Origin: Martelella lutilitoris
GTDB lineage: Bacteria; Pseudomonadota; Alphaproteobacteria; Rhizobiales; Rhizobiaceae
DNA: 64,000 nucleotides
Direction of reading: 5' to 3'
NCBI RefSeq assembly: GCF_016598595.1
Contig: NZ_CP066786.1
Coordinates: 2,627,501 to 2,691,500, forward strand
Under the pieces are notes generated by a model. That model was given only the letters and a program-made list of their open reading frames with translations, ran no database searches and was not told the origin of the DNA. The first letter of the stretch is position 1, and each line of letters starts with the position of its first letter. Shown piece by piece: positions 1 through 64,000 of the stretch. Made by a program: the position numbers and the translations under genes.

Positions 1-1
1 G

Positions 2-550
2 CTCGAGGATCACCGCCGCTGGCGGGAAGACGGGCTCGCGCCGCCGCGCCTGTCGCTCAACCTGTCCCCGCACCGGCTCAGCGACCCGGCGCTGGTGCCG
101 GAGTTGCAGCGCACCGAGCTTCCGGCCGGCACCCTCACCTTCGAACTGCTGGAATCGATCTTCCTCGACCAGCAGGACGATGTCAGCGCCTACAATCTGA
201 AACAGATCCGGCGGCTCGGCATCAATATCGACGTCGATGATTTCGGCACCGGCTACACGTCGATCACCGGGCTGCTCAAGGTCGCGCCGAACGGTCTGAA
301 GATCGCGCGCGAACTGGTTATGCCGCTGCCCCGCTCATATGACCAGCGGGCCATTGTGAAGTCGATCGTCGATATCGGAAAAACCTTGAATATCAAAGTG
401 ATAGCAGAAGGCGTTGAAACGCGGCAACATGCCCGGATCCTGACGGAACTTGGCTGCGACGCGCTTCAGGGCTACTGGCTCGCCCGGCCGATGCCGGCAG
501 ACGCGATGGAAATGCTGCTGCGCCGGAAGATGGCCGAAGCTTCCGCCTGA
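2..550 (+). CDS. C-terminal part of an EAL-domain (c-di-GMP phosphodiesterase-type) protein, cut by the window edge
   Basis: The reading frame is open from base 2, so the start lies outside the window; only about 182 C-terminal residues are visible. They form the second half of an EAL domain: LSLNLSP, the Glu in FELLES, the metal-binding DDFGTGYTS, the Lys of LKIAREL, AEGVET and a final QGYWLARP. These match the catalytic motifs of c-di-GMP phosphodiesterases, so the domain is probably active, although the EAL tripeptide itself is off-window. It is a clear paralogue of the EAL half of the GGDEF-EAL protein at 48305-50890. Whether a GGDEF or sensor domain precedes it cannot be seen. It ends 37 bases before the convergent pyrG stop codon. 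Confidence 0.9.
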   Translation, partial: LEDHRRWREDGLAPPRLSLNLSPHRLSDPALVPELQRTELPAGTLTFELLESIFLDQQDDVSAYNLKQIRRLGINIDVDDFGTGYTSITGLLKVAPNGLKIARELVMPLPRSYDQRAIVKSIVDIGKTLNIKVIAEGVETRQHARILTELGCDALQGYWLARPMPADAMEMLLRRKMAEASA

Positions 551-587
551 GACAGGCTCAGGCGAAAGGCGCGAAAGCGCCCGTCTC

Positions 588-2865
<2,278 letters not shown>

Positions 2866-3174
2866 GAATGTCCAATCCGGCCCCGCCCGCGAGGTGCAAA
2901 CGGGGCAATCCAAGAATATCTGGCGTTTCTCTACATGAGGCGCGCTGTCAATCCAACCCCTTTTTCATGCCTGCCCGGCAAAGCCGCGACGGCCCGATTG
3001 CGGCTTTGCCCCTGGCAGGCTCGCCGCAAGCCGTGCCGGACCCCGTCCGCCGCCGTGCCGCGCCATGCCGCCAGGCACGCGAACATCACCCGAAAATCCG
3101 GACCGAAAGCCACTATTCCGGTTTTATTCCAGCATGTTGGAAGGATGGATGAAACCTACGCTCAAAGAACGGCC
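2866..3174. other. secG-tpiA intergenic region with a strong imperfect hairpin
   Basis: These 309 bases contain no credible gene. At 2969-3020 there is a long inverted repeat: 7 paired bases, a small asymmetric bulge, then 11 more, around a 12-base loop (2988-2999). On the minus strand, in which tpiA and secG are read, no U-run follows the stem, so it is not a standard intrinsic terminator. It could stabilise an mRNA end or separate tpiA from secG. Confidence 0.6.
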
Positions 3175-3945
3175 CTACAGAATATCCTCATAGGCATGGT
3201 ATATCGAGAGGAAGTCCGCAGCCTTCAGGCTTGCCCCGCCGATCAGGGCGCCGTTCACGTGCGGCACGCTCATCAGTTCCTTGGCATTGCCGGGCTTCAC
3301 CGACCCGCCATAGAGCAGGCGGAAGCGCTCGCCGGCGTCGCCGAAGCGTTCGATGAGATCGCGCCGCATGGCCGCGTGAACGTCCGCCACCTGCTCTGGA
3401 CCGGGCGTCTGGCCCGTGCCGATCGCCCAGACGGGCTCATAGGCGATGATCGTGTTGTCGCCCGTGGCATCGTCCGGCATGCTTTCGAAGAGCTGGCGGT
3501 GCAGCACGTCCATGGTGCGCCCGGCCGCGTGCTCCGACCGCGTCTCGCCAATGCAGACGATCGCCGTTAGTCCCTGGTCATAGGCGGCCCGTGCCTTGGT
3601 CGAGACGACCTTGTTGTTTTCCCTGTGCTCCTTGCGCCGCTCGGAATGGCCGACAATGACGTGGGTGGCGAAACAGTCGCGGATCATCTCCGCCGAGATG
3701 TCGCCCGTATGCGCGCCGGTGCGCGCCTTCTGGTGGCAATCCTGCGCGCCGATCAGGAGCCTGGTGTCCACCGTCAGCGTGGTTGCCACATAGAGCAGCG
3801 TCGCAGGCGGGCAGATCAGCGCATCCACTTTCCGCGACAGGGGTCCGCTGACGCCGTGGGCGATCGCCCTGATCTGGTCAAGCGATGCCCGGGTGCCGTT
3901 CATCTTCCAGTTCCCGGCGACCAGCGGTCGGATCTCGGATGTCAT
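3175..3945 (-). CDS. tpiA: Triose-phosphate isomerase
   Basis: This enzyme interconverts dihydroxyacetone phosphate and glyceraldehyde 3-phosphate in glycolysis and gluconeogenesis. The 256-residue TIM barrel has the family's catalytic set: the N-terminal Lys in NWKMN (Lys14), the electrophile His in VIVGHSERR (about residue 97), the base Glu in [10 protein letters not shown] (about 170) and the phosphate-binding GGSVKPGNA near the end. The start at 3945 gives [16 protein letters not shown]; an upstream ATG at 3981 adds 12 atypical residues. It heads the minus-strand set tpiA, secG, pyrG and is divergent from parE. Confidence 0.98.
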
Positions 3946-4340
3946 CTGTCTTTTTCTCCCAATCTGTCTTGCGTCAGCCAACGTGGCTTATCGCTCCTTC
4001 TTCCCCTATTCGAAGCCGGGGCGCAAATGCCGCGATGCCGGCTCTCCTCATGCGCCGGCCTGAACATCGCCGTCTTGTCCCAGAACAAACCGCTGGAACA
4101 GGGCCGAGAAACTTGTGGCTGCAACCGCCGCCTAATCGGTTTGACGCCCGCTTAAATCGAATCGTCCCGCACGGACCGCCCCTTGGCCGCAGCCCTTTTG
4201 CCATGCCGCCGCGCCTTCATCCACAGCCGGACTGCGACAATTTGGCACGGCATCGCCTAACGGCCCATTCTTTGCCAGAATAGAGCACTGATTCGCCTAT
4301 AAGGCGCATGCAAACCAACCTCAACATTCTGCCGGACCTT
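3946..4340. promoter_or_regulatory. Divergent tpiA/parE intergenic region
   Basis: No gene is visible in this stretch. It must hold the promoters of tpiA (minus) and parE (plus). A CTATAA hexamer at 4297-4302 with TTGCCA 19 bases upstream (4272-4277) is a weak sigma70-like candidate for parE. If it is used, transcription would begin near 4308 and favour the parE ATG at 4341 over the one at 4308. Confidence 0.35.
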
Positions 4341-6398
4341 ATGGATAACAGCAAAGACCTCTTCGCCGATCTTTCGGGCAACAGCAAGAAGCCAGCCGAT
4401 GACGAGGCGGCGCCGCGCCCCGCCCGCAAGGCAGCCGGAAAGCCGGCCGCAGGCATCAAGGCGGCCGACGGAGACTACGGCGCGTCCTCGATCCGCGTGC
4501 TGGAAGGGCTGGAGCCGGTGCGCATGCGGCCGGGCATGTATATCGGCGGAACCGACGACAAGGCGCTGCACCATCTCTTCGCCGAAGTCATCGACAACTC
4601 GATGGACGAGGCCGTTGCCGGCCATGCGGATTTCATCGAGGTGCATCTCGACGCCGAAGGCGTGCTGACCGTCACGGATAATGGCCGGGGCATACCGGTG
4701 GAGAACCATCCCCAGGTGCCGGGCAAGTCGACGCTCGAAGTGATCATGACCAAGCTTCATGCCGGCGGCAAGTTCGACGGCAAGGCCTACGAGACCTCCG
4801 GCGGCCTGCACGGCGTCGGCGTTTCCGTGGTCAACGCGCTGTCCGACATGCTGGAAGTGGAAGTCGCCCGCGAGCGGCGTCTTTACCGGCTGGCCTTCTC
4901 GCGCGGCGTGCCGCAGGGCGAACTACAGGACCTTGGACCGATCCAGAACCGTCGCGGCACGCGCGTGCGCTTTCACCCCGACGCCGAGATCTTCGGACCG
5001 CGGGCGAAATTCGATCCGGCCCGCGTCATGCGCATGGCCCGCTCCAAGGCCTATCTCTTCGGCGGCGTGGAGATCCGCTGGTCCTGCGACCCATCACTGG
5101 TGGAAGGCAATGACGACGTACCGGACAAGGCCGTGTTCCACTTCCCCGGCGGGCTGAAGGACTATCTGGCGGCCACCATCGGCAAGGATTTCACCGTCAC
5201 CCGTGAAATCTTCGCCGGCAAGACGGAGAAGACCGGCGGCCATGGCGCGGTCGAATGGGCCGTCTCCTGGTATGGCGGCGATCCCGACGTTCACTCCTAC
5301 TGCAATACCGTTCCCACTCCCGAGGGCGGAACGCATGAGGCGGGTCTGCGCCAGGCGCTGATGCGGGGCCTGAAAAATTATGCCGAGATGATCGGCAACA
5401 AGCGCGGCGCGCAGATCACCACCGACGACGTGATGATCTCGGCGATCGGCATGCTCTCGGTCTTCATCCGCGAGCCGGAATTTGTCGGCCAGACCAAGGA
5501 CAGGCTGGCAACCGTGGAGGCCCAGCGCATTGTCGAGAACGCGCTGCGCGACCCCTTCGACCTCTATCTCTCCGCCAATCCGATGGAAGCCGAAAAGCTT
5601 CTCGACTGGGTGATCGAACGCTCCGAGGAACGGCTTCGCCGGCGCAAGGAGCGCGAGGTCAACCGCAAGTCCGCCGTCAAGAAGCTGCGGCTTCCCGGCA
5701 AGCTTGCCGACTGTTCGCAGAACACGGCGGCAGGGGCGGAGCTGTTTCTGGTCGAGGGCGATTCGGCCGGCGGCTCGGCCAAGCAGGCGCGCAACCGCAC
5801 CAACCAGGCGATCCTGCCGCTCAGGGGCAAGATCCTGAACGTGGCGAGCGCCGGACGCGACAAGTTCACGTCCAACCAGTTGCTCGCCGACATGATCCAG
5901 GCGCTCGGCTGCGGCACGCGGACGAAATACCGCGAAGAGGACCTGCGCTACGAGCGCATCATCATCATGACCGATGCGGACGTCGACGGCGCCCACATTG
6001 CCTCGCTGCTGATCACGTTCTTCTACAAGGAGATGCCGGAGCTGATCCGCCAGGGCCACCTTTATCTGGCCGTGCCGCCGCTCTACAAGATCACCCAGGG
6101 CGGCAAGACGGCCTATGCCCGTGATGACGCTCACCGCGCCGAGCTGATGGAGAGCTATTTCACCGGGCGCGGCAAGGTCGAGATCAGCCGGTTCAAGGGT
6201 CTTGGCGAAATGCTGCCCGCCCAGTTGAAGGAAACCACGATGGACCCGAAGAAGCGCATGCTGCTGAGGGTCGATATCGACGCGGTTGACTTCGAGGGCA
6301 CCAAGACCGCCGTCGACGACCTGATGGGCACCAAGGCCGACGCCCGTTTCCGCTTCATCCAGGAAAACGCAGCCTTCGCGGAGAACCTGGATATCTAG
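4341..6398 (+). CDS. parE: DNA topoisomerase IV subunit B
   Basis: ParE is the ATPase subunit of the type IIA topoisomerase that decatenates daughter chromosomes, together with ParC (not in this window). The roughly 685-residue product has the GHKL ATPase (EVIDNSMDEA, DNGRGIPVENHP and the ATP lid GGLHGVGVSVVNA), the transducer domain, and a TOPRIM domain with LVEGDSAGGSAKQ and the metal-binding DADVDGAHI. It lacks the long insertion of enterobacterial GyrB. An in-frame ATG at 4308 adds 11 residues. I prefer 4341, which yields the MDNSKDLF-type N-terminus that I recall for rhizobial ParE, but neither start has a convincing ribosome binding site. Confidence 0.95.
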   Translation: MDNSKDLFADLSGNSKKPADDEAAPRPARKAAGKPAAGIKAADGDYGASSIRVLEGLEPVRMRPGMYIGGTDDKALHHLFAEVIDNSMDEAVAGHADFIEVHLDAEGVLTVTDNGRGIPVENHPQVPGKSTLEVIMTKLHAGGKFDGKAYETSGGLHGVGVSVVNALSDMLEVEVARERRLYRLAFSRGVPQGELQDLGPIQNRRGTRVRFHPDAEIFGPRAKFDPARVMRMARSKAYLFGGVEIRWSCDPSLVEGNDDVPDKAVFHFPGGLKDYLAATIGKDFTVTREIFAGKTEKTGGHGAVEWAVSWYGGDPDVHSYCNTVPTPEGGTHEAGLRQALMRGLKNYAEMIGNKRGAQITTDDVMISAIGMLSVFIREPEFVGQTKDRLATVEAQRIVENALRDPFDLYLSANPMEAEKLLDWVIERSEERLRRRKEREVNRKSAVKKLRLPGKLADCSQNTAAGAELFLVEGDSAGGSAKQARNRTNQAILPLRGKILNVASAGRDKFTSNQLLADMIQALGCGTRTKYREEDLRYERIIIMTDADVDGAHIASLLITFFYKEMPELIRQGHLYLAVPPLYKITQGGKTAYARDDAHRAELMESYFTGRGKVEISRFKGLGEMLPAQLKETTMDPKKRMLLRVDIDAVDFEGTKTAVDDLMGTKADARFRFIQENAAFAENLDI

Positions 6399-6742
6399 CG
6401 CATCCCGCCAGGAGCCGATCGGCTTTGACGGGCCGCCGGTGGCGTTCAGGCCATGCCTCCCACCCCAAGACGAGATCGCCGCAACTCCGCGAAGCAGGTT
6501 TGTCCGCGCTGCGTTCGTTTCATGCTCTTGCCTCATGAGCATGAAGACGACGAGCCAAGGTCAAAATCTGCGATAGAATATTTTTTCACATAAATTTCAT
6601 CAACTTATATGGTTAACTTCACATCACTAGGCTGAAGTTCATGCAGAGGATTAACGGTGAATACCCGTCATTGGCACCTTTGCTTGCCTGCCAAACCCGG
6701 GCAAATTATAGTCCGCACAAGCGCCTTCAAACGGAAAGAGCC
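6399..6742. promoter_or_regulatory. Intergenic region upstream of the patatin-like gene
   Basis: This 344-base stretch has no gene I can support. Its second half (about 6575-6640) is markedly AT-rich for this genome and likely contains the promoter of the downstream lipase gene. I see no clear terminator after parE and no convincing operator. Confidence 0.4.
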
Positions 6743-7684
6743 ATGGTCCAACGTCGTAACTTCCTGCTTGCCGCAGGCGCCGGTCTGATGGCCGGATCCG
6801 CCCGGGCGCAAGCGCCGCTGTCAAAGGATCCCGCCATGGCCGACATCGCCGAGGACGATTCACGCGAGAAAGAAGGGCTTGCGCTCGCCCTTGGCGGCGG
6901 CGCGGCGAAGGCCTTCGCCCATATCCCCTATCTGGAAAGCCTGGATACGCTCGGCATTCGCCCGAAAGAAGTCGCGGGCACCTCGATGGGCTCGATCCTC
7001 GGCGCGCTCTATTGCGATGGCATGAGCGGCCGCGAGATTCGCGACTATGTCATTGACCTGTTCACGCGCCGCCAGTCCCTTCTGAAGAAGCTCCTGATCG
7101 ATACCGGCGACACCTGGGGGTCGCTGATCAACATCTTCCGGCCAGCCGTCGTGGAGCCCGAAATCCTGTTCGCGGCACTGTTTCCCGAGGGCATGGCCCG
7201 GGATTTTGCCGGGCTCGAAATACCGCTGACCATCGTCGCCACCGACTTCTATCGCCAGAACGAATATGTGATGCGCGAGGGACCGCTTCTCTCGGCAATT
7301 GCCGCCTCCTCCTGCCTGCCCGTGCTTCTGACGCCCGTCCGCCGCGACGGGCGGGTGCTGATCGACGGCGGCTTCGTCAATCCGACGCCCTTCGATCTCC
7401 TCGACAAGGCCCGCTACTTCACCGTCGCAATCGACGTGACCGGAACCGATGTCGAGGACACCGGCGAAATTCCGGGCTCGTTCGAAACCTGGGCCGGCTC
7501 CTTCAGCATCACCCAGCGCTCGATCGTCGCCGAGAAGGTGAAATGCGCGCGTCCCGACATCTTCATCGAACCGGCGGTCGGCGGCTTCAATCCGATGGAT
7601 TTCTTCGAGGTCGAGGACATTCTCGCCGCCGCGGGTTCCGATCAGGACGCCTTCAAACGCCGAATTGAAAAAATATTCAATTAA
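6743..7684 (+). CDS. Patatin-like phospholipase, Tat-type exported
   Basis: This is a serine lipid acyl hydrolase of the patatin/RssA group. The 313-residue product starts with a likely twin-arginine signal (RRNFLLAAGAG, with cleavage near ARAQA). The patatin catalytic features follow in order: the oxyanion-hole GGGAAK (residues 51-56), the nucleophile elbow GTSMG with Ser81, and the Asp of the dyad in DGGFVNP near residue 207. I chose the ATG at 6743 because it has a GGAAAGAG ribosome binding site and gives the signal peptide directly; an earlier ATG at 6641 adds 34 residues without such features. The natural substrate is unknown. Confidence 0.88.
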   Translation: MVQRRNFLLAAGAGLMAGSARAQAPLSKDPAMADIAEDDSREKEGLALALGGGAAKAFAHIPYLESLDTLGIRPKEVAGTSMGSILGALYCDGMSGREIRDYVIDLFTRRQSLLKKLLIDTGDTWGSLINIFRPAVVEPEILFAALFPEGMARDFAGLEIPLTIVATDFYRQNEYVMREGPLLSAIAASSCLPVLLTPVRRDGRVLIDGGFVNPTPFDLLDKARYFTVAIDVTGTDVEDTGEIPGSFETWAGSFSITQRSIVAEKVKCARPDIFIEPAVGGFNPMDFFEVEDILAAAGSDQDAFKRRIEKIFN

Positions 7685-7726
7685 ACAAATAATTATAACA
7701 AAGAACAGAGAGACGGGTTGAACGAG

Positions 7727-9400
7727 ATGGAACAGGATGATCGCCAAGGCCGGCGCTGGTACAGCATCAGCATTTTTGCCCTTTCTCTGGGCTTGGTGTT
7801 TTTCGCCGCTTCGCTGACACCGTCGCTCATTCCGCGCGGCTGGCCGCTGCAGGGCGTGCTGGCCGGCCTGGTGATGGCGCTTGGCTACATGATCGGCCGG
7901 TTTCTGCTGGCGCTCTGGCGCGCGCTGCAGATCCCCGAGCCGCGCGGCACCTGGCGGCTCGTCGGCCGCGCCATTGTTCTTGCGGCCTCGCTTGTCCTGC
8001 TCGTCTTCTGCCTGTCGATGTGGACCGAATGGCAGAATTCCGTGCGCTCGCGCGTCAACATGGAGCTTCTGGAAGGCGGCGCGGTGCTGGCCATTCTCGT
8101 CATCGGACTTGTGACCTTTGCCGTCCTGTTCGTGATCGGCGCGCTGTTCCAGTCCGCATTCGACGCGCTCCGGCGCCGGCTCTACCGGGTCATTCCGCCG
8201 CGCGCGGCCAATCTGCTCGGTCTGGTGATCGTGCTGCTCGTCATCTTCGTCGCCTCGCGCGACTGGGTCCTGCCGTCGGCCATCGAGTTCCTGGACGAGA
8301 CCTATGAGACGGCGCAGGACCTGTTCGAAACCGCGCCGCCCGCGCCGACGGACGCCTTCATTCCCGGCAGCCGCGAATCGCTCGTCAGCTGGGAGGCGAT
8401 GGGGCAGCCCGGGCGCAACTTCGTCACCGGCGCGCCCTCGGCGGCGGACATTGAGGCCTTCAGCGGCGTTCCCGCCGAACGCCCGATCCGCGTCTATGTC
8501 GGCCGTTCGCAGGACGAAGACCCGAAGGAAAGAGCCGAAATCGCGCTGCAGGAACTGATCCGGCTCGGCGCATTCGACCGCAAGATCCTGCTGATCGCCA
8601 GTCCCACCGGCACCGGCTGGCTCGACCCCGGCGCCCATGACACGCTGGAATTCATGCAGAACGGCGATGTTGCGACGGTCGCGGTGCAGTACTCCTTCCT
8701 TCAGTCGCCGCTGGCGCTGATCTTCGAGACCGACACGGGCCTCGAGCAGGCGACCGCGACCATGAATGCCGTCTACCACCACTGGCTCACGCTGCCGGAG
8801 GACAGCCGCCCGGAGCTTTACATGCACGGCATCAGCCTCGGCGCCTGGTCGTCGATGCATTCCTTCAACGTTTTCCAGATGCTGGACCAGCCCGTGGCGG
8901 GCGCTGTCTGGGCTGGCCCGCCCTTCCCGTCCTATCTGTGGCGCCAGACGGTTTCGGCGCGCAACGAGGGCACGCCCTATGTCCTGCCGATTGTCGATGA
9001 CGGCGCGGTCGTCCGCTTCTCCTCGCAGTTCCGCAAGCCTTCGCAGAGCGGTGACGCGTGGGGTCGAATCAGAATAAACTTTCTCCAATACGCCTCTGAT
9101 CCCATTGTATTTTTCGAGCCGAATTCCGGCTTCCGCGAGCCGGAATGGATGAAGGAGAAACCGGCGCCCGACGTCTCGCCCTACCTGCGCTTCGTGCCGG
9201 TGGTGACCCAGTTCCAGCTTGCCCTCGACATGGCGTTGTCAAAGGCGCTTCCGGCAGGCTTCGGGCACAATTACCTTGCGCGTGACTATATCGACGCCTG
9301 GGTCGCCGTTTCCAATCCCGATGACTGGAGCCCGGTCCGCACCCAGGCGCTGAAGGACATCTGCAATCTCGGCAGGGATACCGGCTGCGCGGTGGAATAA
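7727..9400 (+). CDS. Membrane-bound alpha/beta-hydrolase (Abhydrolase_9/COG4425 type)
   Basis: This polytopic inner-membrane protein carries a C-terminal hydrolase domain. The first roughly 190 residues hold about five membrane helices (the first is ISIFALSLGLVFFAASL). The rest is soluble and contains a GISLG nucleophile elbow with Ser370. The overall plan matches the family formerly called predicted membrane protein COG4425, whose substrates are not established. A TTG at 7718 could add three residues: it sits closer to the AGAGAGA ribosome binding site, while the ATG at 7727 has a longer spacer. The gene follows the patatin gene by about 40 bases on the same strand, so the two putative lipid hydrolases may be co-transcribed. 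Confidence 0.85.
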   Translation: MEQDDRQGRRWYSISIFALSLGLVFFAASLTPSLIPRGWPLQGVLAGLVMALGYMIGRFLLALWRALQIPEPRGTWRLVGRAIVLAASLVLLVFCLSMWTEWQNSVRSRVNMELLEGGAVLAILVIGLVTFAVLFVIGALFQSAFDALRRRLYRVIPPRAANLLGLVIVLLVIFVASRDWVLPSAIEFLDETYETAQDLFETAPPAPTDAFIPGSRESLVSWEAMGQPGRNFVTGAPSAADIEAFSGVPAERPIRVYVGRSQDEDPKERAEIALQELIRLGAFDRKILLIASPTGTGWLDPGAHDTLEFMQNGDVATVAVQYSFLQSPLALIFETDTGLEQATATMNAVYHHWLTLPEDSRPELYMHGISLGAWSSMHSFNVFQMLDQPVAGAVWAGPPFPSYLWRQTVSARNEGTPYVLPIVDDGAVVRFSSQFRKPSQSGDAWGRIRINFLQYASDPIVFFEPNSGFREPEWMKEKPAPDVSPYLRFVPVVTQFQLALDMALSKALPAGFGHNYLARDYIDAWVAVSNPDDWSPVRTQALKDICNLGRDTGCAVE

Positions 9401-9563
9401 GGCCCCGGCAGGAGCAGGCGCGGCAAAACTGCGTGTTTTCGGTCACACCTGCCCGGCCAAGCAACCCGATGGCGCAATTGTGACCGGGTGACGCTATCAA
9501 GGTGGAACGCGCTCGGCTAAAAGCCGTTTAGGACTAGACTTTTCCAATGATCAAGAGGCTTGA

Positions 9564-10265
9564 ATGCTCGTTGACAAGACGATGGCGCGCCGCACCTTCC
9601 TTCTCGGCGCCGTTTCGACCACCGCAATCCTCACCGGCTGCGTGAGCCAGTACCCGGCCCAGCCCGTGGCCCCGGCGGAACCGCTGATCGGCGGCACGCC
9701 CTACACCGCGGCGGAGCTCGACGCGATGTACGGTCCGCTGGAGGACAATGGTTACATGATCCCGGCCGTTCCGTGGCGTCAGATCGACCCGCTCTACTAC
9801 CGCCAGGAAGTGCGGGATCCGACCGGCGAAGCGCCCGGCACGGTCGTCGTCGATACGCCGAACCGCTTCCTTTACCTCGTCGGCGAGAATGGCATGGCCA
9901 TGCGCTACGGCGTCGGCATCGGCCGCGCCGGCTTCTCCTGGGGCGGCAACGGCGTGATCAAGTGGAAGCAGGAATGGCCGAAATGGTTCCCCCCGAAGGA
10001 GATGATCGAGCGCGACCCGAAGCTTGAGAAATACTCCAACGAGAACGGCGGCATGGAGCCGGGCCTGATGAACCCGCTCGGCGCGCGCGCGCTCTACATC
10101 TTCGAAAACGGCAAGGACACGCTCTACCGCGTCCACGGCAATCCGGACTGGACCTCGATCGGCAAGGCCGTCTCCTCCGGCTGCATCCGCATGCTGAACC
10201 AGGATGTGATCGACCTGTACAACCGGGTCAACAACCTCCCGACCCCGATCGTCGTCTATCAGTAA
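9564..10265 (+). CDS. L,D-transpeptidase (YkuD domain) lipoprotein
   Basis: This periplasmic enzyme is predicted to form 3-3 peptidoglycan cross-links or attach proteins to peptidoglycan. The 233-residue product has an N-terminal signal with a twin arginine (ARRTFLL) and a lipobox LTGC, making Cys26 the probable lipidated residue. The YkuD catalytic signature is HG (His191) followed by SSGCIRM with nucleophile Cys207. It sits alone between the membrane hydrolase and the FMN reductase. Rhizobiales use L,D-transpeptidases heavily for polar growth, which fits, though the specific role of this paralogue is unknown. Confidence 0.92.
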   Translation: MLVDKTMARRTFLLGAVSTTAILTGCVSQYPAQPVAPAEPLIGGTPYTAAELDAMYGPLEDNGYMIPAVPWRQIDPLYYRQEVRDPTGEAPGTVVVDTPNRFLYLVGENGMAMRYGVGIGRAGFSWGGNGVIKWKQEWPKWFPPKEMIERDPKLEKYSNENGGMEPGLMNPLGARALYIFENGKDTLYRVHGNPDWTSIGKAVSSGCIRMLNQDVIDLYNRVNNLPTPIVVYQ

Positions 10266-10528
10266 GGAGAAGCGGTCGAAACCGGCCAGCTCTCCTTGTC
10301 AGCCAAGCCTCACGCCTCGCCTTCCGGCGGGGCGCAAATGTTTTTTGATCGCTTGCGGTTACCGGCGTGTGACCTGGTCTCATCTCTGCCCTCCCTTGCC
10401 TCGCTCATCTCACCCCCCTATTTTCCTCACGTGTTGATTTGAGACCGGCGGGCCGTCTTGCCTCCGGTCTGTTCTTTCGTAATTTGGCGCAGACGACATG
10501 TCCCTCGCGCCGCGGCCAGGAGAATTCC

Positions 10529-11095
10529 ATGAAGCTCAACATCATCATCGGCAGCACCCGCCCGGGCCGGGTCGGCCCGTCTATTGCCAAATGGGTCGGC
10601 GATTTCGCCCGCGACCATGGCAAGTTCGAAGTCGAGGTCGTCGATCTCGACGATTTCAAGCTGCCCTTCCTTGATGAGCCGAAGCATCCGCGGCTGCAGG
10701 AATACGAGCATGAGCATACCCGCAAGTGGAGCGAGAGCGTCGCTTCCGCCGACGCCTTCATCTTCGTGACCCCGGAATATGACTTCTTCGCCCCGGCAAC
10801 GCTCGTGAACGCGCTGCAGGTGGTCTACAAGGAATGGGGCTACAAGCCGGCCGGCGTCGTCAGCTATGGCGGCGTCTCCGGCGGGCTGCGCGCCGCTCAG
10901 GAGCTGCGCACGCTGATCGTCAACCTCAACGCCCACCCCCTTCCCCAGGTCGTGCCGATTCCCTTCTTCCCGAAATTCCTCGGCGAAGACGGCAAGCTGA
11001 CGCCGAATGACGAGATGAAGGCAGGCGCGACCGGCCTGCTCGACGAACTCTACAAATGGGCCGGCCCGCTGGCCGAAATGCGCAAGTCCGCCTGA
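10529..11095 (+). CDS. NADPH-dependent FMN reductase / flavodoxin-like NAD(P)H:quinone oxidoreductase
   Basis: The 188-residue protein has the flavodoxin-like fold. GSTRPGR near residue 8 is the FMN phosphate-binding loop of this family, and TPEYDFFAPATLVNAL matches the conserved region that usually reads TPEYN. It probably reduces FMN, quinones or azo compounds with NADPH; the physiological substrate cannot be told from sequence. The ATG at 10529 has a good AGGAGA ribosome binding site; the frame is open further upstream but without family similarity. A perfect intrinsic terminator follows directly. Confidence 0.9.
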   Translation: MKLNIIIGSTRPGRVGPSIAKWVGDFARDHGKFEVEVVDLDDFKLPFLDEPKHPRLQEYEHEHTRKWSESVASADAFIFVTPEYDFFAPATLVNALQVVYKEWGYKPAGVVSYGGVSGGLRAAQELRTLIVNLNAHPLPQVVPIPFFPKFLGEDGKLTPNDEMKAGATGLLDELYKWAGPLAEMRKSA

Positions 11096-11103
11096 TCGAT
11101 GAT

Positions 11104-11132
11104 GCCGGGCAGGATACCTGCCCGGCTTTTTT
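11104..11132 (+). terminator. Intrinsic terminator of the FMN reductase gene
   Basis: A perfect 10-bp stem (GCCGGGCAGG / CCTGCCCGGC) with a 3-base loop is followed by six T residues, beginning 8 bases after the stop codon. Confidence 0.9.
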
Positions 11133-11249
11133 GCGCGCGGGCGACGCAAAACTGTCATATTACAAGTGGAAAGGCGCAGAACGCCGTTTCCAAGCGGCCC
11201 GCATTCGGTCATCCTGCCTCCTGTGGGAGACCCGGTTGGAGGAATGACG

Positions 11250-11924
11250 ATGGACATTCGCCGCATGAAAGTCTGGCTGCTCGGCATGGCGTCAGACGAC
11301 CCCCTTCCTTTCGATCCGCAGGCAAACCGCCCCGACTGTCTGTGTCTTCCCGCCAAGGGCGAGGAACGGCTTGAGGAGCGAATCGCGTCGCTCAGGAGCG
11401 TGTTGCCTTCGCTGCCGATCTTCCTGATCTGCGAACCGATATCAAAAGCCTATAATGTCGACGATTTTTCGCGCGCCGCCCGCGCCGCGCCCGACGGCAT
11501 CATCCTGCGCGGCGTGGAAAGCGCCGCCCGCATCCAGATGGCCGAGACCCTGCTGCGCGTCGTCGAGGCGCGCGAGGAGTTGGAAGAAGGCTCGATCGCG
11601 CTGATCGCCATGATCGGCGACAATGGCGGCGGGCTCCTGAATGCCCGCCATTTTCTCCACAGGCACCGCCGCCTGATCGCGCTCGGCTATGACGGAGACG
11701 CGCTGGAGCCGGCAGACGGCGAGATTGCCCGTCAGGGCGCCGTCGCGACCATGCTCGCCGCGCGCAATCTCGGCGTGCCGGCCATCGATTTTTCGGCGGC
11801 ACGTTCTCCGGCAGAGGCATTCGAGAGCTCGTGCCACCATGCCGCGCGCACGGGCTTTGCCGGCAAGCTGACCGAAAACCCGGACCATATCGGCATCATC
11901 AAGAACGCCTTCGGCGCGGCCTGA
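11250..11924 (+). CDS. Short HpcH/HpaI aldolase / CitE-like protein
   Basis: The product is about 224 residues, shorter than CitE-type enzymes (about 280-300). The barrel end is recognisable: GFAGKLTENPDHIGIIKNAF corresponds to the CitE-family motif GF-GK-IHP-QI--IN-AF, and an early segment (GIILRGVESAA) fits the strand that normally carries metal or substrate ligands. The usual RSLLFVPG start is not visible. It may cleave or condense an acyl-CoA-like substrate, or have lost activity. GGAGGA at 11238-11243 abuts an ATG at 11244 and is 6 bases from the ATG at 11250, so I prefer the latter. Confidence 0.7.
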   Translation: MDIRRMKVWLLGMASDDPLPFDPQANRPDCLCLPAKGEERLEERIASLRSVLPSLPIFLICEPISKAYNVDDFSRAARAAPDGIILRGVESAARIQMAETLLRVVEAREELEEGSIALIAMIGDNGGGLLNARHFLHRHRRLIALGYDGDALEPADGEIARQGAVATMLAARNLGVPAIDFSAARSPAEAFESSCHHAARTGFAGKLTENPDHIGIIKNAFGAA

Positions 11925-12006
11925 GAGGCATTCCGACGGGGAACAATTCCGGCGTGGAGCGGTTGAACCGGCAGAACCCTTTCCATGAAACATCCCGCCG
12001 GATACC

Positions 12007-13245
12007 ATGACCGAAGTCTTCCATGTAGTCGGGCTCTCAGCGCTGGTCGTCATCGTGCTCGGCGCGCTTTCGGCCCGCATCCAGAACTCCCTCATCTCCA
12101 TGCCCCTCATTGCCATGGCGGCCGGCATCGTCGCCGGGCCCGCCGTTTCGGGCTGGATCACGCCCGAAGCCTGGCCGCATCAGGAAGTCATCGTGCGCGA
12201 AGTGGCCCGTTTCACCATCGCCATCAGCGTTGTCGGCATCGCCATTCGGGTTCCGCCTCACGTCTGGCGCACCATGTTCGGTCCGGTCTCCATCATGCTG
12301 ACCCTCGGCATGGCCGGCATGTGGGCCGCTTCCACGCTCGTCTCCTGGGCCACGCTCGGCCTCGCCTTCGAACCGGGTCTGGCCGTGCTCGCCCTGATCG
12401 GCGCGGCAATCACCCCGACCGACCCGGTGACCGCCAGCGCCATCGTCTCCGGCCCGGTCGCCGAGCGGCTGCTGCCGGAAAAGATCAGGGGCATGCTTTC
12501 GCTCGAATCGGGTGCCAATGACGGCCTCGGCTATCTCTTCGTCATGCTGCCGCTGATGGCCCTCACCCGCGAAAGCGAGGGACCATCGCTGCTTGGCGAC
12601 TGGCTCGTCGAAACCCTGCTGATGGATGTGGCGCTTGCCATTGCCGCCGGCCTCGTCATCGGCTGGCTGGTCGCGAAACTGCTGGAGATCTCGGACCGTT
12701 ACCAGCTGGCCGAGGTGCACTCCTACCATGCGATCACCATCGCGCTGGCAATCGCCGCCCTGGCGGCGGGACGGCTGATCGGCGCCGATGGCATCCTGAC
12801 GGCTTTTGCCGCGGGCGGGGCTTTCTGTTTTTCAGTCAACCGCCACGATGCGATCGAGGAGGAAAAGACCCACGAGACCATCAGCAAGGTCATGGACCTT
12901 CCGGCCTTCGTCATCTTCGGCCTCGTCATTCCCTGGGAGGGATGGGGCAAGCTCGGCGTTCTCGCTGTCCTCTTTCCGATCGCCATCCTTCTGTTCCGTC
13001 GCCTTCCGGTCGTCTTCGCCCTGCAGCCACTGTTGAAGAGGAAGCTCACCGGCGCGGACCTTGCCTTTGTCGGCTGGTTCGGCCCCGTCGGCATCGCCGC
13101 GATCTTCTACGCCATGGACAGTCTGGAGCGCACAGGAGACCCCTTCGTCTGGCACGCGGTCAGCACCGTCGTTGCCGGATCGATCCTGGTCCACGGCATC
13201 ACCGCCATCATCGGCATGAAGCAACACAGGAAGAGGACAGAATGA
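12007..13245 (+). CDS. Cation:proton antiporter, CPA1/NhaP type
   Basis: This 412-residue polytopic membrane protein has about 12 hydrophobic segments. Two membrane motifs place it in the CPA1 antiporters: ITPTDPVTAS with Asp139 and ESGANDGLG with the Asn171-Asp172 pair that marks electroneutral Na+/H+ exchangers. It probably exports Na+ (or K+) in exchange for protons. The start MTEVFHVVGLSA runs directly into the first helix. Its stop codon overlaps the start of the next gene (ATGA), which suggests the channel-like protein is made with it. Confidence 0.9.
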   Translation: MTEVFHVVGLSALVVIVLGALSARIQNSLISMPLIAMAAGIVAGPAVSGWITPEAWPHQEVIVREVARFTIAISVVGIAIRVPPHVWRTMFGPVSIMLTLGMAGMWAASTLVSWATLGLAFEPGLAVLALIGAAITPTDPVTASAIVSGPVAERLLPEKIRGMLSLESGANDGLGYLFVMLPLMALTRESEGPSLLGDWLVETLLMDVALAIAAGLVIGWLVAKLLEISDRYQLAEVHSYHAITIALAIAALAAGRLIGADGILTAFAAGGAFCFSVNRHDAIEEEKTHETISKVMDLPAFVIFGLVIPWEGWGKLGVLAVLFPIAILLFRRLPVVFALQPLLKRKLTGADLAFVGWFGPVGIAAIFYAMDSLERTGDPFVWHAVSTVVAGSILVHGITAIIGMKQHRKRTE

Positions 13246-13664
13246 TTACGGCAGTGGCAATCGGTCTGGCAGCGCTTCTCGCAACGGCGGCGCTGCACCA
13301 CACGCTGCTGATGGCGGCGACGCGGACGGTTCCGGGCGCGGTGCGGTCGCATCGCGGCCTGCCGGTCTGGGTCTTCGGTCAGCTCGCGATCATCCATCTC
13401 GTCGAGGTGGCGCTGTGGGCCGGGTTGTTCGTTCTGGTCCACAAGACGCTCTGGCCCGCGGCCTTCGGCGGATCATTCGCCGGCAGCCCTGCCGACTACG
13501 TCTATTTCGCCGGCATGGCCTTCACCACGCTCGGCCAGACCGGGATCGCGCTTCACGGGCCGATGCGAATTCTGGAGATGAGCCTGTCGCTCGGCGGTTT
13601 CATGCTGCTCACCTGGTCGGCGAGCTATCTCTTCACCACCTGCCGCACGCATTTTTCCGAATGA
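13242..13664 (+). CDS. Small membrane protein resembling a two-helix potassium channel
   Basis: The 140-residue protein has hydrophobic helices near residues 3-20, 40-65 and 110-132. Before the last helix, FTTLGQTG (residues 94-101) sits where two-helix potassium channels carry the selectivity filter TVGYGD, and the following helix is preceded by a short polar stretch as in Ion_trans_2 proteins. The Tyr/Phe-Gly-Asp part of the filter is absent, so potassium selectivity cannot be assumed. Start and stop overlap with the antiporter gene by 4 bases, implying translational coupling and a joint role in cation homeostasis. Confidence 0.7.
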   Translation: MITAVAIGLAALLATAALHHTLLMAATRTVPGAVRSHRGLPVWVFGQLAIIHLVEVALWAGLFVLVHKTLWPAAFGGSFAGSPADYVYFAGMAFTTLGQTGIALHGPMRILEMSLSLGGFMLLTWSASYLFTTCRTHFSE

Positions 13665-13676
13665 CGGATCGGCGTC

Positions 13677-14279
13677 TCAGCCGGGTCTCACCATCTCGAA
13701 CACGTCGCCGCCGTCGCAATAGTCGCGATAGCCGAGGCGCGCGAGCGGCCGGACCTTGGCCATGTCGAGGCGGCCCTCGGGGGTCAGCGCCTCGTCCCTG
13801 ATGTGGACCGCGACGACCTGGCCGAAGACCATGCGGCTTTGCGTGACCGCGCCCTCAAGCGTCGGCGGCGCCATGATTGCCGTCATCCGGCACTCCAGCA
13901 CAGCATAGGCCTCGCCAACATAAGGCGCATCGACCAGCCGGCCGGTGACCGGGGTGAGCCCGGCCGCCTCGAATTCGCTCGCGCCGCGTTCCAGCGAGGC
14001 CGACGTGGCATTCATCTTTTCGGCGAGATCCCGGCTCACGAGATTGACGGTGAAGACGCCGGTCTCGTCGACGTTGCGCAGGCTGTCCTTGACCGTGTCG
14101 GAGGAGAACATCACCACCGGCGGAACCGAAGAGACGGCGTTGAAGAAGGAATAGGGCGCGAGATTGTCCTCGCCCCTGCCGCTGCGCGAGCCGATCCAGC
14201 CGATCGGCCGCGGCGAGACGATCGCCTTGAACGGATCGTGCGGCAGGCCGTGCGCGTTCCTGTCGGTGGTGTAGAACAT
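13677..14279 (-). CDS. Flavin reductase-like FMN-binding split-barrel protein
   Basis: This 200-residue protein belongs to the flavoprotein oxygenase / flavin reductase-like family. The N-terminal DPFKAIVSPRPIGWIGS and the following NLAPYSFFNAVS are hallmark FMN-contacting segments. Such proteins bind FMN and use NAD(P)H or act as oxygenases; the substrate is unknown. Its start is one base from the stop of the nitroreductase gene upstream on the same strand, so the two flavoenzymes probably form an operon. Confidence 0.88.
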   Translation of the reverse strand: MFYTTDRNAHGLPHDPFKAIVSPRPIGWIGSRSGRGEDNLAPYSFFNAVSSVPPVVMFSSDTVKDSLRNVDETGVFTVNLVSRDLAEKMNATSASLERGASEFEAAGLTPVTGRLVDAPYVGEAYAVLECRMTAIMAPPTLEGAVTQSRMVFGQVVAVHIRDEALTPEGRLDMAKVRPLARLGYRDYCDGGDVFEMVRPG

Positions 14280-14280
14280 C

Positions 14281-14877
14281 TCAGAGATCCCCGCGCCAGG
14301 TCACGACATCGGCGAGCTCCGGCCGGACGCGCTCGAAAGGCGCCTCGCTGCGCGTGCCGATATGGACGAAGCCGGCCACGCGCTCGCCCGCTTTGACGCC
14401 GAGTGCCGGAAAGGCGCGCTCGTCGAAGGCATACCACTCGCTGAGCCAGGTGGCGCCGTAGCCGAAGGCATTGGCCGCAGCGACCAGATTGTAGCAGGCG
14501 GCGCCCGCAGACATGACCTGCTCCCATTCGGGAATTTTCGGATGAACCGCGGCGCGGCTGATGACGCCGACGACCAGCGGCGCGCGCGTCAGCCGTTCGC
14601 GTTCGAGCTTGAGGCGTTCGGCCGAGGCCGTTGCATCGTCGGCTAGGGTTATCTCGGCAAGCGCCTCGCCGACCTCGGCGCGCGCCGTGCCGGCATAGAC
14701 GATGAAACGCCAGGGCGCGAGCTTGCCGTGATCGGGCACCCGCGCGGCGATCGTCAGGATCTGCTCAAGCTCGGCGCGGGAGGGTCCGGGTTCTGCAAGC
14801 TGCAGCACCGGCGTGGACCGGCGGGTTTTCAGAAATTCGACGACGGCTTCATTCTTCTCGTTCAACGCAAACCTCAT
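14281..14877 (-). CDS. Nitroreductase family protein
   Basis: The 198-residue FMN-dependent oxidoreductase has an N-terminal FLKTRRSTPVLQL (Arg residues contact FMN in the family), RVPDHGKLAPWRFIV and a C-terminal FVHIGTRSEAP typical of the YdjA-like nitroreductases. It probably reduces nitro compounds or quinones with NAD(P)H. I start it at 14877 (MRFALNEKNEAVVEF); the frame is open for 30 more residues upstream, which overlap the promoter region of the divergent gene and look unlike protein. It precedes the flavin reductase gene almost without a gap. Confidence 0.9.
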   Translation of the reverse strand: MRFALNEKNEAVVEFLKTRRSTPVLQLAEPGPSRAELEQILTIAARVPDHGKLAPWRFIVYAGTARAEVGEALAEITLADDATASAERLKLERERLTRAPLVVGVISRAAVHPKIPEWEQVMSAGAACYNLVAAANAFGYGATWLSEWYAFDERAFPALGVKAGERVAGFVHIGTRSEAPFERVRPELADVVTWRGDL

Positions 14878-14989
14878 TGGTTCGAAAACAGCGGCCCTTG
14901 CCCTTGAAAAGGCCACGATAATCAGGCCAAAACGCTTTTTACGAATTTGCAGTGAACGCTTGCGCACCGCAAGTCAACCGGCGAGAAAC

Positions 14990-15934
14990 ATGTCTCTCTT
15001 TGCTCATTACCGAACGCTCCCCCTGCGGCTTACTGCCGCCCTCTTCAGCCTCCTGATGCTCTCCGCCCTGCCGGCCGCGGGACAGAGCGCCGGCGAAGAC
15101 CCGTTCTCGCTGATGCGCGGCACGCAGGAGCCCGGCGTCAAGCGGACGGTCTCCTTCGAGGCGCGCCTGACGAAGGATGGCGCGGTGATGCGCGAGGGAC
15201 TGACCTGGCGCGTGTTCAAATCGGTTCCCGACAGCAACGGCCGCCTGGAACTGGTGGCTTCCGCCGAAGGCGGCAGCAAGTCGATCGAACTGCCCGCCGG
15301 CGAGTATTTCGTCAACTGCGCCTTCGGGCGCGCTTCGACCACCCGCAAGATCTCGGTTCCGCGCACCGGCGAGGACAAGGTGGACGTCTCCCTGGTGCTC
15401 GAGGCCGGCGGCCTCGTGCTCAACGCCACGCTCGGCGATCACAGCCGCGCCGACCCCGACCTGCTCCGGTTCACCATCTATGAGGACCGGGGTGAAAAAC
15501 GCGAACTCGTCATCGAAAACGTCAAGCCGGAGACGATCCTGCGGCTGCGCGCCGGAACCTACGAGGTCATCTCCTATTACGGCGATCTCAACGCCGAGGC
15601 CCACGCCCGGCTCAAGGTCAGGGCCGGCGAGATCACCGAGGCGACGCTGAAGCAGCATGCCGCCACCGTCACGCTCACGCTTGCCGCCGAAAAGGGCGGC
15701 GAGGCGCTTGCCGACACGCTCTGGACCGTGCTCGGCGCCTCCGGCGATGTGCTGACCGAGAGCCGCAGCGCCTTTCCCTCGATGATCCTGGCGGAGGGCG
15801 AATACACCGCGATCGCCCGCAACAAGGACACCGTCTACGAGAAGAATTTCACCGTTGCGCCGGGCCAGTCGACGCAGGTCGAGCTGCTGCTTGACGAGGA
15901 CAAGGCCGACCTGCCGGACGAAAGCGTGGATTGA
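14990..15934 (+). CDS. Exported protein with repeated beta-sandwich-like units, function unknown
   Basis: I do not recognise a named family. The 314-residue product has a signal peptide (LTAALFSLLMLSALPAAGQSA). The mature part consists of about three similar units of roughly 80-90 residues, each with a hydrophobic W/F-x-V/I strand, a hairpin LPAGEYFV / LRAGTYEV / LAEGEYTA and a closing strand ending in V-L-L. That repeated G-x-Y turn is typical of carboxypeptidase-regulatory or Ig-like folds. It lies 28 bases upstream of two GT25 genes, so it may be part of an envelope cluster. The frame extends upstream past 14990, but ATG 14990 starts the signal peptide. Confidence 0.75.
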   Translation: MSLFAHYRTLPLRLTAALFSLLMLSALPAAGQSAGEDPFSLMRGTQEPGVKRTVSFEARLTKDGAVMREGLTWRVFKSVPDSNGRLELVASAEGGSKSIELPAGEYFVNCAFGRASTTRKISVPRTGEDKVDVSLVLEAGGLVLNATLGDHSRADPDLLRFTIYEDRGEKRELVIENVKPETILRLRAGTYEVISYYGDLNAEAHARLKVRAGEITEATLKQHAATVTLTLAAEKGGEALADTLWTVLGASGDVLTESRSAFPSMILAEGEYTAIARNKDTVYEKNFTVAPGQSTQVELLLDEDKADLPDESVD

Positions 15935-15962
15935 AACCGGACCGAAGCGAGACTAGCCGACC

Positions 15963-16760
15963 ATGAAAATCTACCTGCTCAACCTCGAAGACGACCGCGA
16001 TCGCCTCGCGCACGCAACCGCTGTCTTCGCCGCCAAAGGCCTCGCCTTCGAACGACTTGCGGCCGTCGATGGGCGCAAGATGACGGACGTCGAACGGTCC
16101 GAACGCCTCGCCTTTCCGGCAGCCGGAAGCTTCGATCTCAGTCCTTCGCAGGTCGGCTGCTATCTCAGCCATGTTCATGCCTGGGAACGGTTTCTGGAAA
16201 CCGATGCCGCACTCGCTGCCATCTTCGAGGACGATGTGCATCTCGGGGAGGATATCGACAGGCTGTTCGATGCGCCGGAGCCGTGGATACCGGATGATGC
16301 GGATATCGTGAAGCTCGAAACCTGCCTGCAGAAAGTCCCGCTGCCGGAAAAAGCCGAAAGCGCGGTTCTCGGCCGGAAGCTGGTGCGATTGACCGGACGC
16401 CATCATGGCGCGGCGGGCTACATCGTTACCCGCAAGGGCGCCGAGAAGCTGCTGGCCAACAGCCGCAAGCTTGCCGTCGGCGTCGATGCGATGATGTTCA
16501 GCCCGCAGGTCGCCGTCGAAAGCCGGCCGATTGTCTATCAGCTGGAACCGGCGATCTGCATCCAGGACGATATTGCGGAGCGCACCAATGTCGACCGAGC
16601 CGGATTTCCGTCGCATAATGTCCCGAGCGGCAGGAAGTCTTACGGCGAAAATCGGTTGGCGCAGCTTCGGTATCGCCTTCTCGACCGGTCAAGGGCTTTC
16701 TATCTCAAGGCGCGCAATGCTCTGCGCGGCTATCGCAAACGCATCGTCGCCTTCCGGTGA
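15963..16760 (+). CDS. Glycosyltransferase family 25 (LPS biosynthesis type), copy 1
   Basis: This 265-residue protein is predicted to add a sugar to lipopolysaccharide or another surface glycan, using a nucleotide sugar. GT25 features are the N-terminal YLLNLEDDRDRL, the CYLSHVHAW segment, the acidic FEDDV motif (residues 88-92), AAGYIVTRKGAEKLL and VDAMMF. It overlaps the next gene by 4 bases (GTGA), and the two proteins are paralogues. The exported repeat protein lies just upstream on the same strand, which suggests an envelope-related operon. Confidence 0.88.
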   Translation: MKIYLLNLEDDRDRLAHATAVFAAKGLAFERLAAVDGRKMTDVERSERLAFPAAGSFDLSPSQVGCYLSHVHAWERFLETDAALAAIFEDDVHLGEDIDRLFDAPEPWIPDDADIVKLETCLQKVPLPEKAESAVLGRKLVRLTGRHHGAAGYIVTRKGAEKLLANSRKLAVGVDAMMFSPQVAVESRPIVYQLEPAICIQDDIAERTNVDRAGFPSHNVPSGRKSYGENRLAQLRYRLLDRSRAFYLKARNALRGYRKRIVAFR

Positions 16761-17674
16761 GCATAGAGGCTTCCGGCGCGACGACGTTGTTTTCCCTGTT
16801 CCCACCGGCCGGAGTTCCGCTATATAGCCGACGACCGGAAGCGGTCGTTCCCCTTGTCCATGAAAGCCAGCCCTTGCTCACATTCGTCATCAACCTCGAC
16901 CGGGATACCGAGCGCCTCGCCGCGATCACGGCCATCATGGCGGCGCGTGGGCTGGACTTCGCCCGGCTTGCGGCAAGCGATGCCCGTCTGCTCGGCGATG
17001 ACGAGGCCGCCCGGCTTTCGGCCTTTCCCGCCCCCTTCAGCCGGGAGATGACGCGCGGGGAAATCGGCTGCTACCTCAGCCACCGCCGCGCCTGGAGCGC
17101 GCTTGTGGAAAGCGGCGCGCCGGCCGCCGCCATTTTCGAGGATGATGTCGAGATCAGCGCGGCGACCCGCGCCGTGCTTGACGGCCTCGCAAGCCGGCTT
17201 CCCGCCAACGTCGACATCGTCAAGATCGAGACCAGCATGAAGCCGGCGGAACTGGCGCACAAGACAGAGGTCATGCTCGGCGATCATGCGGTCAAGCGCC
17301 TCGTCGGCTGCCATATCGGCTCCGCCGGTTATGTCATCACCCGGCAGGGCGCCGAGACGATGCTGGCCCGCAGCGAAAAGCTGTTCGTTCCGGTCGACGC
17401 GGCCCTGTTCGATCCGAGGGCTGGCATCCGCAACGATCTTTCCGTGATGCAGGTCGTGCCCGCCCTTTGCGTGCAGAACCGCTACGTCGCCGGCGGCGCC
17501 GGCGCGGAAGATGTCACGACGTCGATTGAGGAGCGCGGCAAGCGCAAATCCTACGGCCGCTCGGCAGCGGAAATCGCGCTGAACAGAACGCGGGACAGAA
17601 TCGCCGTGATCGCTCGCAAGGTTTCGGCCGTCATCGGCCGCCGCCGCGCCGCGATCGTCGAATACCGACCCTGA
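16757..17674 (+). CDS. Glycosyltransferase family 25, copy 2
   Basis: This is a paralogue of the preceding gene with the same motifs: VINLDRDTERL, GCYLSHRRAW, FEDDV (residues 127-131), SAGYVITRQGAETML and VDAALF. The GTG at 16757 overlaps the upstream stop codon and gives 305 residues, but GT25 similarity begins only at about residue 40. An in-frame TTG at 16874 would give a start (MLTFVINLDRD) exactly matching that of copy 1. Which start is used is open. A bidirectional terminator follows. Confidence 0.85.
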   Translation: MSIEASGATTLFSLFPPAGVPLYSRRPEAVVPLVHESQPLLTFVINLDRDTERLAAITAIMAARGLDFARLAASDARLLGDDEAARLSAFPAPFSREMTRGEIGCYLSHRRAWSALVESGAPAAAIFEDDVEISAATRAVLDGLASRLPANVDIVKIETSMKPAELAHKTEVMLGDHAVKRLVGCHIGSAGYVITRQGAETMLARSEKLFVPVDAALFDPRAGIRNDLSVMQVVPALCVQNRYVAGGAGAEDVTTSIEERGKRKSYGRSAAEIALNRTRDRIAVIARKVSAVIGRRRAAIVEYRP

Positions 17675-17682
17675 AAGACAAA

Positions 17683-17708
17683 ACGGCGCGACCAAAAGAC
17701 CGCGCCGT
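17683..17708. terminator. Bidirectional terminator between the GT25 and thrS genes
   Basis: An 8-bp perfect stem (ACGGCGCG / CGCGCCGT) with a 10-base loop lies between the convergent GT25 and thrS ends. Short A- and T-rich tracts flank it on the two sides, so it could serve both strands. Confidence 0.65.
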
Positions 17709-17719
17709 CCTGTTTTCCC

Positions 17720-19693
17720 TTACGCCAGAGCGCGCTTGCGCTTAAGGTCCGGCGGCGTTGCCTCGTCGGTCAGCATGTCAATCGCATCGGCGAGCGCCAT
17801 CGACTGCTGGTCGCGCGAGCCGAGGCGGCGGATATTGACCGCTTCCTCTTCCGCCTCGCGCATGCCGCAGACGAGAATGACCGGCACCTTGGCCAGCGAA
17901 TGTTCGCGGACCTTGTAGTTGATCTTCTCGTTGCGGAAGTCGGTCCCGACCGTAAGCCCGGCGGCGCGCAGCTTCTCGGCGACCTTGCGACCATAGTCGT
18001 CCGCCTCGGAGGTGATGGTCGCGACCACCACCTGCTGCGGGGCGAACCACAGCGGCATATGGCCGGCATGGTTCTCGATCAGGATGCCGAGGAAACGTTC
18101 CAGCGAACCGCAGATGGCGCGGTGGATCATCACCGGTTGCTTCTTCTCCGAGGTCGAGTCGATATAAAACGCGCCGAAGCGTTCCGGCAGGTTGAAGTCC
18201 ACCTGGGTGGTGCCGCACTGCCATTCCCGCCCGATCGCGTCCTTCAGCGTATATTCGAACTTCGGACCGTAGAAGGCGCCCTCGCCCGGCAGGATGCCGG
18301 TCTTGATGCGCCCGCCCGACTGTTGCTCGATGGTCTTCAGCACCTCGGTCATGATCGCCTCGGCGTGATCCCAGTTCTCATCCGAGCCGACGCGTTTTTC
18401 CGGCCGGGTGGAAAGCTTGACGACGATTTCCTTGAAGCCGAAATCCTCGTAGACCGACAGGATCAGGTCATTGATCTTCAGGCATTCCTCGGCAAGCTGT
18501 TCCTCGGTGCAAAAGACGTGGGCATCGTCCTGGGTGAATCCGCGCACGCGCATCAGCCCGTGCATCGCGCCCGATGGCTCATAGCGATGCACGACGCCGA
18601 ATTCCGCATAGCGGATCGGCAGTTCGCGATAGGACTTCAGACCGTGCTTGAACAGCTGGACATGGCCGGGGCAGTTCATCGGCTTCAGCGCGAAGACGCG
18701 CTTGTCCTCGGCTTCCTCGTCGGCGCAGGCGACCGCGAACATGTTCTCGCGGTACCATTCCCAGTGGCCGGACGTCCGCCACAGCGCGGTATCGAGCACC
18801 TGCGGCGCGTTGACTTCCTCATACTCGCCCTCGAGACGGCGTCGCATATAGGAGGTCAGCGACTGGAACATGCGCCAGCCCTTGGAATGCCAGAACACGA
18901 CGCCCGGGCCTTCTTCCTGGAAATGGAACAGGTCCATCTCGCGGCCGAGTCGGCGATGGTCGCGCTTTTCAGCCTCCTCAAGAAAGTTGAGATAGGCATC
19001 GAGCTGCTGCTTCTCCGCCCAGGCCGTGCCGTAGATGCGGGTCAGCATCGGGTTGTTGCTGTCGCCGCGCCAATAGGCGCCGGCCACCTTCATCAGCTTG
19101 AAGGCGTCGCCGATCTGGCCGGTGGAGGTCATGTGCGGGCCGCGGCAAAGGTCGAACCAGTCGCCCTGGGAATAGATCTTGACGTCCTGGTCTTCGGGAA
19201 TCGCGTCAACGAGCTCGACCTTGTAGACCTCGCCCTTTTCGGCGAAGACCTGCTTCGCCTTCTCGCGCGACCAGACCTCCTTGGTGAAGGGGGCGTTGCG
19301 CTTGATGATCTCCTTCATCTTCTTCTCGATCTTCGGAAGATCGTCGGGCGTGAAGGGCGTTTCGCGGGCGAAATCGTAGTAGAATCCATTCTCGATCACC
19401 GGACCGATGGTCACCTGCGTTCCCGGCCACAATTCCTGCACGGCCTCGGCCATCACATGGGCGCAGTCGTGGCGGATCAGCTCCAGCGCGCGGTCATCGG
19501 TACGGGTGACGATCTCGATGCGGCCGTCCTCGACCGGATCGGCGAGATCGCGCAACGCGCCGTCAAGGGCAATGGCGACGGCTTTCTTGGCGAGGGATTT
19601 GGAGATTGACTCGGCAACATCCCGGCCGGTCGTGCCGGCGGCGTAGTCGCGCTTGGAGCCATCGGGGAAAACGAGGGAAATCTGATCAGACAT
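17720..19693 (-). CDS. thrS: Threonyl-tRNA synthetase
   Basis: This is the class II synthetase that charges tRNA-Thr. The 657-residue protein has an N-terminal TGS domain ([17 protein letters not shown]), the editing domain with [11 protein letters not shown], and a catalytic core with motif 2 around [16 protein letters not shown], the zinc Cys in MNCPGHV and motif 3 [14 protein letters not shown]-terminal anticodon-binding domain follows. The start is supported by a strong AAGGAGA ribosome binding site 5 bases upstream of the ATG. I see no T-box-like leader in the 150 bases before it. Confidence 0.98.
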
Positions 19694-19779
19694 ATCTTCT
19701 CCTTAAACCAGTCCCGCCAACGAATGCGGGTGGACGAAAGGCCGTCCTGCACGGCCAGTTCAACGAGGCCGCTCAATAG

Positions 19780-19814
19780 TAAAAAAACGGCCCTGCGTAA
19801 AGCCGCAAGGCCGT
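19780..19814 (-). terminator. Intrinsic terminator of the outer-membrane protein gene
   Basis: On the minus strand an 11-bp stem with one mismatch (outer arm ACGGCC/GGCCGT) is followed by seven U residues. It sits about 28 bases past the stop of the beta-barrel gene and upstream of thrS. Confidence 0.85.
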
Positions 19815-19841
19815 CTGATCGTCGCCGCCGAAGGAAGATCG

Positions 19842-20525
19842 CTAGAATTTAACACCAAGACCTGCGGTGACGGTGTTCGAGGACGTCTCCTGATCCGCCG
19901 TGTTGCCCTTGCCGAAATAGCGGGAGAAATCGGCGCTCGGATAGCCGGTGTAGCGATATTCAAGCCGGGCGAAGACATTCTCCGTAAAGGCATAGTCGAC
20001 GCCGGCGCCGACCGTGTAGCCGTAGATCACCTCATGCGGGCGCTTTGAGCCCGTGCCGAGATAGAAGTTCGCGACCGCGGCGCCGGCCGTGCCGTAGATC
20101 AGCGCGTTGCCGAGGGAGTAGCCGATGCGGCCCCTCAAGGATCCGCCCCAGTTGATGCCGTGGTTGCGCGAGACGCCGCCGGCAACATACTGGCTCATAT
20201 CAAAGGTATAGTCGCCGTCGACCTCGGCGCCGGCCACGAGATTGTTGTCGAACTGGAAATTATAGCCGGCGAAGGCGCCGACGATCGGTCCCGCAATACC
20301 GTTGGACCACGAGGAACTGCCGGACGCGCCCGAAATCGTGCCGCGGACCTGTGTCCAGTCATACCCGCCCCTGAGGCCGAGATAGGGGCCGTCCCACGGC
20401 AATTCCTCTTCCTCGACATAGACTTCCTGATAGACCGGCGCCGGCGCCGTGACCGCAAGGTCCGCCGCCAGTGACGGCCCCCCGGCCAGGACGACCAGAA
20501 AGGCCGTCGCAACTGCTCTCGTCAT
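19842..20525 (-). CDS. Outer-membrane beta-barrel protein (Omp25/Omp31-like)
   Basis: The 227-residue product has a signal peptide ending at SLAADL and a repeated-strand barrel with WDGPYLGLRGGYDW, IVGAFAGYNFQ, LRGRIGYSLGNALIYGTAGAA, ARLEYRYTGY and a C-terminal VTAGLGVKF. The terminal Phe is the BAM-recognition signature. This is the rhizobial and brucellar Omp25/31 family of small surface porin-like proteins. It has its own GAGGA ribosome binding site and its own terminator downstream, so it is probably a single-gene unit. Confidence 0.92.
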   Translation of the reverse strand: MTRAVATAFLVVLAGGPSLAADLAVTAPAPVYQEVYVEEEELPWDGPYLGLRGGYDWTQVRGTISGASGSSSWSNGIAGPIVGAFAGYNFQFDNNLVAGAEVDGDYTFDMSQYVAGGVSRNHGINWGGSLRGRIGYSLGNALIYGTAGAAVANFYLGTGSKRPHEVIYGYTVGAGVDYAFTENVFARLEYRYTGYPSADFSRYFGKGNTADQETSSNTVTAGLGVKF

Positions 20526-20638
20526 AACGCAATCCTCACGAATTATGCTTTATGACTGTTTAACAGCGAATGCTTAACAAATGGTCACATCACCGGGAAG
20601 AGCGCAACTTCTACTTGGTGCCGCGCAGTCCGGCGGGC

Positions 20639-21124
20639 TCAGTCTCCGGTCCTGGACGGCTCCACCACCATATAGTCGAGCGGCAGTTCGGTCGAGAACT
20701 TGATCTGCTCCATGGCGAAGGACGAAGAAACGTCGCGGATCTCGATCTTGGCGATCAGTCGCTTGTAGAAGGCGTCATAGGCGGCGATATCCGGCACCAC
20801 GACCCGCAGCAGGTAATCGACGTCGCCGCTCATGCGGTAAAACTCGAGCACTTCGGGGAAGTCGCCGATGACCTCGGAAAACCGCTTCAGCCATTCGACC
20901 GAGTGGGAATTGGTGCGGATGGCGACGAAGACCGTGACATTGGCGTTGACCTTTTCCGGATCGAGCAGCGCCACGCGCCGCCTGATCACGCCCTCTTCCT
21001 CCATCTTCTGGATGCGGCGCCAGCAGGGCGTGGTGGAAAGCCCGACCTTCTTGCCGATATCGGCAACGGCCAGCGTCGAGTCCTCCTGAAGAAGGCGCAA
21101 AATCTTTCTATCCAGACGGTCCAT
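20639..21124 (-). CDS. Lrp/AsnC family transcriptional regulator
   Basis: The 161-residue regulator has an N-terminal winged HTH (LDRKILRLLQEDSTLAVADI, with recognition helix around LSTTPCWRRIQKM) and a C-terminal RAM/AsnC ligand-binding domain (SGDVDYLLRVVVPD, YDAFYKRLI). Such proteins bind amino acids as octamers or dimers of dimers. An 8-bp palindrome 20 bases upstream of its start codon is a plausible autoregulatory site. Targets are unknown; the adjacent outer-membrane gene downstream is on the same strand. Confidence 0.93.
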   Translation of the reverse strand: MDRLDRKILRLLQEDSTLAVADIGKKVGLSTTPCWRRIQKMEEEGVIRRRVALLDPEKVNANVTVFVAIRTNSHSVEWLKRFSEVIGDFPEVLEFYRMSGDVDYLLRVVVPDIAAYDAFYKRLIAKIEIRDVSSSFAMEQIKFSTELPLDYMVVEPSRTGD

Positions 21125-21143
21125 TTCCGCTCTCCGTAAAAAA

Positions 21144-21164
21144 TTTTTGCTGTTATAGCAAAAA
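21144..21164. promoter_or_regulatory. Palindromic operator candidate upstream of the Lrp-type regulator
   Basis: Perfect 8-base arms TTTTTGCT and AGCAAAAA flank a 5-base centre (GTTAT). The site is AT-rich in a GC-rich genome and lies 20-40 bases upstream of the regulator's ATG, the usual position for Lrp autoregulation. It is also 25 bases downstream of the end of the glycosylase-family gene on the same strand. Confidence 0.6.
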
Positions 21165-21188
21165 TACCGCCGAAAGAAAGAGCGATTT

Positions 21189-21815
21189 TCAGCCGCCGCC
21201 GTATAGCCGGACCGCCTTTTTCAGTTCCGGCAGCACCTCGTCCTCGAACCATGGGTTCTTCTTCAGCCAGCCCGTGTTGCGCCAGCTGGGATGCGGCAGC
21301 GGCAGGATGCGCGGCGCGCGGTTGGCAAGGAAGCTGTCGCGCCAATTGCGGACGGTCTCGGTCAGCGTCTTGCGGCTCATCTTCCCCATATGCCATTTCT
21401 GCGCATACATGCCGATCGCCAGAACCAGTTCGATCTGCGGCATCGCCGCCATGGCCTCTTCCCGCCATTCAGGCGCGCATTCCCTGCGCGGCGGCAGATC
21501 GCTGCCCTTTGCGTCATAGCCCGGAAAGCAGAAGCCCATCGGCAGGATGGCAAAGCGGGAGCGATCGTAGAATGCCTCGCGGCCGATCCCCATCCAGTCG
21601 CGCAGCCGGTCGCCCGAGCGATCGTTGAAGGGAATGCCGGTCTCGTGCACGCGCAGGCCCGGCGCCTGGCCGGCGATCAGGATCCGCGCGCGCGCCGACA
21701 GGACGGCAACGGGACGCGGTTCATGCGGCAGCCGGCGCTCCGCCCCGCCTACCGGACAGTCCCGGCAGATGCGGCAGGCCGGGATCGCGCGCGAAAGCCT
21801 TTCCGTATCGCTCAT
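21189..21815 (-). CDS. Uracil-DNA glycosylase family protein
   Basis: The 208-residue protein carries the UDG-superfamily fold. An N-terminal Cys cluster (CRICRDC) suits an iron-sulfur site. Motif 1 is AGQAPG followed by ETGIPFNDRSGDRLRDW, in place of GEAPG...G-PFVGRSG in family 4 enzymes, and motif 3 is LPLPHPSWRNTGW. It may excise damaged bases from DNA, but the Glu-to-Gln change in motif 1 means that activity on uracil is not certain. It is one of two UDG-type genes in the window (the other is at 59704). Confidence 0.85.
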   Translation of the reverse strand: MSDTERLSRAIPACRICRDCPVGGAERRLPHEPRPVAVLSARARILIAGQAPGLRVHETGIPFNDRSGDRLRDWMGIGREAFYDRSRFAILPMGFCFPGYDAKGSDLPPRRECAPEWREEAMAAMPQIELVLAIGMYAQKWHMGKMSRKTLTETVRNWRDSFLANRAPRILPLPHPSWRNTGWLKKNPWFEDEVLPELKKAVRLYGGG

Positions 21816-21961
21816 CAGGCGCTCCGGGGGCCTGCGGAAGGGTTGGCGAATGCGGCAAAGATTACGACCGGATTAAAAAACACGGCTAACAAATCCTTTA
21901 CGGAAGGTATTTCTTAACAATTCGTTCGTAGGTTCATTAACAGCGACAACCACGATTTGCG

Positions 21962-23713
21962 ATGGCGAACCTCAGCGAGGCCCACATGAAACGCGACACG
22001 ACACAGCGTCATGATCCTCAGGACACGGAGACCGGGCCCGCCCCGTCCGCTTCCGAAACGACATCGGCCACGCTGACGGTCGACGCCTTTCGTCACGCGC
22101 TTTCCGTCATAGAGAAGGGCATTCCCGCCATTGCGATCCTGCTGGTCATCGCCGCGGTCGGCTTTCTCTATATCGGCAGGGACATGGTCTTTGCTCTCTG
22201 GGCGCTGACGGCGCTCGTCCTGCACGGCGTCGCCTTTGCCGTCATCCGAAACGCCGCGCGCGAGGGCAAGGATGCCGAAACGCTTGCCAAATGGAACAAC
22301 CGCGTGATCGGCGCCTACTGGCTGGCCGGCAGCGCATGGGCGCTGACCGCGCTTCTCGACTGCAGCGCCTGTACCGGCGCGGCCTTCCCCTTCTTCAAAG
22401 GGGCGATGGCGATCATCGCGCTCTCGCTGCTGGCGCTCGGCGCGGTTTCACTGCCGAAGACGACCTGGCACGTCTTCATGCCGGCCGTGATAGCGTTCGG
22501 CGCGATCGCCTATCTCGGCAGGGATCCTTTCGACATCGGCCTTGCGGCGACCCTGGCTGTCGTCATGGTGTTCATCGCCTATTTCAGCCATCAGCTCGGC
22601 GCAGGCGACCGGGCGCTGCAGACGAAGGAAGGCGAAAAGGACGCGCTGAACCGTCAGCTTGCCGAAAGCCTGGAAAAGGCGGAAGACGCGGCCCGGACCG
22701 CCGAGGACGCCAACAAGGCCAAGGCGGCCTTTCTGGCGGCCATGTCGCATGATCTGCGCACGCCGCTCAACGCCATCATCGGCTTTTCCGAAATCATGAA
22801 GGAAGAGATGATGGGCCCGCTGAAAAACCCCTATTACAAGGAATATGCCTCCGACATCCACAGTTCCGGAACCCATCTTCTCGACATGATCGACAGCGTG
22901 CTCGATCTCTCCCGGCTGGAGGCCGGCGGCTACCGGCTCACCGAACAGCCCGTCTATCTGGTCGATGTCATCGATGCCTCGATGGCAATGGTCGGACCCG
23001 AGGCCGCCTCGCGGGCGATCTCGATTCACTGCGACGCCGGGGGGCGGCTCGCCCCGGTCATAGCCGATGGCCGCGCCGTCAAGCAGATGCTGATCAACCT
23101 GTTGTCGAACGCCATCAAGTTCTCGCCCGAAGGCTCCGACATTCTGGTCTCGGCCGGCAACACGGCCGAGGGCGGGCAGTATCTGAGCGTGCGCGATTAC
23201 GGCTGCGGCATGGACGAGGAGGCGCTTGCGGCAGCTACGGACGCCTTCTCGCGCGGCCGGGCGGCGGACCATGTCGAAGGCTTCGGCCTTGGTCTCTCGA
23301 TCGTCCGGCAGTTGATCGAGGCACACCAGGGCGCGCTCGTGCTCAAGTCCGCGCCGGGCCGGGGCACGCTTGCAAGCATCGAACTGCCCGAAGCCCGCGT
23401 GGCGGACCTGCCGGCGGCAAGCCTCAGCACGGACGACATTGCCCTGCCGCTGTCGGCGGAGCGCCATATGCCGTTCATCCCGGAGAGCATCGAGATCGAG
23501 GCCGAGGAGAGCGTCCGCACGGTGAAAGGCCGCAGCGGCCGCGACCGGCTGGCAGCCGCCCTCAGACGACGTGCCCGCAAGGTCGCCAACGACGATGCCG
23601 GCCGCCCGTCCGACGCCGATCTCGCCCTCGAGGCCCGGCTGGAGGCGGACATCATGGAGGCGCTGGACCGCGAACGCGAAACGGACCGACTCAAGCCCGC
23701 CAATGCCGCATGA
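21962..23713 (+). CDS. Membrane sensor histidine kinase (HisKA-HATPase)
   Basis: This 583-residue inner-membrane kinase has about five or six membrane helices in residues 40-215, then a coiled coil rich in Ala/Glu/Lys. HisKA follows with the phospho-acceptor His263 in MSHDLRTPLNAIIGFSEIM, then the HATPase with N-box LLSNAIKF, G1 DYGCGMDEE and G2 GFGLGLSIV. The charged C-terminal extension (about 100 residues) has no family I recognise. No response regulator is adjacent. The H-box style is that of the alphaproteobacterial PdhS/DivJ/PleC cell-cycle kinases, but the sensor part differs, so the role is open. Confidence 0.88.
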   Translation: MANLSEAHMKRDTTQRHDPQDTETGPAPSASETTSATLTVDAFRHALSVIEKGIPAIAILLVIAAVGFLYIGRDMVFALWALTALVLHGVAFAVIRNAAREGKDAETLAKWNNRVIGAYWLAGSAWALTALLDCSACTGAAFPFFKGAMAIIALSLLALGAVSLPKTTWHVFMPAVIAFGAIAYLGRDPFDIGLAATLAVVMVFIAYFSHQLGAGDRALQTKEGEKDALNRQLAESLEKAEDAARTAEDANKAKAAFLAAMSHDLRTPLNAIIGFSEIMKEEMMGPLKNPYYKEYASDIHSSGTHLLDMIDSVLDLSRLEAGGYRLTEQPVYLVDVIDASMAMVGPEAASRAISIHCDAGGRLAPVIADGRAVKQMLINLLSNAIKFSPEGSDILVSAGNTAEGGQYLSVRDYGCGMDEEALAAATDAFSRGRAADHVEGFGLGLSIVRQLIEAHQGALVLKSAPGRGTLASIELPEARVADLPAASLSTDDIALPLSAERHMPFIPESIEIEAEESVRTVKGRSGRDRLAAALRRRARKVANDDAGRPSDADLALEARLEADIMEALDRERETDRLKPANAA

Positions 23714-24231
23714 ACGCGACCACAGCCATGACCGTCATTCCCACGCTTGAAACGAGCCGACTGCGTCTGCGCGCGCCGCGCTTCGCCGACTGGCCGGCCT
23801 ACCTTGCCTTTCTCGCCTCGTCGCGCGCGCAATTCATGGGCGGCCCGCACACGGACGAGACAGCCTGGCCGTTTTTCTGCAACGATGTCGCGCAATGGCA
23901 GCTCTTCGGCCACGGCGCGTTGATGCTCGAAGACAAAGACAACGCCGCCGTTCTCGGCCAGGTCGCACTGTGCAAGGGTCCGCTGTTTCCCGAACTGGAG
24001 CTTGGCTGGTTTCTCTACGAGGCCGCCGAGGGCCATGGCTATGCGCTGGAGGCCGCCGCTGCCATGCTGCAATGGGGTTTTGCCGCGCGCGAGGAGCAAA
24101 GCTTCGTCAGCTATATCGATCCGGAAAACCGCCGCTCCATCAGGCTCGCCGAACGACTGGGCGCAAGCCTCGACGAAACGGCGCAGCGCCCCCATCCTGC
24201 GACGCTCGTCTATCGCCACCCCCGCCCATGA
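23710..24231 (+). CDS. GNAT family N-acetyltransferase (RimJ/RimL-like)
   Basis: The 173-residue protein begins its GNAT domain at TLETSRLRLRAPRFADW, the hallmark of the RimJ/RimL-type subgroup that acetylates protein N-termini or small amines. The acetyl-CoA region lies around GWFLYEAAEGHGYALEAAAA, and YIDPENRRSIRLAERLGA is the usual closing motif. Its start overlaps the histidine kinase stop (ATGA), so it is translationally coupled to the kinase, although no functional link is known. Confidence 0.88.
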   Translation: MNATTAMTVIPTLETSRLRLRAPRFADWPAYLAFLASSRAQFMGGPHTDETAWPFFCNDVAQWQLFGHGALMLEDKDNAAVLGQVALCKGPLFPELELGWFLYEAAEGHGYALEAAAAMLQWGFAAREEQSFVSYIDPENRRSIRLAERLGASLDETAQRPHPATLVYRHPRP

Positions 24232-24242
24232 CGGACGGCGCT

Positions 24243-24611
24243 CTAGAAGAACACGACATAGACGGCGTAGATGACATTGCAGCAGATCAGGCAGAAGGTG
24301 GCGAAGGAGCCGAGATCCTTGGCGTGCTTGCCTTCGACCGAGCGTTCCGGCGAAACCCGGTCGATGATCTCCTCGACGGCCGTGTTCAGCGCCTCGGCGG
24401 CAAACAGTGCGAACATCAGGATCACGAAGATCATGAACTCAAGGCCGCTCGCACCGACAAGGGCAAATATGCCAAGGCCGATGCCGAAGCCGATCAGTTC
24501 ATGACGAAAAGCCTCTTCCTTGAGCAGCCGCAGGAAGCCCTGCCAGGAATAGCCGCCGGCGGCGAACAGATGGCGAATGCCCTTTTGCTTCTCGATCGGC
24601 GGTTCGGCCAT
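24243..24611 (-). CDS. dgkA: Diacylglycerol kinase (prokaryotic DgkA)
   Basis: This small integral membrane kinase phosphorylates diacylglycerol to phosphatidic acid, recycling lipid from periplasmic glucan or LPS modification. The 122-residue length is normal. Motifs are EEAFRHEL near residue 31, AEALNTAVEEIIDRV and the conserved KDLGS, set in three membrane helices. The start at 24611 (MAEPPIEKQKG) gives the family N-terminus; 12 extra residues upstream are possible. Confidence 0.94.
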   Translation of the reverse strand: MAEPPIEKQKGIRHLFAAGGYSWQGFLRLLKEEAFRHELIGFGIGLGIFALVGASGLEFMIFVILMFALFAAEALNTAVEEIIDRVSPERSVEGKHAKDLGSFATFCLICCNVIYAVYVVFF

Positions 24612-24736
24612 TCCGTCTCCTTCCGGCTCAAGACCAAGTCGGCGCACCCTGCCACCGGCATGTTACAGCTGCGCGACAAGCCTTTGACGACGCACGGGAA
24701 TTACCGTCACAAACATCGCCCGGCGCCAAGGTCGCG

Positions 24737-25753
24737 TCAGCCCCGCCCGGAAACGCCCGCCTCCTCGAAGGTCGCCATGCCGGTGTGGCAGGCCGCCGCC
24801 GATTTCACCAGGCTTGCGGCGAGCGCCGCGCCCGTTCCCTCGCCGAGACGCATGCCGAGCGCCAGAAGCGGCGTCTTGCCAAGCTTCTGGATCAGTTTCA
24901 GATGCCCCGGCTCGGCCGAGACATGGGCGATCATGCAGTGATCGAGCGCCGAGGGATTGGCGGCTTTCAGCACGGCGGCGGCGGCGGTCACGGCATAGCC
25001 GTCGAGCAACACCGGCACCTTCTGCATCCGCGCGGCGATGATGGCTCCGGCGATCGCCGCGAATTCGCGGCCGCCGAGCCTGCGCAGCAGTTCCAGCGGA
25101 TCGGAAAGATGGTCCTTGTGCAAGGCGACGGCCTGTTCGACGGCGGCGATCTTGCGCTCCAGCATCTCGCCTTCCGCGCCCGTGCCCGGACCGACCCAGT
25201 CTCCGGCCGAGCCGCCGTAAAGCCCGAGGCAGAGCGCCGCGGCAATCGCGGTGTTGCCAATGCCCATTTCGCCGAGGCAGAGCAGGTCCACCCCGCCGGC
25301 GACCGCCTCCATGCCGTAGGCCATGGTCGCCGCGCAATCACGCTCGGAAAGCGCGGGCTCCACGGTAATGTCGCCGGTCGGATAGTCGAGCGCCAGATCG
25401 AAGATCTTGAGGCTGAGGTCGACCGAGGCGCAGATCTGGTTGATCGCCGCGCCGCCCTTCTCGAAATTGCCCACCATCTGCTGCGTCACGGTTGCCGGAT
25501 AGGGCGTGATGCCTTTGGCCGCAATGCCGTGATTGCCGGCGAAGACGGCGACCATTGGCCGGTTCACCGCCGGGGGACGACCGCTCCAGGCGGCAAGCCA
25601 CATGGCGATCTCTTCCAGACGCCCGAGCGCGCCTTCGGGTTTGGTCAGAACAGAGTTACGTTTGCGAGCCGCTGCAAGGGCCGGCGTATCGGCCCCCGGG
25701 AGAGCCTCCAGCAGAGCACGGAAATCATCGAAGGGCTGTCCGGCGGCTTCCAT
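24737..25753 (-). CDS. cobT: Nicotinate-nucleotide--dimethylbenzimidazole phosphoribosyltransferase
   Basis: CobT makes alpha-ribazole phosphate, the lower-ligand nucleotide precursor of cobalamin. The 338-residue product has FAGNHGIAAKGITPYP, EMGIGNTAIAAAL and, near the C-terminus, GMRLGEGTGAALA containing the catalytic Glu. It is divergent from cobS, the next enzyme of nucleotide-loop assembly, with a 107-base spacer in which I find no cobalamin riboswitch. Confidence 0.96.
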   Translation of the reverse strand: MEAAGQPFDDFRALLEALPGADTPALAAARKRNSVLTKPEGALGRLEEIAMWLAAWSGRPPAVNRPMVAVFAGNHGIAAKGITPYPATVTQQMVGNFEKGGAAINQICASVDLSLKIFDLALDYPTGDITVEPALSERDCAATMAYGMEAVAGGVDLLCLGEMGIGNTAIAAALCLGLYGGSAGDWVGPGTGAEGEMLERKIAAVEQAVALHKDHLSDPLELLRRLGGREFAAIAGAIIAARMQKVPVLLDGYAVTAAAAVLKAANPSALDHCMIAHVSAEPGHLKLIQKLGKTPLLALGMRLGEGTGAALAASLVKSAAACHTGMATFEEAGVSGRG

Positions 25754-25860
25754 CTAGAGTAAGTCCTTTTTTACTATTACAAGCATAAACCGGCTATCCA
25801 AGGTTGTCTCGATCTGCCATAGTCCACACCTATAACGCACACATTGACGAAAGTGCCACC

Positions 25861-26640
25861 ATGACGCGACTGACGAGCCTGGCGAAAGACCTCGCCGTGG
25901 CAACCGGTTTCCTGACGAGATATCCCATTCCGGCGCAAATGCAAACCGTTCCGCCGGACGGCGCGCGCGCGGCGTGGGCCTTTCCCCTTGCCGCCGTCCT
26001 CGCAGCCCTGTTGCCTGCCCTTGTTTTGCCGTCCCTGACCATGCTCGGCGCCGGGCCTTTGCTGGCGGCGCTGATCGCAATCGCGGTCAGCCTCGTGGTC
26101 ACCGGCGCGCTTCACGAGGACGGTCTCGCCGATTCCTTTGACGGCCTTTTCGGCGGACAGGACCGCGCGGCCGCGCTGGCGATCATGAAGGACAGCAGCA
26201 CCGGAGCCTACGGTACGATCGCCCTTATCCTCTCAATCCTGTTGCAGGCCGTCGCACTTGCGGTCCTGGTTGCAGAGGGTTCGTGGAATGCAGCGCTTTT
26301 CCTCATCGCCGGAGCGGCAGGCGGGCGCGCCGCCATGGTCTGTCAATGGAGCGCCCTTCCGTCAGCGCGCACCGACGGAGCAGCGTCCGCACTCGGTCGC
26401 CCCGGAAAACAGTCGGCACTGTGCGCGGTTCTCGGCGGCGGCGTCATCATCGGCCTTTCGGCCCTCGCGACCGAGACGGTGTGGCCCGCGCTTGCCGCCC
26501 TCGTCTGCGGCGCGGCCGCCGCCCTCGGTTTCAGCCTGTTCGTCGCCCGCCGTCTCGGCGGCTGCACGGGCGATACGCTCGGCGCCACAGCGCGGATCAG
26601 CGAGACCGTCTTCCTCGTCGCCCTTGCCATTTGCGTCTGA
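25861..26640 (+). CDS. cobS: Adenosylcobinamide-GDP ribazoletransferase
   Basis: This is the membrane-bound cobalamin synthase (CobS, called CobV in aerobic-pathway organisms). It joins adenosylcobinamide-GDP and alpha-ribazole. The 259-residue protein is hydrophobic, with HEDGLADSFDGLFGG as the conserved acidic signature and GGCTGDTLGA near the end. The ATG at 25861 has a GAAAG ribosome binding site; an earlier in-frame start at 25804 adds 19 unlikely residues. Confidence 0.95.
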   Translation: MTRLTSLAKDLAVATGFLTRYPIPAQMQTVPPDGARAAWAFPLAAVLAALLPALVLPSLTMLGAGPLLAALIAIAVSLVVTGALHEDGLADSFDGLFGGQDRAAALAIMKDSSTGAYGTIALILSILLQAVALAVLVAEGSWNAALFLIAGAAGGRAAMVCQWSALPSARTDGAASALGRPGKQSALCAVLGGGVIIGLSALATETVWPALAALVCGAAAALGFSLFVARRLGGCTGDTLGATARISETVFLVALAICV

Positions 26641-26716
26641 AACCCGATATCCGGTCACGATGCCACGGCGCGGGCCTCAGTGCGCGCCTTTCGCCTGCAA
26701 AGAGGGAGTGACCGCC

Positions 26717-27418
26717 TTGCGCCTGTTCTGGATCCTGATCGCAATCGTCGCAGTGGGGATGATCATGCTGATGGTCACCGGCGGCGACGGCACCACGCTT
26801 GGCCTTGCCAACGACGAGTTCGCCTCCGCGCTCTGGCTCGCGCCGCTGCTGGTTCTGGTCGCCGCCGGCATGCTGCAGGGACAGCGCAATTTCGGCCATG
26901 TGTTCCAGTCGCTGCTGATCTGGGCGGCGATCCTGCTGGTCATTTCCGCCGCCTATATCTTCCGCCATGATTTCCGGGAGGTCGGCGCCCGCCTCTTCGG
27001 CGGCCTCGTACCCGGCATGTCGATGACGACGACCATGGTTGACGGCCGCGAACAGGTGGTCATCGGCAAGAGGCGCGACGGACATTTCACCGCGAATGTC
27101 GAAGTCGACGGCATCAGCCTGCCAATGCTGGTCGACACCGGCGCAAGCCGGGTGACGCTGACGACAGAGGATGCGAAACGGATCGGCCTCGATGCGGACG
27201 CGCTGAGTTTCACGGCGATGGTCTCCACCGCCAACGGCACGGCGATGGCCGCGCCCGTCACACTCGATGAGGTCGCGGTCGGCCCGATCACGCGCCGCAA
27301 TGTCCGCGCCATGGTGGCCGGCGAGGGTCTTCTGTCTCAAAGCCTGCTCGGCATGAGCTTTCTCGGCACGCTGAGCTCGGTCGACATGCGCGCCGAGGAA
27401 CTGCGCCTCACCGATTGA
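26717..27418 (+). CDS. Membrane-anchored retropepsin-like aspartic protease (TIGR02281 type)
   Basis: The roughly 233-residue protein has an N-terminal anchor helix (LFWILIAIVAVGMIML), two more hydrophobic segments, and a periplasmic single-domain aspartic protease with DTGAS (Asp140) and VTLTTEDAKRIGL. These proteins probably act as dimers like retropepsins; targets are unknown. I prefer the TTG at 26717 because a GAGGGAG ribosome binding site sits about 8 bases upstream. Alternatives are GTG 26708 and ATG 26660. It follows cobS by about 75 bases. Confidence 0.85.
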   Translation: MRLFWILIAIVAVGMIMLMVTGGDGTTLGLANDEFASALWLAPLLVLVAAGMLQGQRNFGHVFQSLLIWAAILLVISAAYIFRHDFREVGARLFGGLVPGMSMTTTMVDGREQVVIGKRRDGHFTANVEVDGISLPMLVDTGASRVTLTTEDAKRIGLDADALSFTAMVSTANGTAMAAPVTLDEVAVGPITRRNVRAMVAGEGLLSQSLLGMSFLGTLSSVDMRAEELRLTD

Positions 27419-27422
27419 GCGT

Positions 27423-28244
27423 TCAAAAGAACGAGATGAAGAAGCGGGCGGAGATCGTCAGCAGGAAAATGCCGAAACCCGCCGTCAGCACCCGGTCGGA
27501 AACCGCATGGGCGGCGCGCGCGCCGACCGGCGCGATCAGGAGCGTGATCGGAATGATCAGCGCCACGGCAATCCAGTTGACATAGCCGGTGGACAGAACC
27601 GGAAGCCCGGGATGGCCCCAACCGCCAATGACGTTGCCGACAAAACTCGGGATCGAGATCAGCACGCCGACCCCCGCCGACGTCGCCACTGCCTGCAGCA
27701 TCGACCGGTTGTAGAGCGTCATGAAGGTGTTGTTGAGCGTTCCGCCGCCGATGCCGATCAGCCCGGACAAAAGCCCGATCAGCCAGCCGCAGCCGAACAG
27801 AACGGGGTTCTTCGGCAGGTCCTCGCCGAGCCGCCATTTCGAGGCCCTCGGATAGAGCATCTTCAGGCCGATCAGCAGCGTGATCACGGCGAAGGCCGCG
27901 CGCAGCACGTCGCCCGGCGCATAGGCGATCACCATGGCCGAGACGATGGCGCCGAAGGGCACGGCGATGATCCATTGCCTCAGCAGCTTCATGTCCACCG
28001 TGCCGCGCCTGTAATGCGACTGGAAGGAACGCAGCGAGGTTGGAATGATGATGGCAAGCGAGGTTCCGACGCAGAGCTTCATGCGCACGCCCTCGTCCAC
28101 GCCGGCAAGCGCGAAGGCTTGATAGAAGACCGGCACCAGCACGGCGCCGCCGCCAATGCCGAAGAGGCCGGCCAGGAAACCGGCGACGCAGCCGGCCACC
28201 GCCAGCAGAACGACGAGTTGCAGGATTTCGGAAATCGGCGGCAT
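27423..28244 (-). CDS. Sulfite exporter TauE/SafE family permease
   Basis: The 273-residue polytopic membrane protein has the internal duplication of the TauE/SafE (DUF81) family, with GLFGIGGGAVLVP near residue 30 and GLIGIGGGTLNN near 165. Members export sulfite, sulfoacetate or related anions, or import organosulfur compounds. The location between cobalamin genes and cysE does not settle the substrate. It is convergent with the protease gene, with only 4 bases between the stop codons. The start at 28244 is preferred over 28283, which would add 13 charged residues. Confidence 0.9.
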   Translation of the reverse strand: MPPISEILQLVVLLAVAGCVAGFLAGLFGIGGGAVLVPVFYQAFALAGVDEGVRMKLCVGTSLAIIIPTSLRSFQSHYRRGTVDMKLLRQWIIAVPFGAIVSAMVIAYAPGDVLRAAFAVITLLIGLKMLYPRASKWRLGEDLPKNPVLFGCGWLIGLLSGLIGIGGGTLNNTFMTLYNRSMLQAVATSAGVGVLISIPSFVGNVIGGWGHPGLPVLSTGYVNWIAVALIIPITLLIAPVGARAAHAVSDRVLTAGFGIFLLTISARFFISFF

Positions 28245-28328
28245 GCGTAGTCCCCTCACGCTCCTTCCGGGCGCAGTCGGCAAAGCGCAGTCAGAAGGTT
28301 CTTGAATGTCGGATTATCATTGGCGATG

Positions 28329-28542
28329 TGTCATCAAAACGTGATCTTCTTACACTATCTCGTGGCCAGGGCAAACGGGGATGCACGGCGCAGCTTTTTT
28401 CGCGGCGGTATCCCTCGGACTGGATTTCATCAGCTCACGATATTGCGCCCGCGCATGTTCAGTTTTTCTGTTCAAGACGGTTTCCGATCACCAAAGCTTT
28501 TTCGCTTTTTTCCTTTGCCGGCCCTCATGGGCCGGCTTTTTT
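28329..28542 (+). ncRNA. Candidate small RNA upstream of the TauE/SafE gene, ending in an intrinsic terminator
   Basis: The 373 bases between the TauE/SafE and DUF3126 genes contain no credible protein gene but end in a strong plus-strand terminator at 28517-28542. That terminator has an 8-bp perfect stem GCCGGCCC/GGGCCGGC, loop TCAT and six T residues, and no plus-strand gene precedes it. A weak promoter-like pair TGTCAT (28329) and TACACT (28351) with 16-base spacing would give a transcript of about 180 bases. I cannot assign an RNA family; the terminator is firm, the RNA is inference. Confidence 0.35.
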
Positions 28543-28569
28543 GTCCGCACTGCGAAGACGCCACAAAAA

Positions 28570-28594
28570 AACCGGCCGCTTCGAACGGCCGGTT
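28570..28594 (-). terminator. Intrinsic terminator of the cysE-DUF3126 unit
   Basis: On the minus strand a 9-bp perfect stem (AACCGGCCG / CGGCCGGTT) is followed by a run of seven U residues, about 24 bases past the DUF3126 stop codon. Confidence 0.88.
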
Positions 28595-28617
28595 CCTGTC
28601 ACGAATATGCCCTGCGA

Positions 28618-28827
28618 TCAGGGCTCGAGATCGACGTCGAGGATCGCCATGGAGAAATTGAAGGAACGGTCGCCGTCCTCGTCGTCGAGATAGATGACGC
28701 CGATGAATTCGTCCTCGCGGTAAACCTCGCAGGAATCGTCCTTGCGCGGACGCGCGCGCACGGCAAAGAGCGGCCCGAACATGCGCTTGAAATAGGAGTC
28801 GAGCTTTTTGATTTCGTCTGGCTTCAA
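28618..28827 (-). CDS. DUF3126 family small protein
   Basis: This 69-residue acidic protein is of the alphaproteobacterial DUF3126 family: MKPDEIKKLDSYFKRMFGP, an Arg-rich middle, then EVYREDEFIGVIYLDDEDGDRSFNFSMAIL. Its function is unknown. It lies 100 bases downstream of cysE on the same strand with a shared terminator, an association I recall from other rhizobia, so a link to serine acetyltransferase is possible but untested. Confidence 0.88.
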   Translation of the reverse strand: MKPDEIKKLDSYFKRMFGPLFAVRARPRKDDSCEVYREDEFIGVIYLDDEDGDRSFNFSMAILDVDLEP

Positions 28828-28926
28828 GGGATGAACTCCGTCTGGTCTTCAAGTGTTGGCGCGCTTGTGACACGCAAGGGCCGAGAATGCAAATGCGCGG
28901 GCCGATGGTTTTTCAAGGTCAGGCTG

Positions 28927-29754
28927 TCAGTCTTCCGAACCGATCAGCTGGTCCATTGAACGGGCGGGGTCGGAGCAGCCCGCCGTACCGATCACCTTTG
29001 CCGGCACGCCCGCAACCGTCGAATTGGCCGGCACCGGCTTCAACACCACGGAGCCGGCGGCAATCCGCGAGCAATGGCCGACGGTGATGTTGCCGAGCAC
29101 CTTGGCGCCGGCGCCGATCAGCACGCTGTCGCCGATCTTCGGGTGGCGGTCGCCGCTTTCCTTGCCCGTGCCGCCGAGCGTCACGCCCTGAAGGATCGAG
29201 ACATCGTCGCCGATCGTGGCCGTCATGCCGACGACAAGGCCGGTCGCGTGGTCGAGGAAGATGCCCTTGCCCATCCTGGCGGCCGGATTGATATCGGTCT
29301 GGAACACGCTGGACGACCGACTCTGCAGGTAGAGCGCGAAATCCTGCCGCCCCTTCTGCCACAGCCAGTGCGCCAGCCTGTGGGTCTGGATTGCGTGAAA
29401 CCCCTTGAAATAGAGCACCGGTTCCATGAAGCGGGTGCAGGCGGGGTCGCGGTCATAGACGGCCTGGATATCGACCCGGAGGATATCGCCCCATTCGGGC
29501 CAGTCGCGCCGCATCTCGTCAAAGGTCTGGCGCAGCAGGATCGCCTGCACGTCCGGATGATCGAGCCGCTCGCAGATACGGTAGACGACGCAATCCTCGA
29601 GCGATGTGTGGTTCAGGATCGTCGAATAGAGAAAGGCGGCGAGGATCGGGTCCTTCTCAAGCGCGTATTCCGCCTCGGCCCTGAGGCTCGCCCAGATCGG
29701 ATCGACGGCCTTCAGGCTGGTCTCGTGACCGGTCTTGTCGGGATGTGCGGCCAT
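28927..29754 (-). CDS. cysE: Serine O-acetyltransferase
   Basis: CysE makes O-acetylserine from serine and acetyl-CoA, committing serine to cysteine synthesis. The 275-residue product has the N-terminal helical domain (WASLRAEAEYALEKDPILAAF), then the left-handed beta-helix of hexapeptide repeats with the catalytic DIHPAA-like site (DINPAARMGKGIFLDHATG) and GGTGKESGDRHPKIGD. The C-terminal tail, normally used for feedback inhibition and binding to cysteine synthase, is present; its last residue is Asp rather than the Ile found at the end of many CysE proteins. Confidence 0.96.
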   Translation of the reverse strand: MAAHPDKTGHETSLKAVDPIWASLRAEAEYALEKDPILAAFLYSTILNHTSLEDCVVYRICERLDHPDVQAILLRQTFDEMRRDWPEWGDILRVDIQAVYDRDPACTRFMEPVLYFKGFHAIQTHRLAHWLWQKGRQDFALYLQSRSSSVFQTDINPAARMGKGIFLDHATGLVVGMTATIGDDVSILQGVTLGGTGKESGDRHPKIGDSVLIGAGAKVLGNITVGHCSRIAAGSVVLKPVPANSTVAGVPAKVIGTAGCSDPARSMDQLIGSED

Positions 29755-29875
29755 CGTGGCCTCCTGTGGTTCGGGCGCCGTGCGCCTGTCCTTCCAACGA
29801 AGTCGCTTCTGTTCCGGCGCAAATATAGATTCACTGCGAGCCGATTACAAATGCGCCCGCGGTCAGATTTCCGTG

Positions 29876-30655
29876 TCAGTCGCCGGCCTCGCGCGCGAGG
29901 AATTCCAGAACGGCCTTCTTGAACACCTTGTCGCCGACGGCCAGCATGTGGTCGCGGTTGGGAATATCGAGCGCGATGGCGTTCTGCATCTGCCCTGCCA
30001 GCGTCTGCGGCGAGCCCGCCAGATCGTCCTTGGTGCCGACGCCGATCAGCGTCGGCGCGGCGATCTTTCCGATCTCCCCGCGCGCAATGTTCTGGCGGGA
30101 GGTCTCGATGCAGGCGGCAAGGGCCAGGCGGTCGCTCTTCGTCTGGTCGGCAAAGGCGCGGAACATGCGGCCCTTCTCGTCGGCAACGTCATCGAGCGAG
30201 GGCGCCCTCAGGGCCGCCGCGATCGCGTCCCAGTCGCCCACCCCGTCGCAAAGGCCGATGCCGAGACCGCCGAAAACGAGCGAGCGCACCTTTTGCGGAT
30301 GGGCGAGCGCCAGATAGGCCGAAATCCGCGCGCCCATGGAATAGCCCATCACATGGGCGCTCTCGAGCCCGAGATGCTCGAGCAGCGCGGCAGCGTCGCC
30401 GGCCATCAGCGCCGGATAATAGACCTCGGGGTCATGCGGCTTGTCGCTTTGGCCGTGGCCGCGATTGTCGATCGCGATCACCCGGTAGCCGGCATCGCCA
30501 AGCGTTTTCAGCCAGCCCGGATGCACCCAGTTGACCGCCGCCGTCGAGGCAAAGCCGTGGATCAGCAGCACCGGCGCGCCCGCGCCCTCATCGAAAAAGG
30601 CGAGTTCGAGCCCGTCATGTTCAAACGATCTGAACTGCGGAAGGTTGAGGTTCAT
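29876..30655 (-). CDS. Alpha/beta-fold hydrolase
   Basis: The 259-residue cytosolic hydrolase has the complete triad context: LLIHGFAS oxyanion region, DNRGHGQSDKP, nucleophile Ser106 in GYSMG, an acid in GVGTKDD and the His in NRDHML. The substrate is unknown; relatives include esterases and 3-oxoadipate enol-lactonase-like proteins. ATG 30655 has a GGAG ribosome binding site located over the alternative upstream ATG at 30670. Confidence 0.9.
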   Translation of the reverse strand: MNLNLPQFRSFEHDGLELAFFDEGAGAPVLLIHGFASTAAVNWVHPGWLKTLGDAGYRVIAIDNRGHGQSDKPHDPEVYYPALMAGDAAALLEHLGLESAHVMGYSMGARISAYLALAHPQKVRSLVFGGLGIGLCDGVGDWDAIAAALRAPSLDDVADEKGRMFRAFADQTKSDRLALAACIETSRQNIARGEIGKIAAPTLIGVGTKDDLAGSPQTLAGQMQNAIALDIPNRDHMLAVGDKVFKKAVLEFLAREAGD

Positions 30656-30802
30656 CGCGGCCGTCTCCATTGTCGACTTCTGCCCGAAAGGCCCCGGCAA
30701 AAGGGTGGTTCAAAACCGCCCGCCATCGCAATTCGGGTACTACACATTTGCCGCGAAGAGTTATAGTGTCCGGGCCGAAAGCTCAAGGAACCGGAGACAA
30801 TT

Positions 30803-31048
30803 ATGGCTGGCCACGCGATCGCCCATTTCAAGAATGACGAAGGACACAGGACCATCGAGATCGGCGTCAAGGAATTCATGTGCGTCGGCGCATCCGCACC
30901 GTTCGACCATCCGCATATCTTCATCGACATGGGCGATGACGAGGAGGCGGTCTGTTCCTATTGCTCGACGCTCTACAAGTTCTCGCCGGCCCTTCACGGC
31001 GAAGAGACCAACCCGCCCGGCTGCGCCTACCGCGTCGACGCCGCCTGA
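30803..31048 (+). CDS. CHCC-type zinc-finger domain protein
   Basis: This 81-residue protein carries the zf-CHCC motif shared with the NDUFS6 accessory subunit of respiratory complex I. Cys27, the DHPHIF segment (His36/His38) and the pair Cys51-x-x-Cys54 form the probable zinc site. In alphaproteobacteria such proteins are candidates for complex I assembly or stability. A GGAG ribosome binding site precedes the ATG. It is followed 58 bases later by the FAD monooxygenase. Confidence 0.88.
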   Translation: MAGHAIAHFKNDEGHRTIEIGVKEFMCVGASAPFDHPHIFIDMGDDEEAVCSYCSTLYKFSPALHGEETNPPGCAYRVDAA

Positions 31049-31106
31049 CCTAGCCCTCGGTTAGCGCCAGTCTCGTCATGGCGCGGCGACGGGTCGGGAG
31101 GAGAAG

Positions 31107-32276
31107 ATGACGATTTCACACGCAGCCATTGTCGGCGCCGGCATTTCCGGACTGACGGCCGCTCTGGCGCTTGCCCGGCACGGCATTTCCAGCGAGATCT
31201 TCGAGCAGGCGGACGCGCTCGCCGAAGTCGGCGCCGGCCTGCAGATTTCTCCCAATGCCTCGCGCTGCCTGGCGAAGATCGGCGTTCTCGGCCGGCTCGA
31301 GGGCCAGTGGCGGGAGCCGAAGAAAGTGGCGCTGGCCTCGGGCCTGACCCTGAAGGAGCTCGCGCACGTTCCCGTCGGCGAAGCGCGCAAGCGCTGGGGC
31401 GCGCCCTATGGCACGCTGCACCGCGCGACGCTGCAGTCGGCGCTCAAACACGCCGTCGCGGATGAACCGCTCGCAACCCTCAGGCTCGGCGCCCGCATCG
31501 ACAAGGCAAACAGGGCAACGCTTTCCGGCAGAACGGAAAAACCCGCCGATGTCATCATCTGCGCCGATGGTGTGTGGTCGCACAGCCGACGGCAGATCAA
31601 GGGGGCGCCGGAAGCGCGCTTTTCCGGCAACATCGCCTGGCGTTTCGTCCTCTCTTCCGAAGACGCGCCCGGTTTTCTCGAGCGCGACAGCGTGACCGCT
31701 TTCATGGGGCCGATGGCCCACCTCGTCGCCTATCCGCTGCGCGATGTCGGCGGCTTCAACCTCGTCGCCATCGCCGCCGGCGCAAGCGCCGGGGAAGCCT
31801 GGCACACCGAGGTCGACAGCAGCTGGAAAATGGCGCTGGAACGCCACTTCAAGGGCTGGAACCCGGAGCTGACCCGGCTGTTTTCCGCCGACAAGCCAAC
31901 CTTCTGGCCACTTTACGAGGCGGGCGAAGGCAACTGGCACAACGGCAGCGACACAATCGTGATCGGCGATGCCGCCCACGCGCTGATGCCGTTTTCCGCG
32001 CAAGGGGCGGCGATGGCAATCGAGGACGGTTTCGAATTGGCCGCCTTCCTCGCCGGCATGGAAGCACCCCAGGCCTTCGAGGCCTTCGTCGCCCATCGCA
32101 AGCCGCGCCTTGCGGCGCTGCGCAAGCGCACCAGCTTCAACAAGTTCGCCTATCACGCGTCAGGTCCGATCAGAATCGGCCGCGATATCGTGCTGAAACT
32201 GCGTTCTCCCGAGACGCTCGCCGGCGAACTTGACTGGCTCTATGGCTATCACGCTTACGGGCTCGACCGGATCTGA
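31107..32276 (+). CDS. FAD-dependent monooxygenase (aromatic hydroxylase type)
   Basis: The 389-residue flavoprotein has a Rossmann GAGISGL (residues 10-16), a middle ADGVWSHSR (the DG motif) and GDAAHALMPFSAQGAAMAIEDG binding the FAD ribityl chain. It belongs to the salicylate hydroxylase / UbiH-like class A monooxygenases; the substrate is unknown. Its ribosome binding site is unusually strong, GGGAGGAG at 31096-31103. It is complementary to the loops of the anti-SD small RNA at 51099-51223, which makes this gene a predicted target. Confidence 0.9.
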   Translation: MTISHAAIVGAGISGLTAALALARHGISSEIFEQADALAEVGAGLQISPNASRCLAKIGVLGRLEGQWREPKKVALASGLTLKELAHVPVGEARKRWGAPYGTLHRATLQSALKHAVADEPLATLRLGARIDKANRATLSGRTEKPADVIICADGVWSHSRRQIKGAPEARFSGNIAWRFVLSSEDAPGFLERDSVTAFMGPMAHLVAYPLRDVGGFNLVAIAAGASAGEAWHTEVDSSWKMALERHFKGWNPELTRLFSADKPTFWPLYEAGEGNWHNGSDTIVIGDAAHALMPFSAQGAAMAIEDGFELAAFLAGMEAPQAFEAFVAHRKPRLAALRKRTSFNKFAYHASGPIRIGRDIVLKLRSPETLAGELDWLYGYHAYGLDRI

Positions 32277-32371
32277 GACCGGTGCGCGCCGAGAGGCGCG
32301 ACATTTCGTTCATCCCCGTTTCAGCCCTGCTGGTCTAGACTGGTTCTCATCGCCCAACGGGGAGCAGAAAC

Positions 32372-33052
32372 ATGAAATTCCGCGCCTTCATAACCTCAAC
32401 CGGCCTCGCACTCGCCGCGACGCTTTTCGCCGTTCAGGCCGAGGCCCAGTCGGTCAACGCTTATGCGACGACCAGCGTCAACCTGCGTGCCGGCCCGTCA
32501 ACCTCCTATCCGGTGGTCACCGTCGTGCCGGCGGGCGCGGCGATCGCCAATAATGGCTGCCTTGCCGACTACAGCTGGTGCGACGTGTCCTACGCCAGCT
32601 ATCGCGGATGGCTTGCCGCGCGCTACATGAAAGTGACCTATCAGGGTCAACGCCAGGTGCTGACGCCGGGAATAGCCTTTGCCACCGGCATCGCGATCAC
32701 CGCCTTCTCCCAGTCCTACTGGAACAATTACTATCGCGGCTATCCCTGGTACGGGACCTGGAACCGCTACCCGCCGCCGCCGCCGCCGAGGCCTTACCTG
32801 CCGCCGCCCGGCTGGCGCGCACCGCCGGGATGGGGCGGACCGCCGCCCGGATGGCGCGCGCCGCCCGGTTACCGTCCGGGCTGGGGTGCACCACCGCCGC
32901 GCCGGCCGCCACCGCATGCAGCACCGCCGCCGCCGCACCGTCCGCCGCCCGGTGTGCGCCCGCCCTATTATGGCCCGGGACCCGTGCGGCCCGGCCCCGC
33001 GATGCGACCCGGCGAACGCCACTTTGGCGAAAGACGCTTCGACCGCCGCTGA
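32372..33052 (+). CDS. Exported SH3-domain protein with a Pro/Gly-rich tail
   Basis: The 226-residue secreted protein has a signal peptide (cleavage near VQAEAQS) and a bacterial SH3 domain from about 27 to 92 (ATTSVNLRAGPSTSYPVV, YRGWLAARYMKV) that often binds peptidoglycan peptides. A short hydrophobic stretch near 100-115 follows, then about 85 residues dominated by Pro, Gly, Arg and Trp in PPGW-type repeats. The tail is low complexity, so the frame deserves care, but it is in phase with the SH3 domain and ends just before a terminator. It may be a cell-wall or surface protein. Confidence 0.85.
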   Translation: MKFRAFITSTGLALAATLFAVQAEAQSVNAYATTSVNLRAGPSTSYPVVTVVPAGAAIANNGCLADYSWCDVSYASYRGWLAARYMKVTYQGQRQVLTPGIAFATGIAITAFSQSYWNNYYRGYPWYGTWNRYPPPPPPRPYLPPPGWRAPPGWGGPPPGWRAPPGYRPGWGAPPPRRPPPHAAPPPPHRPPPGVRPPYYGPGPVRPGPAMRPGERHFGERRFDRR

Positions 33053-33060
33053 AACAGGCA

Positions 33061-33097
33061 AGCCGGCCGCCCTTCCCGGGCCGCCGGCTTTTTTTTT
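33061..33097 (+). terminator. Intrinsic terminator of the SH3-protein gene
   Basis: The outer stem AGCCGGC/GCCGGCT with inner GC pairs is followed by nine T residues, starting 9 bases after the SH3 gene's stop codon. Confidence 0.88.
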
Positions 33098-33110
33098 GCC
33101 GTAAACAGTC

Positions 33111-34298
33111 CTAAGTCGCGGCCGCGGCGGCCAGACCCTTTTCCAGATCCGCCTTCAGGTCCTCGACATCTTCCAGCCCGATATGCAGGCGAATGACCGG
33201 GCCGTCCTGCGGCGCGGTGCAGACCGTGCGGTTCGACAGGTTCACCGGCACGGCGAGCGATTCGTAGCCGCCCCAGGAATAGCCGATCCCGAAAATGTCG
33301 AGCGCATCGAGGAAGGCGTGCTGGCGCGCCCTGAACGCGCCCTCCTCCGCCTTCAGCACGAAGGAAAACAGACCGCTGGCGCCGGTGAAATCACGCTTCC
33401 AGATATCGTGGCCGGGAAAGGACGGCAGGGCGGGGTGAAGAACGCGGGAGACCTCCGGCCGTTCCTCCAGCCAGAGCGCCACCGCAAGCGCGCTTTTCTG
33501 GTGATGGGCCAGCCTGACGCCCATGGTGCGCAGACCGCGCAGGATCTGGTAGCTGTCATCGGGCGCGGCGCACATGCCGGTCCAGGTGTAATGCTCCTCC
33601 AACTGCCTGAAACAGCGCGCGTTGGCCGACGCGGTTCCCATCAGAACATCGGAATGGCCGGAGGGGTATTTCGTGGCGGCGTTGAGCGAGAGGTCGACGC
33701 CGAAATCGAGCGGTTTGAAATAGAGCGGCGTCGCCCAGGTATTGTCCATCGAGACGATCGCGCCCCTGGCATGGGCGAGCTCCGACAGCGCCCGGATATC
33801 CTGCATCTCGAACGTGTTCGAACCCGGCGCTTCGGTGTGGAAGATGCGGGTATTGGGCCTGAACATCTTCTCGACCTCGAGGCCCAGAGCGGGGTGGTAA
33901 TAATCAACCTCGACCCCCATGCGGGTCAGGACGTTGTCGGCGAAGCGGCGCGCCGGATCATAGACCGAATCGACGATCAGGATGTGGTCTCCTGGCGCAA
34001 GAAAGGCAAGCCAGGGCATGGTGATCGAGGCGAGGCCGGATGGGTAAAGCAGCGTCCCGGCGGCGTTCTCGATCTCGTTCAGCGCCGCGCAGAGCGCGTC
34101 GGTCGTCGGCGTGCCATGGGTTCCGTAGGTGTATTTCTGCGAACCGCCGACAGCCGTTTTCGCATCCGGAAACAGCACCGTGGATGCATGCACGACCGGC
34201 GGATTGACGAAACCGTGGAACGATCCCGGATCATGGCCCGTGTGAGCGAGAATGGTGTTGTCTCCGGCCTTTTTGCCGGCGGTCTTTTGAAAAGCCAT
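33111..34298 (-). CDS. metC: Cystathionine beta-lyase
   Basis: This PLP enzyme cleaves cystathionine to homocysteine, pyruvate and ammonia in methionine synthesis. The roughly 395-residue product is of the Cys/Met metabolism fold: YTYGTHGTPTTDAL (Tyr and Arg/His contact PLP), MDNTWATPLYF and the PLP Lys210 in NAATKYPSGHSD. SYSWGGYESLAVP closes the active site. ATGs at 34304 and 34298 are both possible; a GCGGA ribosome binding site is better spaced for 34298. It is divergent from aapJ, a neighbourhood I recall from rhizobia. Confidence 0.93.
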   Translation of the reverse strand: MAFQKTAGKKAGDNTILAHTGHDPGSFHGFVNPPVVHASTVLFPDAKTAVGGSQKYTYGTHGTPTTDALCAALNEIENAAGTLLYPSGLASITMPWLAFLAPGDHILIVDSVYDPARRFADNVLTRMGVEVDYYHPALGLEVEKMFRPNTRIFHTEAPGSNTFEMQDIRALSELAHARGAIVSMDNTWATPLYFKPLDFGVDLSLNAATKYPSGHSDVLMGTASANARCFRQLEEHYTWTGMCAAPDDSYQILRGLRTMGVRLAHHQKSALAVALWLEERPEVSRVLHPALPSFPGHDIWKRDFTGASGLFSFVLKAEEGAFRARQHAFLDALDIFGIGYSWGGYESLAVPVNLSNRTVCTAPQDGPVIRLHIGLEDVEDLKADLEKGLAAAAAT

Positions 34299-34666
34299 GA
34301 TCATGTTCCGCTGAGTTGAGGACGGTGCAGTCGCGCGCCTGTTTTGAATCGTCGTTTCCGGCCGGTCAAGCCGCAAAGAGGAAAACCAAATTACGACTAA
34401 AGGATTAGACTAATGAAAGGAAACCCTGCCCGAATTACCAGCATAAAATTGCCCATAATTTGCCGCCTTGCCCATTTTTTGAACGAAAACGGACGTTTTT
34501 CACAAAATCAGACCATTTTTCGGAGGCGAGTATTGACCATCTGGAAAATTACGACTGAGATACTCAGGCTCGCACCGAGGGGTTTGCGGGCAGTTGTCGC
34601 TGCTTGACCGTAGGCTACGGCCAAAGGGACAACTTCAAGTTTTAACGATAAACAAAGGTTGGGAAA
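34299..34666. promoter_or_regulatory. metC-aapJ divergent regulatory region with repeated motifs
   Basis: This region is AT-rich for this genome and has no gene I accept. Two exact copies of TTGCCCAT occur at 34449-34456 and 34468-34475, 19 bases apart, about two helical turns. An 11-base direct repeat AAATTACGACT occurs at 34388-34398 and 34546-34556. Both are candidate regulator sites for the aap operon, which in rhizobia responds to nitrogen status. I see no convincing sigma54 site. Confidence 0.45.
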
Positions 34667-35695
34667 ATGAAAAAGACGATTCTGTCTGCCGCGGTCGGCG
34701 CAGTGGTCTTGGGTCTTGGCGCCCAGGGCGCCGCGGCCGCGACACTTGACGACGTGAAGTCAAAGGGAAGTCTGACTTGCGGCGTCAGCACAGGCCTGCA
34801 AGGCTTTTCCGCGCCCGACAACGAGGGGAACTGGTCCGGTCTGGACGTCGAATATTGCCGGGCCATCGCCGCCGCCATCTTCGGCGACCCGGACAAGGTG
34901 AATTTCGTGGCCCTGACGGCCACCGACCGTTTCCCGGCGCTGCAGTCCGGCGAAGTCGACGTGCTGAGCCGCAACACGACCTGGACGCTGTCGCGCGACA
35001 CCTCGCTCGGCCTCGATTTCCGCACCGTCAACTATTATGACGGCCAGGGCTTCATGGTGCCGAAGGATCTCGGCGTCTCGTCGGCCAAGGAGCTTTCCGG
35101 CGCCGCCGTTTGCGTGCAGTCCGGCACCACCACCGAGCTCAACCTCGCCGACTACTTCTCGGCCAACGGCATGGACTACAACCCGGTTGTTTACGAACAG
35201 CTCGAGGACGTCAACAACGCCTTCAACCAGGGCCGTTGCGACGTCTACACCACCGACCAGTCGGGCCTTTACGCGATCCGCCTGACGCTCACCGATCCGG
35301 ACAACTACGTGATCCTGCCGGAGATCATCTCGAAAGAGCCGCTCGGGCCGGCGGTCCGCCAGGGCGATGACCAGTGGGGCGATATCGTATCGTGGGTTCA
35401 TTTCGCGATGCTGAATGCCGAAGAATTCGGCATCACTTCGGAAAACATCGACGAAATGGTCGAGACCTCCGACAACCCGGGGATCAAGCGCCTTCTCGGC
35501 ACTGAAACCGACAGCAAGCTCGGCGCCGACCTCGGTCTCGACGAGAAGTGGGCCTACAACGTCGTCAAGCTCGTCGGCAATTACGGCGAAGTCTTCGACA
35601 AGACCGTCGGCGCGGGAAGCCCGCTGAAGATCGATCGCGGCCTGAACGCCCTGTGGACCGATGGCGGCCTGCAGTACGGTCCGCCGATCCGCTAA
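34667..35695 (+). CDS. aapJ: General L-amino-acid ABC transporter, periplasmic binding protein AapJ
   Basis: This is the solute receptor of the broad-range amino-acid permease of rhizobia. The 342-residue product has a signal peptide (cleavage near AAAATLDD) and the periplasmic binding protein family 3 fold: GSLTCGVSTGLQGFS, the domain I ligand region NTTWTLSRDTSLGLDF, and CVQSGTTTELNLADYF. The C-terminal half keeps the DWGD-like QWGDIVSWV. It is the first and most 5' gene of aapJQMP, with a 106-base gap before aapQ, as often seen where the receptor is made in excess. Confidence 0.96.
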   Translation: MKKTILSAAVGAVVLGLGAQGAAAATLDDVKSKGSLTCGVSTGLQGFSAPDNEGNWSGLDVEYCRAIAAAIFGDPDKVNFVALTATDRFPALQSGEVDVLSRNTTWTLSRDTSLGLDFRTVNYYDGQGFMVPKDLGVSSAKELSGAAVCVQSGTTTELNLADYFSANGMDYNPVVYEQLEDVNNAFNQGRCDVYTTDQSGLYAIRLTLTDPDNYVILPEIISKEPLGPAVRQGDDQWGDIVSWVHFAMLNAEEFGITSENIDEMVETSDNPGIKRLLGTETDSKLGADLGLDEKWAYNVVKLVGNYGEVFDKTVGAGSPLKIDRGLNALWTDGGLQYGPPIR

Positions 35696-35801
35696 GGCAA
35701 GTTGTTGACAATCTGAAAACGGGCGCATGGCGGAAACCCGCCATGCGCCGACAAGAACAAGAACCCTTTCGGGCAACAATTTTCCGGTAACCGGGGAACA
35801 C

Positions 35802-36995
35802 ATGGCTGACACGACAAGCAACGCTTCCTTTGGGGAGTCGCGGGTTGCCGCACTTCTATACAGTCCCGCCGTCAGAGGTTTCGTCTACCAGTTGGTGACG
35901 GTCATTCTGGTCGTCGGATTTGTCTGGTGGGTCGCAGACAACACCATCACGAACCTTCAGAACGCCGGCATCGCATCCGGTTTCAGCTTTCTCGACAGTC
36001 GCGCCGGCTTCGACATCGCGCAGACGCCGATCGCCTACAACAACGACATGACCTATGGCCGGGCGCTTGTCGTCGGCATCATCAATACGGTCATCGTCTC
36101 GGTGGCGGGCATCATCACCGCGACAATCGTCGGCTTTATTGTGGGGATCGGACGGCTTTCCTCGAACTGGCTGATCGCAAGACTAAGCGAGATCTATGTC
36201 GAGATATTCCGCAATATTCCGCCACTGCTCGTCATCTTCTTCTTCTACACCGGCGTTCTGTCATTGCTGCCTGCGGCGCGCGACTCGCTCGCCCTGCCGT
36301 TCGACATCTATCTCAACAATCGCGGTCTGGCCTTTCCCACCCCGATCTTCGGGCCCGGTTCCTGGCTGATGGCCGCCGCACTGGTTGTGGCGATTGCCGC
36401 CGTCATCGGCATTGCCACCTGGGCCAAGCGCCGCCAGATGGCAACCGGCCAGCAGTTTCCGGTTGTCAGAACCGCCATCGCCATCCTGATCCTGCTGCCG
36501 CTTGGCGCCTATTTCGCCGCCGGCATGCCCATCACCTTTGACATCCCGGTCAAGGGCCGCTTCAACCTTGCAGGCGGCGCCGTGATCGGACCGGAATTCA
36601 TGTCGCTCTATCTGGCGCTCTCGCTCTATACCGCAGCCTTCATGGCGGAGACGATCCGCGGCGGCATTCTGGGCGTTGCCAAGGGCCAGACGGAGGCCGC
36701 ATCGGCCCTCGGCCTGCATCCGCGCAAGGTCACCCGGCTCATCGTCGTGCCCCAGGCGATGCGGATCATCATTCCGCCGCTGACATCCGAATATCTGAGC
36801 CTGACCAAGAACTCGTCGCTCGCCGTCGCGATCGGCTACGCCGATATCGTCGCCGTCGGCAAAACGGTCCTCAACCAGACCGGACAGGCTGTCGAGGTCG
36901 TGACGATCTGGATGATCATCTATCTCACCCTGTCAATCCTGACATCGATCTTCATGAACTGGTTCAATGCCAAGATGGCCCTGGTGGAGAGATAA
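35802..36995 (+). CDS. aapQ: General L-amino-acid ABC transporter permease AapQ
   Basis: This 397-residue inner-membrane subunit has about eight helices. It is longer than most His/Glu/Gln/Arg permeases because of the extra N-terminal segments typical of AapQ. The ABC-contacting EAA loop is [23 protein letters not shown] near residue 285. The ATG at 35802 has a GGGGAA ribosome binding site; the frame opens upstream without similarity. One base separates its stop from the aapM start. Confidence 0.95.
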
Positions 36996-36996
36996 G

Positions 36997-38151
36997 ATGG
37001 CGCAAGATGTGGCTTATGTCCGAAAGGAAATGCAGGCGCAGCAGCCTGCGCCGAAGAAAGAAGGCACCGCAATCCAGTGGCTGAGGTCCAACCTTTTCGC
37101 CACCCCCAAGGATGCGGTCCTCACCGTCATTGCCATTATCTTTCTGGTCTGGGCCGTCCCGCCCATCGTCGAATGGCTGTTCATCAACGCCGCCTGGACC
37201 GGGACCGATCGCGCGGCCTGCGCCACCATCGCCCAGGGCGGCGTCAAGCCTGACGGATGGAGCGGGGCCTGCTGGGCCTTCATCGGCAACAAGATGGATC
37301 AGATCATATTCGGCCGGTATCCGGACGCCGAACTCTGGCGCCCGATTCTCGTCGGCGCGGTATTCACCATCCTGCTGATCCCGATGCTGATGCCGAAGGC
37401 GCCGTACAAGGCATGGAACGCGTTTCTGCTGTTCCTGGCGTTGCCCTTCGTCTCCTTCTTCATCCTGTATGGCGGCGTTTTCGGCCTTCCGGTTGTCGAT
37501 ACCTCGGATTGGGGCGGGCTGATGGTGACGCTGATCCTGTCCTATTTCGCGATCGCGGTATCGCTGCCGTTCGGCATCCTGCTGGCGCTTGGCCGGCGTT
37601 CGAGGCTGCCGGTGGTTCGCACGCTCTGCATCATGTTCATCGAAGTGGTGCGCGGCGTGCCGCTGATCACGATCCTGTTCATGGCGAGCGTGATGCTGCC
37701 GCTGTTCCTGCCCGAAGGCATGACGATCAACAAGTTCCTGCGCGCGATCGTCGGCGTGTCGCTGTTCATCTCCGCCTATATGGCCGAGGTGATCCGAGGC
37801 GGCCTGCAGGCGATGCCCAAGGGCCAGTTCGAGGGCGCGGCATCGCTTGGCCTGGGCTACTGGCAGACAACGCGGCTGGTCATTCTGCCGCAGGCCATCA
37901 AGCTGGTCATTCCGTCGATCGTCAACCAGTTCATCTCGATCTTCAAGGACACCTCGCTGGTCTCGATCATCGGCATGTTCGATCTGCTCGGCATCATCAA
38001 GTTCAACTTCACCGACTCCACCTGGGCCTCGCCCGTTACCCCGATCACCGGCCTCTTGTTCGCCGGTTTCGTTTTCTGGGTCTTCTGCTTCGGCATGTCG
38101 CGCTATTCCAACTTCATGGAACGCCACCTGGACACCGGACACAGAAGTTAG
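36997..38151 (+). CDS. aapM: General L-amino-acid ABC transporter permease AapM
   Basis: This is the 384-residue partner permease of AapQ. A charged N-terminus is followed by multiple helices and the EAA loop [23 protein letters not shown] near residue 265. [31 protein letters not shown] is the conserved start of the permease domain. The start at 36997 follows a GGTGGAGAG ribosome binding site inside the end of aapQ. Together AapQ and AapM form the membrane channel of the importer. Confidence 0.95.
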
Positions 38152-38169
38152 CTTTTTGAGGACACTGAC

Positions 38170-38952
38170 ATGACGACTACAGAGACTGTAGACACATCCC
38201 ATATGATCGTCTCGGAAACCGAAGTCGCGATCGACATGATCAACGTCAACAAGTGGTACGGCGATTTCCACGTCCTGCGCGACATCAACCTGAGGGTGAT
38301 GAAGGGCGAGCGCATCGTCATTGCCGGGCCGTCAGGCTCCGGCAAGTCGACGATGATCCGCTGCATCAACCGGCTGGAAGAGCATCAGAAGGGCAATATC
38401 ATCGTCGATGATATCGAGCTGACCGACGACCTGAAGAAGATCGACGAGATCCGTCGCGAGGTCGGCATGGTGTTCCAGCACTTCAACCTCTTCCCGCATC
38501 TGACGATCCTGGAGAACTGCACGCTGGCGCCGATCTGGGTGCGCAAGATGCCGAAGAAGGAGGCGGAGGAAATCGCGATGCACTACCTGACCCGGGTGAA
38601 AATTCCCGAGCAGGCGGACAAATATCCGGGCCAGCTTTCCGGCGGCCAGCAGCAGCGCGTGGCGATCGCCCGCTCGCTGTGCATGAGCCCGAAGATCATG
38701 CTGTTCGACGAACCGACCTCGGCGCTCGACCCGGAAATGATCAAGGAAGTGCTCGACACCATGGTCGGCCTTGCCGAGGAAGGCATGACCATGCTGTGCG
38801 TGACCCATGAAATGGGCTTCGCCCGCCAGGTCGCCAACCGCGTGATCTTCATGGACCAGGGCCAGATCGTCGAACAGAATTCGCCGCACGAATTCTTCGA
38901 CAACCCGCAGCACGAGCGCACCAAGCTGTTCCTGAGCCAGATTTTGCACTGA
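38170..38952 (+). CDS. aapP: General L-amino-acid ABC transporter ATP-binding protein AapP
   Basis: This 260-residue ATPase powers the Aap importer. Walker A is GPSGSGKS (residues 53-60), followed by the Q-loop [17 protein letters not shown], signature LSGGQQQR, Walker [15 protein letters not shown] and the switch His in VTHEMGFA. About 20 residues precede the ABC core. It closes the operon and is followed by an intrinsic terminator. Confidence 0.96.
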
Positions 38953-38983
38953 GGCGAGACGACAGCAGAGCGAGATGGAAAAG

Positions 38984-39007
38984 GCGGGCTTGGCGGCCCG
39001 CTTTTTT
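38984..39007 (+). terminator. Intrinsic terminator of the aapJQMP operon
   Basis: A 6-bp GC stem (GCGGGC/GCCCGC) with a 6-base loop followed by six T residues lies about 30 bases after aapP. Confidence 0.85.
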
Positions 39008-39064
39008 GGTGGCGACAAAGCCTAAAAAGGCAGTGGTCGTGATCTCATTCGACCGCCCCTCAAG

Positions 39065-39210
39065 CGTCATGCTCGGACTTGATCCGAGCATCCAGGCAAT
39101 CTAACGCATTGATCTCAATAGTCTTCTTCAGCCTTTTATCGGGCGGACTGGATCCTCGGGTCAAGCCCGAGGATGACCCGGATTGGGTGGGAGGTCTGTC
39201 AGCAGTCTGA
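39065..39210. repeat. Degenerate copy of a palindrome-bearing dispersed repeat (REP/MITE-like)
   Basis: Two REP-type palindromes with 9-base arms and 5-base centres are seen: ATGCTCGGA/TCCGAGCAT (39069-39091) and ATCCTCGGG/CCCGAGGAT (39152-39174). The right end, read on the minus strand from 39210, starts TCAGACTGCTGACAGACC and matches the left terminus of the element at 55708 at 14 of 18 positions. I cannot find the opposite terminus, so this looks like a truncated or decayed copy, inverted relative to the other. It fills the gap between aapP and the DUF1489 gene. Confidence 0.75.
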
Positions 39211-39245
39211 AGGCGGACTCCGCAACCCGGTTGTCTATCGCCGGC

Positions 39246-39680
39246 TTAGAGAAGCCCCAGTTCCGCCAGTTCCGCGCGAAGCTCCTCCGGCATGTCCTCG
39301 CCGCCCTCGCCGAAATCGAGGTCGCGCGGGGCGTCTTCCGCCTTCAGGTAACGCCAGCCCTGGAACGGCTTGCGCGGCACGGGCACGGTATCGACCACCT
39401 GCGGGGCAAGCACGAGGTCGCAACGCTGGATCCCCTGCCCGTCCGTGTGGTTGGTGATGTCGAGAAGGGCCTGGCGCGCGCGGATCTGGCCGTTGATGAC
39501 CCAGTAGAGCGACCCGCCGTCCAGGATTTCGTCACGCCGCTTCGGCGTCATCCGCGTGGTGTGGACGGTGTGCGGCTCAAGGCCCGCGGCGATCGCCGCC
39601 ATGGACCGCTCCGACACCCAGCCGCGCAGATCATCAATGCCGGTCGCGCCGACGCATAGTTTCAGGATATGAAGGCTCAT
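39246..39680 (-). CDS. DUF1489 family protein
   Basis: This 144-residue protein of the alphaproteobacterial DUF1489 family (MSLHILKLCVGATGIDDLRGW, HTTRMTPKRRDEILDGGSLYWVI, LAPQVVDTVPVPRKPFQGWRYL) has no known function. The conserved core is rich in Arg, Lys and Trp, which would suit nucleic-acid or ligand binding. The start at 39680 is preferred; the frame continues 21 residues upstream without similarity. It lies 57 bases from the end of sdaA on the same strand. Confidence 0.88.
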   Translation of the reverse strand: MSLHILKLCVGATGIDDLRGWVSERSMAAIAAGLEPHTVHTTRMTPKRRDEILDGGSLYWVINGQIRARQALLDITNHTDGQGIQRCDLVLAPQVVDTVPVPRKPFQGWRYLKAEDAPRDLDFGEGGEDMPEELRAELAELGLL

Positions 39681-39736
39681 TCCCCCTATGAAGCGCGCCG
39701 GAGGGTTATCGTCAAGGTTTTGACGGCGTGAAAAAA

Positions 39737-41149
39737 TCAGCAATCCACCATATTGACGGCAAGCCCGCCGGTGGAGGTCTCCTTGTATTTCTCGTGCATG
39801 TCGTTGCCGGTCTGGCGCATGGTCTCGATGCAGTTGTCGAGCGGCACGAAATGGCTCCCGTCGCCCTTGAGCGCCAGCGAAGCGGCCGTCACCGCCTTCA
39901 CCGCGCCCAGCGCATTGCGCTCGATACAGGGCACCTGAACGAGGCCGGCGATCGGATCGCAGGTCATGCCGAGGTGGTGTTCGAGGGCGATCTCGGCGGC
40001 GTTTTCCACCTGTTCCGGCGTGCCGCCCATGACCGCGGCAAGCCCTGCCGCCGCCATGGCCGAGGCCGAGCCCACTTCGCCCTGACAGCCGACCTCGGCC
40101 CCGGAAATGGACGCATTGGTTTTGATGATGCCGCCGATGGCCGCCGCCGTCAGCAGGAAGTCGCGCGTCGCCTCCTTCCCGCCCGTGTTCTGGAACTCGC
40201 GGAAATAGCGCAGCGTCGCCGGCACGACGCCGGCCGCGCCGTTGGTGGGCGCGGTGACCACGCGTCCGCCCGCCGCATTCTCCTCGTTGACGGCCATGGC
40301 GAACATGGAAAGCCAGTCATTGGCCATCAGCGGATCGAACTGGTTGGAAAGCTTCGCCTTCGACAGCTTGTCATAGAGCTGGCCCGCGCGGCGGCGGACT
40401 TTCAGCCCGCCCGGCAGCACGCCCTCGCCCTTGAGGCCCCGATTGATGCAGCCATCCATCGCATCCCACAGCGCGTCGAGACCGGCATCGAGGTCGCCCC
40501 GCGACATCCGCGCTTCCTCGTTGGCGCGCTTCATCGCGGCAATCGTCAGCCCGGAGCGTTTCGCCATCTCCAGCATTTCGGCGGCGGAGCGGAAGGGAAA
40601 GGGGATATTCTCCTTGTCGCTCTCGCCCGCGGGAAAGTCCTTCTCATCCTTCCAGGCGGTCAGCTCCGTATCGGTCAGCACGAAGCCGCCGCCGACGGAA
40701 TAATAGACCTGGCGCAAGAGGATCGCGCCGTCGGCATTGAGCGCGTAGAAGGTCATGCCGTTCGCGTGGCCCGGCAGCGGCTCCTTGCGGTTGAAGATCA
40801 CATCTTCCTCGCAATCGAACACGTAAGACGGGTGGCCCAGCGGATTGACGGCGCCCTTCTGCCGGATATCGGCGATGATCGCGTCCATCCGGTCCGGGTC
40901 CACCCTATCCGGCCGTTCGCCGGCAAGGCCGAGGATGACGGCGCGATCGGTGGCGTGGCCGACGCCGGTGAAGGCGAGCGACCCATGCAGGCTGACGCGA
41001 AGACGGGAAACCACGGCGCCCGCCGGGCGCGGCCAGGCGCTGGAGGCCAGGAGAGCAAGAAAGCGGTTTGCCGCCGACATCGGCCCCATGGTGTGCGAGC
41101 TCGACGGCCCGATGCCGATCTTGAACACCTCGAAAACCGATAGAAACAT
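39737..41149 (-). CDS. sdaA: L-serine ammonia-lyase (iron-sulfur L-serine dehydratase)
   Basis: This enzyme deaminates L-serine to pyruvate and ammonia using a catalytic [4Fe-4S] cluster. The 470-residue single-chain form has the N-terminal beta domain ([16 protein letters not shown]) and the C-terminal alpha domain with Cys ligands in GCQGEVG, TCDPIAG and PCIERNALG, and the flexible C-terminal tail ending in MVDC whose terminal Cys can ligate the cluster. ATG 41149 follows GGAG; the frame opens upstream to 41431 without similarity. With cysE and Aap uptake it forms the serine/cysteine theme of this region. Confidence 0.95.
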
Positions 41150-41292
41150 TCCGGTCTCTCCATTGCCATAAATGCTGCGTTCCTTGCTGTCATCTGGCAG
41201 CACGGGCGGCGGGTTCGCGCGCGCCACACCGACATGGTCGCACCTGATCGCGGCAGAAATCAATCTGGAAGAGAAAAACCGGGCCGCAAACG

Positions 41293-41330
41293 AAAACGAC
41301 GGCGACCTCCAGGAGGAACGCCGTCGTTTT
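41293..41330. terminator. Hairpin terminator with complementary SD-like and anti-SD-like loop sequences
   Basis: A perfect 12-bp stem (AAAACGACGGCG / CGCCGTCGTTTT) encloses a 14-base loop that contains CCTCC and GGAGG. Six T residues follow on the plus strand; the minus strand has four. It sits directly downstream of the 33-residue minus-strand gene and upstream of sdaA, so it would end transcription of the small gene. Confidence 0.75.
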
Positions 41331-41352
41331 TTACGGAAAGTTCGAAGGCTGC

Positions 41353-41454
41353 TCAGACAGCGATGACGAGATACGCAAGTCCGAGAACAGCACCAAAACC
41401 GATAACAGCCCGCAGGGTTACACCCCAGCATGACTTGTGCGCGGTGTCTTCCAT
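41353..41454 (-). CDS. 33-residue single-pass membrane micro-protein
   Basis: A short gene reads, on the minus strand, MEDTAHKSCWGVTLRAV followed by an uninterrupted hydrophobic helix with small residues (IGFGAVLGLAYLVIAV) to the stop. The N-terminus carries acidic and Cys-Trp residues; the last 17 residues can span the membrane. A GGAG ribosome binding site is 7 bases upstream of the ATG, and a 12-bp terminator hairpin lies 22 bases beyond the stop codon. The gene therefore has its own start and stop signals. I know no family; small membrane proteins of this kind often act on transporters or kinases, which is inference only. Confidence 0.65.
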   Translation of the reverse strand: MEDTAHKSCWGVTLRAVIGFGAVLGLAYLVIAV

Positions 41455-41683
41455 AATAGCTCCGATTGTCTTGACCCCAGTGCGCCTATTGGGAGGATGC
41501 GCACCGATGGTTATCGCTTTATTAAACTGTCACACAAACTGCAATGGGGGATGCGGAGAATTTTCGAAAATCGCCGCTTGCAAAGCCCCCGCGCTGCCGA
41601 CACAACAAGGTTGTCGCGTCCGAGGGCCTCTCGCCAAGCCCTTGGGCGCGCCGGAAAAACGCATCGACCGAAGGCCGGATTTC

Positions 41684-42394
41684 ATGACGGGCATCGATAT
41701 TCTCGCACTCTGTTTTTTTCTTCTCTGCTGGTTCGTCTTTGACGGCCTTGTCAGCGGGCGCTTCGGGCTGATCCAGCGCAAAAGCCTCACCTCGGCCATG
41801 ATGATCCACCGCAGGCGCTGGATGAAGACGGCGCTTTCGCGCGATCTGAGGATGATCGACACGCAGATCCTCTCCGGCCTGCAGAACGGCACCGCCTTCT
41901 TCGCCTCGACCTCGATCTTCGCCATCGGCGGCTGTTTCGCGCTGATGGGCGAGGCCGACCGGGCGCAGATGCTGTTCGAGGACCTGCCGGGCCTGATCCC
42001 CTCGACCCGCGCGGCCTTCGAGATGAAGGCCGGCGGGCTCGCCGCGATCTTCGGCTATTCCTTCTTCAAGTTCGGCTGGTCCTATCGCCTGTTCAACTAC
42101 AACACCATTCTGTTCGGCGCGCTGCCGATGCGCGACGGCGCGAACGGGGAAAAGGCCGCAGAGCGGATGGCCGAACAGATTGCCGAGGTCAACATCATCG
42201 CCGCGCGCCATTTCAACACGGGGCTGAGGGCGATTTTCCTGTCGATCGGCTATCTCGGCTGGTTTCTCGGGCCCTATGTGTTCATGGCGACTACGGCCTT
42301 CGTATTCATGATTCTGACGCGGCGACAGTATTTCTCCGATGCACGCCGGACCATCCTGGAAGCCACCCAAAACGAAAGCGAAGAGCGGCCATGA
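41684..42394 (+). CDS. DUF599 family membrane protein
   Basis: The 236-residue protein has four likely membrane helices: LALCFFLLCWFVFDGL, GTAFFASTSIFAIGGCFALM, GLAAIFGYSFFKFGWSYRLFNY and FLSIGYLGWFLGPYVFMATTAFVFMIL. It has an internal cytosolic helix with WMKTALSRDLRMID. This pattern matches DUF599, whose role is not known. The start at 41684 opens directly on the first helix; the frame runs upstream to 41234 without similarity. It overlaps the next gene by 4 bases (ATGA). Confidence 0.88.
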   Translation: MTGIDILALCFFLLCWFVFDGLVSGRFGLIQRKSLTSAMMIHRRRWMKTALSRDLRMIDTQILSGLQNGTAFFASTSIFAIGGCFALMGEADRAQMLFEDLPGLIPSTRAAFEMKAGGLAAIFGYSFFKFGWSYRLFNYNTILFGALPMRDGANGEKAAERMAEQIAEVNIIAARHFNTGLRAIFLSIGYLGWFLGPYVFMATTAFVFMILTRRQYFSDARRTILEATQNESEERP

Positions 42395-43326
42395 CCGAGA
42401 AGACGAGCCCCGCGACGAAGGGCCGGCGCATCCACCTGATCGACGCGGCGCGCGGCACCGCGCTGATCGCCATGGCGATCTATCATTTTGTCTGGGATCT
42501 CGACTTCTTCGGCTATGTCTCCCCCGGTCTTTCAACCCGCGGCGGCTGGGCGATCTTTGCCCATCTCGACGCAGCAAGCTTCCTGTTCCTCGCGGGCTAC
42601 AGCCTGTGGATGGCGCATGGCGCTTCCCTGAGACCGCGATCCTTCCTGAAACGCCTCGCCATCCTGGCGGCGGCCAGCCTTGCGATCACGGCGGTCTCGT
42701 TCTTCGCCACGCCGAACGCGATCATCTATTTCGGCATTCTCCACATCATCGCGGTCGCCTCGGTGATCGGTCTCCTGTTCCGCAAGGTGCCGGCCGTCAT
42801 CACCCTCGTCGTCGCCGCGCTGGCCCTGCTCGCGCCGCATCTGATCCGCTTCGACGCGCTCGACCCGCGCTATCTCGCCTGGATCGGCATGGCCGCCCAT
42901 CCCTACCCGTCGAGCGACTATGTGCCGCTGCTACCGTGGATCGCGCCCTTCCTCGCCGGGTTCGCCGCCTCAAAGCTCACGCTGTCCTGGCTGAGGCGGC
43001 AAAAACAGCTGCCGGCGCAGGAAAACCCGCTGACCTTTCTCGGCCGCCACAGCCTGATCTTCTACCTCGTTCACCAGCCGGTCCTCTACGGCCTCGTCTA
43101 TGCCGCAACGCTGGTGGCGCCGCCAAACCCCGCGCCGGCCTATCTGTCAGCCTGCCAGGCAACCTGCGTACAGACGGACGAGGCGGACTTTTGCCGCTCC
43201 TACTGCGCCTGCACGCTCGAGGCGCTGGAACAGGAGGGATTGCTGGCCCCGCTGATGCAAAACCGGACCGGCGACAAGGATGCGGTCGCGCTCGGGCGGA
43301 TCGCCATGTCGTGCAGCATAAGATAG
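42391..43326 (+). CDS. DUF1624 (heparan-alpha-glucosaminide N-acetyltransferase-like) membrane protein with a Cys-rich tail
   Basis: The 311-residue polytopic protein has the DUF1624 signature RIHLIDAARGTALIAMAIYHFVWDLDFFGY and FLGRHSLIFYLVHQPV near the end, in the acyltransferase-3-like superfamily that transfers acetyl groups across the membrane. Unusually, after the last helix there is a tail of about 60 residues with a CxxxC and then CxxxCxC, which may bind metal or form disulfides. It is translationally coupled to the DUF599 gene. Confidence 0.87.
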   Translation: MTEKTSPATKGRRIHLIDAARGTALIAMAIYHFVWDLDFFGYVSPGLSTRGGWAIFAHLDAASFLFLAGYSLWMAHGASLRPRSFLKRLAILAAASLAITAVSFFATPNAIIYFGILHIIAVASVIGLLFRKVPAVITLVVAALALLAPHLIRFDALDPRYLAWIGMAAHPYPSSDYVPLLPWIAPFLAGFAASKLTLSWLRRQKQLPAQENPLTFLGRHSLIFYLVHQPVLYGLVYAATLVAPPNPAPAYLSACQATCVQTDEADFCRSYCACTLEALEQEGLLAPLMQNRTGDKDAVALGRIAMSCSIR

Positions 43327-43343
43327 GCCCTGGTGGAAGGAGA

Positions 43344-43733
43344 TCAGGTGCCGACGCCGATTTCGGCAAGACGCGCCAGGCACGTTTCCTCGGCGATGTC
43401 GAGTTCACCCATCATCTCGTCAATGTCGCGGCGCTTCTGGCGCAGATCGTCGCGTCGCGTCTTGATTTCATGCATGGTCTGCTTCAGCTGGTCGATCTCG
43501 GTCGGCGGGCGATGGAACAGATTCTGCATGTCCCTGATTTCAGCAAGCGTCAGCCCGATGCGACGGCTGCGCAGGATCTCCTTGATCAGCACACGCTCCT
43601 TTTCGCTGTAGAGCCGCGTGCGCCCGCGTCGCTCGGGCTGGAGCAGGCCCTCGTCCTCGTAGAATCTGAGCGTCCGGGTGGAAACCCCGAATTCGCGCGT
43701 AAGTTCTGTAATCGAATAAAATCTCTTCTGCAC
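43344..43733 (-). CDS. MerR family transcriptional regulator
   Basis: The 129-residue regulator starts (GTG) with YSITELTREFGVSTRTLRFYEDEGLL, the MerR winged-helix signature, followed by RLYSEKERVLIKEIL and a C-terminal coiled coil (about 80-115) for dimerisation. No Cys-rich metal site is present at the C-terminus, so it is more like the general MerR/YdfL group than a metal sensor. The inducer is unknown. It lies just downstream of mgtE on the same strand. Confidence 0.9.
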   Translation of the reverse strand: MQKRFYSITELTREFGVSTRTLRFYEDEGLLQPERRGRTRLYSEKERVLIKEILRSRRIGLTLAEIRDMQNLFHRPPTEIDQLKQTMHEIKTRRDDLRQKRRDIDEMMGELDIAEETCLARLAEIGVGT

Positions 43734-43783
43734 AATGCGCCCCGACTTTTATTTTTTGTTTGGTCTGGAAAACGTTTTTGAAA

Positions 43784-45199
43784 CTAGATGTTAAACCACC
43801 AGGTCGCAATTCCCAAGAATGAGAAAAAGCCGATGACATCGGTGGTCGTGGTGACGAAAACCGACGAGGATATGGCGGGATCGGCGCCGGCCCGGTCAAG
43901 AAAAAGCGGAATCAGAATGCCGGCCATGGCAGCGGCAAACATGTTGATAATCATGGCGGCGGCCACAACCCCGCCGAGTTGCGGGTTATCAAACCAGTAA
44001 CCCGCAACTAACGCGATGAGCAGGGCGAAGACGACGCCGTTGAACAGGCCGACGCCGGCCTCCCTGCGGATGATCCGCGCCGCGTTGTAGATATCGAGGT
44101 CGCGGGTGGCGAGCGCGCGCACCGTCACCGTCATCGTCTGGGTGCCGGCATTGCCGCCCATGGAGGCGACCACGGGCATCAGCACGGCAAGGGCGATCAT
44201 CTGGCCGATCGATTCGTCGAAGAGACCGATAACGCTCGCGGACATGAACGCCGTGCCCATGTTGATCAGCAGCCAGCCGAAACGCGAGCGCACCGCCCTG
44301 ACGACATTGTCGGAGAGCTCCTCGTCGCCGACGCCGCCGAGGCGCTTGATGTCCTCATCCGCTTCCTCGTGGATCACGTCGACGACATCGTCGATGGTCA
44401 GCACGCCGACAAGCCGCCCGTTATTGTCGACGACGGCGGCGGAGAGGAGGTCGTACTGTTCGAAGACCTGAGCAGCCTCTTCCTGGTCGAGTTCGGCATC
44501 GATCGGGTGGTTGGTCTCGCGCATGATCGTCTCGATCTTCACCTGGCGCTTGGTGCGCAGGATGCTGTCGAGATCGACGGCGCCGAGCAGTCGGAAGGTC
44601 GGATCGACGACGAAGATCTGCGAAAAGGAATCAGGCAGGTCATCGTCCTCGCGCATGTAATCGATGGTCTGGCCGACGGTCCAGAACGGCGGCACCGCCA
44701 CGAATTCCGTCTGCATGCGCCGGCCGGCGGAGCTTTCCGGATAGTCGAGCGAGCGCGTCAGCCTGATCCGTTCGGTAAAGGGCAGCTTGGCGAGGATATT
44801 CTCGCGCTCTTCGTCCTCGAGGTCTTCGAGGATATAGACCGCGTCGTCCGAATCGAGGGCGCTCAGCGCACTGACGAGCTGTTCGGAGGGCAGCGATTCG
44901 ATGATGTCGAGGCGGATCGCCTCGTCGACCTCGGTCAGCGCCGTCAGATCGAACTCGTCGCCGAGAAGCCGCACCAGTTCGGGCCGGCTGTCATAGTCCA
45001 GCGCTTCGATGACGTCGCCGAGCTCGGATTCGTGGAGGTTCGCCACTTCCTCGCGAAGATAGTCGGTATTGCCTTCGGCTATCGCCTGCTGGACGCCGGC
45101 GAGGAATTCGGCGCTGACCGACCCTTCCTCGTTATAGATATCATCGGTCGTCTCGCGCGCTTCGGTCTCTTTCAGCACTTCTTCATCCAGATGGCTCAT
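43784..45199 (-). CDS. mgtE: Magnesium transporter MgtE
   Basis: This 471-residue Mg2+ channel has the cytosolic N domain (superhelical, with EDLEDEERENILAKLPF), a pair of CBS domains around 150-285 that gate by sensing Mg2+, the connecting helix, and five membrane helices. The pore region includes MPVVASMGGNAGTQTMTV and ends with FFSFLGIATWWFNI. The start at 45199 gives MSHLDEEVLKETEA; an in-frame ATG at 45223 adds 8 residues. Confidence 0.96.
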   Translation of the reverse strand: MSHLDEEVLKETEARETTDDIYNEEGSVSAEFLAGVQQAIAEGNTDYLREEVANLHESELGDVIEALDYDSRPELVRLLGDEFDLTALTEVDEAIRLDIIESLPSEQLVSALSALDSDDAVYILEDLEDEERENILAKLPFTERIRLTRSLDYPESSAGRRMQTEFVAVPPFWTVGQTIDYMREDDDLPDSFSQIFVVDPTFRLLGAVDLDSILRTKRQVKIETIMRETNHPIDAELDQEEAAQVFEQYDLLSAAVVDNNGRLVGVLTIDDVVDVIHEEADEDIKRLGGVGDEELSDNVVRAVRSRFGWLLINMGTAFMSASVIGLFDESIGQMIALAVLMPVVASMGGNAGTQTMTVTVRALATRDLDIYNAARIIRREAGVGLFNGVVFALLIALVAGYWFDNPQLGGVVAAAMIINMFAAAMAGILIPLFLDRAGADPAISSSVFVTTTTDVIGFFSFLGIATWWFNI

Positions 45200-45448
45200 C
45201 TTGGGAAACCTTTCTGTCAGCAACGCTACCCTTCACGCGCGGTTCCGCCCGCGCTCATCTCTTAGTGCGTTTCAGGCGGAAAGGAAATCGCTTCGGGGCA
45301 ACCTTTTGATGACACTCGATAGCAGCCAAATCGTGTTCTTCGGCGCCCCGCGACGAAGCAATCTGTTGAATGGCGAATCTGTTTTTTGTTAAGCTTTGCC
45401 GCGCACGGCGCAGACCGGCAGTGGCGCGGAACGCCGAAGGGAGATCAG

Positions 45449-47749
45449 ATGGATCACGGCAGCAGAGACGAACGCAAGGCAGCCGGCGGCTGGGAGGCCC
45501 TGATCGCCTCCGGCCGATCGCTCATCTCGAGCGGCGCGCCGCTGTCCGGGGCGAAGGCGCTCAGAAAGGCGAACCAGCCCGACGGCTTCGACTGTCCCGG
45601 CTGCGCCTGGGGCGATCCCGAGCACGGCTCTTCCTTCGAGTTCTGCGAGAATGGGGTGAAGGCCGTTTCCTGGGAAGCAACCGAACGGCGGGCCGATCCG
45701 GCTCTTTTCGGGCGGCTGTCGGTCAGCGAACTTTCAAGGCTCGACGACCACAGCCTCGAAAACCACGGACGCCTGACCCATCCCATGCGCTACAACCGCG
45801 CAACCGACCATTATGAGCCGGTCACATGGGACGATGCCTTTGCAGGCATTGCGTCGGTTCTGAACGCGCTTGAAAGCCCGAACGAGGCGCAGTTCTACAC
45901 CTCCGGGCGCGCCAGCAACGAGGCGGCCTTTCTCTACCAGCTGTTCGTCCGCATCTTCGGCACCAACAACATGCCGGACTGTTCCAATATGTGCCACGAA
46001 GCCTCCGGCGTGGCGCTGACCCAGGCGATCGGCATCGGCAAGGGCACGGTCCGGCTTGAGGATTTCGAAAAGGCCGATGCGATCTTCGTCGTTGGGCAGA
46101 ACCCGGGCACCAATCATCCGCGCATGCTGGGGGACCTGCGCAGGGCCGCCGAAAGGGGCGCGCGGATCGTTGCCTTCAACACGCTGAAGGAACGCGGGCT
46201 GAAGCGTTTCGCCGACCCGCAGCGCAAGCGCGAAATGGTGCTCGGCGGCAGCGCGCCGATCGCCAGCGACTATTTCCAGCCGCGGCTCGGCGGCGACATG
46301 GCCGCTTTCAGGGGCATGGCCAAGGCCGTGCTGGCGGCTGACCGCAAGGCGCGAGCCGAGACCGGAACGGGCGTTCTGGACGATGTTTTCATCCGCGAGC
46401 ACTGCCACGGATTCGAGGACTATGTCGCCGCGGTCGACGCCACCGGCTGGGGGGCGATCGAGGATCAGTCGGGCCTGTCGCGCGACGATATCGAGAAGGC
46501 GGCGGCGATCTATCTTGATGCGGACAACGTGATCTGCACCTGGGCCATGGGAATTACGCAGCACCGGCATTCGGTGGCGACGATCCGCGAAATCGCAAGC
46601 TTCATGATGCTGCGCGGCCAGATCGGCAGGCCCGGCGCCGGCCTCTGCCCGGTGCGCGGCCACTCGAACGTGCAGGGCGACCGCACCATGGGCATCAACG
46701 ACAAGCCGCCGGCCTCCCTTCTCGATGCGCTTGAGAAAAATTTCGGCTTCAAGCCGCCGCGCGAAAACGGCGACAGCACGATCGAGGCGATCGGCGCGAT
46801 GATTTCCGGGCGTTCGAAGGCCTTCATCGGGCTTGGCGGCAACTTCGCCCGCGCCGTGCCGGACAGCGGCTTCATCGAAAAGGCGCTGCGCGGCCAGAGG
46901 CTGACCGTGCATATCGCCACAAAACTCAATGCAAGCCACACAATGCCGGGCGAAAACGCCTATCTCCTGCCCTGTCTCGGGCGCACCGAGATCGACCTCA
47001 ATACAAAGGGCGAGCCGCAACTTGTCACCGTTGAGGATTCGATGAGCATGGTCCATGGCTCGGCGGGCATCAATCCGCCGGCAGGGCAAGAGCTGCGCTC
47101 CGAGATTGCCATCATCGCCGGGATTGCCGAAAGAACCGTCGGCTCGGCGACCATCGACTGGACGGCGCTTGCCGAGGACTATGACAGGATTCGCGACCTG
47201 ATCGAGAAGACGATTCCCGGCTTTGACGACTTCAACGCGCGGGTGCGCCGGCCGCGCGGCTTCGATCTCGGCAATGCGGCGGCCGAGCGCCGCTGGAACA
47301 CGCCGACCGGACGCGCCAACTTCTTCACCGGCACATTGCCCGAAAAGACCGCCTGCCAGGACCGGCAGGACGCGCCGGACCGCTTCGTGCTGCAGACCAT
47401 GCGCAGCCACGATCAGTACAACACAACCGTCTACGGCATGGACGACCGCTATCGCGGAGTCTATGGCGAACGCCGGGTCGTCTTCGTCAACCCGACCGAT
47501 ATCGAGGCGCTTGGCGCGAAGCCGCATCAGCGCGTGACGATCACGGGACCGGGTGAAGACGGCATTTCGCGCGTGGCGGAAGGCTTCAAGATCATTCCCT
47601 ATGACATCCCGCGCGGCTGTATCGCCGGTTATTTCCCCGAGCTCAACGTGCTGGTGCCGCTTTCGAGCTATGGCGAGATGAGCGGCACGCCGACATCGAA
47701 ATCGGTTCCCGTGCGCCTGAGCCTGATTGAGGGGCCCGCCGCCGCATGA
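45449..47749 (+). CDS. FdhF/YdeP family molybdopterin-dependent oxidoreductase
   Basis: This 766-residue member of the DMSO reductase superfamily is of the YdeP/FdhF-like branch. It has FDCPGCAWGDP in place of an N-terminal 4Fe-4S four-Cys motif and YTSGRASNEAAFLYQLFVRIFGTNNMPDCSNMCHEAS near residue 150, where formate dehydrogenases carry their Cys/Sec ligand. The C-terminal dinucleotide-binding domain is recognisable around TMRSHDQYNTTVYG. In E. coli, YdeP is linked to acid resistance; the reaction is unknown. An AAGGGAGA ribosome binding site precedes the ATG, and the next gene is coupled by an ATGA overlap. Confidence 0.9.
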   Translation: MDHGSRDERKAAGGWEALIASGRSLISSGAPLSGAKALRKANQPDGFDCPGCAWGDPEHGSSFEFCENGVKAVSWEATERRADPALFGRLSVSELSRLDDHSLENHGRLTHPMRYNRATDHYEPVTWDDAFAGIASVLNALESPNEAQFYTSGRASNEAAFLYQLFVRIFGTNNMPDCSNMCHEASGVALTQAIGIGKGTVRLEDFEKADAIFVVGQNPGTNHPRMLGDLRRAAERGARIVAFNTLKERGLKRFADPQRKREMVLGGSAPIASDYFQPRLGGDMAAFRGMAKAVLAADRKARAETGTGVLDDVFIREHCHGFEDYVAAVDATGWGAIEDQSGLSRDDIEKAAAIYLDADNVICTWAMGITQHRHSVATIREIASFMMLRGQIGRPGAGLCPVRGHSNVQGDRTMGINDKPPASLLDALEKNFGFKPPRENGDSTIEAIGAMISGRSKAFIGLGGNFARAVPDSGFIEKALRGQRLTVHIATKLNASHTMPGENAYLLPCLGRTEIDLNTKGEPQLVTVEDSMSMVHGSAGINPPAGQELRSEIAIIAGIAERTVGSATIDWTALAEDYDRIRDLIEKTIPGFDDFNARVRRPRGFDLGNAAAERRWNTPTGRANFFTGTLPEKTACQDRQDAPDRFVLQTMRSHDQYNTTVYGMDDRYRGVYGERRVVFVNPTDIEALGAKPHQRVTITGPGEDGISRVAEGFKIIPYDIPRGCIAGYFPELNVLVPLSSYGEMSGTPTSKSVPVRLSLIEGPAAA

Positions 47750-48042
47750 GCGATGCGCCCTGCGATGCCGCCTTGCTTGCCGAAAGGCTTGGCCGGAGCG
47801 AACGATTGTCCGGCGCGCGGCTGCCGGCTGCGGTTCTCGCGCTTCTGCTTGCAGGCCAGGCGGAGGACAGCCGCACGGCCGCCCGCGCGCTTGACGTCGC
47901 GCACGCCCTTGTGCTGCGGGCCGTGGCGATGCTTGCGGGCCCCGAGCCGCTGATCGAGATCACGCGGCGCGACGACCGCACGATGCGGACCTTCTATCGC
48001 CCCACACGCCGCGCACGGGAGATGGCAGGCGACATTGGCTGA
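47746..48042 (+). CDS. Small basic protein coupled to the YdeP-type oxidoreductase, function unknown
   Basis: I do not recognise a family. The 98-residue product is Ala/Arg/Leu-rich, with helices around LAERLGRSERLSG, AVLALLLAGQ and RTAARALDVAHALVLRAVAML, then a short RRDDRTMRTFYRPTRRAREM end. The middle resembles a winged-helix domain with the beta-wing near ITRRDDRTM, so a DNA-binding or cofactor-chaperone role is possible. It overlaps the preceding oxidoreductase gene by 4 bases and probably is made with it. Confidence 0.6.
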   Translation: MSDAPCDAALLAERLGRSERLSGARLPAAVLALLLAGQAEDSRTAARALDVAHALVLRAVAMLAGPEPLIEITRRDDRTMRTFYRPTRRAREMAGDIG

Positions 48043-48304
48043 GCGCCTCGGCCGATCCGCGCCCCTCATTGCGCCAAGCTGTTTGACTATCGGGTGCACG
48101 GCTCCTATCACAGTCTATTAGAAGGCGGAAAATCAAACCGGATGTGCCGCACGTGACGACAGCAAGACATGGCAGGCAACCGCGGGCAAGGTGCGACGCC
48201 GGCGGCAGGCTTCACATCTCGATGAGCGGAGGCATGGCGGCGAGACAGGCAACAGGGGAGCTTGCGATGCGATCGAGAGCCGTTTCTTTTCTACGGGTTC
48301 CTGA

Positions 48305-50890
48305 ATGGCGCTGCTGAAGAACGCCAGGATCCCGCGCGACAGGCGTTCCACGATCAGGCTCTACGCGGCGCTGACGGTGCTGTTCTTCGCGACGCTGGCG
48401 GCGGGAACGGTTTTCGGCGGGCTTGCCATCCGCGATGCGATCCGCCAGGAACGCCATGAACAGGCGCAAGCGCGCGCCGAAGGCTTCGCAAAGGCGCTGA
48501 AATCGGTGTTGCAACTGACCGACAATGTCGGCCGGGCTCTTTCCGAGGCCTTTGATGACGATGGTCTTGAAGGCTACGATAGCTCGGTCAACGCCTATCT
48601 GTCTTCCGCGCCCTGGACACGGGCCGTCATCCTCAACCGCGACGGCGCAACCCGCGTTTCGCCGCAGGACCTGTCTGTCGCCATGCGAGCGCTTCCGGTT
48701 CCGGACGACGGCGCCGATCAGCGCAAGATCTTCGGTCCCTTCGAACTTCCGAACGGCGAGCGGGTCCTCGTCTACCGCTATTCCTTCGATGCAGGCAACC
48801 TGGAACTCGTCGTCGGTTTCGAGGCGATCCTCGAAGCTGTCGGCCTTCTCGAACTCGAGGAAACGACACAGCTCAGCGTCAGGACCGTGGCAACCCCCGG
48901 TCCCGACGAACTCGCCACGGCCGGCGAAAGCGGCCTGGCCGTCGAAGACGCGATCCGTGAGGATGTCCGCGTCGACAACGCGACCTGGACCATCAGCGTG
49001 GCCCCGCGCGCCCTTTCGGATGGCCTGTTCGACTGGGGCCGGGCATTCCGGCTCGCCGCCGGCCTGCTCGTCATTGCTTTTGTTGCGCCCTTCATCGCCC
49101 TGCTCCTGCTGTTTCGCGCGCGTCTCAGGGACAATGTCAACATCCGCAAAAGCATGATGGCGGTCGACAATCTGCCCCGCCATCTCGATGTCGCCCTCAA
49201 CGCTTCCAATATCGGCCTGTGGGAACATGATCTGGAAACAAACGTCCAGATCTGGGACGACCAGATTCTGCGAATCTACGGCATTGAGGGAGAGAGCCAT
49301 GTGCAGACATTCGAAAGCTGGTGCGCCAGACTGCACCCGGACGATCAGGCCCGTTTCCGCCGTTTCAGCTGGGAGGATGCCGAAAACGACAAGGGTTTCC
49401 TGACCGAATACCGCATCATAACGCCGGGCGGGCTGGAGAAGACCATTCGTTCCGCCGGCAACGCCTATCGCGATGCCGACGGCAAGCGCAAATTCGTCGG
49501 CGTGAACTGGGACGTTTCGGCCGACAAGGCGCTTCAGGAGGCGCTGGCGGAGGCCAAGGCCAGGGCGGAGGAACAGAATGTCGCGCTGGAGGAGGCCCGC
49601 GCACGCATGGAAGAGATCGCCCTGCAGGATACGCTGACGGGCATTCCCAACCGGCGCCATTTCGAGAAGCGGCTGGCTGCCGCCCAGGCCGGCGGCGCCA
49701 TGCCGGAAGGCATGAACATCGTCTTGATCGACCTTGACGGGTTCAAGACCATCAACGACACAATGGGACATTTCTTCGGCGACGACGTTCTGCGCTACGC
49801 TGCCGAAACCTTCATGAAAAATCTCGGCCCCGACGATTTTCTGGCGCGCACCGGCGGCGACGAATTCGTCGCCCTGATGCCGGCGACGAGCGATGTCGAG
49901 AACTTCGCCGCCACCGTCACGGCGGCCTTCTCGAAACCGCTGCGCATTGACGGGCGCTCCTGCCGGCTGGGCGTCAGTCTCGGCATCGCCACCGCGGAGG
50001 ATTCGAGCGACACGGCCTCGGATCTTCTGATCAAGGCGGACCTGGCGCTGTACGAAGCCAAGAATCGCGGGCGCGGGCGCACGGTGAACTACACCAGCAA
50101 CCTGATGGCGAAGACCTTTGCCCTCAAGCGCCTGGCCGACGAGCTTCAGGAGGCGGTCGAGAACGGCGAGATCACCGCCCACTACCAGCCGATCTTCGAT
50201 GTCCGGACCTCGACGATCGTCGGCGTGGAGGCGCTCGCCCGCTGGCAGCATCCGCGCCGGGGCGTGCTCGAGCCGAAAGCCTTCCTCGATGTCGCCGAAC
50301 AGCTGGGGCTGCTGCACGCGATCGATGACACCGTCTTCCAGAAAGCGGTCGCCGTGATCGAACGCAGCAAGGCGGCGGGCGTGCCGCTGCCCGGCATCTC
50401 GGTCAACATCTCCTCCCAGCGCCTGCGCGACCCGTTGCTTCTCGACCAGCTCGCTTCGATCAACCTTCCGCCGGACACGGTTCACTTCGAACTGCTCGAA
50501 TCGATCCCCTTCGACCGGCCGGACACCGCCCTGATCAAAACCGTCAACGCCATCAGGAAACTTGGCATCGGCATCGATCTCGACGATTTCGGCTCGGGCT
50601 ATGCCTCGCTCGTGGGCCTCAACCAGGTGCGTCCCGACCGGCTGAAGATCGCCGGCCAGCTCATTGCCCCGATCACCGGCTCGGAGGAAAGTCTGCAGAT
50701 CGTCGAGACCATCGTGCGTATCGCGCGGACCTTCAACATCGGCGTCATTTGCGAGGGCGTTACCTCGAAGGCCCACTACAAGAAACTGGAAGCGCTTGGC
50801 TGCTTCCTCCAGCAGGGCTATTATTTCTCGCGCCCCATGGATGAGGACCAGTTCATCGACTTCATGCGCACGCGCAGCGGCCTCGAATGA
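48305..50890 (+). CDS. Membrane GGDEF-EAL protein with periplasmic and PAS sensor domains
   Basis: This 861-residue c-di-GMP enzyme has a membrane helix near 19-41, a periplasmic sensor up to about 255, a second helix (about 257-279), then a PAS domain (NASNIGLWEHDLETNVQIWD). GGDEF at 517-521 is intact (active diguanylate cyclase expected). EAL at 642-644 is followed by the usual Asn, Glu, DDFGSGYAS, Lys and QGYYF residues, so phosphodiesterase activity is also likely. The EGV region reads CEGVTSK rather than AEGVET. It is a paralogue of the truncated EAL gene at the window's left end. Confidence 0.93.
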   Translation: MALLKNARIPRDRRSTIRLYAALTVLFFATLAAGTVFGGLAIRDAIRQERHEQAQARAEGFAKALKSVLQLTDNVGRALSEAFDDDGLEGYDSSVNAYLSSAPWTRAVILNRDGATRVSPQDLSVAMRALPVPDDGADQRKIFGPFELPNGERVLVYRYSFDAGNLELVVGFEAILEAVGLLELEETTQLSVRTVATPGPDELATAGESGLAVEDAIREDVRVDNATWTISVAPRALSDGLFDWGRAFRLAAGLLVIAFVAPFIALLLLFRARLRDNVNIRKSMMAVDNLPRHLDVALNASNIGLWEHDLETNVQIWDDQILRIYGIEGESHVQTFESWCARLHPDDQARFRRFSWEDAENDKGFLTEYRIITPGGLEKTIRSAGNAYRDADGKRKFVGVNWDVSADKALQEALAEAKARAEEQNVALEEARARMEEIALQDTLTGIPNRRHFEKRLAAAQAGGAMPEGMNIVLIDLDGFKTINDTMGHFFGDDVLRYAAETFMKNLGPDDFLARTGGDEFVALMPATSDVENFAATVTAAFSKPLRIDGRSCRLGVSLGIATAEDSSDTASDLLIKADLALYEAKNRGRGRTVNYTSNLMAKTFALKRLADELQEAVENGEITAHYQPIFDVRTSTIVGVEALARWQHPRRGVLEPKAFLDVAEQLGLLHAIDDTVFQKAVAVIERSKAAGVPLPGISVNISSQRLRDPLLLDQLASINLPPDTVHFELLESIPFDRPDTALIKTVNAIRKLGIGIDLDDFGSGYASLVGLNQVRPDRLKIAGQLIAPITGSEESLQIVETIVRIARTFNIGVICEGVTSKAHYKKLEALGCFLQQGYYFSRPMDEDQFIDFMRTRSGLE

Positions 50891-51098
50891 CCCGGAAACG
50901 GGCGACGGCAAGCCCGTCATGCGGCAGCCGAAACGGCCGCCGCGCGTCGACATGCACGCAATGCATACCTTATATGTCGAGATGGCACTGCAAAATTCGG
51001 GGCCGGGCGCGTATATAAGGGTCAACAGAGTGAACGAGCGGACATCAAAACGATTTGACAAAAGCTCAGTCACTTGGCCCGGTTTCCGGGTTGGAATT
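50891..51098. promoter_or_regulatory. Region upstream of the anti-SD small RNA with dyads
   Basis: No gene is visible. It contains a 7-bp inverted repeat TCGACAT (50947-50953) / ATGTCGA (50974-50980) enclosing ATGCA-N5-TGCAT (50952-50966), a TATATA hexamer at 51012-51017 and TTGACA at 51055-51060. I cannot choose a promoter with confidence; the small RNA must start near 51099 if it has the usual length. Confidence 0.35.
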
Positions 51099-51223
51099 CG
51101 AAGCCGCGCACTCCTCCTCCTCCCAGCGCGCTTCGATAGGTTGACGACGCTCCTCCTCCCAGTCGTCGACCAACGCAAATGACGCTCACCGGATCCTCCT
51201 CCCCCGGTGAGCGTTATTTTTTT
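51099..51223 (+). ncRNA. Anti-Shine-Dalgarno small RNA of the alpha-r14/NfeR1 (cuckoo RNA) type
   Basis: Three consecutive hairpins each display the same loop 10-mer TCCTCCTCCC, which is complementary to GGGAGGAGGA and mimics the 16S anti-SD. Hairpin 1 is 51101-51133 (8 bp, one bulge), hairpin 2 is 51139-51171 (10 bp with one GU) and hairpin 3 is 51182-51214 (11 bp, perfect), followed by TAT and a run of T residues that make it the terminator. Total length of about 125 bases and three motif copies match the known alpha-r14 family (S. meliloti NfeR1), which regulates mRNAs by pairing to ribosome binding sites. The 5' end is inferred. Confidence 0.85.
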
Positions 51224-51520
51224 GCGCATTGCCCATACACCTCCCCCTTATTCTCAGCGCCGTGCCTGCAAGACCGACTGCGCGCCGTCGCCGGGCACCT
51301 CCCGGACGCGCGCCCGTGCCCGCAACAGGTATCGACTTTTGCCGCTTATTCCTGCCCTCACAACAGCCTTTGCGGCCCTTCTCCTGCGGCGCCATGCGGC
51401 AGACGCATAGCGGCTTTACCGCAAACCCACTGACGGCGGCGGGCGGCAGGGCCTATATCCGGTTCATCAGAAATTGAGGCGCCGCAAAACACGGGCGCCG
51501 CAAAAACAGGAGAGAGAAAC
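51224..51520. other. Intergenic stretch between the small RNA and the first DUF1127 gene
   Basis: This roughly 300-base region has only low-quality open frames with Arg/Pro-rich, shadow-like composition. It must contain the promoter of the DUF1127 gene unless the RNA terminator is read through. I see no further hairpin of note. Confidence 0.5.
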
Positions 51521-51664
51521 ATGAGCATGGCTCGTTCGTTCAATAACTGGATCAAGTACCGCCAGACCGTTTCGGAACTCGGCCGCATGAATGCGCGCGA
51601 ACTGTCCGACCTCGGCATCAACCGTGACGATATCCGTCGCGTTGCCCGCAAGGCCGCATTCTAA
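51521..51664 (+). CDS. DUF1127 small Arg-rich protein, copy 1
   Basis: The 47-residue protein MSMARSFNNWIKYRQTVSEL continues with GRMNARELSDLGINRDDIRRVARKAAF. It carries the DUF1127 core (LG-M-xxRELxDLGIxRxDI) and is basic. Such proteins bind RNA or regulators: in Agrobacterium they affect phosphate and C1 metabolism, and in Rhodobacter CcaF1 binds RNA. The ATG at 51521 follows AGGAGA; an ATG two codons later is possible. An intrinsic terminator follows at once. It lies 300 bases downstream of an anti-SD small RNA, similar to the ccaF1-CcsR arrangement in Rhodobacter. Confidence 0.9.
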   Translation: MSMARSFNNWIKYRQTVSELGRMNARELSDLGINRDDIRRVARKAAF

Positions 51665-51689
51665 GCGTTGCCTTGCCCGACCTTGCAAA

Positions 51690-51724
51690 AGCCCCACGCC
51701 TTCTCCGGCGCGGGGCTTTTTTTT
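51690..51724 (+). terminator. Intrinsic terminator of DUF1127 copy 1
   Basis: An 11-bp stem with one mismatch (AGCCCCACGCC / GGCGCGGGGCT) and loop TTCTCC are followed by eight T residues, starting 26 bases after the stop codon. Confidence 0.9.
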
Positions 51725-51813
51725 GGCGCAGGCCGTGCTTCCATCCCGCCGCGCTGACGTTTGTCAAACGCTTATGCCTCAAAACAACGCATCGCGATCG
51801 ACCTGCTCCGGTA

Positions 51814-51860
51814 TTGTGCAACCTAATGCACAAATGCATGGCAGTTGCATAATAACTGCA
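51814..51860. promoter_or_regulatory. Phased TGCA dyads upstream of DUF1127 copy 2 (lux-box-like)
   Basis: A perfect inverted repeat TTGTGCA / TGCACAA with 6-base centre (51814-51833) and a second, GCAGTT / AACTGC with 7-base centre (51841-51859), sit about 85-130 bases before the DUF1127 ATG. TGCA recurs at 51817, 51827, 51835, 51846 and 51857, spaced 8-11 bases. The first dyad resembles the 18-20 bp boxes bound by LuxR-type regulators such as TraR (TGTGCA...TGCACA). The regulator is unknown and no luxR gene is in the window. Confidence 0.5.
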
Positions 51861-51944
51861 CACGACGCATCGCCGTTTCCCTTGTATTCTTCCGGTCAAA
51901 ATGAATGCAGCACGAAGCTGCCGGACATATTCGAGGAAACACCC

Positions 51945-52088
51945 ATGCATCCCTTCGACTTCACCATGAAATGGTTCAGCTACCGCCGCACGCGCGCCCA
52001 ACTGCGCAATCTTACCGCCGCAGAACTCAAGGATATCGGCCTGCTGCCGGGCGACATCGACCGCGTCGCGGCCCGCGCATTCCGCTGA
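51945..52088 (+). CDS. DUF1127 small Arg-rich protein, copy 2
   Basis: The 47-residue protein MHPFDFTMKWFSYRRTRAQL continues with RNLTAAELKDIGLLPGDIDRVAARAFR. It keeps the DUF1127 core (LRNLTAAELKDIGLLPGDI) and a basic surface. The ATG at 51945 has a GAGGAA ribosome binding site 5 bases upstream. It is a paralogue of the gene at 51521-51664 and has its own, distinct upstream region with inverted repeats. Its role is unknown; by family it may be a small RNA-binding or regulatory protein. Confidence 0.9.
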   Translation: MHPFDFTMKWFSYRRTRAQLRNLTAAELKDIGLLPGDIDRVAARAFR

Positions 52089-52225
52089 GACCATCCCCTC
52101 GCACTGAACTGCCAACGGCGCCGCATGGCGCCGTTTCGCGTTTTGTCCGATGGCGCGGCGCTTGCCTTCCCAAACGCAGCGATTATGTTGGGGCCCCTTC
52201 TGCCAACAACCGGACGACGCACAGC

Positions 52226-53338
52226 ATGGCCGCATTTCCGCGCTTTACCTCTCTGATCAAGGAACTGCCATCCACGGTCCCCTTTGTCGGACCCGAAGCA
52301 CTGGAGCGCACCCGCAACTTCCCGATCCTCGCCCGGATCGGCGCGAATGAGAGCGGCTTCGGCCCCGCGCCATCCGTGCTTGCGGCGATCCGCGAGGCCG
52401 CCGGCGACATCTGGAAATATTCCGATTCCGAACATCTGTCGCTGCGCAAGGCCCTCGCCGAACACCATGGCTGCAAGCCGGAAAACCTGATGATCGGCGA
52501 AGGCGTCGACGGGCTCCTGGGCATGGCCGTCAGGCTGGTGGTTTCACCTGGCACGGTCGTCGTCACCTCGCTCGGCGCCTATCCGACCTTCAACTACCAT
52601 GTCGACGGCTTTGGCGGAAAACGGGTAAGCGTGCCCTATGCGGGCGACAGGGAAGACCTTGATGCGCTGATGGCGGCGGTGAAGGACCATGACGCGACCA
52701 TGGTCTATTTCGCCAATCCCGATAATCCGATGGGCAGCTTCTGGCATGAGGACGATGTTATCCGTTTCGTCGAGGACCTGCCGGAAACCTGCATGATGGT
52801 GCTGGACGAGGCCTATTGCGAATGTGGACCGGCGGAAGCCTTTCCCGCGATCGACCGTCTTCTCGACCGGCCGAACGTCATGCGCTTTCGCACCTTTTCC
52901 AAGGCCTACGGGCTCGCCGGCGCGCGCGCCGGCTATATCATCGGCGAGGCCGAGACGATTTCCGCCTTCAACAAGATCCGCAACCATTTCGGCATGCCGC
53001 GCCTGACGCTGGTTGCTGCGGAGGCAGCGCTTGCCGACCAGGCCTATCTGCAGAGCGTTGTCGGACGCATCCGCGAATCGCGCGACGAGATCGCCAGGAT
53101 CGCGCGCGACAATGGCCTGGAACCGCTGCCTTCGGCGACGAATTTCGTCGCCATCGATTGCGGCAGGGACGGCGCCTATGCGCGCGCGATCGTCGATGCG
53201 CTCGGCGCGCGCGGCGTCTTCATCCGGATGCCCGGCGTTGCGCCGCTTGACCGCTGCATCCGCGTCTCGACAGGCCCGGGCGAAGACATGGACCTCTTCG
53301 CGCAGGAACTGCCGGCCGTGCTCCAGGCGCTTGGCTGA
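52226..53338 (+). CDS. Class I/II PLP aminotransferase (HisC-like)
   Basis: The 370-residue enzyme has the fold I aminotransferase motifs: ARIGANESGFGP at the substrate-binding N-terminus, ANPDNPMGSFW, VLDEAYCECG and the PLP Lys226 in RTFSKAYGLAGARAGY. The C-terminal Arg (CIRVSTGPGEDM) binds the substrate carboxylate. It is nearest to histidinol-phosphate aminotransferases, but no his genes are adjacent, so it may act on another amino acid. ATG 52226 gives a family-length protein; the frame is open upstream to 51905 through the DUF1127 gene. Confidence 0.9.
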   Translation: MAAFPRFTSLIKELPSTVPFVGPEALERTRNFPILARIGANESGFGPAPSVLAAIREAAGDIWKYSDSEHLSLRKALAEHHGCKPENLMIGEGVDGLLGMAVRLVVSPGTVVVTSLGAYPTFNYHVDGFGGKRVSVPYAGDREDLDALMAAVKDHDATMVYFANPDNPMGSFWHEDDVIRFVEDLPETCMMVLDEAYCECGPAEAFPAIDRLLDRPNVMRFRTFSKAYGLAGARAGYIIGEAETISAFNKIRNHFGMPRLTLVAAEAALADQAYLQSVVGRIRESRDEIARIARDNGLEPLPSATNFVAIDCGRDGAYARAIVDALGARGVFIRMPGVAPLDRCIRVSTGPGEDMDLFAQELPAVLQALG

Positions 53339-53376
53339 GCCGGACGCCCGAAGCATCCGGCTTCCCGGCTTCGTCC

Positions 53377-54075
53377 CTACCGCGCCTTCTGGCCGAAGAG
53401 CACGGACTGGGCGTCCTTGTCCGATGCCAGGTTCATCTTTTCGCGCTCCTCCTGCCCCACGGCGATGCCGGCCTTGACCGCCGGTCGCGCCATCACCGCC
53501 TCGTACCAGCGCTTCAGATTGGGAAAATCGTCGAGGTTCTGTCCCTGCGCCTCATGCGAGCGAACCCAGCCGACCGAGGCCATGTCGGCGATCGAATAGG
53601 CGCCGCCGAGATAGTCCGCCTCGCCCAGCCGCGTGTTCATGACGCCGTAGAGCCGGTTGACCTCGTTGGTGTAGCGGTCGATGCCGTAGGCGATCTTTTC
53701 CGGCGCGTAATTGCGGAAGTGATGCGCCTGGCCCGCCATCGGCCCCAGCCCGCCGACCTGCCAGAACAGCCATTCCTCGACGGCCACCCGTTCACGCTCG
53801 GTCTCGGGATAGAACTTTTTGTACTTGCGGCCGAGATACTGAAGGATCGCGCCGGATTCGAACACCGAAATCGGCTTGCCGCCCGGCCCTTGCGGATCGA
53901 CGATCGCCGGCATGCGGTTATTGGGCGAGATCTTCAGGAATTCCGGCTTGAACTGATCGCCCTTGCCGATGTTCACGTAATTGACGTTATAGGGAACGCC
54001 GGCTTCCTCCAGGTATATTGTGATCTTGTAGCCGTTGGGCGTCGGCCAGTAGAAAAGCTCGATCGGTGCGGTCAT
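53377..54075 (-). CDS. Glutathione S-transferase (YfcG-like disulfide-bond oxidoreductase)
   Basis: The 232-residue protein has an N-terminal thioredoxin-fold GST domain (ELFYWPTPNGYKITIYLEEAG, NRMPAIVDPQG, VFESGAILQYLGRKY) and a helical C-terminal domain. The Thr-Pro-Asn-Gly segment at the active site is that of the Nu-class/YfcG group, which has disulfide-reductase activity with glutathione. It is divergent from amn. Confidence 0.9.
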   Translation of the reverse strand: MTAPIELFYWPTPNGYKITIYLEEAGVPYNVNYVNIGKGDQFKPEFLKISPNNRMPAIVDPQGPGGKPISVFESGAILQYLGRKYKKFYPETERERVAVEEWLFWQVGGLGPMAGQAHHFRNYAPEKIAYGIDRYTNEVNRLYGVMNTRLGEADYLGGAYSIADMASVGWVRSHEAQGQNLDDFPNLKRWYEAVMARPAVKAGIAVGQEEREKMNLASDKDAQSVLFGQKAR

Positions 54076-54205
54076 GAAAAATCATCCTCTCGCGTGTCGC
54101 AAAACACTGATCCCTTCGATATAGATCGATTTCGAACGCAAAAAAGAGCGGAGTGGCGCGGTCCTGTTCGCGATCAGACCGTTTTCCGCCATCACGAGGG
54201 TCGCC

Positions 54206-55702
54206 ATGCACGAGAACGAAGCTTTGACAGCAAAGATCATTTCGCCCGATCCTGTCGAGCCGCAGAGCTTCACGGACCCCGGCGAAGCTGTGAAGGCCCT
54301 GCAGGCGCTCTACAAGCGCAATACCCGCTTCATCATCGACGCCTTCATCGCGCTCGCCGGCGGCGCGCCGATCGAGGGCCGGTACCGCGCCTGCTATCCG
54401 AGGGTCAGCATCGAGACCGGCAGCTACGGGCTCACCGATTCGCGCCTCTCATTCGGCCATGTGGCGACGCCTGGCGAATATGCAACCACCATCAGCCACC
54501 CGGTCCTGTTTGCCGATTACCTGATCGAGCAGCTCGGCCTGCTGATCAGGAACCACGGCGTTCCGGTGACGGTCGAAGAGTCCGATACGCCCATACCGCT
54601 GCATTTCGCCTTCGGCGAGAACACCCATGTGGAGGCGGATCTCGCCGCGCTTGCCGACGTGCCACTGCGTGACATCTTCGACACGCCTGACCTCAACACC
54701 ACCGACGACCAGATCGCCAACGGCGACTATGAACCGGAACCGGGAGAACCGCAGCCGCTTGCGCCGTTTACCGCCCAGCGCATCGACTATTCGCTGGCGC
54801 GGCTCAGCCACTACACGGCGACCAGTTCGGCGCATTTCCAGAATTTCGTGTTGTTTACCAACTACCAGTTCTATGTCGATGAATTCTGCGCCTACGCCCG
54901 GGAGGTGATGGCCAGGGGCGGGGAAGGCTACAGCGCCTTCGTCGAGCCCGGCAACAATGTCACGCTGCCGGGCGAAGTGGAGCCGGAGGGCGGCCATACC
55001 GGCGTGCGCATGCCGCAAATGCCGGCCTACCACCTGAAGCGCGCCGACAATTCCGGCATCTCCATGGTCAATATCGGCGTCGGCCCTTCGAACGCCAAGA
55101 CCATCACCGACCATATCGCCGTGCTGCGGCCGCATGCCTGGCTGATGCTCGGCCATTGCGCGGGGCTCAGAAACAGCCAGAAGCTCGGCGACTATGTGCT
55201 TGCCCATGCCTATGTGCGCGAGGACCATGTGCTGGACGACGACCTGCCCGTCTGGGTGCCGATCCCGGCGCTCGCCGAGGTGCAGCAGGCGCTCGAGGAG
55301 GCCGTCGGCGAGGTGACGGGCCTCAAGGGTTACGAACTGAAACGGGTAATGCGCACCGGCACCGTCGCCACCATCGACAACCGCAACTGGGAACTCTCGC
55401 ACCAGAGCGGGCCGGTGAAACGCCTGTCGCAGTCGCGCGCCATCGCGCTCGACATGGAATCGGCGACGATCGCCGCCAACGGCTTCCGCTTCCGCGTGCC
55501 CTACGGCACGCTTCTCTGCGTTTCGGACCGGCCTCTGCACGGCGAACTGAAACTGCCCGGCATGGCCACTGCCTTCTACACCACCCAGGTGCGCCAGCAT
55601 CTCCATATCGGCATCAAGGCGGTGCAGAAACTCGCCGCCATGCCGCCGGAACGGCTGCATTCACGCAAATTGAGAAGCTTCTACGAGACGGCCTTCCAGT
55701 AA
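54206..55702 (+). CDS. amn: AMP nucleosidase
   Basis: This enzyme hydrolyses AMP to adenine and ribose 5-phosphate and helps to control the adenylate pool. The 498-residue product has the N-terminal regulatory domain of long-form AMP nucleosidases (RYRACYPRVSIETGSYGLTDSRLSFGHV) and the C-terminal purine nucleoside phosphorylase fold with ALDMESATIAANGFRFRVPYGTLLCVSD. Its last five codons and stop (within 55687-55704) are duplicated 239 bases downstream because of an inserted repeat element. Confidence 0.95.
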   Translation: MHENEALTAKIISPDPVEPQSFTDPGEAVKALQALYKRNTRFIIDAFIALAGGAPIEGRYRACYPRVSIETGSYGLTDSRLSFGHVATPGEYATTISHPVLFADYLIEQLGLLIRNHGVPVTVEESDTPIPLHFAFGENTHVEADLAALADVPLRDIFDTPDLNTTDDQIANGDYEPEPGEPQPLAPFTAQRIDYSLARLSHYTATSSAHFQNFVLFTNYQFYVDEFCAYAREVMARGGEGYSAFVEPGNNVTLPGEVEPEGGHTGVRMPQMPAYHLKRADNSGISMVNIGVGPSNAKTITDHIAVLRPHAWLMLGHCAGLRNSQKLGDYVLAHAYVREDHVLDDDLPVWVPIPALAEVQQALEEAVGEVTGLKGYELKRVMRTGTVATIDNRNWELSHQSGPVKRLSQSRAIALDMESATIAANGFRFRVPYGTLLCVSDRPLHGELKLPGMATAFYTTQVRQHLHIGIKAVQKLAAMPPERLHSRKLRSFYETAFQ

Positions 55703-55943
55703 GGCCCTCAGGCTGCTGATAAAGCCATCCTTTTTACGGACGTCATCCTCGGGCTTGACCCGAGGATCTAACCACGGTTCTGCACGGGCGGTATTCGTAT
55801 TACGCAAAATATTGTATTTAAAGAAATTTTCCCTTCGAAACACTTGTCGCGGTGATGCGTGTTTAGATGCTCGGGACAGGCCCGAGCCTGACGAATGAGG
55901 GTGACGCGCGTTTTGTCAACAAACTGACGGCCTTCCAGTAAGG
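55687..55943. repeat. 18-bp perfect direct repeat flanking an inserted element
   Basis: The sequence GACGGCCTTCCAGTAAGG, covering the end of amn and its stop codon, occurs at 55687-55704 and again at 55926-55943, four bases before the convergent lipid kinase stop. The bases before and after each copy differ, so the match is exactly 18. The likeliest explanation is a target duplication generated when the 220-bp element between them was inserted. Confidence 0.85.
55708..55927. mobile_element. MITE-like element with imperfect terminal inverted repeats and two REP palindromes
   Basis: The element runs from TCAG to CTGA. Its ends match as an inverted repeat at 13 of 19 positions (left TCAGGCTGCTGATAAAGCC). 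It carries REP-type palindromes at 55745-55767 (9-base arms ATCCTCGGG/CCCGAGGAT) and 55869-55887 (7-base arms GCTCGGG/CCCGAGC), placed about 37-40 bases from each end, and an AT-rich centre. It encodes no transposase, so mobilisation would need an enzyme in trans. It separates the convergent genes amn and the lipid kinase. A decayed relative lies at 39065-39210. Confidence 0.7.
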
Positions 55944-55946
55944 TCG

Positions 55947-56852
55947 TCACACTAGGCGGCTGTTGGCCGGCACGATCACCGGCAGCGAGCGCGGGTGCTG
56001 CTCGAGTACGGCATGGCGCACTTCCTCGATCGGGTCGCCGTCAAACGACTGGTCGATGCCCTTTGAATGGAAATCGAGCGTCAGCTTTTCCGTCTCGATC
56101 ACGGTGGTGTTCTCGCTGTCCTCGATCCGCCCGGAGAAATAGTCGAGGGCGAAGCCGAGCACCGAATCAAACTCCTCTGCCTTCAGCAGATAAAAGGCGA
56201 GCTTTCCGCCCTGGGGCCGGTCGGTGAACAGGCTGGCATTGCCGTGAATACGGTTGTTGGCGACGCCGACAAGGGCGAATTTCCCCTCACCGCTCGCCTC
56301 GGCGCATTCATAGCTGAGACTGATTTCCGGTATCGCGCGCAGCGTATCGATCCAGGCGCGCGTGCTGGCGGAAATCTTGCCGAACCGCGAATCGTAGTCG
56401 AGTTGTTCGCGATTGCGGATCATTGTCGCGTGAAGACCGGCGGAGAACTGATGAATGAACGGCCTGCCATTCATCGTCGGCACGTCCACATGGGCAGGCT
56501 TGCCGCCGGCCAGCATCATCAAGGCCTCCTCGATATCGAGCGGCAGGCCGAGGCTGCGGGCAAAGAGGTTCATGGTGCCGGCCGGCACGACGCCGAGAAG
56601 CTTGTCCGTGCCGTACATGGCGCCGGCCGCAAGCGAGATCGTTCCGTCGCCGCCGCCGACGATCATGCCGTCGAAGCCTTCGGCATCGACCGTCTTGTGG
56701 ATCACATCGGCAATTTCGCCGCCACCGACCACCGCGCATTCGAACTCATGCCCGGCATCGCGGAAGATATTGGCGGCAAGGCCCGAGAATGCGTCCATGT
56801 CGGTGGTCTTGAACGTACCGCCGTCGCGGTTGAAAATACCTTTCAGACGCAT
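55947..56852 (-). CDS. Diacylglycerol/lipid kinase family protein (YegS/LCB5 type)
   Basis: The 301-residue cytosolic kinase has the catalytic-domain motifs GMIVGGGDGTISLAAGAM and VVPAGTMNLFARSLGLP, which bind nucleotide and metal in diacylglycerol and sphingosine kinases. The C-terminal beta-rich half ends with a FDGDP motif (KGIDQSFDGDPIE) conserved in the family. It probably phosphorylates a membrane lipid; the exact lipid is unknown. Its stop codon is four bases from the inner edge of the duplicated amn end. Confidence 0.88.
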   Translation of the reverse strand: MRLKGIFNRDGGTFKTTDMDAFSGLAANIFRDAGHEFECAVVGGGEIADVIHKTVDAEGFDGMIVGGGDGTISLAAGAMYGTDKLLGVVPAGTMNLFARSLGLPLDIEEALMMLAGGKPAHVDVPTMNGRPFIHQFSAGLHATMIRNREQLDYDSRFGKISASTRAWIDTLRAIPEISLSYECAEASGEGKFALVGVANNRIHGNASLFTDRPQGGKLAFYLLKAEEFDSVLGFALDYFSGRIEDSENTTVIETEKLTLDFHSKGIDQSFDGDPIEEVRHAVLEQHPRSLPVIVPANSRLV

Positions 56853-56925
56853 TGCTTGTCCTTGAGACTGTTGACTGGCCAGAAACGGATCAAGGCGGCC
56901 GCCGGTTCCGCCCGCCCGGGAACGG

Positions 56926-58584
56926 TCACATATTCGGGTAAACCGGTCCTTCGCCGCCCTGCGGCGGGACCCAGGTGATGTTCTGGTTCGGGTCCTTGAT
57001 GTCGCAGGTCTTGCAGTGCACGCAGTTCTGGGCGTTGATCACGAATTTTTCCGTGCCGTCCTCCTCGACCCATTCATAAACGCCGGCCGGACAGTAGCGG
57101 CCGGAAGGACCCGCATAGATCTCGTACTCGGAACGCTTCTGCAGCGCCATATCCTTGACCTTCAGATGGACCGGCTGGTCCTCCTCGTGATTGGTGTTGG
57201 ACAGGAACACCGAGGACAGACGGTCGAAGGTCAGGACGCCATCGGGTTTCGGATAGTCGATCGGCTTGTGCTTGGCTGCCGGCTCCAGCGACGCGGCGTC
57301 GGTCTTGCCGTGCTTCATCGTGCCGAAAAAGGAGAAGCCGAACAGCGTGTTGGTCCACATGTCGAGACCGCCGAGCGCGATGCCGGCATAGGTCCCGAGC
57401 TTCGACCACAGCGGCTTGACGTTGCGGACCTTCTTCAGGTCACGGCCAATGGCGCCGTCGCGCCAGTCCGCCTCGATCTCGGCGATCTCGTCGTGTTCGC
57501 GGCCCGCGGCAAGCGCATCCGCCACGCGTTCGGCGGCGAGCATGCCGGAGAGCACCGCATTGTGAGACCCCTTGATGCGCGGAACGTTGACGAAGCCCGC
57601 CGAACAGCCGATCAGCGCCCCGCCGGGGAAGGAAAGCTTCGGAACGGACTGATAGCCGCCCTCGGAGATCGCCCGTGCGCCATAGGAGATGCGCTTTGCC
57701 CCCTCAAAGGTCGACGCGATCGCCGGATGGGTCTTGAAGCGCTGGAACTCCTCGAAGGGCGAGAGATAGGGGTTCTTGTAATTCAGGTGCAGCACGAAGC
57801 CGACGGCCACCTGGTTATCTTCCAGATGGTAGAGGAAGGAGCCGCCGCCGGTTCTGGCGTCGAGCGGCCAGCCGAAGGAATGCTGGACGAGGCCCGGCTT
57901 GCTTTGCTCGGGAGTGACTTCCCACAATTCCTTCAGGCCGATGCCGTATTTCTGCGGCTCGCGGCCCTCATCGAGTCCGAATTTGGCGATCAGTTGCTTG
58001 GCAAGCGAACCGCGCACGCCCTCGCCGATCAGCACGTATTTTCCGAGAAGCGCCATGCCGCGGGTAAAGTTCGGGCCGGGCGTGCCGTCGCGCTCCACGC
58101 CCATGTCGCCGGTGGCGACGCCGATGACCGCGCCGGCGTCATCATAAAGCACTTCGGCCGCGGCAAATCCGGGATAGATTTCCACGCCCAGCGCCTCGGC
58201 CTTTTCGGCCAGCCATCGACAGACATTGCCGAGCGATACGATAAAATTGCCGTGATTGTTCATCAGCGGCGGCATCACGAAATTCGGCAGTGTGATCGAA
58301 CCGGCCGGCCCAAGCAGCAGAAAGCGGTCGCGCGTCACCTCGGTCCTGAAGGGATGGCCCTCCTCCTCCCGCCAGCCGGGCAGAAGGGCATCAATGCCGG
58401 CAGGATCGACGACGGCGCCCGAGAGTATATGGGCGCCGACCTCGGCGCCCTTCTCCAGCACGACGACGCTCAAGTCCTCGTTGCGCTGCTTCAGCCGAAT
58501 GGCGGCGGCAAGACCGGATGGACCGGCCCCGACGATCACCACATCGAATTCCATGCTTTCACGTTCCGGCAGTTCTTCAGCCAT
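56926..58584 (-). CDS. Electron transfer flavoprotein-ubiquinone oxidoreductase
   Basis: ETF-QO passes electrons from ETF (fed by acyl-CoA and amino-acid dehydrogenases) to ubiquinone at the inner membrane. The 552-residue protein has the FAD Rossmann site (VVIVGAGPSGLAAAIRL), AHILSGAVVDP, the quinone/membrane-inserting region, and a C-terminal [4Fe-4S] domain with CPAGVYEW and NCVHCKTCDIKDP. The length matches the family. It is followed, 73 bases later on the same strand, by the lipid kinase gene. Confidence 0.95.
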   Translation of the reverse strand: MAEELPERESMEFDVVIVGAGPSGLAAAIRLKQRNEDLSVVVLEKGAEVGAHILSGAVVDPAGIDALLPGWREEEGHPFRTEVTRDRFLLLGPAGSITLPNFVMPPLMNNHGNFIVSLGNVCRWLAEKAEALGVEIYPGFAAAEVLYDDAGAVIGVATGDMGVERDGTPGPNFTRGMALLGKYVLIGEGVRGSLAKQLIAKFGLDEGREPQKYGIGLKELWEVTPEQSKPGLVQHSFGWPLDARTGGGSFLYHLEDNQVAVGFVLHLNYKNPYLSPFEEFQRFKTHPAIASTFEGAKRISYGARAISEGGYQSVPKLSFPGGALIGCSAGFVNVPRIKGSHNAVLSGMLAAERVADALAAGREHDEIAEIEADWRDGAIGRDLKKVRNVKPLWSKLGTYAGIALGGLDMWTNTLFGFSFFGTMKHGKTDAASLEPAAKHKPIDYPKPDGVLTFDRLSSVFLSNTNHEEDQPVHLKVKDMALQKRSEYEIYAGPSGRYCPAGVYEWVEEDGTEKFVINAQNCVHCKTCDIKDPNQNITWVPPQGGEGPVYPNM

Positions 58585-58865
58585 GTCTTCCCTTCCATTG
58601 CCGCATCCCCCGATATCGGCGAGGCCTGTGGTCTAGCAACTCCAGCTTTTATTTCTAGAGAGGTTGCAGAAAAATTGAAAGCGCCCAGGCAAGGGCACGC
58701 GCTGCGTGGTCCGGAGCAGGTTTCCACAGGCGGGGCATGCGGCACGCCCGCGCATACGTCCGATAATGATTGATTGACGACATGGCGGGCGTCTATGGTG
58801 AAAGCCAATTTCCGCCGTTCATTTTTTCAAAGCGTCGGCCGGTCGCGGCCAGGGGAGTTTTTTTC

Positions 58866-59654
58866 ATGGATTTTGGTATTGCCGACAAGAAGGCCGTCGT
58901 GCTCGCATCGTCGCGCGGACTGGGCGCCGGCATCGCCGAGGCGCTGGCAAGGGAAGGCGCGCATGTTCTTCTCTGCGGGCGCACCGAAGACCGGCTGGCG
59001 ACCAACTGCAAGGTGATCAACGAGACGACGCCCGGCAAGGCCGATTACGTCGTGGCCGATATCGCCGCGGAAAGCTTCGTCGAGGACCTGCTGTCGGCCA
59101 TCAAGGCAAAGCTCGGCGGAGCCGACATTCTCGTGAACAATTCCGGCGGCCCGACGCCCGGAACCGTCGCCGAAATGAGCCCGGAAAAACTCGACGGCTT
59201 CTTCCGCTCCATGGTCGCCCCGATCATCACGCTCACCAACGCGCTCGTGCCACAGATGAAGGAAAAGGGATGGGGCCGGATCGTCACCGTCGCCTCGAGC
59301 GGCGTCGTCGAGCCGATCCCGAACCTCGCGCTCTCCAACACGCTGCGCTCGGCGCTGGTGGGATGGAACAAGACGCTTTCCAGCGAGGTCGCGTCCTCGG
59401 GCATTACCGCGAATATGCTTCTGCCGGGACGCATCCATACCGACCGGATCGACGAGCTCGACCACGCAAATGCCGAGCGCTCGGGCAGGAGCCTTGCCGA
59501 GGTGCGCAAGGCGACGCTGTCGACGATCCCGGCCGGAAGGCTGGGCCGGGTCGAGGAATTCGCCAGCATCGCCGCCTTTCTGTGTTCAAGGCAGGCCAGC
59601 TACCTGACCGGAAGCCTGATCCGCTGCGATGGCGGCGCGACGCACGCGATCTGA
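58866..59654 (+). CDS. SDR family protein lacking the canonical YxxxK
   Basis: The 262-residue protein has the SDR Rossmann fold with SSRGLGAGIAEAL in place of TGxxxGIG, LVNNSGGPTPG and a C-terminal LTGSLIRCDGGATHAI. The usual catalytic Tyr-x-x-x-Lys is replaced by LSNTLRSAL around residue 158, although the preceding Ser region (VASSGVVEP) is kept. A subgroup of bacterial 3-oxoacyl-ACP-reductase-like SDRs shares this change, so it may bind a cofactor without standard catalysis. ATG 58866 follows GGGGAG; the frame opens 32 codons earlier. Confidence 0.88.
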   Translation: MDFGIADKKAVVLASSRGLGAGIAEALAREGAHVLLCGRTEDRLATNCKVINETTPGKADYVVADIAAESFVEDLLSAIKAKLGGADILVNNSGGPTPGTVAEMSPEKLDGFFRSMVAPIITLTNALVPQMKEKGWGRIVTVASSGVVEPIPNLALSNTLRSALVGWNKTLSSEVASSGITANMLLPGRIHTDRIDELDHANAERSGRSLAEVRKATLSTIPAGRLGRVEEFASIAAFLCSRQASYLTGSLIRCDGGATHAI

Positions 59655-59703
59655 GTTCAACACATGGCCGGGCGGCCGGACGGCCGCCTTCTGGAGCCTG
59701 CCC

Positions 59704-60537
59704 ATGATGTCCGCAACGGATCTGACAGCACGCGAGGCGGCCGCCCTTCTGCATTTTTACGCCGATGCCGGGGTGGACGTGTTTCTGGAGGACGAAGCCG
59801 TCGACCTGACGGCGCGCGCCGAAACGCCCGCGCCCCCGCAGACGCGCCCGGCGAGAGAAGAGCGGAAAGAGCAACACTCCGCGTCCGCCGCGCGCGCCGC
59901 CGCCGCGCGTCCTGCCATCGGCACGACGACCATTCCGGACGACAAGGCCGTCTCCGATGCGCAGTTCGCGGCTGAAAGTGCCCGTTCGCTCGGCGAGCTC
60001 AAGACGGTTCTGGAAGGGTTTTCGGGCTGCAATCTGAAGCACAACGCCCGCTCCACGATCACGCTCGACGCCATGCCGGAAAGCGGCATCCTGGCGATCT
60101 GCGGTTTTCCGACCGGTGACGATGACCGCAACGGCGAACCGCTTGCAGGCCGCGCGGGCAGTCTTTTCGAGCGCATGCTCGCCGCGATCGGCCTTTCGCG
60201 TGACGACGTCGCCGTCACCACAGCCCTCCCCTGGCGCACGCCCGGCGACCGCAGCCCCACCCAGTCGGAGGTGGACATTTGCCGGCCCTTCCTGAAGCGC
60301 CAGATCGCCCTTGCCGAACCGCGCCATCTCCTGGTGCTCGGCAATTTCGCCAGCCGCATGCTGATCGATGCCGACAAGACGGTGTTCAACCTGCGCGGCG
60401 AATGGCATCCCGTCAATGTCGACAGCCATGCGGTCGAGGCGCTCGTCACCTTTTCCCCGACAGAGCTGCTCGCCGCTCCGGCCAACAAGAAGCCCGCCTG
60501 GCACGACCTTCTCCTCTTCCGCTCACGCCTCGGCTGA
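59704..60537 (+). CDS. Uracil-DNA glycosylase family 4/5-like protein with altered motif 1
   Basis: The product is about 277 residues. After a 100-residue Ala/Arg/Pro-rich N-terminal extension, the UDG core begins at LGELKTVLEGFSGCNLKHNA, followed by ICGFPTGDDDRNGEPLAGRAGSLFERMLAAIGL. That segment corresponds to GEAPGAEEDRQG-PFVGRSG of alphaproteobacterial family 4 enzymes, with Glu-Ala-Pro changed to Phe-Pro-Thr. Later regions (LPWRTPGDRSPTQSE, ICRPFLKRQIAL, LLVLGNFASRML) are well kept. The motif change may abolish or alter activity. Its predicted start lies 50 bases after the SDR stop codon. Confidence 0.85.
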   Translation: MMSATDLTAREAAALLHFYADAGVDVFLEDEAVDLTARAETPAPPQTRPAREERKEQHSASAARAAAARPAIGTTTIPDDKAVSDAQFAAESARSLGELKTVLEGFSGCNLKHNARSTITLDAMPESGILAICGFPTGDDDRNGEPLAGRAGSLFERMLAAIGLSRDDVAVTTALPWRTPGDRSPTQSEVDICRPFLKRQIALAEPRHLLVLGNFASRMLIDADKTVFNLRGEWHPVNVDSHAVEALVTFSPTELLAAPANKKPAWHDLLLFRSRLG

Positions 60538-60715
60538 TCCGTTTTCTCCCTGCCGCCGCGCCGCGCTTCACTCTGCCCGAAAATTACTCAGTTTCCGGAA
60601 CGTTAACGCCGACATGCATCTGGCGCATGGCTGCCCTACGGCCGGGACCATTGCCGGCGCCGGCCGTTTCATGGATAAGGGGACATGTCTTGGGAGGACC
60701 AACGGAACCAAGGCA

Positions 60716-60907
60716 ATGAGATACGTACAGGACATGGACGCAACCCTTATGCAGAACACGCGCTTTTCTCTCGAACTCGGACGCTCGACCAACGGCTATC
60801 ACGGCCAGCGGGGCATCGACCGCGCGATCGCCAAGGGCTTTGCCAAGGCGCTTGGCCATCACGATGCCAGCACGCGCCGTCCGGCAATGCGGGCCCTCGG
60901 CGCCTGA
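60716..60907 (+). CDS. Small protein of unknown function
   Basis: This 63-residue frame reads MRYVQDMDATLMQNTRFSLE, then a Gly/Arg/Ala-rich part with YHGQRGIDRAIAKGFAKALGHHD. It has high third-position GC, unlike the overlapping frame in another phase (60685-60969), which looks like an Arg/Pro shadow. AAGGC lies just before the ATG at 60716; an in-frame ATG at 60671 and another at 60734 are alternatives. No family is recognised. A 9-bp hairpin follows at 60973-61000. Confidence 0.5.
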   Translation: MRYVQDMDATLMQNTRFSLELGRSTNGYHGQRGIDRAIAKGFAKALGHHDASTRRPAMRALGA

Positions 60908-60972
60908 TCGGGCGACGGGAAAGCCGCAGCTGCCCGCGACAAGGGCAGATACGAAAATTGGTGAATTGATGC

Positions 60973-61000
60973 AGAAGCCGGGACTTGCGTTCCGGCTTCT
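60973..61000 (+). terminator. Hairpin after the small gene, terminator-like
   Basis: A perfect 9-bp stem (AGAAGCCGG / CCGGCTTCT) with a 10-base loop lies between the convergent small gene and the PAS/GHKL gene. No long U-run follows, so termination would be weak. Confidence 0.45.
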
Positions 61001-61014
61001 TGCGTTTCAGGCAG

Positions 61015-62301
61015 TCAATCGATGAAGGTGATCTCGACCGTCGTGCCGCTCTCGACGGCGGTGCGGATCGAGAATTTGAGGCCGAGTCTGGATGCTGCTT
61101 CCTGCGCCTCGACAAGACAGGTATGCGAAATCCCCATGGTCAGTTCAGGCTGCTTGAAAACCGCCTCGAGCTCGCTCTCGCTAAGCCCCCTGCCGATATC
61201 CGAAAACTCGGCTCGGAACCCGTCACCTGCCGACGGTTCAAGCGAGACCCTTGCGTCACAATAGGGCGGCGAGACCGCAATCAGCCGCTCGACGAGGTGC
61301 GAGAACAGCTTCGTCAGCAGATCCTCGTCAAGCGGATAGCCGAGCCCGCCATCATCGATCGACGTGCTCAGCATGACGCTTTCCGCCACCGCTTCGCCGC
61401 GATGACGCTGAAGCGCTTCCAGCAGACACTTTGCCGGAGAGATCAACGGTATGTCCTGCTCGCGCTCCCTGCGGTCGCGCGCGGATTCGAACTCCGCATA
61501 GATATCGCGATGCAAGGACGGAGAGGCAAAAATCGGCGCAGCGGCAGGGTCTGCGGGCCTGTTAGCGCTGTCAGCGTTTCTGGCCTGCCGCTCCTGGCCC
61601 CCGGTAGAAGGCGCGGCCGCATCGGGCGAAGCCCTGCTGAAGCGGGCCTCCTTCAGGTCATCGACAGGCTTTTCCTCCGGCGCGGAGGCACGAAGAAACC
61701 CGTTGGCGATGATGCGGGGCGGCCGCGCCGGCGCTTTCTCCGAACGGCTGCGTCCTGTGCTCCAGGGCATGGGGCCGCCTGTCTGCCCGAAATCGCTCGG
61801 CCGCGCCGGCGCGGGCTGCGCCTGCGGCCGAACCGTGCGTTGCGGCGGCGTGCTTTCCGTCCCGCGATGAAGCGCTCCGTCGCCCGCCCGCGGCTCGGCA
61901 ACTGCCCGGTCCGGCCTCTCCTGCCGCGCGGTCGGGCGACCGATCACCACGCACACGGCATCACGGTGGCGCATGCGTGCGAGGGAAAGTTGGGAGCGCC
62001 CCTCCGGACCGGCGGCGAACTCCGCCAAAACCTCCTCAAGTCGGCTTCCCGGCTCATCGGAAAGCACGCGCGTCATCGCACGGTCGATCTCCTTGCCGGC
62101 CGCCGGCGTAAACCAGGAAGACAGTGCCGTGCCGCAGACATCGCCCTCCTCCGCCCGCAGCAGCGCGAGGGCGGCGTCGTTGGCGATTTCGATCGTTCCG
62201 AAGGGGTCGACCAGCAAAATGCATTCGGGCGCGCGGTTGAGCGTGTCAACCACGGGTCGCGTGTCAGCCGCCTGAGGCAAGTCGGAATTCATCATTCGCA
62301 T
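61015..62301 (-). CDS. PAS-domain protein with a degenerate GHKL ATPase-like C-terminus
   Basis: The 428-residue protein starts with a PAS domain (LNRAPECILLVDPFGTIEIANDAAL, residues about 20-110), continues with about 170 residues of Ala/Arg/Pro-rich linker, and ends in a fold resembling a histidine kinase ATPase: LLTKLFSHLVERL at the N-box position, FSDIGRGLSESELEAVF at G1, and a closing SGTTVEITFI. The N-box Asn is missing and there is no HisKA His, so it is probably not a kinase. It may act as a ligand-responsive partner of another kinase or response regulator. Confidence 0.75.
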   Translation of the reverse strand: MRMMNSDLPQAADTRPVVDTLNRAPECILLVDPFGTIEIANDAALALLRAEEGDVCGTALSSWFTPAAGKEIDRAMTRVLSDEPGSRLEEVLAEFAAGPEGRSQLSLARMRHRDAVCVVIGRPTARQERPDRAVAEPRAGDGALHRGTESTPPQRTVRPQAQPAPARPSDFGQTGGPMPWSTGRSRSEKAPARPPRIIANGFLRASAPEEKPVDDLKEARFSRASPDAAAPSTGGQERQARNADSANRPADPAAAPIFASPSLHRDIYAEFESARDRREREQDIPLISPAKCLLEALQRHRGEAVAESVMLSTSIDDGGLGYPLDEDLLTKLFSHLVERLIAVSPPYCDARVSLEPSAGDGFRAEFSDIGRGLSESELEAVFKQPELTMGISHTCLVEAQEAASRLGLKFSIRTAVESGTTVEITFID

Positions 62302-62479
62302 CCGTTTGTCCAGTCGAGCGTTTCAGCGCCGGGACAGGTCCAATCCAAACTTCATCGCGACGCTGGCCGGGCACGCCGCATGCCGGCACCAAGACAAGCA
62401 TGATAGGCCCGCGAGGTAAATCGCATCTTAAAGCGTAAAACCAGTCAGATTTGAGCTTGTTCCATGCTCTGCTCGCTTT

Positions 62480-63361
62480 TTACCAAAAATGGTCTGAAAA
62501 GGACGGGAGCGATCCGTCGGCCGGGCCGCGTATCGCGAAGGCAAAGGCCGCGTCAAGGTGATGCGATTTGACGGCCTGCCACCGGCAATATTCGCCTATG
62601 AAGGCGGCATCGACCCACATCGCGCTTTCAAACGCCCTTCCGCTCCAGCCGATCGCGCCGACATCGACGACTTTTCGCAGGATGCGCTGAAGGTGGGTGC
62701 GCGAGATAAGGATCCGCTTCGCCATTTCACGGGCGTTCAGGGCCGGGATCATATAGCGTCCCTCTTGCGGCCGCTGGCGACCGACCATGACGATGATGTT
62801 GTCCATCACCAGGCCGCCCGAAATCGATTTCTGCAGAAGCGCGACCCGCGGCGGCGGTTCGCGCCAGGCGGCATCGCGGAGGCAGCCGAAGGCGAGACGC
62901 GGCTGCATGAGAGGGATCATCTCCGGCCGCGCCGCAAATGCCGCCACACGTCCCTTTGCATCAAGTGCATCGAGCATCGACAGGTTTGCCGCGATCCATT
63001 GCCCGATGGCTGCGTAGACCGGCGGGGTCGGTTCGAAATAACGCGGTCTCAGGCTGGCGCGCGCGGGATCGGGGCGCAGGAAGCCATAGGCAAGCGATTC
63101 ATCGACATAGTCGCGGATGGTGTTCGGACTGGCGACCTTGAACGGCTTCAGCACATCGATCAGGCCGTTGACGGTCAGGCCTTCATCGCCGCCCCAGTAA
63201 AGGGCGAGCGCGGCCTGGGATATCAGCCAGCGGCGCTGCGAGCCGAAATTGGCGCCCAGGCGCTGGTTCTCCTGGTAAACGGCGGCGAGCCTCTCGCCGT
63301 AAAGCGAAAGTGAAGGGAGAAAGGAAGGGTGCGTCGCGATCGTATCTGCAGAAAGCGGCAT
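62480..63361 (-). CDS. Winged-helix regulator-like protein of unknown family
   Basis: I do not recognise the family. The 293-residue protein has two helix-turn-helix-like regions. One is near residues 45-95 (SQAALALYWGGDEGLTVNGL, then VASPNTIRDYVDESLAYGFL), like MarR-type wings. The second is near 210-240 (NAREMAKRILISRTHLQRIL) and reads as a classic HTH. It is cytosolic, without membrane helices. It lies divergently from the MFS gene at 63588 with a 12-bp palindrome in between, so it may regulate that transporter. Confidence 0.7.
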   Translation of the reverse strand: MPLSADTIATHPSFLPSLSLYGERLAAVYQENQRLGANFGSQRRWLISQAALALYWGGDEGLTVNGLIDVLKPFKVASPNTIRDYVDESLAYGFLRPDPARASLRPRYFEPTPPVYAAIGQWIAANLSMLDALDAKGRVAAFAARPEMIPLMQPRLAFGCLRDAAWREPPPRVALLQKSISGGLVMDNIIVMVGRQRPQEGRYMIPALNAREMAKRILISRTHLQRILRKVVDVGAIGWSGRAFESAMWVDAAFIGEYCRWQAVKSHHLDAAFAFAIRGPADGSLPSFSDHFW

Positions 63362-63502
63362 TGTTCTTATATGGTTGTCGGCGCTGTTGTGCCGGAAACT
63401 GCGCCGCCTCCAGCCGTGATGTCGGCCGCGACCCTACTTGATCGGCGCGCGAAAATACAGACGCAAAAAAGCCTTCGCAGCGGTTGCGGGCCGGCTCCTA
63501 AC

Positions 63503-63514
63503 GCCCTATAGGGC
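63503..63514. promoter_or_regulatory. 12-bp palindrome between the regulator and the MFS transporter
   Basis: GCCCTATAGGGC is a perfect 12-base palindrome, flanked by a wider TTGCGG (63484-63489) / CCGCAA (63514-63519) inverted repeat. It lies 74 bases upstream of the MFS ATG and may be an operator for the divergent regulator. Confidence 0.45.
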
Positions 63515-63587
63515 CGCAAGTCGCCGCACCGGCCGTGCTTCCGGCGGAAACAGAGACACCCAGAAAACACCGCAGCGAGCGAAAACC

Positions 63588-64000
63588 ATGTTTGCCAGTC
63601 TCGTCTCCATCACCTCCCTGATGCTTTCGACCATGCTGATGATGGTCGGCTACGGGCTCATGAACTACCTTATTCCGGTGCGCTCGGTGGCGGAAGGCTG
63701 GTCGTCGTTCCTGATTTCGGTGATCGCGACAGGGTATACGGTCGGCTTTACGGTATCGTGCATCGTCACTCCGAAACTGGTGCTGCGGGTCGGCCATGTC
63801 CGCGTCTTCGGCGCCCTGATCACGCTGCTCACGGCCTCGATCCTCGCAAGCGCGCTGCTGGTCGACTGGCGGGCCTGGATCGCCTTTCGCGCCATTTCCG
63901 GTTTTGCGGTCGCCGGCTGCTATCTGGTGATCGAAAGCTGGCTGAACGAACGCGTGACGAACGAGACCCGCGGCTCGGTCTTCTCGATCTACATGATGGT
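63588..64000 (+). CDS. MFS transporter, N-terminal part, cut by the window edge
   Basis: The frame opens at ATG 63588 and runs off the window after 137 codons. It has four membrane helices, beginning FASLVSITSLMLSTMLMM, then SSFLISVIATGYTVGFTVSCI and FGALITLLTASILASALL. The conserved loop after helix 2 is KLVLRVGHVRVF, and AGCYLVIESWLNERVTNETRG resembles the YcaD/Major facilitator drug-efflux branch. It lacks a stop in the window, so its length and substrate are unknown. Confidence 0.85.
   Translation, partial: MFASLVSITSLMLSTMLMMVGYGLMNYLIPVRSVAEGWSSFLISVIATGYTVGFTVSCIVTPKLVLRVGHVRVFGALITLLTASILASALLVDWRAWIAFRAISGFAVAGCYLVIESWLNERVTNETRGSVFSIYMM

Follow-up and report, generated by a model that had tools for sequence, protein, structure and literature searches.

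The closest described system to the locus studied here is NfeR1 of S. meliloti, a small RNA (sRNA) that folds into three hairpins with an unpaired CCUCCUCCC and includes a terminator hairpin. Its three loops act redundantly and silence mRNAs at their ribosome binding sites, and its gene is activated by LsrB, whose site, TGCA-N6-GCAT, lies at -72 to -60, as described in PMC10746234. Another system to be compared is the CcsR1-4 / ccaF1 operon of Rhodobacter sphaeroides (the "cuckoo" RNAs, CIN1), in which RNAs with CCUCCUCCC loops directly follow a gene for a small DUF1127 protein and are transcribed from an RpoHI/RpoHII promoter. Short DUF1127 proteins often accompany CcsR-like sRNAs in alphaproteobacteria, an arrangement labelled the CIN1 locus (PMC10253847), and this association as such is already known. 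Finally, AbcR1 and AbcR2 (ar15, suhB-like) of Rhizobiales also carry unpaired anti-Shine-Dalgarno (anti-SD) motifs and are controlled by LsrB/VtlR (PMC7143759, PMC7486931), a likeness to the RNA discussed below; in Agrobacterium, abcR1 and a small-protein gene are both directly activated by VtlR (PMC7486931).

We report here on a locus of this kind in a 64-kb stretch of Martelella DNA (the window, the whole of the DNA analysed; the features described lie on its plus strand unless stated otherwise). We consider it very probable, from the comparison of sequences, that this locus encodes a trans-acting ar14 sRNA, one of three in its genome, that it is the counterpart of the NfeR1 locus, and that it would be transcribed from an LsrB/VtlR-type promoter over about 51024-51223 and act through loops that block ribosome binding sites. 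The RNA itself was to be expected from a family studied in Sinorhizobium, and the added value lies in a comparative map of the Martelella loci. Two separately published facts, the activation of NfeR1 by LsrB and the role of VtlR in Brucella as primary regulator of the DUF1127 proteins (PMC12595884), are joined by this map into one testable module.

A three-hairpin RNA of the ar14 family

An Rfam search of the window gave a single match above cut-off, ar14 (RF02344) at 51093-51219, which scores 96 bits against a curated cut-off of 58.8 and covers the full model (positions 1-123). This is the covariance search that had been proposed in a preliminary description of the locus, and it bears out the alpha-r14/NfeR1 family that had been named there. 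The "cuckoo" RNAs, which had been named in the same breath, must be dropped as a family for this RNA, the CcsR1 model (RF02791) giving 26.2 bits against a cut-off of 65.3; the 6C RNA, also considered as a family, falls below its cut-off as well.

With its terminator tail, the RNA extends over 51093-51223. Hairpins 1 (51098-51136), 2 (51139-51171) and 3 (51177-51219) present their anti-SD motifs at 51115-51124, 51151-51160 and 51194-51203, respectively, and TCCTCCTCCC is found unpaired once in each of the three loops. This motif occurs four times in the window against 0.15 expected (the maximum among 100 shuffles being 2), the fourth occurrence, at 58361, lying outside any Rfam match above cut-off. 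Folding of 51093-51223 yields -59 kcal/mol; shuffled versions average -30.35 (z -7.76), and none of 200 was equally stable. The hairpins and the motif of the preliminary description are thereby confirmed; the loops, called identical there, are not strictly so because loop 1 contains one extra TCC, and the start that had been placed at 51099 has to be moved by one base, the first stem beginning at 51098. The third hairpin had been taken to double as an intrinsic terminator, and by its sequence it qualifies as one, the stem 51177-51219 running into TTTTTTT (51217-51223); an automatic terminator scan, in which the maximal loop length is 8 whereas this ar14 loop has 11, does not list it.

A side observation concerns the length of the loops: from copy to copy and from species to species it changes in whole TCC units, in the manner of slippage, with the pairing motif intact. 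This can be seen at 51110-51125 in the window and in loop 2 of L003, L049, L053 and L060-L064, among others.

The ar14 model was searched in 41 genomes (the one that contains the window, 12 others of the genus, 12 of the family and 16 of the order) and found above cut-off in 25 of them. The 66 matches above cut-off correspond to 61 loci, five tandem second copies not being treated as separate, and 25 matches below cut-off were excluded. In an alignment of these 61 loci (58 distinct rows), a set biased in favour of pairing in so far as it was the ar14 model that served to collect it, 86.1% of the pair cells are standard, against 73.0% after shuffling and 37-49% after sliding, and two-sided changes are seen in 36 of the 37 base pairs (shuffled mean 25.5). 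Pairing is lowest in helix 1 (76.1%), and the loops are nearly invariant. Within the 13 Martelella loci that resemble the window in having a leader between promoter and RNA (window-type loci, see below), pairing reaches 99.3% (shuffled 97.9%) and four pairs show two-sided changes (shuffled 1.4); further pair types are no more numerous than in shuffles (11 vs 11.3). Three perfect CCTCCTCCC are retained in 52 of the 61 loci; when the loci are folded singly, 60 of them give three hairpin loops with CCTCC, and 54 have CCTCCTCC in all three.

A covariance score below threshold, together with poor conservation of the loops in relatives, had been named at the outset as what would speak against the family assignment. 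The ar14 score lies above the cut-off and relatives conserve the loops as well as the stems, and the sequence half of that objection therefore fails. One could also wonder whether the C-rich repeats simply code for protein or reflect low complexity, the hairpins being incidental, given that an open frame (50664-51182) spans most of the RNA and that the loops vary in length by one TCC unit. We regard this as so improbable that it can be set aside: the coding reading is ruled out because the stems change on both sides, as just described, and because some orthologs lack the possible GTG start codon of the leader, and the full Rfam match equally speaks against it. Judged by its sequence, the ar14 RNA of the window is a well-formed and well-conserved member of a known family, and its neighbourhood, too, is of a known type.

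Predicted loop pairing and candidate targets

By analogy with NfeR1, the loops of the window RNA should pair with GGAGG-rich sites. Each CCUCCUCCC loop could pair with GGAGG-rich ribosome binding sites, which would block the translation of several mRNAs. The preliminary description had singled out as a target an FAD monooxygenase gene that begins at 31107 (an FAD_binding_3 match) and is preceded by the candidate site GGGAGGAG at 31096-31103. This proposal keeps some of its force, for among 47 crude window genes the monooxygenase forms the strongest duplex with ar14 (-19.7 kcal/mol, an energy that, like the others in the window, relies on crude gene calls and on whichever of as many as eight candidate starts of a gene paired best). 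However, GGGAGGAG-N2-9-ATG is found 49 times in the genome (6 times in the reversed control), some of these sites not being at gene starts and one of them being the reverse strand of another ar14 copy. Moreover, the exact 8-mer precedes only five of the 13 Martelella orthologs of the monooxygenase, our own included; seven bases are present in four more, and the remaining four have fewer than seven or have lost the site. The gene at 31107 is then a fair candidate target, neither demonstrated nor conserved.

We also considered ntrB as a conserved target, but its predicted pairing in Martelella is weak: the start region of the gene before ntrC gives -10.5 kcal/mol in our genome, against -19.7 for the gene at 31107, and -6.5 to -15.7 in 11 Martelella, these values (from a set of 17 loci, L171 giving none) being duplex energies only. 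An NtrC site, TGC-N11-GCA, is absent from 50850-51030, and in PMC10746234 such a site was not evident outside plant symbionts. Since there is no NtrC-type site and pairing with ntrB is weak, these results lend no support to a nitrogen feedback loop like that of S. meliloti.

Predicted promoter and leader, and a candidate regulator

Upstream of the RNA, an LsrB/VtlR-like LysR box, TGCACGCAATGCAT (50953-50966), conforms to the TGCA-N6-GCAT motif of NfeR1 and is followed by a predicted -10 element, TATATA (51012-51017), from which transcription would be expected to start near 51024. The position of the box relative to this predicted start matches the NfeR1 wiring. Read by eye, the window stretch GCAT-ACC-TT-ATA-T shows one difference from the published VtlR core, GCAT-N3-TG-N3-T (PMC7486931). 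An alignment of 15 window-type loci (13 from Martelella and two others) has a conserved TGC[AG]-N6-GCAT, a partly conserved stretch and then a TATA element, the Martelella rows having TCAAC conserved in addition. A sigma-70 scan of the window did not report the sRNA promoter.

The box and the TATA element are found together within 420 nt upstream in 39 of the 40 Martelella ar14 loci (the box alone in all 40), against only 6 of the 21 loci outside Martelella. Although the rule applied allowed a variable gap, the distance from the box to the assumed start is 70-71 nt in all 45 loci with both elements. A stricter version of the pattern gives three matches in the whole genome of 4.79 Mb and none in the reversed control: the promoter of the window RNA, that of the DUF1127 gene that follows it in the window, and a stretch before a gene whose 55-aa product has no Pfam match. 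One promoter type, rare as judged by its motifs, is thus common to nearly all ar14 loci of Martelella, and in the window it recurs ahead of the adjacent small-protein gene. The third genome-wide match (L080, G000:C1:3105683-3105746, with the 55-aa gene at 1697-1864 of L080) may point to a further member of the regulon.

As the ar14 model begins about 69 nt downstream of the start that the conserved promoter implies (near 51024), we expect a primary transcript of about 200 nt that ends at the hairpin-3 terminator near 51223. The 115-130 nt transcript that was expected in the preliminary description is accordingly unlikely as a primary product, although processing may cut the primary transcript to about 125 nt. 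The predicted leader (51024-51092) ends in a short GC hairpin at 51076-51092, outside the Rfam model, and similar pairs can be seen by eye in other Martelella leader-type loci; this hairpin might be a processing boundary.

The same features can be compared in S. meliloti. The Ak57 record CP090106.1 (labelled plasmid, 3.7 Mb) contains two ar14 copies, of 109.2 and 108.5 bits, each behind a promoter of this kind, in the order tig, two ar14 copies, two DUF1127 genes, trmFO. The first copy has box, -10 and leader; the second has an exact TGCA-N6-GCAT box and a start almost at the RNA, without leader, which fits the published NfeR1. Because of this position and spacing, we infer that the second copy is NfeR1. 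The window is similar to it in its TGCA-N6-GCAT LysR box with a -10 element and in the order RNA - DUF1127 - DUF1127, and differs in the predicted leader of about 69 nt, in the NtrC site and ntrB pairing discussed above, and in its flanking genes: tblastn (1e-4) detected neither tig nor trmFO, be it in the window or in the 18 kb surrounding each further ar14 copy of the genome. The LysR-type box also distinguishes the window RNA from the CcsR RNAs with their RpoHI/RpoHII promoter.

Our genome harbours a LysR gene (L157, about C1:1239725-1240693) near two suhB-family RNAs and a thioredoxin-reductase-like gene (the latter by reading only), which is the arrangement described for lsrB/vtlR (PMC7143759, PMC12595884), and the first 50 residues of its product are 92% identical to an R. 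leguminosarum protein annotated VtlR. We think that an LsrB/VtlR-type LysR regulator most likely activates the sRNA promoter and, separately, the promoter of the neighbouring small DUF1127 gene. The AbcR-type RNAs are a different family from ar14, and our genome contains three separate suhB-family matches above cut-off.

Multiple ar14 copies and their DUF1127 neighbours

The window RNA had initially been presented as "the" family member of its strain. This view has to be abandoned, as three copies in the genome exceed the ar14 cut-off, with 105.3, 96.0 (the window copy) and 92.3 bits; a fourth match (C1:3481364, 33.9 bits) and five further ones of 25.3 bits or less are below cut-off and were not counted. 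With three copies in hand, and with a reliable northern signal reported from only one of the six S. meliloti copies in the conditions tested (PMC7143759), one may ask whether the window copy is silent and the active ar14 RNA one of the other two. We consider this rather unlikely, considering that structure and promoter are retained in the window-type loci of all 12 other Martelella genomes searched, the loop-1 motif being altered by one base in a single one of them (G010).

Two genes for small DUF1127 proteins, both of 47 aa, follow the RNA in the window. The first (51521-51664; PF06568, 52.3 bits, cut-off 23.3) begins about 300 nt after it, and the second lies at 51945-52088 (PF06568, 40.7 bits on 51954-52085). 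Their vicinity to an RNA with CCUCCUCCC loops corresponds to the CIN1-type arrangement. The other two copies of the genome are located 36 and 19 nt past the stop codon of a DUF1127 gene (PF06568, 55.7 and 57.1 bits), like the CcsR RNAs, whereas the window copy has no DUF1127 gene directly upstream. All three copies adjoin DUF1127 genes, and five of the seven DUF1127 genes of the genome are found at ar14 copies. Neither this linkage nor the promoter type common to both featured in the preliminary description.

This linkage extends to relatives, in which DUF1127 genes were detected with a profile whose seed was the protein of the window and not with Pfam, so that distant ones may be missed in the following counts. 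Within the flanks examined (about 1.5 kb), a same-strand DUF1127 gene is present at all three of our own copies, at 50 of the 61 loci and at 40 of the 40 Martelella loci; the 11 loci without such a gene in these flanks are all outside Martelella, and at least two of them (L041, L065) are shortened by a contig end. The gene ends no more than 150 nt before the RNA in 31 of the 61 loci. The 51521-type gene is absent from four of the 13 Martelella window-type loci, where only the second type follows the RNA. No paper that joins NfeR1 with DUF1127 was found in the literature searched, although the link may already be published.

The short distance to the downstream gene also raises the question of a role in cis, in which the ar14 terminator would be an attenuator or leader control of that DUF1127 gene and not part of a trans-acting sRNA; indeed, attenuation in the leader governs a DUF1127 gene of S. 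meliloti (PMC12218461). However, the DUF1127 gene of the window has, after the sRNA terminator, a LysR-type box of its own, TGCGGCAGACGCAT (51395-51408), with a -10 element CTATAT (51453-51458). Nine of the 13 Martelella window-type loci have a separate box + TATA promoter for the DUF1127 gene that follows the RNA, and in the 31 loci mentioned above the sRNA comes after, not before, the DUF1127 gene. In addition, PMC12218461 reports no intrinsic terminator in the attenuated S. meliloti leader. We conclude that a role in cis is very unlikely, and retain the trans-acting sRNA as the best explanation.

The 39 Martelella loci with the full promoter fall into two arrangements: promoter-DUF1127-ar14, which looks like a single operon, in 26 and promoter-leader-ar14 (the window type) in 13, with leaders of 41-76 nt. 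The resemblance between the promoters of the DUF1127-RNA copies and that of the window RNA suggests that a promoter-DUF1127-RNA unit may have lost its reading frame in the window. A broader scenario, which we put forward only tentatively and consider somewhat doubtful, would be that ar14 and DUF1127 form one LsrB/VtlR module in Rhizobiaceae, in which the RNA was primitively the 3' end of a DUF1127 mRNA, as in two of our three copies, and that the NfeR1-type RNAs, including that of the window, arose by loss of the frame, the leader being processed off, perhaps with the help of a DUF1127 protein. In Rhodobacter, CcaF1 reportedly helps in the processing of the CcsR RNAs. Our observations raise the question of whether DUF1127 proteins also act on RNAs encoded beside them outside Rhodobacter.

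Some further observations can be made on the surroundings of these loci. In the window, a gene next to the RNA encodes a GGDEF-EAL protein; among 16 loci from named genomes with a relative of this protein, the six most similar belong to Martelella, with M. lutilitoris first at 92% identity. A 1005-aa open frame on the minus strand (48212-51229), antisense to the GGDEF-EAL gene and to the sRNA, is most likely a high-GC artefact. The stretch 51827-51861, before the second DUF1127 gene, contains TGCACAAATGCAT and further TGCAT repeats; it looks like a LysR box in which the spacing is five rather than six, and S. meliloti as well as four other Martelella loci have close versions of it ahead of the same type of DUF1127 gene. 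At G008:C54:25-1021 (L074), three ar14-like matches of 47-50 bits, below cut-off, stand in a row with a spacing of about 445 nt, and two DUF1127 matches are found in the same 2.5 kb, which may represent a divergent tandem array. Finally, in the Martelella locus L050 (G009:C4:247821-250947), the small DUF1127 gene is tandemly duplicated, with a box of its own for each copy.
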